This document shows, one piece after another, positions 1 through 23,382 of a stretch of 23,382 nucleotides of DNA. The stretch covers positions 1-23,382 of IMG/VR virus record IMGVR_UViG_3300031774_000161. One strand, written 5' to 3'. Within the stretch, counting starts at the first letter, position 1; the number at the start of each line of letters is the position of its first letter. The DNA is from a virus. A program made the position numbers and the translations under genes. Under the pieces are notes generated by a model, which saw nothing but the letters and a program-made list of their open reading frames with translations, was not told where the DNA came from and did no database searches.

Positions 1-623
1 ATGTCACAGAGAGCCAACAGGCTTTTGACCAGGTGAATCTCACACCTAAGACAATTGGTGCTACTACCGACTACACAAGAAAGCTTCTCCTTCAGACAAG
101 CATTTCTGTTGAGACAATGGTTCGTAATGATATTGCGAAGCAAATTGCTCTTGCTCTAGATACTGCTGCTATCTACGGTTCAGGTTCATCTAACCAGCCA
201 ACTGGTATTACAAATACAACTGGTATTGGTACTGCAACAGTTACTGGTGTTGGTACTTTCCCTGAGTTGATTGCAATGGAAACAGACGTTGCTGTTGCTA
301 ACGCTGATCAAGGCGCACTTAAGTACATCGTTAATGCGACTGCTAGAGGTGGTTTGAAGAGCGTTAAGAAAGATGCTGGATCTGGTGAATTTGTTTTTGC
401 GAACAATGAAATCAATGGTTATCCAGTAATTGTTTCTAACCAGTTAACAAACAACGACTGCTTATTCGGTGACTTTAGTCAGTTGATAGCTGCGTTCTGG
501 TCTGGTCTTGATTTGACTGTTGATCCTTATGCAATGTCTAAATCAGGAAGCATTAGAATAGTGGCGTTACAAGACGTTGATTTCGGTGTTAAACAGCCAA
601 CTGCTTTCTGCCTCGGAACATAA
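1..623 (+). CDS. Major capsid protein, HK97 fold (5' partial)
   Basis: This is the C-terminal part of the shell-forming major capsid protein; the reading frame is open at the left edge (first full codon at base 3), so the GTG at 33 is not the start. About 206 residues are visible. Near the beginning comes the stretch RNDIAKQIALALDTAAIYG followed by a Gly/Ser loop and QPTGI, a pattern typical of the Phage_capsid (HK97-type) family, where an Asp-Ala-x-hydrophobic-x-Gly element precedes P-x-G-I. The C-terminus (DFSQLIAAFW, then a strand ending VKQPTAF) fits the last beta strands of that fold. In lambda-type order this gene precedes small head proteins and the head-tail joining gene, exactly as here. 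The N-terminal arm, E-loop and any scaffold or protease domain lie outside the window and cannot be judged. The family assignment is from pattern recall, not from a search. Confidence 0.85.
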   Translation, partial: VTESQQAFDQVNLTPKTIGATTDYTRKLLLQTSISVETMVRNDIAKQIALALDTAAIYGSGSSNQPTGITNTTGIGTATVTGVGTFPELIAMETDVAVANADQGALKYIVNATARGGLKSVKKDAGSGEFVFANNEINGYPVIVSNQLTNNDCLFGDFSQLIAAFWSGLDLTVDPYAMSKSGSIRIVALQDVDFGVKQPTAFCLGT

Positions 624-627
624 ACTG

Positions 628-843
628 ATGAAGGTAAAACTCATCAGAGGAGTGATGGTGGCTGGCCTTATTAAAAAGGCTGGCTCCACACTTGAAGTTG
701 AAGAGAACGTAGGTCGAATGTTACTTAGCAGCAATAAGGCTGAACTATTTGTTGAGCCTGCTGTTAAAAAAGCTGCACCTGCTGCAAAGAAGGTTGCGGC
801 TCCCAAAGAAAAACCTTCTACTCCTAAAAAGGAGACAGCTTAA
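628..843 (+). CDS. Small head-region protein with Lys/Ala/Pro-rich tail
   Basis: A 71-residue protein starting four bases after the capsid stop. I chose ATG 628 because the upstream extension to TTG 577 would overlap the end of the capsid gene and reads as a shadow of it. The first 40 residues (MKVKLIRGVMVAGLIKKAG, then EVEENVGRMLLSSNKAELF) resemble short phage proteins often found right after the capsid gene, in which a 'V-x-G' strand and an acidic helix precede 'A-x-x-x-x-L-x-x-x-x-A-E'. The C-terminal 30 residues are low complexity, rich in Lys, Ala and Pro (KKAAPAAKKVAAPKEKP), probably disordered and strongly basic. Function is unknown; a minor capsid-associated or assembly role is only inferred from position. 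No clear Shine-Dalgarno sequence is visible, so translation may be coupled to the capsid gene. Confidence 0.6.
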   Translation: MKVKLIRGVMVAGLIKKAGSTLEVEENVGRMLLSSNKAELFVEPAVKKAAPAAKKVAAPKEKPSTPKKETA

Positions 844-1233
844 ATGTCAGTTATTCAACAGAACCTCGGCAAATTAACTTTGATCGCAGGTCATCCAACA
901 GCGGCTAGGACTGCTACAGGCCAAACAGCAGGTATTGATCTAAGAGTTTATGACGGTGACGTTGTATTCGTTTTAGATTCTGCTGCTGGTGCTGGTACAA
1001 GTCCAACTCTCAATGTAACAATTGAAGATTCTGCTGATAATTCCTCATTTGCGGCTATTTCTTCAGGTGCTATTGCTTTTACTCAGGTAACAGGTACAGC
1101 ATCTGCTCAAGCAGTTTCTGTAAATAAGGATGATGCAAGACGTTACGTTCGCATCAAGTACACAATTGGCGGTTCATCAGGTCAGTCATTTACATTTTCT
1201 GTAAATGCGTTTGGCTTGAAGAAGTACGGCTAA
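844..1233 (+). CDS. Capsid-associated beta-sandwich protein (putative cement/decoration protein)
   Basis: A 129-residue protein whose ATG directly abuts the preceding stop (TAAATG); AAGGAGA at 829-835 is a good ribosome binding site. The sequence alternates beta-strand segments and short turns: VVFVLDSAAGAG, TLNVTIEDSADNSSF, AQAVSVNKDDARRYVRIKY, QSFTFSVNAFGLKKYG. The 'I-E-D-S-x-D-x-x-x-F' and 'RRYVRIKYTIGG' patterns occur in small phage proteins encoded next to the capsid gene that are thought to be decoration or cement proteins. That functional reading is inferred from fold type and position; no direct homolog is asserted. The gene ends just before a strong terminator hairpin, so capsid and this protein could be made at a higher level than the connectors downstream. 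No signal peptide or membrane segment is seen. A head-fibre or minor structural role remains possible. Confidence 0.55.
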   Translation: MSVIQQNLGKLTLIAGHPTAARTATGQTAGIDLRVYDGDVVFVLDSAAGAGTSPTLNVTIEDSADNSSFAAISSGAIAFTQVTGTASAQAVSVNKDDARRYVRIKYTIGGSSGQSFTFSVNAFGLKKYG

Positions 1234-1243
1234 TTTATTTATG

Positions 1244-1272
1244 GCCCCCTTACGTCTGCGAGGGGGCTTTTT
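1244..1272 (+). terminator. Rho-independent terminator after the capsid genes
   Basis: GCCCCCT (1244-1250) pairs perfectly with AGGGGGC (1261-1267) around a 10-base loop, followed by five T (1268-1272). It lies 10 bases after the stop of the capsid-associated gene and ends only three bases before the next start codon. It fits an intrinsic terminator or partial attenuator separating head-shell genes from connector genes. Confidence 0.8.
1261..1266 (+). promoter_or_regulatory. RBS embedded in the terminator stem
   Basis: The A/G-rich right arm of the terminator (AGGGGG) sits nine bases before ATG 1276 and is the only Shine-Dalgarno-like sequence for that gene. When the hairpin forms, this site is paired with CCCCCT. 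Read-through transcripts would therefore have a sequestered ribosome binding site, which would lower translation of the head-tail joining gene. Confidence 0.45.
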
Positions 1273-1275
1273 CTT

Positions 1276-1554
1276 ATGGCATTTACTGAAGATTTAGATA
1301 TTTTCTTTGAGGATTTCCAAGATACTGTCGTTTATTCAAGTACGACATACAAGGGGATTCTTGAACAGCCCGATGAGATAGTCGCTGATGGAGTGGTAAT
1401 GACCACCGACTATCAACTAATTGCCAAGACAACTGATCTGGGCGCAGTTGCTTTTGATGCAAGTCTTACGATAAACGGAGCAGCTTATACAGTTAGAAGC
1501 GTTAGAAAGATAGATGACGGTGCTTTGTGCATCTTGTCTCTCACCAAAACATAG
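1276..1554 (+). CDS. Head-tail joining protein, lambda FII-like
   Basis: A 92-residue protein starting with MAFTEDLDIFFEDF, a beginning I associate with phage head-tail joining proteins of the lambda gpFII type (ATP-binding sugar-transporter-like prophage family). The pattern continues with a strand pair and an insert (VVYSSTTYKGILEQPDE), a central 'V-x-x-T-x-x-Q-L-I-A-K-T-x-D' strand and the closing 'LTINGAAYTVRSVRKIDDGALCILSL', which matches the usual C-terminal beta hairpin (G-x-x-Y-x-V-R). FII-type proteins bind the completed DNA-filled head and provide the platform for tail docking. Length is close to lambda FII (117 residues) but shorter. The ATG lies three bases after a terminator T-run, so expression probably depends on read-through. 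The assignment rests on motif memory and gene order. Confidence 0.7.
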   Translation: MAFTEDLDIFFEDFQDTVVYSSTTYKGILEQPDEIVADGVVMTTDYQLIAKTTDLGAVAFDASLTINGAAYTVRSVRKIDDGALCILSLTKT

Positions 1555-1563
1555 AGGTGACTA

Positions 1564-1992
1564 ATGGCGAGTAAAAGAGAACAAATTTTAGCTGCATTAA
1601 AAACGCAATTAGCAGGCACTACTGGGGCTGGAAGTCGCATATATAGAACGAGAGTGACTCCTACAGCTAGGAATGAGTCACCAGCAATTGTCATTGAGCC
1701 AATAAATGATCAGCCAACAGTTCTTTCTTCAACTTACGAAAAGATTGATTGGACTTTAAGAATAAGAGTTGTTGTAATTGTTCGAGGTCAAATTCCTGAA
1801 AGTGTTGCTGACGCAACGATTGAAAGTTTACATACAAAAATATTGAATGATCCGACTGTTGGAGGGTTGGCTTTAGATATAAGGCCGTCAACTACTACAT
1901 TTGAGGCAATTGATGCTGATCAGCCTGCTGGAGTCATTTTTTGTGAATATGAAATTGACTACAGAACGGCTTATAACAACTTATCGACATAA
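1564..1992 (+). CDS. Tail terminator / tail completion protein (lambda Z/U position)
   Basis: A 142-residue protein that begins MASKREQILAALKTQLAG, then has a 'R-I-Y-R-T-R-V' strand, a 'P-A-I-V-I-E-P' strand, a WTLRIRVVVIVRG strand and a 'A-D-A-T-I-E-S-L-H-T-K-I' helix, ending CEYEIDYRT. This helix-strand-strand-strand-helix layout with a hydrophobic central beta sheet is characteristic of the small tail terminator / tail completion proteins (lambda gpU, gpZ and relatives) that cap the tail tube and join it to the head. Position between the FII-like gene and the tube gene agrees. Whether it corresponds to Z or U cannot be decided, as only one such gene exists here. Ribosome binding site GAGGTGA at 1554-1560, ending three bases before the ATG. 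Confidence 0.65.
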   Translation: MASKREQILAALKTQLAGTTGAGSRIYRTRVTPTARNESPAIVIEPINDQPTVLSSTYEKIDWTLRIRVVVIVRGQIPESVADATIESLHTKILNDPTVGGLALDIRPSTTTFEAIDADQPAGVIFCEYEIDYRTAYNNLST

Positions 1993-2025
1993 TATGTTGA
2001 TACCTAACAACCCACTTCATTTATT

Positions 2026-2265
2026 ATGAATGGTGAAAATCCAGGGGAAGGCGGTAGCTACCTGCTTGATCCAGAAACAGGTGAACGCACTCTCGTAAAG
2101 CGCACCTCTCCACAAACATCATTAGAGGGAACAGCCGATGGCACTTCTGAACAGGAAACGAGTAATTCTTCTGGAACTGGAAAGCAGTTACGGAACAGAT
2201 CCAACTCCAACGGGAGCAGACGCAATTCTGGTAAGGGATCTGTCGATAACTCCTCAAGCGAGTGA
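2026..2265 (+). CDS. Doubtful small ORF overlapping the tail tube start
   Basis: A 79-codon frame lies in the gap between the tail terminator gene and the tube gene and runs 128 bases into the tube gene in another frame. Its first half (GEGGSYLLDPETGERTLVKR) looks like a real protein: a 'G-G-S-Y-x-x-D-P-x-T-G-x-x-x-L-V' pattern that I recall from short phage proteins in tail regions. The second half, inside the tube gene, is Ser/Asn/Gly/Arg-rich and reads like a shadow. No Shine-Dalgarno sequence precedes ATG 2026. Either a small basic protein of unknown function is made here with a long overlap, or only the first part is conserved. It explains why the 145-base gap between the neighbours is not empty, but it stays uncertain. 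Confidence 0.4.
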   Translation: MNGENPGEGGSYLLDPETGERTLVKRTSPQTSLEGTADGTSEQETSNSSGTGKQLRNRSNSNGSRRNSGKGSVDNSSSE

Positions 2266-3073
2266 TATTGTCTCCAGAGATTTAATTAGACCTTATCTCG
2301 GTGCTTCAAGACAGTTACTAGCCAACACAAGAGTTGAATGTACGTTCAGCGTAGAACTTGCAGGATCAACCGCAGCAGGTACGGCCCCTAGAGTGGGCAA
2401 GGCACTCAGAGCATGTGGCCTTAGCGAGACAGTCGCTGCTAACACAAGTGTTACTTACGCACCTGTTTCTGCTTCTTTTGAATCAGCAACTATTTACTAC
2501 AACGTAGATGGTGTCTTACATAAGACAACAGGATGTCGAGGCACATTTAGCATCTCAGCTTCTGTTGGAGAAATTCCTACAATCGACTTCTCCTTCCAGG
2601 GCATATATGTAGCTCCTGCCAACGCTGCACTACCTTCTGTTACTTATGGAGCGCAAGCAACACCATTAGTATTCAAGAACGGCAATACTGCTGGATTTGA
2701 GTTATTGTCTTACGCTGGTGCGTTACAAAGTTTCTCCTTCGATGCTGGAGTAGAAACTCAGTATATGGAACTTGTCGGGGGAACTAAAGAGGTACATTTG
2801 ATAGATAGACAAACAACAGGTAGCGTCACTATCGAAGCACCATTGCCAGGTACTAAAGATTATTTTGCTGCTGCTTTGTCAGATCAAAGTCTAGGTAACT
2901 TGCAATTTACTCACGGTGATACAGCAGGAAACATCGTCAAGTTTACTTCCACCAAAGTTGATATTGGTGATGTGAGCTATTCAGAGTTGAATGGCATCGT
3001 CATGGCTGATATTCCGTTCACAGCATGTCCAACAACTGCTGGAAATGATGAATTTGAGCTTCAATACAAGTAA
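2138..3073 (+). CDS. Tail tube (major tail) protein, lambda V position
   Basis: A 311-residue protein that polymerises into the tail tube. The N-terminus (LLNRKRVILLELESSYGTDP, then ADAILVRDLSITPQ) fits a class of phage tail tube proteins that begin with a strand followed by E-x-x-Y-G-T-D-P-T-P, then 'V-x-x-L-x-I-T-P-x-x-x-x-x-V-x-R-D-L-I-R-P-Y-L-G'. The middle is a beta-rich domain with small Gly/Thr turns (CRGTFSISASVGEIPTIDF, then TGSVTIEAPLPG). At 311 residues it is longer than lambda gpV (246). ATG 2138 is chosen because the homologous-looking N-terminus begins there and AGAGGGA lies about eight bases upstream. The gene is followed at once by a terminator hairpin, as expected for a high-copy product. 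No frameshift or truncation is seen. Confidence 0.8.
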   Translation: MALLNRKRVILLELESSYGTDPTPTGADAILVRDLSITPQASDIVSRDLIRPYLGASRQLLANTRVECTFSVELAGSTAAGTAPRVGKALRACGLSETVAANTSVTYAPVSASFESATIYYNVDGVLHKTTGCRGTFSISASVGEIPTIDFSFQGIYVAPANAALPSVTYGAQATPLVFKNGNTAGFELLSYAGALQSFSFDAGVETQYMELVGGTKEVHLIDRQTTGSVTIEAPLPGTKDYFAAALSDQSLGNLQFTHGDTAGNIVKFTSTKVDIGDVSYSELNGIVMADIPFTACPTTAGNDEFELQYK

Positions 3074-3094
3074 ATCAGCGTTGATTTGATTAAA

Positions 3095-3118
3095 AGGGGG
3101 CTTACGCCCTCTTTTTTT
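3095..3118 (+). terminator. Rho-independent terminator after the tail tube gene
   Basis: AGGGGGC (3095-3101) pairs with GCCCTCT (3106-3112) through a four-base TTAC loop, with one G-U wobble, followed by an unbroken T-run to 3118. It begins 22 bases after the tube stop and precedes the chaperone gene, so it separates a high-copy tube transcript from low-copy tail assembly genes. Read-through is needed for the rest of the tail module unless a promoter exists that I cannot see. Confidence 0.85.
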
Positions 3119-3155
3119 ATGGTTAAAGTGGCAAGGTATCTCTATTTCTTATCAA

Positions 3156-3488
3156 ATGAGTTTTATCAAGAAGAAAGTATCTGCTTATCCTTGGCCTGTT
3201 GAAATTAAAAAACCGTCAGAAGAAATTATTGGTGAGTTTGAAACTCATAAATTTACAATTCGATTTAAAAGATTAGCTAAAAAAGACTTAAATGATTTTC
3301 AAGATAAAGAAGATTATGAAGCCTTAAAAACAATTATTACTGGCTGGTCAGATATAAAAGATGAAGATGATAATGACATTCCTTTTAGTCAAAAAAATTT
3401 AAAAGATTTTTCAGAAGATGTTGATTTTGTTCAAGGAGTAGTAAAAGCATTTCAAACTTTCTACGCAACGGCTGATGAAAAAAACTAA
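3156..3488 (+). CDS. Tail assembly chaperone, lambda G-like (unshifted product)
   Basis: A 110-residue protein read in the zero frame, ending ADEKN then stop. In lambda-type phages the G protein coats the tape measure through its N-terminal domain and supports tube assembly. The sequence begins MSFIKKKVSAYPWPVEI, followed by a beta strand pair (HKFTIRFKRLAKKDLNDF) and an acidic helix-rich part (WSDIKDEDDNDIPFSQKNLKDF). The 'W-x-D-I-x-D-E-D-x-x-x-x-P-F-S-x-x-N-L' element is typical of this chaperone family: a Trp plus 'G/D-x-x-I-P-F-S-x-E-N' precedes the last helix. It is shorter than lambda G (140). The stop follows directly after a slippery heptamer, and the next frame continues as the T-like domain, which makes the assignment strong. 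No good Shine-Dalgarno sequence is visible before the ATG. Confidence 0.85.
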   Translation: MSFIKKKVSAYPWPVEIKKPSEEIIGEFETHKFTIRFKRLAKKDLNDFQDKEDYEALKTIITGWSDIKDEDDNDIPFSQKNLKDFSEDVDFVQGVVKAFQTFYATADEKN

Positions 3489-3829
3489 CTGATGCTGCTC
3501 TTTATTGGGTTTCGGGTGGCAGTAAATCAGATGAACAGGTAGATGAAGATGCCAAAATATTTGGTATCAAATTGCCTGAGAAGCCTAAAGAAGAAGAAAA
3601 AGGATGTGTTGTATGGGAAGAAAATTGGCAAACAGTATTAATGTTTTTAAGGATGCAAACTCAATGGGCTGTGTCAATGAGTGGTTATGTTGGTTTGAAA
3701 TATGAAGTTTTATTAGGTGCAGGAGGTTTGTTTGACCTATACAATGTAAAGGACAGACGAGAAATGCTAGAGGATTTAAAAATCATGGAAGCCGTAGCAT
3801 TGACCGAACTTAACAAGGACTCTAAATAA
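3156..3829 (+). CDS. Tail assembly chaperone GT fusion (via -1 frameshift)
   Basis: The frameshifted product is expected to be 224 residues: 110 from the G-like frame, then 114 from the -1 frame beginning LTDAALYWVSGG. The extension is also visible as a separate frame with an ATG-less start; the downstream part VWEENWQTVLMFLRMQTQW, then a Gly-rich turn, then the helix LEDLKIMEAVALTEL, matches the DUF1799 family, which is the usual C-terminal half of such chaperones. In lambda the T domain recruits tube subunits to the tape measure-G complex, and a low GT:G ratio is needed. Its stop overlaps the tape measure start (TAATG at 3827-3831), so translation of the tape measure is probably coupled to frameshifted ribosomes. 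The frameshift efficiency cannot be read from sequence. Confidence 0.85.
3479..3485 (+). promoter_or_regulatory. -1 ribosomal frameshift slippery site A_AAA_AAC
   Basis: The bases AAAAAAC are aligned with the zero frame as A_AAA_AAC, the canonical X_XXY_YYZ heptamer, and the next zero-frame codon is the TAA stop of the G-like gene. Slipping back one base resumes at CTA 3485 and opens a frame that runs without a stop to 3829. The placement, frame direction and gene order are those of the lambda G/GT system. Confidence 0.9.
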
Positions 3830-6800
3830 TGGCTGGACAAGTTGGAAAACTGACCCTTAAGGCCGTTATTGATGGGTTTGAGGACGTTCAGGGTTTAGGC
3901 AAGGCTTTACAAGTAATACAAGAAAGAAGCAAAAAAGCTGATAAGTCTTTTATTGATATTGCTAAAAGTATTAAAGAGTTTGGAAAAGAAACTTTTAAGA
4001 CTAATGCTGGATTAAAAGGACAAATACAAGCATTTGAAAAATTAAGAGACAGGACTAATTTTCAAGGGAAAGCTTATCAATCTTTAACTTCAGATATAAA
4101 AGGAATGAACAATGTGCTTAGAGAGCGCATTGCATTAGAAAAAGAAATTACAACTAGAAGAGGTACACCAAGAGGCCCAGGCAGAGATGCCACTTTTGGC
4201 GCAATGAGTAGTTCTTATTTTACTGATAAAAATGTAAGAGGTTCAGGAACACAATCTGATTTTAATCAAAGAATTGCGTCTTTACAGTTATTGCTTACTA
4301 ATAGAACTTTTGAAAGTTTAAGTGAAGCGCAACAAAAGTTTTTAAATAATATTTCTTATACAAAAGCAGGAAATATAGATCGAAGAAGTTTTCCTGCTGG
4401 CAACAGGATGGATTTTATTGGAGATAGAGCAAGTGTAGGAGCAGGAAGAGGATCTATTTATAATATTGAAGATTTTAAGAATACAGGAAGACTAAATCAA
4501 ACTCAACTAGATGCACTTGGACTCACTCAAGGATTAGATGTTGCTTCAAATAGTTACTTAAAAGTTCTTACAAAAATCAATGCTGAAGAGGGTCAGAATA
4601 CAAAGATTTTAAGTCAACAAAATTTAAGGGCTGCTGAACAAATTGCTCTTGCAAAAGCTCAAACAAGGGCTTCTGAAATTTCTATGAGATTTCAAGAAAG
4701 CAGAGCAAGATCAAAGGTTTTCCAAGATGCTAGAGCCGATACTTTAGGCCCATCAATAGGAGCTACTTATTTTGGAGGTCAGGCTTTTCCTGGCCCATCG
4801 ACTAGAGCTTTTAGAGACAAATCTCCTCTAGCTCAACAGTTCCAAAACGTAATGGCAATGGTTGGATTGCCATCTCCTACCTATAAAGGTATGGAAGCTG
4901 AATATTTAAAGTCAAGAACTGGATATTCTACAACAACTAGAGGAGATAAGTTTGGTCTTAAATTTCCTTCTTTTAATGAATTTTTTGCAGGAGGTGGACA
5001 AGAATCAAGAGTTCAAGAAACAATAAATAAATTTGGCAGAATACAAAGACAAGATAAATTTGGATTAGGTAAAGATCTTAGTTATCCAAAAACAGAAGCT
5101 GGATATGCGGCTGAAATACAAGATTTAGGGGCAGATTTAAAGAATTTAAAAATTGGGGGTAAAGAGTGGGTTGAAACTTCAAAACTCATAATCAAAAAAG
5201 ATAAAGAGCTATCAAAAATATTATCTGAAGCAAACGAAAAGCTAAAAACAAGAGTTACAACGATGAAAGCGTTGCCTGCTGCAGGGCAAACAAGTGTAGG
5301 CAAGGCTGGTGCGTTGGCTGTATATGATGCAGGTTTTGCTTCTAAACAATCTTCTGGAATAAAACAAACAGTAGAAAGTTTAGATCAGTATTTAGCAAGA
5401 GTTACAACAGCGACCAAGGTTCAAAATAAAAATATTAATAGTCTTACCAAACAAAGATCAAAACTAGACGAAATAAGAAATGGATTAGATCCTACATCTG
5501 CTTCTTTTAAAAAAGCAACTAAAGCTATTGCTGCAACAGATAAAGCTCTTCTTCGCTTAAGTAATAACAAATTCAGCGGTCAAAACTTAAGAAGAACAGG
5601 ACAGTCAATATTAGGTGCTGGTTTTGTTGGTGGCCCTGCTGGATTCTTAGGTGCTGGTGTAGGTGCTGGTATTGAAGCGTTACGGCCTGGTGGTGATATG
5701 GCAGGCGGTGCAATTACTGGTGGTCTTGTCGCTAGTCAAGTACTGACACCAGTTTCTCAAGCGATTGGTGGAGCTACTACTTATGCGTCAGATATTGAGA
5801 AAGCAAATATTGCATTAAGGGGCGTTACTAAATCCACAGAGAATTATGAAATTGCACAAGCTGCTATTACAAAAGCAGTTGAAGAATACAACGTACCTCA
5901 AGAAGTAGCGACACGAGGAATGACAAGATTGAGTGCTGCTGTTTTAGGTGCTGGTGGAAATATTCACAACGCAACCGAAGCATTTTTAAATACAACAGTT
6001 GCAATTAAGGGTACTGCTGGTAGTGCAGATGATGTCAAGTCAGCAATAACAGCAATGGTGCAAATCTTCAGTAAGGGCAAGGTATCTGCGGAGGAATTAA
6101 GTGGACAATTGGGTGAAAGATTTCCTGCGGCAGTAACAAAGTTTGCTAAAGCAAATAATATTTCTACGCAACAATTACAGAAAAATCTTAAAGATGGAAC
6201 AGTAGGATTAGACATGTTAAGTAAGTTTATTACAAGCTTAGGAGATGAATATGAACCATTAGCAAGAAAGATTGCAGCTTCAAATGAAGAGGCAGGTGCA
6301 AGATCTCAAATTGCAATGAATAAGATGAAGATTGCAGTTGGTAATGCTTTAAAACCTGTAGGGGCAGAGTTTCAAATAATTGGAGCGCAACTGCTTACTG
6401 ATTTAATTCCTACGTTTGAATTATTAGCTGCGGTGGCAGCTTCTGTTGTAAAACCTTTAGCTTCTTTGCTTTCAGTACTTGCTAATAATTTTGATCTTCT
6501 AAGTAATGCAATATTTATAACTACAGCAGCTTTTACTGGTTTAGCCATTAGTAAAATTATTGTTGCATTTAAAGGGCTTTCAGTTGCTTTGGGATTAGCA
6601 ACAATTGCACAGGGTAAATTCAATATTGCTGTTCAAATTAATCCTTATGTTGCTGCGGCAACTGCTTTAGCAGGATTAACTTTAGTAGTAATGAACTTTG
6701 GTAAAAAATATAGACAGACTGCTGATGAGATCAAAAAAGGATTACTGGGTCAATCTCTTGATGTAACCAGAAAAGAACTTAAAAAACTTGAAGTAGACCT

Positions 6801-7665
6801 TGCGTCATGGCAAGCAAAATTAACTGATCAAGACGAATTGGCTTGGTATGGAAGAAGAGGTATTCAAAAAGAAATTGATTTAATAAATAAACAAATTAAA
6901 GCTAGACGAGAATTTATTAAAGCAGATGAAGCAATGGGAATGAAGAAAGCTACATTCCCTACTTTGGAAAAAGAATTTGGACAAGATTCTCCGTTTGTTA
7001 AATTTGCAGAAGACTTAGATAAATTTGAAGAGTCTCTTCAAAATGTAGCTGTAAATGGATTTAAGAAATTAGAAGATTCAATTATGCAATTTGTAACTAC
7101 AGGAAAACTTGCAATTAAAGATTTAGTAACAAGCGTTATACATGATTTAACTCGTTTAATGATTCGACAGACAATCACCAAACCATTATTTAGTGCGTTT
7201 ACAAGTGCTTTGACTGGTGGCAATCCTGTCAATTTGATTACAGATCCTTTTGGTACGGATTCCAAGTTTGGAGGTGTAACAACTGAATGGAATACAGGCA
7301 TGGCTATCCCAAGCGCAAAAGGCAACACATTCGCAAGGAATGGCATTGTTCCTTATTACAAAGGTGGAGTTATTCGTAATCCAACAATGTCGCTCATGGG
7401 AGAAAAAGGCCCAGAAGCTGTATTACCCCTGCAAAGAGGAAGAGGTGGAAGACTTGGGGTCGTAATGCAAGGTGGCGGTGGCGGCACAACCAATGTTAAT
7501 TACACAGGCCCAACATTAAACTTTAACGGTGATGAATATGTACCAAGATCTGCTGTAGGTGGCATTATTAATGCTGCTGCAAAGCAAGGTGCTTCAATGG
7601 GGCAAACATCCACAATGAGATCATTGCAAAATAATCGTTCTGCTAGATCACGGATAGGAATGTAA
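3829..7665 (+). CDS. Tape measure protein, lambda H-like
   Basis: A 1278-residue protein that sets tail length and is ejected with the DNA. Residues 1-600 are mostly charged, helical-looking and Lys/Gln-rich. About 598-640 is a Gly/Ala-rich hinge (GAGFVGGPAGFLGAGVGAG). About 650-860 matches the tape-measure N-terminal domain class, with SAEELSGQLGERFPAAV near 753-769. Two hydrophobic stretches follow (about 855-914 and 937-957) that could insert in a membrane during ejection. About 1077-1121 has the lambda-type C-terminal pattern (FVTTGKLAIKDLVTSVI, then DLTRLMIRQ). The C-terminus carries the familiar GEKGPEAVLPLQRG element near 1190-1205, then a Gly run. At 0.15 nm per residue the tail would be roughly 190 nm; lambda H is 853 residues, so this tail should be longer. 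Start overlaps the GT stop. Confidence 0.92.
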   Translation: MAGQVGKLTLKAVIDGFEDVQGLGKALQVIQERSKKADKSFIDIAKSIKEFGKETFKTNAGLKGQIQAFEKLRDRTNFQGKAYQSLTSDIKGMNNVLRERIALEKEITTRRGTPRGPGRDATFGAMSSSYFTDKNVRGSGTQSDFNQRIASLQLLLTNRTFESLSEAQQKFLNNISYTKAGNIDRRSFPAGNRMDFIGDRASVGAGRGSIYNIEDFKNTGRLNQTQLDALGLTQGLDVASNSYLKVLTKINAEEGQNTKILSQQNLRAAEQIALAKAQTRASEISMRFQESRARSKVFQDARADTLGPSIGATYFGGQAFPGPSTRAFRDKSPLAQQFQNVMAMVGLPSPTYKGMEAEYLKSRTGYSTTTRGDKFGLKFPSFNEFFAGGGQESRVQETINKFGRIQRQDKFGLGKDLSYPKTEAGYAAEIQDLGADLKNLKIGGKEWVETSKLIIKKDKELSKILSEANEKLKTRVTTMKALPAAGQTSVGKAGALAVYDAGFASKQSSGIKQTVESLDQYLARVTTATKVQNKNINSLTKQRSKLDEIRNGLDPTSASFKKATKAIAATDKALLRLSNNKFSGQNLRRTGQSILGAGFVGGPAGFLGAGVGAGIEALRPGGDMAGGAITGGLVASQVLTPVSQAIGGATTYASDIEKANIALRGVTKSTENYEIAQAAITKAVEEYNVPQEVATRGMTRLSAAVLGAGGNIHNATEAFLNTTVAIKGTAGSADDVKSAITAMVQIFSKGKVSAEELSGQLGERFPAAVTKFAKANNISTQQLQKNLKDGTVGLDMLSKFITSLGDEYEPLARKIAASNEEAGARSQIAMNKMKIAVGNALKPVGAEFQIIGAQLLTDLIPTFELLAAVAASVVKPLASLLSVLANNFDLLSNAIFITTAAFTGLAISKIIVAFKGLSVALGLATIAQGKFNIAVQINPYVAAATALAGLTLVVMNFGKKYRQTADEIKKGLLGQSLDVTRKELKKLEVDLASWQAKLTDQDELAWYGRRGIQKEIDLINKQIKARREFIKADEAMGMKKATFPTLEKEFGQDSPFVKFAEDLDKFEESLQNVAVNGFKKLEDSIMQFVTTGKLAIKDLVTSVIHDLTRLMIRQTITKPLFSAFTSALTGGNPVNLITDPFGTDSKFGGVTTEWNTGMAIPSAKGNTFARNGIVPYYKGGVIRNPTMSLMGEKGPEAVLPLQRGRGGRLGVVMQGGGGGTTNVNYTGPTLNFNGDEYVPRSAVGGIINAAAKQGASMGQTSTMRSLQNNRSARSRIGM

Positions 7666-8213
7666 TGAGTGCTATTGCTTTAGTTACGTTCATAGAGATC
7701 TATGATCCTGACTTAGTCGATACTAATGGAAACATTTCAGGTACTGCTATTAAGCATCGATTTCAAAATAGTGAACCTACTCGTGAAGGGATACGTGATC
7801 CAAAAGTAGGTGGTAATGAAAAATTTCCTTTTCTTTCTTTTCTCTATCAAGGTGCAACTAGAAGCAAAGATGGAAATAATCTTGAATCAGCTTTGATTTT
7901 AGCCAATGAAAGTAATGATAGAGAAGGATCTGTTGGTGCTAATAAATTATCAATGAGTTATGCAGCAGAAGCAGTAAATAATGGTTGGAGTGTAAGAGTT
8001 TCTACTTGTAAAATGACTGATTTAACTTTTAGTTCTGTAGAGTCAGTTTTAGGAGTTGATACTTGGAAAATAGCTTCAATGGGTTACGACAATGCTTCTA
8101 TTGAGATCTTATTAACTTCAACAATAGATGCAGTTGGTGGGAATATTGGTCGTTTTTTAACAAGTAGTTTAGTAGGACATTTACCTGTGACTGGTCGAAT
8201 AGTGACGAGATGA
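7665..8213 (+). CDS. Minor tail protein, lambda L-like position
   Basis: A 182-residue beta-rich protein starting at ATG 7665, which overlaps the tape measure stop (TAATG), with TAGGAA just upstream. It opens AIALVTFIEIYDPDL, has a conserved-looking centre (WSVRVSTCKMTDLTFSSVES) and closes with 'LTSTIDAVGGNIGRFLTSSLVGHLPVTGRI'-type wording, here split as TSTIDAVGGNIGRFL and SSLVGHLPVTGRI. This closing pattern is familiar from tail-tip proteins in the lambda L position, which join tube and hub. Lambda L carries an iron-sulphur cluster bound by several Cys; only one Cys is present here, so that cluster is not expected. Gene order (tape measure, this gene, K-like gene, J-like hub) supports the call. 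It could equally be called a distal tail protein. Confidence 0.65.
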   Translation: MSAIALVTFIEIYDPDLVDTNGNISGTAIKHRFQNSEPTREGIRDPKVGGNEKFPFLSFLYQGATRSKDGNNLESALILANESNDREGSVGANKLSMSYAAEAVNNGWSVRVSTCKMTDLTFSSVESVLGVDTWKIASMGYDNASIEILLTSTIDAVGGNIGRFLTSSLVGHLPVTGRIVTR

Positions 8214-8581
8214 AAACTGCAATGTTGTTAGGGTTGCCTTATCGCTTAGGTGCAAATCCAGATCAACATCAAGCTGCTGATTGCGTAAGTCTTTCCAGAG
8301 AAGTTTTAAAAAATTATGGAATAGAAAGTCCTGTTCCTACTAGGGATTGGTATAGACGTATGCGAAAAAAAGATTATGAGGTATTTCGTGATGAATTAAA
8401 AAGGTGGGGAACCTTAACAACAACCGCTAATATCGGAGTTGTAGCTCTCTGCAAGTCAGAAAAAGGTTACGGATTAGCTGTTTATTGGAAAGGCGGTTGG
8501 CTCTCATTCGCAGACAAGACGGTTCGATGGAGCCCCATAGGAGGCTTGGAGGTTATCGAACTTTATTACCCTACGAAGTAA
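8210..8581 (+). CDS. K-like tail-tip protein related to NlpC/P60, probably inactive
   Basis: A 123-residue protein whose ATG overlaps the previous stop (ATGA, 8210-8213). Its N-terminus, 'LLGLPYRLGANP...AADCVSLSREVL', resembles the start of NlpC/P60-type cysteine peptidases, where the nucleophile lies in a D-C-x-x-L motif at the head of a helix; here that is D24-C25. In lambda, gene K sits at this position and carries such a domain. The usual second residue, a His in an 'H-V-x-x-Y' strand, is missing: the equivalent stretch reads YGLAVYWKGGWLSF, and the only His in the protein (H20) precedes the Cys. The protein therefore looks like a structural or degenerate relative, or an unusual member. 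It is shorter than lambda K (199). The NlpC link is inferred from one motif and position. Confidence 0.55.
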   Translation: MKTAMLLGLPYRLGANPDQHQAADCVSLSREVLKNYGIESPVPTRDWYRRMRKKDYEVFRDELKRWGTLTTTANIGVVALCKSEKGYGLAVYWKGGWLSFADKTVRWSPIGGLEVIELYYPTK

Positions 8582-11500
8582 AATTATGTGAATCTATAGG
8601 TATTACAGATAAGGAATATTTTGAATTTTTAGATTTAGTTGAAGCAAAACCTGTAGAGGCAGACATTGTAATGATGCCTGCAGTATTGCCTCTGTTGCCA
8701 GCTTTTATGACAACAGGTACTGGGGCTGCTATGACTCTTAGTTTTTGGGGGCAGGTTGTAGTCAGCGTTGCGCTTGCTGCTGCAACTTATCTCCTGACAC
8801 CAAAGCCAAAAACTCCTGGTCAAGCTCCACGATTAGAAATTGGTGGCGTTCAAGGGAGAAGTCGTTTTAACCCTACAAGTGGTTTTGAATCTCTACAAGA
8901 CTTGGCCTCATTAGGTTCGTTTATACCTTTGGTTTATGCAAAATCTCGTAATAGTAGTGGAGGTGTAAGAATTTCTAGTCAACTTCTTTGGTCGCAGGTA
9001 AGAACAGCACAGTATGGTGAAAGTATTAGTGCGATTGTTTTATTTTCTAATGGTGCAATAGGAGCTAAACCACAATTTGAATCATTAGCTTTAGGTGAAA
9101 CTTTTTTAACTGACCTGCCTCTATCTAAATTAAAAGTATATTTTTCTAGAGGAGAAAACGCTAGTCTGAATAGATTGGAAGGTGTAAGTGATCAGGAAAG
9201 ATCAACATTAGGAGTTAACGATGATCAATACCAAGAAGGTTCAGCCTTAAATGAAAATAATTATAATGAAAGAGGACGTAGAGAATATAGTGATGACGAT
9301 CCTTTTAAGGTAAAAGTTTTTGCTAAATCTTATAATAGTGATAATCAAGCTAATTTTAATTTCAAGCCAAGTTTTTCTGCTACAAAAACTCCAAGTACAA
9401 GTAATAAGTTCGGGCTTCATACACCATTGCCAAACGGCAATGCTTATAAAGTTCCTTGGGAACTACTTATGAATCCTAAAGGTCAGGATGACGGGGTAGG
9501 AAAAGATACAAGATTTAAGATGGGTAAAGTAATGCACAAATATCCTCGATTAGTTGGAATAACAAACCATGGTGATTCTTATTTTTATGGTGGGGCAGGT
9601 GATGGTGTTTTATTAACTCCTAATCAAGTCAAAGGTGCGATTGATTCAACTGCAGGAGATTTATCGGTTGTTTATCGGATTTATCATGCTGAAGAAGAAA
9701 CTGCTTGGATAGATAGTTCTATTGATACGACAGGAGAAACAATTAGAGCTAAAAAATGGAATAAATTTTCTCCTTGGGGTTCAGCCGATGCTAAATCAGT
9801 TGTTGATACTACAAGAGAAGGAGTGGATGATGCCATACAAGTTGGTGAACAATATATGGTTGGCTCTACTTTAATGACGGCATTTAAAGAAGATAATGGA
9901 CATGTTTGGATTCCAGATGGGTTAGAAGGTTTTACAAAATCAATTTTTTTAAAAGCTGATGAACCTGGATATTTAGAATTTAGGAATACAGGTGAAACTG
10001 ATGGTGAAGGCATAGCAATGCCTTATGAATCTTTAATTGTTCAAAAAGCAGATTTAGCAGTTTTTTCAAATACTAAAGAATGTGATGTAACTGAAATAGG
10101 ATTAAAAAGTACAGTTTTTAGACAAATAAATGGTTTCCCAAATGTTAATGAACTGCCTTCCCAAGATCGTATTGCCTCTTATGAAGATAAAAATGGTTCT
10201 ATTCAATTAGGTCAAATAAGTAAATATGTTAAACGTCTTAGTTTTTTTAAAGTACAAGCAAAAAAAATAAATTCAGGAGATCCTTTTATTGATATAACTT
10301 CTAAAGTTTTTTGCGTTCAAGGTTCTAGTCCAACTGCACACTATAATGCTATTTTTATTAATCACGACAAGCCAAGCCAATATGAATTTAGATTTTTACC
10401 TGTTGCAGGAAATGTAGTTTTAAATCATTTTGATGATCGAGTAGTTCATGTTTTAGGTTACGCTGAAAGATTGCAATCAGATCATAATGACACTTTAGGT
10501 TTAACGATTTCATATCATGCTAAAGAAGGGCAATTGCCTCTCATGGGAAGCATAGATGAAGGAAGTAATCTTACAAATAATCTTGAATGGAACAGAGGTG
10601 GATTAGGTGCAGCATTGCCTGTCATTGATGACGATGGGAATGTAATTGAAGGGATTCCAGTTAATAGTTTTTACCCTACTACTGAAGGAGTAGATGTATT
10701 TCAACCTCCTCAATATACTTATATAACTGGTGCGTTTATCCCAGACGGAGTAACCAGTTATTTTGGAAATGGCCCTGGTAGTTATCCAGCAAGTTATACT
10801 CAGCAGAATAATGCAAGTAATTATAATTACAGAGGCACACCTGCAAAAGATGAGAACGGAGTTCATGGTAATGCTTATTTCAGCCCACAAAAAGGAATAG
10901 CTGCTGTTGCTGTCCCTGTCTCTGCTGAGATATGGACATGGCATTTTATTTTTGGAGGAACATTAATTCCTAACGGGACAAATGTAGGAGGAAATTTAAA
11001 AGCAGAATATAAGCCTGATGGAAGGGGTGGAGAAGGTGATTGGTTTGGGCCTGTTGAAGAAGTAGACGCAGACGGTAATGGAACAGGTAATTGGCATAGG
11101 TTTAGAGTTGCATTAGATCCTTTTGGTGGTGAAGATTGGAGACGGACAGACGCTGATGGCAACTATATTTTTGGTGTTGCTGTTCAAAAAGCAGATAGGC
11201 CATCGGTAACAACAAGAACTGACATAAAAGGAACACAAAGAATAAGTGGACAAACAGGATCAGGTCTTGAAGTTGCTGTCACCACCAAAACAGATGGTGT
11301 GAATACTTATCGAACTTTTGCTTTGCAAAGTCCAGGTGATCTTTATTTTACTGGTACAAAAGTTACTGTTAATGACATTGGAACAACTTTGACAGTTGTA
11401 TCAAAAGACAAGCCAGATATTGTTCCTGATCTAGGTAATGAACATTCTGATTGGTCTACCGATGGTACTGGTGGTTTTTATACAGCTTATTGGGAGCATA

Positions 11501-12939
11501 TTGAACATAATCCTAATAATGCAATAGCTGATTATTTTCTGTTTGATGCAGAAACTTCAAGCCATGAAAACGGCCCTGAACACGAAATTACATACATTAA
11601 TGAGATTATTCATGCAGAAGCTTCTGGTAATGCTCAAATTCAATATGAAAAACTTGCAATAGCAGGAATTAGAATAGGAGCAAGTGGTTCATTAAATAGT
11701 TTCAATTCTTTTTCTGCTTTTATTCAGCAAGGAATAACTGTAGATCGTTTAATACCAGATGTAAATCCTAATTCTGGTACTGGTTATAGGACTATACAAA
11801 CTAATCCTAATCTTTTTGAATCTACTGATAATTTTGTAGAGATAGTCTATGATTTATTAACAAATAAAGAATATGGTGCTGGAGATCTTATTGGGCATGA
11901 TGGTGTAGATCGTGTCAACATGATTGAAGGGGCTAGATATTGTAGAGCTAATAATTTTACTTGGAATGGTGTTATTGATAATAAATTTAATTTAAGAGAA
12001 TTTATTTTTGAACATGCTGCTTATAATTTCTTGGATTTTTCTATATTAGGTGGTCGTTTTAGTCTTAAACCAAGTTTTCCTACTGATGGTGATTATAAAA
12101 TTAATTATCAGGCAAAAGTTAATGCAGGAATTGATGTAAGAGCTTTATTTACTGATGGAAATATGAAAGATATAAAAATTACTTTTTTAACTCCAGAAGA
12201 AAGAAAAATGTTTAAGGCAACTGTTATCTATAGAGATGACAAAGTAAATAGTAAAGGTATAGCTGGTTTTCCTGAAGACATTGCTAAAACTTATGCTTAT
12301 AACCCAACCAACGAACACGCAAGTACTTTCTTTCCAAAAGCAGAAAAATTGCCAGAAGAAGTTTTTGATTTAAGTAATTGGTGTAACAACGAAGAACATG
12401 CAAAATTATTTGCTGCTATTGCTTTATCAATTAGAAAAGAAGTTGATCATGGCATTGTTTTCTCTACACCACCAAGTTCTGTGTTTGGATTAGTTGCTGG
12501 TGACTATATACGAGTTTTGACTGAAGCTACACATACAAGTCGATTTAATAATGGAAGTATTGATAAGGATGGAATAGTTATTTCTAGATCAACAATTACT
12601 GGAGAAATCAATGTTTATGCGTGGTCGCCAGGCGATTTAGATGGTATAGAAAAGAAAACTTTTTCTGTTGATAGCAATGGTGAAAACACAGCAGGATTAA
12701 AAAATAAGTTATTTGCTCAAGTTGACACGACTGAAGAAGATAGAATTTATAAAGTTGAATCTATTACTTATGGTCAAGAAGGACTTATTCAAGTTGCTGC
12801 TAGTCATGTGCCTTTGATTAATAATCCTAATAATCCAAATGATCCTGACAATGGCAAACTTGCGGTTTTATATAATGCACAGCCTGGAGCTATAAATAAT
12901 GTAAGTTTTATTGAACGATTCCCTGAATTAAGAAAGTAA
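8527..12939 (+). CDS. Tail tip hub / host specificity protein, lambda J-like with I-like N-terminus
   Basis: About 1470 residues from ATG 8527; a TTG at 8485 would add 14. Both starts overlap the K-like gene, and no start codon exists in this frame closer to its stop, although the conserved-looking part begins only at 'LPYEVKLCESIGITDKEYF'. Residues 49-92 hold one or two hydrophobic helices, then PKPKTPGQAP and a 'S-F-I-P-L-V-Y-A-K' strand, as in lambda gpI C-terminus and gpJ N-terminus. The J-type core appears near 1110-1240: NKEYGAGDLIGHDGVDR, RYCRANN, EFIFEHAAYNFLDF, TFLTPEERKMFKATVIYRD. Between about 300 and 1000 is a long insertion-rich region with beta and Gly/Asp-rich parts, including DADGNGTGNW, a possible metal-binding loop. 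Lambda J has 1132 residues. J forms the tip hub and contacts the host receptor. The stop overlaps the next start (TAATG). Confidence 0.8.
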   Translation: MEPHRRLGGYRTLLPYEVKLCESIGITDKEYFEFLDLVEAKPVEADIVMMPAVLPLLPAFMTTGTGAAMTLSFWGQVVVSVALAAATYLLTPKPKTPGQAPRLEIGGVQGRSRFNPTSGFESLQDLASLGSFIPLVYAKSRNSSGGVRISSQLLWSQVRTAQYGESISAIVLFSNGAIGAKPQFESLALGETFLTDLPLSKLKVYFSRGENASLNRLEGVSDQERSTLGVNDDQYQEGSALNENNYNERGRREYSDDDPFKVKVFAKSYNSDNQANFNFKPSFSATKTPSTSNKFGLHTPLPNGNAYKVPWELLMNPKGQDDGVGKDTRFKMGKVMHKYPRLVGITNHGDSYFYGGAGDGVLLTPNQVKGAIDSTAGDLSVVYRIYHAEEETAWIDSSIDTTGETIRAKKWNKFSPWGSADAKSVVDTTREGVDDAIQVGEQYMVGSTLMTAFKEDNGHVWIPDGLEGFTKSIFLKADEPGYLEFRNTGETDGEGIAMPYESLIVQKADLAVFSNTKECDVTEIGLKSTVFRQINGFPNVNELPSQDRIASYEDKNGSIQLGQISKYVKRLSFFKVQAKKINSGDPFIDITSKVFCVQGSSPTAHYNAIFINHDKPSQYEFRFLPVAGNVVLNHFDDRVVHVLGYAERLQSDHNDTLGLTISYHAKEGQLPLMGSIDEGSNLTNNLEWNRGGLGAALPVIDDDGNVIEGIPVNSFYPTTEGVDVFQPPQYTYITGAFIPDGVTSYFGNGPGSYPASYTQQNNASNYNYRGTPAKDENGVHGNAYFSPQKGIAAVAVPVSAEIWTWHFIFGGTLIPNGTNVGGNLKAEYKPDGRGGEGDWFGPVEEVDADGNGTGNWHRFRVALDPFGGEDWRRTDADGNYIFGVAVQKADRPSVTTRTDIKGTQRISGQTGSGLEVAVTTKTDGVNTYRTFALQSPGDLYFTGTKVTVNDIGTTLTVVSKDKPDIVPDLGNEHSDWSTDGTGGFYTAYWEHIEHNPNNAIADYFLFDAETSSHENGPEHEITYINEIIHAEASGNAQIQYEKLAIAGIRIGASGSLNSFNSFSAFIQQGITVDRLIPDVNPNSGTGYRTIQTNPNLFESTDNFVEIVYDLLTNKEYGAGDLIGHDGVDRVNMIEGARYCRANNFTWNGVIDNKFNLREFIFEHAAYNFLDFSILGGRFSLKPSFPTDGDYKINYQAKVNAGIDVRALFTDGNMKDIKITFLTPEERKMFKATVIYRDDKVNSKGIAGFPEDIAKTYAYNPTNEHASTFFPKAEKLPEEVFDLSNWCNNEEHAKLFAAIALSIRKEVDHGIVFSTPPSSVFGLVAGDYIRVLTEATHTSRFNNGSIDKDGIVISRSTITGEINVYAWSPGDLDGIEKKTFSVDSNGENTAGLKNKLFAQVDTTEEDRIYKVESITYGQEGLIQVAASHVPLINNPNNPNDPDNGKLAVLYNAQPGAINNVSFIERFPELRK

Positions 12940-13340
12940 TGGCAACTCTTTTTCGACCTACTAATTTAGTTCCTTCTACAAGAAGTTATTCTCCTGGTAA
13001 CTATCCTCAAGTTGAATTTGAGGCTCAGAATGGTGTGAAAACTGTTATTCGATATGGAAAATATCGGACAGGAGCAACTCTAACATTGGGTTTTGATAAT
13101 ATTAGTGACGCTGATGCTGCAACTATTTTATTACATTACGAAGACGTTCAATCTGTTTGGGGTGAAGTAAATTTTGCTGGGACTGGTGTTATTCAAGGTG
13201 CCTCTAGTAATATTACGTCTTTTTTCGTTGAAAGAACAGAATTAAAATGGAAGTATGATGGCCCTCCAGAAGTGACAAGTGTCTATCCTGGACGTAGCAA
13301 TGTTCAATGTAAATTTGTTGCTTGCCTCGATTCGCCTTAG
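12939..13340 (+). CDS. Small tail-tip protein after the hub
   Basis: A 133-residue protein translated from a start that overlaps the hub stop (TAATG). It has the wording of a small conserved protein that I associate with tail genes of marine phages: FRPTNLVPSTRSYSPGNYPQ, then 'F-E-A-Q-N-G-x-x-T-x-I-R-Y-G', a helix-strand part (ISDADAATILLHYEDVQSVW) and a C-terminal 'W-K-Y-D-G-P-P-E-V-T-S-V-Y-P-G-R-S-N-V-Q-C' segment. The ending P-P-x-V-x-S-V-x-P-G-R-S-x-V is the most distinctive part. Function is not known to me; by position it is a tail-tip or fibre-attachment component, possibly a chaperone or adaptor for the proteins that follow. No membrane segment or signal peptide is seen. Confidence 0.6.
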   Translation: MATLFRPTNLVPSTRSYSPGNYPQVEFEAQNGVKTVIRYGKYRTGATLTLGFDNISDADAATILLHYEDVQSVWGEVNFAGTGVIQGASSNITSFFVERTELKWKYDGPPEVTSVYPGRSNVQCKFVACLDSP

Positions 13341-13371
13341 AATATAATGACTGTTTAATTTAAAAATTGTC

Positions 13372-13827
13372 GTGGGCTACTATTCAGGCAGTGATGGCTT
13401 CTTAGAAGTCGATGGAACAAATGCTGCAACGGTTACTACATGGAGCTTTACTGCATCACAAGAAACTTTAGATGTCACGACATTAGGTGATCGTGATAGA
13501 AAACTGATAGGTGGAATCCGTAGTATTTCTGGTTCTGCTTCAATTTCTTGGTATTCCGCTTCAGGTGATACTTCTACTCAAACTCAAGCAACTACTTTAT
13601 TAAATAAAATAGTTAAAGCTGATGGCACTGCATCTTCTACAGCCACATCAGCAGTGGATTACAACACCTCTTTAGCTTTAGGGATAACTAATTCTGCTGG
13701 TACTGCGGAAAGTATAACGATGGGAGTAATTATAACTAGCATTGCGATGACAAGTAGCCAAGGTGAAATTTTATCTGCTGAAATCTCATTTGAAGCAACT
13801 GATCATCCTTCTGCTATTACTTTCTAA
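13372..13827 (+). CDS. Tail-tube-like protein (second tube-fold candidate)
   Basis: A 151-residue protein starting at GTG 13372; no ATG in frame lies near and the preceding 31 bases have no clear ribosome binding site. The sequence begins GYYSGSDGFLEVDGT, followed by TTWSFTASQETLDVTTLGDRDRKLIGGIRSISGSASISW and a C-terminal 'M-G-V-I-I-T-S-I-A-M-T-S-S-Q-G-E-I-L-S-A-E-I-S-F-E-A-T-D' element. This is the usual plan of small phage tail tube proteins: G-x-x-G-x-x-G strand, W-S-x-x-x-x-x-x-x-L-D-x-T-x-x-G-D-x-x-R-x-x-x-x-G-x-x-x-x-x-G-S-x-x-x, then a closing strand S-x-x-x-x-x-x-E-x-x-x-x-x-x-x-F. Being downstream of the hub rather than upstream of the chaperones, it is unlikely to be the main tube and may form a ring or fibre collar at the tip. 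That role is inference. Confidence 0.6.
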   Translation: MGYYSGSDGFLEVDGTNAATVTTWSFTASQETLDVTTLGDRDRKLIGGIRSISGSASISWYSASGDTSTQTQATTLLNKIVKADGTASSTATSAVDYNTSLALGITNSAGTAESITMGVIITSIAMTSSQGEILSAEISFEATDHPSAITF

Positions 13828-14697
13828 ATGCCGACCTATTTAGGTAGTGGAGGGTTTATTGAATTTAAGCGAACTTCTATGGAACATTCGCTTAATGGAA
13901 CCCTTGTGCCTTCAGATGTAAATACAACAAGAAAGCGTTTTTCTTTGACTGGAGTTAAAGGCAATATCATTACTGGAGATAAGGTTGATATAAAAAGAAC
14001 AGATGGTTCTTCAAATTTAGAATTAGTTTCTGGTCATACAGGAAGAGATGGTAGTTGGTTTGCTCATGTTGATGACATAGGAGGTATGCGTTTATATGAA
14101 ACTTTTGCTTTGGCTGTTGGAGGTACAACTGTTAATGCAAAAACCTTGGTTGCTCCATCGGAGAATCAGACAATATCTATAAATGCTAGGAATGTTGCTT
14201 ATAGGCCATTAGCAAGAATTGAAGAATACGAGTTCACGACATCAAGAGATCAAATTGAGATTAGTCAATTAGGAGAGAGTTTTAAACGTCAATTTGAAAA
14301 TGGTTTAATTTCAGGACAAGGTTCGATGACTTGTTTTTGGGAGCATAGATATGTTGCAAGTGATCCTGACTATTCAGCTAATCAAGAATTTTCTTCTTAT
14401 TTAGCTCGTTTAATTTTACGAATAAGACAAGGTGCTGATTTTTTTGGTCGTTTCTTTTTATATAGAGAATCTTCTACTTCTGCTAATAATGCTTGGTATG
14501 AATGTGAAGCTCAAATAACAAATTGCAGTATTAGTATTCCAAATGTAGGGATAGTTAAAACTCAGATAGATTTTATTACTAATGGAGAATTTAGTCTCCA
14601 AGTAGGTGTTGCGCCTGGATACATACTTCAAGAGTCAACCGATTTCATATTGCAAGAAGATGGAAGCAAGCTGTTCTTAGAAGATGATGCGACATAA
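13828..14697 (+). CDS. Tail-tip protein with duplicated 'LQE/LED' C-terminal tail
   Basis: A 289-residue protein whose ATG directly follows the previous stop (TAAATG). It starts PTYLGSGGFIEFKRTSM, a 'G-S-G-G-F-I-E' opening like that of the preceding tube-like protein, and has a middle part (EYEFTTSRDQIEISQLGESF, then FENGLISGQGSMTCFWEH) that repeats the 'W-S/E-F-T-T-x-x-D-x-I-x-I-x-x-L-G-x-x-F-K-R-x-x-x-x-G-x-x-x-G-x-G-S' pattern of tube-type folds. The two adjacent proteins may therefore be related, with an insert of about 90 residues in this one. The last 25 residues carry a short repeated motif, YILQESTDFILQEDGSKLF then LEDDAT, that I associate with tail proteins of marine phages. Function is unknown; a structural role at the tail tip next to the fibre is inferred from fold wording and position. 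Confidence 0.55.
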   Translation: MPTYLGSGGFIEFKRTSMEHSLNGTLVPSDVNTTRKRFSLTGVKGNIITGDKVDIKRTDGSSNLELVSGHTGRDGSWFAHVDDIGGMRLYETFALAVGGTTVNAKTLVAPSENQTISINARNVAYRPLARIEEYEFTTSRDQIEISQLGESFKRQFENGLISGQGSMTCFWEHRYVASDPDYSANQEFSSYLARLILRIRQGADFFGRFFLYRESSTSANNAWYECEAQITNCSISIPNVGIVKTQIDFITNGEFSLQVGVAPGYILQESTDFILQEDGSKLFLEDDAT

Positions 14698-14738
14698 TAG
14701 ATAAAAGGTATAAACTGTCCCTAAAGACCAAGAGTTAA

Positions 14739-17700
14739 ATGGCTGATCTTCAAATAAGTCAACTGCCTGCTTTAGCAGAGGCAGATCTGGCGGCTGTAGA
14801 CGAATTAGCAATAGTTGATGATAGTGCATCAGAAACTAAACGAATTACAGCAAAAGCCTTAGTTGAAAAAGGTGTTGCATTAATTGATGCTGGTTCAATA
14901 CCTGGTACGGCACTTGCAAGTCTTGGAACAGGGACTGTTAATACAGCAGCGATAGCAACCGATGCTGTAACAGCAGATAAGATTTTGGCGGGGGCTGTTG
15001 GTGCTAGTGAAATAGCTAATGGTTCAATAACAGCGACAGAAATAGCGGCAAATACTCTTACTGCAAACGAGATAGCTCCTAATGCAATAGGTGCAAGTGA
15101 ATTAGCTGACAACGCTGTAGATACAAATGCTATAGGTGATCTTGCTGTTACTAACCAAAAGATTGCAAATGGAACTATTGCTTATGCAAAGTTAAATCTT
15201 AGTAATGCAGATATTCCTGGTGCAAAAATTGCGGATAATTCAATAACAGCAGGACAGATAGCTCCTGATGCAGTTGGTGCAAGTGAACTTGCTAATAACG
15301 CTGTTGATACAAATGCAATAGCTAACTTAGCTGTTACATCAGGAAAATTGGCAGCTAATTCTGTAACCGTCGATAAGATCGTTGATGGTGTTATTACAGG
15401 TGCAAAATTAGCAACTGGAACAATTACAGCTACCCAAATAGGTGCTAATGCTGTAGGTGCAAGTGAGCTTGCCAACGATGCTGTCGATACAAATGCAATC
15501 CTTGATGATGCTGTAACTGCTGCAAAAATTGCGGCGGGTGCTGTCGATACAACAGCGTTAGGTGCTGCGGCTGTTACAGGAGCAAAAATTGCTAATACAA
15601 CAATTACAGCGGCGAATATTGTTGCTGGAACAATTACTGCTACTGAACTTGCAGCAGATTCTGTTGGTGCTAGTGAAATAGCTGCAAATGCTGTAGGAGC
15701 TAGTGAACTTGCAGATGATGCAGTTGACACTAATGCAATCGCAAATCTTGCAGTTACTGGAGCAAAGATAGCTAATACAACGATTGCTTATGCAAAACTA
15801 AATCTTTCAGATGGAGACATCCCTGCTGCCAAGATTACTGCTAATTCTTTAACTGCTGATCAAATAGCTGCCAATGCTATAGGAGCAAGTGAATTAGCAA
15901 ATAATTCTGTTGATACTGCTGCTATAGCTGATGACGCAGTTACTGGAGCAAAGATTGCAGCAGCAACTATTACTGGAGCAAATATTGCGGCAACAACAAT
16001 TGCAGCAGGCAATATTGTTGCAAACACTCTTACTGCAAATGAAATAGCTCCTAATGCAATAGGTGCTTCAGAATTAGCAGATGATGCTGTGGACACAGCC
16101 GCTATTGCTGACTCAGCAGTAACTAACGCCAAAATTGCAAATACGACTATTGCTTATGCAAAGTTAAATCTCTCGGACGGAGATATTGCTGGAGCAAAGA
16201 TAACTAATAATTCTCTTACTGCTAATCAAATAGCAGCAAACGCTATAGGAGCAAGTGAGCTTGCCAACGATGCAGTTGACACCAATGCTATTGCAGACGA
16301 TGCGGTTACTGGAGCGAAAATCGCAGCAGGAACAATTACAGCGGCAAATATTGCTGCTGACACGATTACAGCAACTCAATTAGCTGCTGATTCTGTAGGA
16401 GCAAGCGAAATCGTTGCAAATGCAGTAGGAGCTTCAGAACTTGCAGACAATGCGGTGGATACAGCAGCCATAGCAAACTCGGCTGTAACAGGAGCGAAGA
16501 TAGCTGCTTCTACAATTACAGCAGCAAAGTTAAATTTATCTGCTGGAGATATTGATGGAACAAAGATTGCTAATAATTCAATAACAGCAAATCAAATTGC
16601 TGCTAATGCAATTACAGCAAGTGAATTAGCTGATGATGCGGTAGACACAGCAGCAATAGCAAATAATTCTGTTACGGCTGCAAAAATTGCAACAAATGCA
16701 GTTACTGCAACAGAACTTGCGAATAATGCTGTAGATACTGCTGCTGTCGCTGATGGTGCAATAACAACAGCAAAGATCGCTGATGGTGCAGTAACAACAG
16801 CAAAGCTTTCAGGAACTATTGAAGCTGGAACTCTTGCTGATGGCTCAGTAATAACAGCAAAACTTGCAGATGATGCGGTTACAGCCGCTAAACTTGGAGC
16901 AGGGGCTGTTGATACGCTTGCTTTAGGTGCAACTTCTGTAACAACTGCAAAAATTGCTGCTGGAGCAGTTACTGATGCAAAAGTTGCAAGTGGAATTAGT
17001 GGAGCAAAGCTGACTGATGGAACGGTTACAGCAGCCAAGTTCCTTACAACTGATATTGATAGATCTTTAAATATTTCGTCTGGAAAATTAGGGATCAATA
17101 ATACAATTTCTGCTGGAACAAGTGCTGGAATTAGCTATAACGCTCAGGGCTTAATAACCGCTACAACTGCTCTAGTAGCAAGCGATTTGCCTGTTGCAAC
17201 TGCTACTGCCGTTGGTGGCGTTTCTGTTCCTACGTCAGGTGGGTTGACTGTTAGTGGTACTGGTGCGTTATCAATCGCAGCAACAACAACTGGTGCTACA
17301 GCAACAAAAGTTACCTTTAATAATTTCGGACAAATAACTGGTACTGCAACTCTTGCTGCTTCTGATTTACCAAAAGCAACAGCTAGTGCTGTTGGTGCGG
17401 TTTCTGTTCCTACAGGTGGGCCACTTTCTATTGATTCAAATGGTGCAATTACAGTCGCCAACTCTGGAGTTACAGCAGGAACAGGAACAAAAGTAACAGT
17501 TGATGCAAAGGGGCGAGTAACTAATCTTGCAACTCTTACATCATCAGATTTACCTAATCACAGTGCAGCGTTAATTACTTCTGGAACCATCTCAACAGCA
17601 AGGATTGCTAATGATGCAGTTACAGGAACCAAGCTTGCAAACGCTTCAACAACGCTATTTGGATCTGTTGCTCAGACTGGATTCCCGACATCCGAGTTTA

Positions 17701-20700
17701 CAGGGCAATTTTTCTTCGATTCTGTATCTGAAGATTTATACATATATGATGGAAATGCTTATCAACCAGTAACAACTTTAACAAAAGGTTCGCTGGTCTT
17801 TGGAGGTACGTTTAACGCTGCTACAAGTAAAGTTGCAAGTGTAACAACCGCAGGTGCAGCAGGAGGTTTAACTGTAGGATCTAATGTTCCTACTCCAACA
17901 TCTAGTACTGATGGTTTATATTTAGTGGTTGAAAATGCTGGAACTCCAAGTGCGCCTGCTCCTGTAGTTGCTCTCGCTCCACCAGATTACATTTTAGGTG
18001 TTACAAATACATCTGGAAGTTCATGGGAAGAAATTGACTTATCTCAAACAGTAGCAGGTCAAGTTGCAAGTAATATTACCTTCACACCTTATGGTCAAAT
18101 TAGCAGTACTAACGTACAGGATGCTATTCAAGAATTAGAGACAGAGAAGTTAGCAAAAGCTGGTGGTACTGTGACAGGTGAGGTGCTAATAGGTAACACA
18201 GGAACACTTGTTTTTGAAGGTTCTAGTATTGATGCATTTCAGACTACTTTAGGAGTTGTTAACCCAACTACAGCAGATAAAACAATACTTTTACCTAATA
18301 CTTCTGGAACTTTAATAACAAATAACGATTCTGGGACTATTACTTCAGCAATGATTGCTGATGGAACCATTGTTAATGCTGATATAAATGCTTCTGCTGC
18401 TATTGCCCTTACCAAGTTAGAAGGCATTGATTCTGGCAAGATTATTGTTGGTAATGGATCAGGCGTTGCTGCTGAAGTTGCAGTAACAGGAGATATAGCA
18501 ATAACTAACGCAGGTGTTACTTCTATCTCTGCTGGTGCGATTGTTAATGCTGATATTTCTAACTCTGCTGCAATTACTGGCTCAAAAGTTACTACTGGAA
18601 CGACAAGTGCTGTTGGTGTTCTTCAATTAACAGATAGTGCAACATCAACTTCTACTACAACTGCTGCTACTCCTGCTGCTGTCAAGATTGCAAAGGATGC
18701 TGCTGATGCTGCTGCTGTGACAGCCAATGCTGCTTTGCCTAAAGCTGGTGGCTCATTAAGTGACAACTTAATTATTGATAATGCAAAAAGTATTCGACTT
18801 TCTGAAGCTGATTCAAATGGTTCACATTACATAGCATTAAAAGCTCCTAACGCTGTAACGGCTGACATTACTTTCACTTTGCCAGATGGTGATGGCAGTT
18901 CTGGGCAAAGGTTGCAAACCGACGGCTCTGGAAATTTAAGTTGGGGTACAGATAATTCAACAGACCCCACCAAGTTGCCATTAGCAGGTGGCACTATGTC
19001 TGGTGCTATTGCAATGGGTACAAGCAAGATCACTGGTCTTGGAAATCCAACAGCAGCACAAGATGCAGCTACTAAGACTTATGTAGATGCTGCAAGCACA
19101 ACAGGCAATGCAGCTACAGCAACAGCACTAGCAACGGCAAGAACAATAGGGGGCGTTAGTTTTGATGGTTCAGCAAATATAGATTTACCAGGCGTTAATA
19201 CTGCTGGCAACCAAAGCACTACGGGCAACGCTGCGACAGCAACGAAATTTGCTTCTGCGGTCACAATTGGTGGTGTTAGCTTTGACGGTTCAGCCAATAT
19301 CAACCTTCCTGGTGTTAACGCTGCTGGCACTCAAGACACTTCAGGGACGGCAGCACTCGCAACACAATTTACAGTTACAGCAAACAATTCTACAGACGAG
19401 GATGTTTATCCTGTTTTCGTAGACGCAGCTACTGGTTCTCAGGGTGCTGAAACAGATTCTGCTTTAACTTACAACCCTTCGACTGGAGCATTAACTACAA
19501 CAGTATTTATTGGAAATGTAACTGGAAATGTAACTGGAAACACTTCAGGCTCTTCTGGTTCTTGTACTGGAAATGCTGCTACTGCAACAAAATTCGCTTC
19601 AAGTGTAACTATTGGTGGTGTTGCTTTTGATGGATCAGCAAATATTAATCTTCCAGGTGTTAATGCTTCTGGAACGCAAGACACTTCAGGAACAGCAGCC
19701 GTAGCAACTGCAATTACTGTTGCCGATGAATCAACTGATACCTCTTGCAATGTTTTATTTACAACCGCAGCAACAGGAAATTTAGGTGCTAAGTCAGGAA
19801 CAAATTTAACTTTCAACTCAAATACTGGAGAGTTAGCAGCAACATTATTTAGTGGCTCAGGTGCTTCCTTAACGACATTAAATGCGTCAAACATTTCTAG
19901 TGGAACACTTGCAGCAGCTAGGGTTGCAACACTTAATCAAGACACAACAGGAACAGCAGCACTCGCAACTTCATTCACAGTTACAGCTAATAATTCAACC
20001 GATGAAACTGTTTATCTATTATTTGCTGATGGAGCAACAGGATCACAAGGGGCTGAGACAGATACAGGCTTAACTTATAATCCTTCAACTGGACTATTAA
20101 CTTCAACGGGATTTAGTGGAGTTGGAACTTCATTAACAGCCTTAAATGCAAGCAATTTGGCTTCAGGGACAGTAGCCACAGCAAGGTTAGGAAGTGGAAC
20201 TGCAAGTAGTTCTAATTTCTTAAGGGGAGATAATACTTGGCAGACAATAGATTTAACTGCTCTTTCTGCAAGCAACTTAACTTCTGGCACTGTTCCAGAT
20301 GCAAGATTTCCTGCAACACTTCCTGCTGCTAGTGGAGCAAACTTAACAGCTTTAAATGCTTCAAACTTAAGTTCTGGAACTGTCAATGTTGCAAGACTTG
20401 GATCAGGTAGTTCTGTTACCACCAAATTCCTAAGAGGTGACAATACTTGGCAAACAATTTCTGCCACACCAGAAGGTACAGCAATACTTTCAACAGGCGA
20501 ATCAGGCGGTACTAAGTTCCTAAGAGAAGACGGCGACGGAACGTGTTCTTGGCAATCCGTTCCTGCCGCAGTCACAATTAATAATCAGGCAGACAATAGG
20601 ATTGTTACAGCCACTGGAACGACTAATACTTTAAATGGAGAGGCCAGTCTTACTTTTGATGGAACTAATTTAGATCTTGGTGATGATAAGAAAATTCGTC

Positions 20701-23382
20701 TTGGGGATTCTGCTGAGTTATCACTTTATACACGAGGTTCTGATTCCAATTCTGTTATTGAAGAATCTGGATCAGGAGTTTTATTTGTTTCAGCACCGTT
20801 TGTAAGAATTACTAATAGTGGATTAAGTACCTCAGCAGCACTTTTCCAAACTGCTGGATCATGTGAGTTGTCATACGCAGGAACCAAGAAGATAGAAACG
20901 ACTTCTTCAGGAGTGGCAGTTACAGGAGCATTAACAATAAGTGGAGATCTCACTGTAAATGGCACAACTACTACGATTGATACAACAACACTTCAGGTAG
21001 AAGATAAGAATATAGAAATCGGAAAAGTATCAAGTCCTAGTGATAGCACCGCAGATGGAGGGGGCATAACTTTACTTGGAGCTACAAATAAGACATGGAA
21101 CTGGGTTAATTCAACTGATGCTTGGACATCTTCCGAACATATTCAAGTTGCTAGTGGTAAGACATTTATTGGAGATGGTTCAACCTTAACTGCTTTAAAC
21201 GCTTCAAACTTAGCTTCTGGAACGGTAGCACCAGCGAGACTTGGAAGTGGATCGGCTTCTCAATATAACTTCTTAAGAGGTGATGGTTCTTGGCAAGAAG
21301 TGATGACTCTAGGAGGAGGCAACTTCAATTCTGGGGCTGATGTGAAGTTTCAAGGTAGTGCTTCAAATAAAGATCTTGAGTGGGATGCGTCAGCATATTC
21401 TTTAATATTCAATGATGATGTAAAAGCAGTATTTGGAACAAGTTCAGACGGCCTAGAAATATTCCATAATGCAAGTGATAGCGTTATAAATGATAATGGG
21501 ACAGGCTCTTTAAAACTTCAACTTGGCGGTTCTACCAAAGCAGAGGTAGTTTCTGGTGGTTTTACAGTAACAGGAACAGCAACAGCGACTACCTTTAGTG
21601 GTTCGGGTGCTTCTCTTTCTAATTTAAACGCTGATAATATTTCTTCTGGAACAGTACCAACAGCAAGACTTGGAAGTGGTACAGCTTCAAGCTCTAACTT
21701 CTTAAGAGGTGATGGATCGTGGCAGACAATAGATGTTTCAGCTTACGCTCCATTAGCAGGAGCAACCTTCACTGGTGATGTTCAATTTAATGGAGACAAC
21801 TACAACCTTCTCTGGGATAAGTCAGATAACGCTTTAGAACTTGCTCAACAAGCGACCCTTAAAATTGGTTCTTATACGATCACAGAAAATTCAGGTGGTT
21901 ATTTGCAATTCGATAGCAACAGTGCTGCTGGTAGTACATATTTTAAAGATGATACCCAATTTAATATCAATTCAGCAGTAATTAAGTTTGAAAATTACGC
22001 ATCAAATCAAGATTATTTTAAAGCAACTTCTTCGGCAGTTGAATTATATGCAAGCGGTACAAAAAGACTTCATACGAATAGTAACGGCGTATACATAACT
22101 GGATCATGTTATGCGAGTGGAGGATTTAGCGGCTCAGGTGCAAACTTAACTAACCTTCCAGGTGTCACTTCAGATGCTCAGAAAAATACGGTTGGTGGTA
22201 CAAACGCAGGAGATAGTTTCAGTGGAACAAGTGCGGAATACAATACGTTATTTGGCTACGATACTGGAACTGCAATAACAACAGGCGATAAAAACACAGC
22301 CTTTGGTTATAGGGCTATGTATCACATAAATACAGGCTCAGATAATACATACATGGGATTTGAGGCGGGAGAAGGAGGACAAGATAGAAATAAAAATACT
22401 TATATTGGTTCATACGCTGGTAAGAACAACAGTACTGGATTTAACAATACAGCTATTGGATATTCTGCATTAGGTCAATCAGGAACAGGAGGTGGAAATG
22501 TCTGTGTAGGTTATGAAGCAGGTACTGCTGTAGGTGGTGATGGTAGTGAAAATGTAATTCTGGGTATGTCGGCAGGTAGTCTCGGTGGAAATTATTCAAT
22601 AAGGAATGTAGCTATTGGATCACAAGCAATAGGGGCTGGAAATGGAGCCGTCAAAGAAAACGTAGCTATCGGCTATAAAACATTATATGGAGGATCAGGT
22701 GGTATTACAGGCGATAGAAATATAGCAATTGGATTTGAGGCAGGAAAAACAGTTACTTCAGGTGAAAAAAATATTGCAATTGGTACTGGTGCTGGTGGTG
22801 CTCTTGGAAGTAATTCTGGAAATATATTTATTGGAGATAGCGCAGGATACAGTGCTGGTAGTGCTGCTGATTCTATTTGTATTGGTAATTCAGCAGATCC
22901 TAATGATGGAACTGACAATATAGCGATTGGTCATAATGCTGTTAACGAGCAATTTAGTAGTCATCAAATAACTCTTGGACACACAAATATCACCAGTTTC
23001 CGTATCCCAGGAATTGATTTCTATCTAAAAGACAATGGTGGTACGCCTAGTCAAGGACAAGTATTAACAGCAGATGCGAATGGTAAAGGTTACTGGGCTG
23101 ATACTAGTGGTGGGGTTTCAGGTGAGTTTACTGCTACAGCCGATGGTGCTATTACCGCTAACGATCCTGTAAGCATTATGGGTGACGGTAAATTGAAAAA
23201 ATGTGGAGAAGTTACTTTTGATGCTGATTGGACAATGGGATCTACAACAACTCTTGATTCAACAAAGAAATGGGAATATTCTGCTGGCGCTCCTGATCCT
23301 CACAAAACTAATAGATTTGCAATTACTTTTACGGATGATAATAGTGATAAATATGTCTATTTACAGATTTACACTATCTCTG
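14739..23382 (+). CDS. Giant tail fibre protein (3' partial, at least 2881 residues)
   Basis: Translating this frame codon by codon from ATG 14739 to the right edge shows no stop, so one ORF of 8.6 kb continues past the window. Residues 1-64 (ADLQISQLPALAEADLAA, then ETKRITAKALVE) form the probable attachment domain, a wording I know from marine phage fibres. Then: about 65-770 tandem decapeptides; about 810-895 a duplicated SDLP...AVG...VSVPT block; 980-1130 a non-repetitive part with FFFDSVSEDLYIYDG; 1410-1450 the common fibre block LPLAGGTMSGAI...TKTYVDAA; 1469-1780 a duplicated 115-residue module; 1803-2331 four FLRGD repeats around a VNGTTTTIDTTTLQVEDKN block; 2502-2747 a beta-roll-like array. 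The right-hand end reads GQVLTADANGKGYWAD, which in many fibres leads to an intramolecular chaperone domain; that would lie outside. It presumably binds the host surface. Only a weak ribosome binding site (AAGAG) precedes the start. Confidence 0.88.
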   Translation, partial: MADLQISQLPALAEADLAAVDELAIVDDSASETKRITAKALVEKGVALIDAGSIPGTALASLGTGTVNTAAIATDAVTADKILAGAVGASEIANGSITATEIAANTLTANEIAPNAIGASELADNAVDTNAIGDLAVTNQKIANGTIAYAKLNLSNADIPGAKIADNSITAGQIAPDAVGASELANNAVDTNAIANLAVTSGKLAANSVTVDKIVDGVITGAKLATGTITATQIGANAVGASELANDAVDTNAILDDAVTAAKIAAGAVDTTALGAAAVTGAKIANTTITAANIVAGTITATELAADSVGASEIAANAVGASELADDAVDTNAIANLAVTGAKIANTTIAYAKLNLSDGDIPAAKITANSLTADQIAANAIGASELANNSVDTAAIADDAVTGAKIAAATITGANIAATTIAAGNIVANTLTANEIAPNAIGASELADDAVDTAAIADSAVTNAKIANTTIAYAKLNLSDGDIAGAKITNNSLTANQIAANAIGASELANDAVDTNAIADDAVTGAKIAAGTITAANIAADTITATQLAADSVGASEIVANAVGASELADNAVDTAAIANSAVTGAKIAASTITAAKLNLSAGDIDGTKIANNSITANQIAANAITASELADDAVDTAAIANNSVTAAKIATNAVTATELANNAVDTAAVADGAITTAKIADGAVTTAKLSGTIEAGTLADGSVITAKLADDAVTAAKLGAGAVDTLALGATSVTTAKIAAGAVTDAKVASGISGAKLTDGTVTAAKFLTTDIDRSLNISSGKLGINNTISAGTSAGISYNAQGLITATTALVASDLPVATATAVGGVSVPTSGGLTVSGTGALSIAATTTGATATKVTFNNFGQITGTATLAASDLPKATASAVGAVSVPTGGPLSIDSNGAITVANSGVTAGTGTKVTVDAKGRVTNLATLTSSDLPNHSAALITSGTISTARIANDAVTGTKLANASTTLFGSVAQTGFPTSEFTGQFFFDSVSEDLYIYDGNAYQPVTTLTKGSLVFGGTFNAATSKVASVTTAGAAGGLTVGSNVPTPTSSTDGLYLVVENAGTPSAPAPVVALAPPDYILGVTNTSGSSWEEIDLSQTVAGQVASNITFTPYGQISSTNVQDAIQELETEKLAKAGGTVTGEVLIGNTGTLVFEGSSIDAFQTTLGVVNPTTADKTILLPNTSGTLITNNDSGTITSAMIADGTIVNADINASAAIALTKLEGIDSGKIIVGNGSGVAAEVAVTGDIAITNAGVTSISAGAIVNADISNSAAITGSKVTTGTTSAVGVLQLTDSATSTSTTTAATPAAVKIAKDAADAAAVTANAALPKAGGSLSDNLIIDNAKSIRLSEADSNGSHYIALKAPNAVTADITFTLPDGDGSSGQRLQTDGSGNLSWGTDNSTDPTKLPLAGGTMSGAIAMGTSKITGLGNPTAAQDAATKTYVDAASTTGNAATATALATARTIGGVSFDGSANIDLPGVNTAGNQSTTGNAATATKFASAVTIGGVSFDGSANINLPGVNAAGTQDTSGTAALATQFTVTANNSTDEDVYPVFVDAATGSQGAETDSALTYNPSTGALTTTVFIGNVTGNVTGNTSGSSGSCTGNAATATKFASSVTIGGVAFDGSANINLPGVNASGTQDTSGTAAVATAITVADESTDTSCNVLFTTAATGNLGAKSGTNLTFNSNTGELAATLFSGSGASLTTLNASNISSGTLAAARVATLNQDTTGTAALATSFTVTANNSTDETVYLLFADGATGSQGAETDTGLTYNPSTGLLTSTGFSGVGTSLTALNASNLASGTVATARLGSGTASSSNFLRGDNTWQTIDLTALSASNLTSGTVPDARFPATLPAASGANLTALNASNLSSGTVNVARLGSGSSVTTKFLRGDNTWQTISATPEGTAILSTGESGGTKFLREDGDGTCSWQSVPAAVTINNQADNRIVTATGTTNTLNGEASLTFDGTNLDLGDDKKIRLGDSAELSLYTRGSDSNSVIEESGSGVLFVSAPFVRITNSGLSTSAALFQTAGSCELSYAGTKKIETTSSGVAVTGALTISGDLTVNGTTTTIDTTTLQVEDKNIEIGKVSSPSDSTADGGGITLLGATNKTWNWVNSTDAWTSSEHIQVASGKTFIGDGSTLTALNASNLASGTVAPARLGSGSASQYNFLRGDGSWQEVMTLGGGNFNSGADVKFQGSASNKDLEWDASAYSLIFNDDVKAVFGTSSDGLEIFHNASDSVINDNGTGSLKLQLGGSTKAEVVSGGFTVTGTATATTFSGSGASLSNLNADNISSGTVPTARLGSGTASSSNFLRGDGSWQTIDVSAYAPLAGATFTGDVQFNGDNYNLLWDKSDNALELAQQATLKIGSYTITENSGGYLQFDSNSAAGSTYFKDDTQFNINSAVIKFENYASNQDYFKATSSAVELYASGTKRLHTNSNGVYITGSCYASGGFSGSGANLTNLPGVTSDAQKNTVGGTNAGDSFSGTSAEYNTLFGYDTGTAITTGDKNTAFGYRAMYHINTGSDNTYMGFEAGEGGQDRNKNTYIGSYAGKNNSTGFNNTAIGYSALGQSGTGGGNVCVGYEAGTAVGGDGSENVILGMSAGSLGGNYSIRNVAIGSQAIGAGNGAVKENVAIGYKTLYGGSGGITGDRNIAIGFEAGKTVTSGEKNIAIGTGAGGALGSNSGNIFIGDSAGYSAGSAADSICIGNSADPNDGTDNIAIGHNAVNEQFSSHQITLGHTNITSFRIPGIDFYLKDNGGTPSQGQVLTADANGKGYWADTSGGVSGEFTATADGAITANDPVSIMGDGKLKKCGEVTFDADWTMGSTTTLDSTKKWEYSAGAPDPHKTNRFAITFTDDNSDKYVYLQIYTIS
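14931..17050 (+). repeat. Tandem decapeptide repeats in the fibre (30-nt period)
   Basis: The protein reads as consecutive ten-residue units such as NAVGASELAD, NAVDTNAIAD, DAVTGAKIAA, GTITAANIAA and NSLTANQIAA. The pattern is small/Asn, x, Val/Ile, Thr/Gly/Asp, x, x, x, Ile/Leu, Ala, x. By hand count about 60 units occur, broken by four 22-residue units. Near the 3' end two units shrink to nine residues. Nucleotide identity between units is moderate, so the repetition is mainly at protein level. Confidence 0.9.
15171..16574 (+). repeat. 366-nt super-repeat set by a 22-residue KLNL unit
   Basis: Four copies of a 22-residue unit, with core AYAKLNLSDGDI or close, start at 15171, 15777, 16143 and 16509. 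The last two spacings are exactly 366 nt (ten decapeptides plus one 22-residue unit); the first is 606 nt, which is 366 plus eight extra decapeptides (240 nt). The arrangement indicates segmental duplication of a whole 122-residue block. Confidence 0.85.
17178..17420 (+). repeat. Two copies of an SDLP-AVG-VSVPT block, 180 nt apart
   Basis: The fibre sequence ASDLPVATATAVGGVSVPT (from 17178) recurs as ASDLPKATASAVGAVSVPT (from 17358). The two copies are offset by exactly 180 nt (60 residues), and each is followed by a beta-rich Gly/Thr segment, so a 60-residue domain has been duplicated. Confidence 0.75.
19143..20121 (+). repeat. Duplicated 345-nt fibre module with third partial copies
   Basis: TIGGVSFDGSANI-LPGVN occurs from 19143, 19263 and 19608; the last two mark a 345-nt (115-residue) tandem duplication. 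Each is followed by SGTAA, an 'ITV/FTV...STD' strand block and a 'G.LTYNPSTG' or 'LTFNSNTG' block. A third copy of the second half begins at 19947 and is very close to the first (NNSTDE, ATGSQGAETD, LTYNPSTG), offset 606 nt. Confidence 0.8.
20145..21731 (+). repeat. Four 105-nt NASNL-FLRGD-W repeats
   Basis: Four 35-residue copies lie at 20145-20249, 20355-20459, 21198-21302 and 21627-21731, each exactly 105 nt. All read N/D-A-x-N-L/I-x-S-G-T-V, then ARLGSG, five or six variable residues, FLRGD and a final Trp-Gln. They are dispersed rather than tandem and frame longer unique segments, as interdomain linkers would. The 'RGD' here is probably incidental. Confidence 0.85.
22242..22979 (+). repeat. 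N-x-x-I-G beta-roll-like array, 15 motifs
   Basis: Motifs of the type N-T/V/I-A-I-G-x-x-A-G start at 22242, 22293, 22344, 22395, 22446, 22497, 22551, 22605, 22659, 22719, 22770, 22821, 22872, 22917 and 22965. Spacing is 51 nt for eight steps, with 54, 60, 45 and 48 elsewhere. The wording resembles the head repeats of YadA-type trimeric autotransporters, though those are usually 14-15 residues and these are mostly 17. Confidence 0.85.

Follow-up and report, generated by a model that had tools for sequence, protein, structure and literature searches.

A decapeptide array of constant length in a long phage tail-fibre gene, probably the proximal shaft of a trimeric fibre

A very long tail-fibre gene in this DNA of a marine phage carries, close to its start, more than six hundred residues of a ten-residue repeat, which raises the question of what such an array builds and whether its length matters. 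The window, that is, the whole stretch of DNA analysed, is a virus record of 23,382 bases whose late genes all run in one direction, from the end of the major capsid protein through head-completion and tail genes, the tape measure, a J-like tip protein and the small tail proteins to the fibre gene. The fibre gene lies 3' of the tape measure and J-like genes in the same direction, directly downstream of the tail-tip genes, and matches phrog_892 (tail fibre) with an E value of 5.9e-120, including 13 matched stretches inside the array. Other PHROG tail-fibre families also match along the gene, and its later part matches Phage_fiber_2 above the Pfam cut-off. The features discussed below are as follows.

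14739..23381, + strand: long tail-fibre gene, 2881 aa, open at the window end (no stop), from the ORF list and PHROG families
14739..14933, + strand: N-terminal module, aa 1-65, MADLQISQLPALAEADL..., retained in relatives at the locus, including those in which the array is replaced
14934..16817, + strand: regular array, aa 66-693, 58 decapeptides and four 12-residue units, from the unit parse and lag analysis
15174..15209, + strand: 12-residue unit 1, TIAYAKLNLSNA, starting at aa 146
15780..15815, + strand: 12-residue unit 2, TIAYAKLNLSDG, starting at aa 348, 20 units and 606 nt past unit 1
16146..16181, + strand: 12-residue unit 3, TIAYAKLNLSDG, starting at aa 470, 12 units and 366 nt past unit 2
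16512..16547, + strand: 12-residue unit 4, TITAAKLNLSAG, starting at aa 592, 12 units and 366 nt past unit 3
16818..17051, + strand: array end, aa 694-771, two 9-residue interruptions (IEAGTLADG and ISGAKLTDG) among six looser decapeptides, followed by the next domain

The N-terminal module, which has a weak match to the tail-fibre family phrog_35419, presumably attaches the fibre to the tail. Beyond the array, later repeats were seen at aa 1470-1636 and 1714-2330 (IGGVxFDGSANI three times, LNASNLSSGTVxxARL five times and FLRGDxxWQ four times), and aa 2540-2740 (about nt 22356-22958) carry repeated N-x-AIGYxA motifs like those repeated in the heads of trimeric autotransporters, YadA for example; all Pfam models for this last region stayed below cut-off. 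Elsewhere in the window, the heptamer A_AAA_AAC at 3479-3485 immediately precedes the stop codon that closes the first tail-assembly-chaperone ORF (3156-3488); a one-base slip back there leads into the open frame of a second ORF (3572-3829), and the heptamer is likely a -1 frameshift site as in lambda G/GT. Compared by capsid protein, the nearest isolates infect Roseobacter and Synechococcus and reach about 50%; a search of bacterial and archaeal genomes for a related gene that might reveal the host found none.

The anatomy of the array was determined by an independent unit parse, in which aa 66-693 resolved into 62 units in unbroken register with no remainder, the sole excess being two residues in four of the units; the first-pass annotation had counted some 60 decapeptides. 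The decapeptide consensus is [AST]1 [VI]2 [TDG]3 A4 A5 [KEA]6 [IL]7 A8 x9 [NDG]10, where position 3 is S, T, D, N or G in 54 of 58 decapeptides and N, G or D stands at the unit end in 52. The KLNL motif begins at nt 15189, 15795, 16161 and 16527, and the gaps of 606, 366 and 366 nt agree exactly with the earlier reading of a 366-nt spacing with one longer interval. What that annotation took for a 22-residue KLNL unit does shift the register by two residues, but it is really a 12-mer followed by one ordinary decapeptide. Its description of a near-perfect array holds for length, register and positions 2 and 7, which are hydrophobic in all 58 decapeptides, but not for overall identity, since any two units share a mean of 3.7 of 10 residues; and the array makes up about a quarter, rather than the first third, of a gene that the window end cuts off.

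The periodicity is equally clear from self-comparison. Identity by lag peaks at 0.50 for a lag of 122 residues and 0.33 for a lag of 10, with adjoining lags at 0.07-0.12, and in 1000 shuffles it never exceeded 0.18, which excludes chance. TRF and a repeat finder returned the 30- and 366-nt periods that had been proposed, together with a 300-nt repeat spaced 606/366/366, and each 122-residue block shows an extra layer of 62+60 residues (lags 60 and 62). Hydrophobicity has a sharp 5-residue period, with a power of 132-217 at 72 degrees against 0-4.9 at 100 degrees. No two-unit alternation was seen in the window array, no Pfam or NCBIfam model matched it above cut-off and a PDB sequence search with the array itself gave no match.

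The neighbouring 289-aa gene (window 13828-14697, just 5' of the fibre gene) matched no PHROG family; its relatives defined 48 loci in viral contigs, and most of those that reach far enough have a similar fibre beside it. Over 625 residues, the arrays of 19 relatives at the same locus can be aligned gap-free to that of the window, with 78-88% identity, although third codon positions are 55-69% identical and synonymous sites are nearly saturated in some of these relatives. The order of interruptions and units at the array end is also the same in relatives. At four-fold codons of unchanged residues, orthologues share 0.48-0.68 against a chance level of 0.40, whereas paralogous blocks within the window share 0.29-0.51, about chance; orthologous units are identical at 8.2 of 10 residues and paralogous ones at 3.7. 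These comparisons indicate that the blocks predate the divergence of these phages, that there has been no visible homogenisation and that the number of units has been fixed. The array is old, and its length is unusually constant among relatives.

These data bear directly on whether the array evolves fast as a tandem repeat of variable length, with copy number as a tuning knob for the phage, a reading that the comparisons mostly refute and that we consider very improbable. It can draw on the differences between clades, since one relative (L013) has 32 more units and another class (L026-L032) 32 fewer, in each case two 12-mer intervals or 324 residues, but 19 relatives unchanged across a long divergence, the 8.2 against 3.7 identity of units and paralogous codons at chance level are not what such a repeat would leave behind. 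In L013 the additional 324 residues (202+122) are in register and bring two additional 12-mers; the insert is similar to the 202-residue block of L013 itself (61%) and to further array material (52%), two units having been lost and two gained. These copies are old too, with a synonymous match of 0.45-0.49 against 0.40 by chance. In the L026-L032 class a single 12-mer interval of 122 residues replaces the 202, 122 and 122 of the window, so that 324 residues (202+122; 32 units) are lacking between the first and last 12-mer. The proposed recombination of whole blocks is therefore borne out in part: rare and old changes by whole units do occur, but 19 relatives show no change at all, the step found is 972 nt (two blocks, 202+122 aa) and not the 366 or 240 nt that had been predicted beside 30 nt, and L013 also shows shifts by two decapeptides (182 and 142 against 202 and 122).

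A further set of relatives (L033, L034, L035, L036, L038, L039 and L040) shows a swap of the putative shaft: the N-terminal module is kept, as is an end motif like that of the window (in most of them ISGTKLTDG), but the repeat between the two is another one, with units that carry ITNAQLAG and SVSFG motifs.

The decapeptide is not confined to this lineage. Arrays of up to 46 units were found in many other, unrelated phages, among them cyanophages, roseophages and Arthrobacter, Lactobacillus and Marinitoga phages. In Synechococcus phage S-TIP37 the array (aa 104-393) follows a T7 gp17 N-terminal domain, as it does in L084; in L090 it shares a protein with a T5 PB4 spike domain and in L083 with a C-terminal Peptidase_S74 chaperone domain; in L127 it lies within a J-like protein, and the long array of L076 is preceded by a region resembling the T5 baseplate hub pb3. 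These partners belong to trimeric fibres or hubs, the gp17 N-terminal, PB4 spike and S74 domains being known from homotrimeric fibres, and no other evidence speaks as strongly for a trimeric rod as this company of trimer-forming domains.

Taken together, these data suggest that the array forms a spacer shaft at the proximal end of a homotrimeric tail fibre, to which we assign a probability of roughly 70%; for the window protein itself, we infer both the trimeric state and the spacer function. The fibrous shaft with periodic joints of the first-pass annotation fits this evidence. In such a fibre the short N-terminal module would serve as the anchor on the tail, the arrays of three parallel chains would intertwine into a thin rod that holds the fibre off the virus, and the later repeats and distal domains would meet the host. 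Rod length would be set by the number of decapeptides. Within each unit, positions 2 (V/I) and 7 (I/L) would point to the shared core, position 3 (T/D/G) would open a short turn, to be closed by positions 9-10 (N/D/G). With the 12-mer the linker would become two residues longer and gain a second leucine (KLNL), which may shift the phase of the rod, so that the 12-mers would act at set heights as joints or as marks of register.

The fold of such a shaft can be proposed more tentatively. With its pattern hydrophobic-T/D-x-x-K/E-hydrophobic and N/G at the end, the unit resembles a short, capped turn of helix, and a helix-plus-turn fold is the closest precedent, although we hold it at somewhat less than even odds. 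R-pyocin fibres are trimeric helix-plus-turn rods with a topology like that of the phi29 head-fibre stem (PMC6116203). A regular alpha-helical coiled coil is disfavoured, as the 5-residue period is nearly without an alpha-helical component and almost no power is found at 100 degrees. Two single-chain AlphaFold2 runs were unreliable and contradict each other: the first (pLDDT 42) put 12 helical turns inside units, at positions 4-6, where a helix-plus-turn rod would have its short helices, and the second (pLDDT 62, pTM 0.23) gave one long helix broken at the 12-mer, at odds with such a rod. Neither of these low-confidence models contains a strand or solenoid, which counts against both of the following alternatives.

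The array could instead be an intertwined trimeric beta-structure of the triple beta-helix or beta-spiral type, which would still act as a spacer. Many phage spikes and shafts have such folds and the units are rich in the strand-favouring residues V, I and T; a period of 10 with hydrophobics five residues apart differs from the 8 of T4 gp5 and the approximately 15 of the adenovirus fibre, however, and the conserved residues at turn start and turn end suit short capped turns, so that we regard a beta-structure as unlikely. A monomeric right-handed quadrilateral beta-helix of the pentapeptide type, or a DotG-like solenoid, in which each decapeptide would be two pentapeptides, appears more improbable still. 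The hydrophobics every five positions are as expected for it, an array profile matches DotG (E 6e-11) and, at E 0.002-0.1, 2j8k, 3du1 and designed pentapeptide proteins, and two other arrays have weak Pentapeptide_4 matches below cut-off, whereas the array of the window has no Pfam pentapeptide match. At i-2 before V2, where such a coil requires a small apolar side chain, 45 of 58 units have N, D or G, and the DotG and pentapeptide matches may stem from composition and the common 5-residue step.

The placement of the 12-mers may hold information on the geometry of the shaft. K6 and L7 are present in 80 of 80 12-mers, L or I at position 9 in all and G12 in 76 of 80. Over all loci, among 20 non-redundant neighbouring pairs the spacing is 8, 12, 14, 18 or 20 units, with 12 in 14 pairs and an odd number in none; the distances 116, 121, 164 and 324 fall off the even rule or hide an unrecognised 12-mer. 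As the rule draws on five distinct values from related phages and 12-mer pairs share descent, it is suggestive and not proven. In the arrays of L076, L083, L084 and L095 even lags (20, 40 and 60) are more alike than odd ones, hinting at a two-unit repeat in the sequence, and those of L090 and L091 show a three-unit repeat. It is possible, if rather doubtful, that the decapeptide is a distinct and widespread rod-building unit without a solved array, in which the 12-mers are phase marks bound to even counts, preferably 12, as the rod repeats by a pair of units (20 residues). If so, sequence arithmetic would directly read out the helical geometry of the rod.

Repeat-bearing tail fibres are already known, and the decapeptide sits inside PHROG tail-fibre families; as far as we searched, however, the unit had not been described before, the regular placing of 12-mers at fixed intervals and the frozen length are likewise new, and our literature search on decapeptide or ten-residue tail-fibre repeats found none. 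One decapeptide builds the fibre proteins of many unrelated phages, yet no Pfam or NCBIfam model matched it and no long array is known to have been solved. That so long a repeat keeps exactly the same length as the underlying DNA diverges suggests that fibre length and phase are tightly constrained.

Among known structures, the rod and shaft of the R1 and R2 pyocin fibres are, like the rod proposed here, thin intertwined trimers of very short helices, turns and variable linkers (PMC6116203), but their units are shorter, irregular and not visible in sequence, and no sequence match to the array was found. The stem of phi29 gp8.5 is likewise a trimeric rod of repeated short helices, with a rise of about 10 A per helix (PMC6116203). 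Scaled by this rise and by the published 93 A of the 70-residue pyocin shaft, aa 60-700 of the fibre would measure about 60-95 nm. As a sequence relative gp8.5 was rejected, since it contains no decapeptide and its best unit score is 1.3 against mostly 10-20 in the array on a similar scale. In the PDB the array profile picks up no fibre as readily as DotG and pentapeptide-repeat proteins; DotG/IcmE and these proteins share 10- or 5-residue repeats with hydrophobics every five residues, and the array departs from the pentapeptide coil at the inward position. The first-pass annotation knew of no described structure for the repeat, and this holds as far as searched: the sole solved chain found, by sequence alone, is 9eg4 chain H (orf16, 269 aa), with four consecutive decapeptides at residues about 95-133, a very short run in a small protein. 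The entry holds 7 chains of orf16, the number that a three-fold decoration or head fibre of a T=7 capsid would have, and orf16 may be such a protein. The fibres of marine podoviruses and others outside the window lineage (S-TIP37, P-GSP1, P-SSP2/3 and DSS3 phages; phrog_892-type families) are without regularly spaced 12-mers and have other N-terminal anchors, but carry the same decapeptide in long arrays within fibre or J-like proteins.

Follow-up and report, generated by a model that had tools for sequence, protein, structure and literature searches.

Giant tail fibre gene and its repeat array

The window, i.e. the whole 23,382-nucleotide stretch analysed here (positions 1 to 23,382 of the IMG/VR virus record IMGVR_UViG_3300031774_000161), ends within a very long open reading frame (ORF) of 2881 codons (14739..>23381), the 3′ end of which is open at the contig end. 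The following features were identified in this ORF.

14739..23381, + strand: giant tail fibre gene, at least 2881 amino acids (ORF list; PHROG tail fibre matches)
20936..21239, + strand: DNA ahead of the array, with 87% identity to positions 165-468 of the related contig L002 (blastn)
22185..22241, + strand: putative entry coil (N-T-V-G-G-T-N-A-G, residue 2483 onwards), with a predicted strand at 2484-2486 (AlphaFold2 model)
22242..22979, + strand: predicted beta-roll array of 14 relaxed N-x-h-h-G coils, for the most part at 17-residue intervals, and a terminal ITLG (motif scan, AlphaFold2, VIA-align)
22962..23012, + strand: exit segment HQITLGHTNITSFRIPG, with a similar segment after the array in some other fibres (pattern scan)
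23111..23381, + strand: first part of a conserved C-terminal region that the contig end truncates (blastn, protein comparison)

The fibre gene is part of a siphophage-type tail module. Both tail-module gene context and fibre homology are present, and the protein was filed as a phage fibre because of its location in this module and its matches to PHROG tail fibre families over much of its length (best E-value, 5.9e-92; best stretches within residues 162-1602). The contig stops before the C-terminus of the fibre, and any membrane anchor of the trimeric autotransporter type would fall beyond it.

The array corresponds to residues 2502-2747, in the frame and at the coordinates given in a preliminary description of this DNA, which had counted fifteen N-x-x-I-G-x-x-A-G motifs at mostly 51-nt spacing. 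In its strict form, the motif occurs only four times in the whole protein (residues 2553, 2661, 2678, and 2695), but a relaxed form, [NDS]-x-[AFYVILCE]-[IFLVM]-G-x-x-[AST], occurs 14 times in the domain and once elsewhere (residue 2091). QITLG at residues 2743-2747 is a fifteenth candidate by eye, and the count of fifteen is thus reached only with the relaxed motifs plus this final ITLG. When the residues of the domain were shuffled (n = 5000), relaxed motifs averaged 0.25 and never numbered more than 3, compared with the 14 observed; the repeat is real and far above chance. The successive spacings of the 14 motifs are 17, 17, 17, 17, 17, 18, 18, 18, 20, 17, 17, 17, and 15 residues, so that 17 residues (51 nt) accounts for 8 of the 13, as described. 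Self-identity of the residues is 27.5% at lag 17, 19.8% at lag 34, and 16.4% at lag 51, and ~6-14% at most other lags from 8 to 59. The array is absent from the direct-repeat families of at least 45 nt listed for the fibre ORF, indicating DNA-level divergence among the copies.

Predicted fold and its structural counterparts

An alignment of 52 sequences was used for modelling; 51 of them are hand-picked relatives, mostly longer ones, from 193 candidate segments, 110 of which were listed. The resulting AlphaFold2 monomer model is a confident solenoid with one strand per repeat (pLDDT, 82; pTM, 0.81). It contains 15 predicted strands, each ended or directly followed by G, and has no strand at the final QITLG. 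DSSP assigned one strand per coil and a few extra bridge residues, an assignment in which a two-sided coil is not directly visible. In superpositions by VIA-align, a ranking that covers 222 chains preselected by Foldseek, the top positions were occupied by the heads of bacterial adhesins (PF05658), namely UspA1 (Z, 16.9), CbpF (15.6), BpaC (15.6), and YadA (13.5), which share the h-G step of each coil with the model. Hexapeptide-type left-handed helices (LbH) scored below these heads (Z ~12.5 and lower), and a ryegrass ice-binding protein reached a Z of 13.6. Foldseek against the PDB returned no match at E ≤ 0.001 (best, the ice-binding protein at 0.092, followed by CbpF at 0.12). Against predicted viral proteins it returned 65 matches at this threshold, the best 50 of which include the tail fibre of phage P-SSM2 and one ‘YadA-like head domain-containing’ protein.

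The coil formed by residues ~2483-2747 is thus predicted to superpose on YadA-type left-handed rolls, its handedness being read from the superpositions. The model and the VIA-align ranking support the earlier proposal of a YadA-like coil in a phage fibre. YadA-type heads belong to trimeric autotransporter adhesins, whereas the array sits in a phage fibre, and they have 14 residues per coil, compared with 17 here; none of the 13 spacings equals 14. Accordingly, the array is described as a longer-coil variant resembling the head, apart from the canonical head.

The sequence evidence for this relationship is mixed. Five G columns of the alignment are invariant and two more are G in at least 90% of the sequences; these columns and the strand-G pairing in the model place a counterpart of the conserved G8 of the YadA-type coil in each repeat. 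The Pfam profile YadA_head (PF05658; cut-off, 25 bits) did not match the window sequence, even at E 10, and UspA1_rep remained below its threshold (E, 0.0063; 17.1 bits versus 27). However, YadA_head matched 4 of the 52 aligned sequences at E ≤ 1 (best, 1.6e-4) and, with 75.6 bits, the bacterial protein L195, in which 17-residue coils run into 14-residue YadA coils in one array. The expected profile similarity to the head repeats was therefore found in relatives and not in the window itself. With the window domain, neither phmmer (up to E 10) nor NCBIfam yielded a match, and megablast of the window against phage genomes yielded none. With tblastn, the region matched 44 of 50,697 phage records, all at <60% identity and none covering 80% of it; in roseophage CRP-1, the match lies in a putative tail structural protein. 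The closest PHROG families for 22179-23381 were 6002 (E, 8.4e-25), 4636 (4.9e-24), and 23837 (8.3e-20), categorized by name only as virion structural or tail spike, with no finer function.

An alternative to the YadA-type roll is a left-handed beta-helix of the hexapeptide kind, with three-sided coils. The LbH coil comprises 18 residues, close to the 17 found here, LbH enzymes occupy many rows of the VIA-align ranking (Z, 10 to 12.6), and the alignment profile searched against PDB sequences detected weak LbH-type chains (7ar9, E 0.041; 4n27, E 4.8) and no YadA head. Adhesin heads nevertheless outscore LbH proteins and share more identity with the model (UspA1, 22%; BpaC, 25%; YadA, 26%; versus 4-12% for the LbH rows among the matches listed), the model has a single strand per coil, and L195 carries coils of 17 and 14 residues in the same array, all of which makes this alternative very improbable.

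The 17-residue period in viral and cellular relatives

Relatives were collected with the motif N-T-A-I-G-[YF]-x-A-G, a choice that may have under-represented heads with 14-residue coils. The samples comprised at least 120 viral and at least 115 cellular stretches; one cellular locus without a usable chain (L216) was dropped, leaving 114, and single-motif loci numbered 5 of 120 and 35 of 114, respectively. Among the matches listed for these 120 viral and 114 cellular loci, 835 of 1308 viral and 282 of 467 cellular spacings are 17 residues, and none of the 1308 viral spacings is 14. The period, although longer than the 14 of YadA as previously pointed out, is hence not special to this fibre, 17 being the commonest spacing in the sampled relatives of both kinds. 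The cellular 17-residue arrays match the viral ones in unit consensus and period; they sit in bacterial assemblies, many of the 80 listed loci being from Bacteroidota and some possibly prophage. Searches for PF05658 detected it in 1 of 6 genomes and in 1 of 94 genomes.

In 806 distinct viral units, G occupies core position 1 in 76%; the 100% G of these units arises by construction. Positions 9, 10, 13, 2, and 3 are highly variable (3.4-3.9 bits). Two adjacent positions of the viral units are T in 77 and 67%, which raised the idea of a threonine ladder as in ice-binding proteins; by eye, such a ladder is incomplete in the window array.

Columns of the viral units were compared with those of all 14-residue units listed for two loci, L245 (n = 11) and L195 (n = 14), with units of other lengths left out. 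In the best register, which is partly fixed by the collecting motif, the viral G falls on G8; permuted-column controls reached the score in 6 of 500 cases for L245 and 0 of 500 for L195. This test and the residue ratios in the superpositions (223 residues of the model against 187 of CbpF, and 195 against 165 of YadA) fit a 14-residue core whose second half is extended by ~3 residues in each coil. Placing this insertion precisely at the junction of core positions 14 and 1 is compatible with the data, but neighbouring placements score nearly equally (8.20 to 7.37). The N precedes the core G by four residues in the 17-residue units and by five in YadA-type heads. UspA1 coils are reported to be mostly of 15 residues, and rare loop insertions between core positions 14 and 1 are described in the same paper (PMC9543794).

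It is possible, though somewhat improbable, that the 17-residue roll represents a distinct and very widespread sister class of the YadA head, common to phages, large viruses, and many bacteria, with a regular short extra turn in each coil, and that phages trade it as a cassette between shaft and tip, gaining or losing a second, side-on binding surface with the tip unchanged. Among titles retrieved on YadA, phage fibres, beta-rolls, 17-residue repeats, and the repeat letters themselves, none describes a 17-residue roll, although one may be in print.

Position of the array and its possible role

The array had been placed near the distal end of the fibre, which now appears doubtful: at least 134 residues follow it in the window, and ~90 of these are 71% identical to the protein of L002, which continues for ~427 residues past the matching stretch. 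At the DNA level, 23111-23368 is 81% identical to L002 1401-1655. The ORF of L002 lacks an array and contains only a single, isolated relaxed motif; within this contig pair the array is present in one member and absent from the other. Because L002 shares both flanks and lacks the array, and because a conserved stretch follows the array, the array looks like a cassette that can be exchanged, lying between a shaft segment and the conserved C-terminal region, rather than a tip, as judged from this one pair. The shaft ahead of the array still aligns with L002 at the protein level (35% identity), so that gain or loss of the array combined with divergence would look like a swap. Among viral contigs, the only carrier of the C-terminal region was L002 itself; the region was not found in phage genomes and had no convincing match in Pfam, NCBIfam, or PDB sequences, and its model, built from L002 with two sequences, is of low confidence (pLDDT, 36.5; pTM, 0.31).

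These data point, with reasonable probability, to a YadA-type roll inserted as a cassette into a long fibre. The fold of residues ~2483-2747 would be that of YadA heads, a left-handed parallel beta-roll, and every coil would have a 14-residue-like core with an h-G step and ~3 extra residues in its second half. The roll would be built into a very long siphophage-type fibre, presumably a homotrimer, and would act as an exchangeable cassette between the shaft segment and the conserved C-terminal region. Most likely it would serve as a stiff trimeric segment, the variable positions of which may contact the host surface and aid adsorption, and the C-terminal region past the array would be the actual tip. 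The receptor-binding role proposed earlier for the array is plausible in this candidate form.

Alternatively, the roll could be only a rigid spacer or stalk that sets the length and stiffness of the fibre, with binding left to the C-terminal region. The conserved region past the array, its retention in L002 without the array, and the range of array length (1 to 62 motifs among the matches listed for the 120 viral loci) are consistent with such a spacer. In the 102 closed viral ORFs (a further 18, with an open 3′ end, were left out), however, the array ends within 200 amino acids of the C-terminus in 53, and an S74-like motif follows it in 40, a rough figure because the S74 pattern used misses some variants. 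In known fibres, S74 chaperones are removed by cleavage, which would leave the roll near the fibre end. The exit-segment pattern matched 17 of the same 102 ORFs, ~15 of them convincingly by eye. The highly variable unit positions also argue against a mere spacer if they face outward, as assumed here, although a plain lack of constraint would fit them too. Finally, Mizuno et al. 2014 (PMC3909814) describe a pelagiphage fibre with a C-terminal YadA domain in a variable region, where metagenomic coverage drops. The spacer is, overall, a possible but rather improbable explanation.

By its description in that source, the pelagiphage fibre, likewise from a marine phage, resembles the present one in having this kind of domain in its C-terminal part, and differs in its T7-like N-terminus, whereas the giant fibre encoded in the window is of the siphophage type and has an additional C-terminal region. 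The repeat type is common in phages, and the presence of a YadA domain in the fibre of a marine phage has been known since 2014 (PMC3909814). What is added here is a relative with shared flanking DNA but no array, and a conserved stretch after the array. A striking repeat is assigned to a known structural family, its odd-looking period proves to be the commonest among sampled relatives, and its place in the fibre is corrected to an apparent cassette ahead of the end. L195, the only 17-to-14 chimera among 240 loci sampled, would allow both coil types to be studied within one protein. If the presence or absence seen in the contig pair holds widely, it would offer phages a simple route to alter host contact while keeping the tip.

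Gene neighbourhood and repeat array

The record is a linear viral sequence of 23,382 bases, the gene content of which looks like a siphophage head-tail module, judging from the following genes; the array resides in the last of them. Megablast of the whole window against the phage collection gave no match.

Major head protein, partial; ~49–50% identical to those of Synechococcus phages S-CBS1 and S-CBS3 and roseophage CRP-811
Tail terminator
Minor tail protein
Tape measure protein, 1278 aa
Protein with a central tail fibre J match
Fibre gene, last in the module; ≥2881 aa, truncated where the contig stops
22242–22979, + strand: repeat array, residues 2502–2747 of the fibre ORF

Two ORFs in different frames (3156–3488 and 3572–3829) are located 5' of the tape measure gene. 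The former matches a PHROG tail assembly chaperone (E = 2.3e-5), and an AAAAAAC run near 3479–3485 and an open -1 frame, both noted by eye, are consistent with the frameshift typical of such chaperones. The fibre gene carries further diverged direct repeats at 14935–16786 and 20109–21724; direct-repeat families D1 and D2 lie in its N-terminal part, and D3 is a 134-nt module present in four copies.

The array contains 14 copies of a relaxed motif, [NDS]-x-[AFYVILCE]-[IFLVM]-G-x-x-[AST], and a terminal ITLG, far above the level in 5000 shuffles (mean, 0.25; maximum, 3). The strict form, N-x-x-I-G-x-x-A-G, occurs four times; thus, the repeat proposed in the preliminary description stands, but its count of fifteen strict motifs does not. 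The mostly 51-nt spacing described there was confirmed, with 8 of 13 spacings being 17 residues (the remainder being 18, 18, 18, 20, and 15), and residue self-identity is highest at lag 17 (27.5%). The DNA repeats of at least 45 nt that were listed for the fibre ORF do not include it.

Predicted fold of the array

As to the profile similarity to YadA-type heads expected previously, no Pfam head model matched the window sequence alone, but region 22179–23381 matched three PHROG families, which comprise virion structural and tail spike proteins. Relatives were detected by tblastn in 44 phage records, mostly of cyanophages and every one at <60% identity. A motif scan (at least 120 viral loci) followed by profile searches yielded 193 candidate segments, of which 51, mainly longer ones, were aligned with the window domain; this alignment was made without loci from the phage collection.

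The AlphaFold2 model of the array (pLDDT 82, pTM 0.81) has a single strand per coil, all 15 predicted strands ending on G or having G next, and its confidence drops beyond approximately model residue 240. Foldseek alone found nothing below E 0.09 in PDB. When 222 Foldseek candidates were re-ranked by VIA-align, UspA1 came first (Z 16.9, 208 residues aligned), accompanied by CbpF (Z 15.6, 182 aligned; second row, Z 15.4), BpaC (Z 15.6, 224 aligned), a ryegrass ice-binding protein (Z 13.6), and YadA (Z 13.5, 143 aligned, 26% identity), followed by hexapeptide-helix enzymes (Z ≤12.6, identity 4–12%). A YadA-type beta-roll, as first proposed, is well supported by prediction, although the lack of a PDB match in Foldseek alone and the restriction of VIA-align to candidates chosen by Foldseek speak against it. 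Among predicted viral proteins, Foldseek found 65 matches at E ≤0.001. In the BFVD fold search, the predicted roll also matched proteins from eukaryotic viruses of large size, among them Tupanvirus, Bodo saltans virus, Yasminevirus, and Edafosvirus.

The 17-residue period

The coils of the array are mostly of 17 residues, whereas published YadA-type coils have 14 residues, those of UspA1 mostly 15, and insertions between core positions 14 and 1 are rare (PMC9543794). Among the sampled relatives, a period of 17 residues is nothing unusual: among the matches listed, adjacent spacing was 17 in 835 of 1308 cases and 14 in none at 120 viral loci, and 17 in 282 of 467 and 14 in two at 114 usable cellular loci. 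The same kind of script returned mostly 14 for L245, a head found with PF05658. In one of the 240 loci examined, L195 (a 692-aa ORF on Algibacter amylolyticus contig NZ_JACHGE010000003.1; PF05658 score, 75.6 bits), 17-residue coils give way to runs of 14-residue coils within a single array.

When 801 distinct viral units were compared column by column with 14-residue units, in a register partly fixed by the collecting motif, the viral G fell on YadA G8 and the three additional residues in the coil's second half, their exact placement being ambiguous; among column-permuted controls, 6 of 500 (L245) and 0 of 500 (L195) reached the best score. In the consensus of viral 17-residue units, two adjacent positions of the extra turn are threonine in 77 and 67% of units. 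This pair resembles the ladders of ice-binding rolls; by eye, the ladder is incomplete in the window.

Place in the fibre and possible function

L002, a related viral contig, shares DNA with the window before (20936–21239; 87% identity, 304 bases) and after the array (23111–23368; 81%, 258 bases). The two blocks are 1871 bases apart in the window, including the array, and 932 bases apart in L002, the ORF of which has no array and a single isolated relaxed motif. Because L002 shares both flanks without the array and the common C-terminal region continues there to the stop codon, the array looks, in this one contig pair, like a cassette ahead of a conserved terminal region, and the location near the distal end proposed earlier is doubtful. 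The L002 protein aligns with the window shaft up to residue 2495 (35% identity), and therefore the difference may have arisen not by a clean swap but by divergence combined with gain or loss of the array. For the C-terminal fibre region of L002 (1399–2949), searches of Pfam, PDB sequences, and the phage collection gave no convincing relative.

In 53 of 102 other viral ORFs among the matches listed, no more than 200 aa separate the end of the array from the C-terminus. An S74-like motif follows the array in 40 of the 102, and a pattern resembling the exit segment of the window in 17, ~15 of them convincing. Pfam confirms S74 in one viral ORF, L003.

Published reports describe a pelagiphage fibre whose C-terminal part contains a YadA domain, for which host recognition was suggested (Mizuno et al., PMC3909814), YadA listed with host-interaction genes of a hypervariable region in green-alga viruses (PMC12906663), and yadA homologues in several phages, those in that paper's own two Salmonella phages not being near tail genes (PMC3728262). 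Most likely, the array serves as a stiff segment, presumably a trimer, which carries variable positions and would help adsorption; a strong rival explanation is that it acts purely as a spacer.
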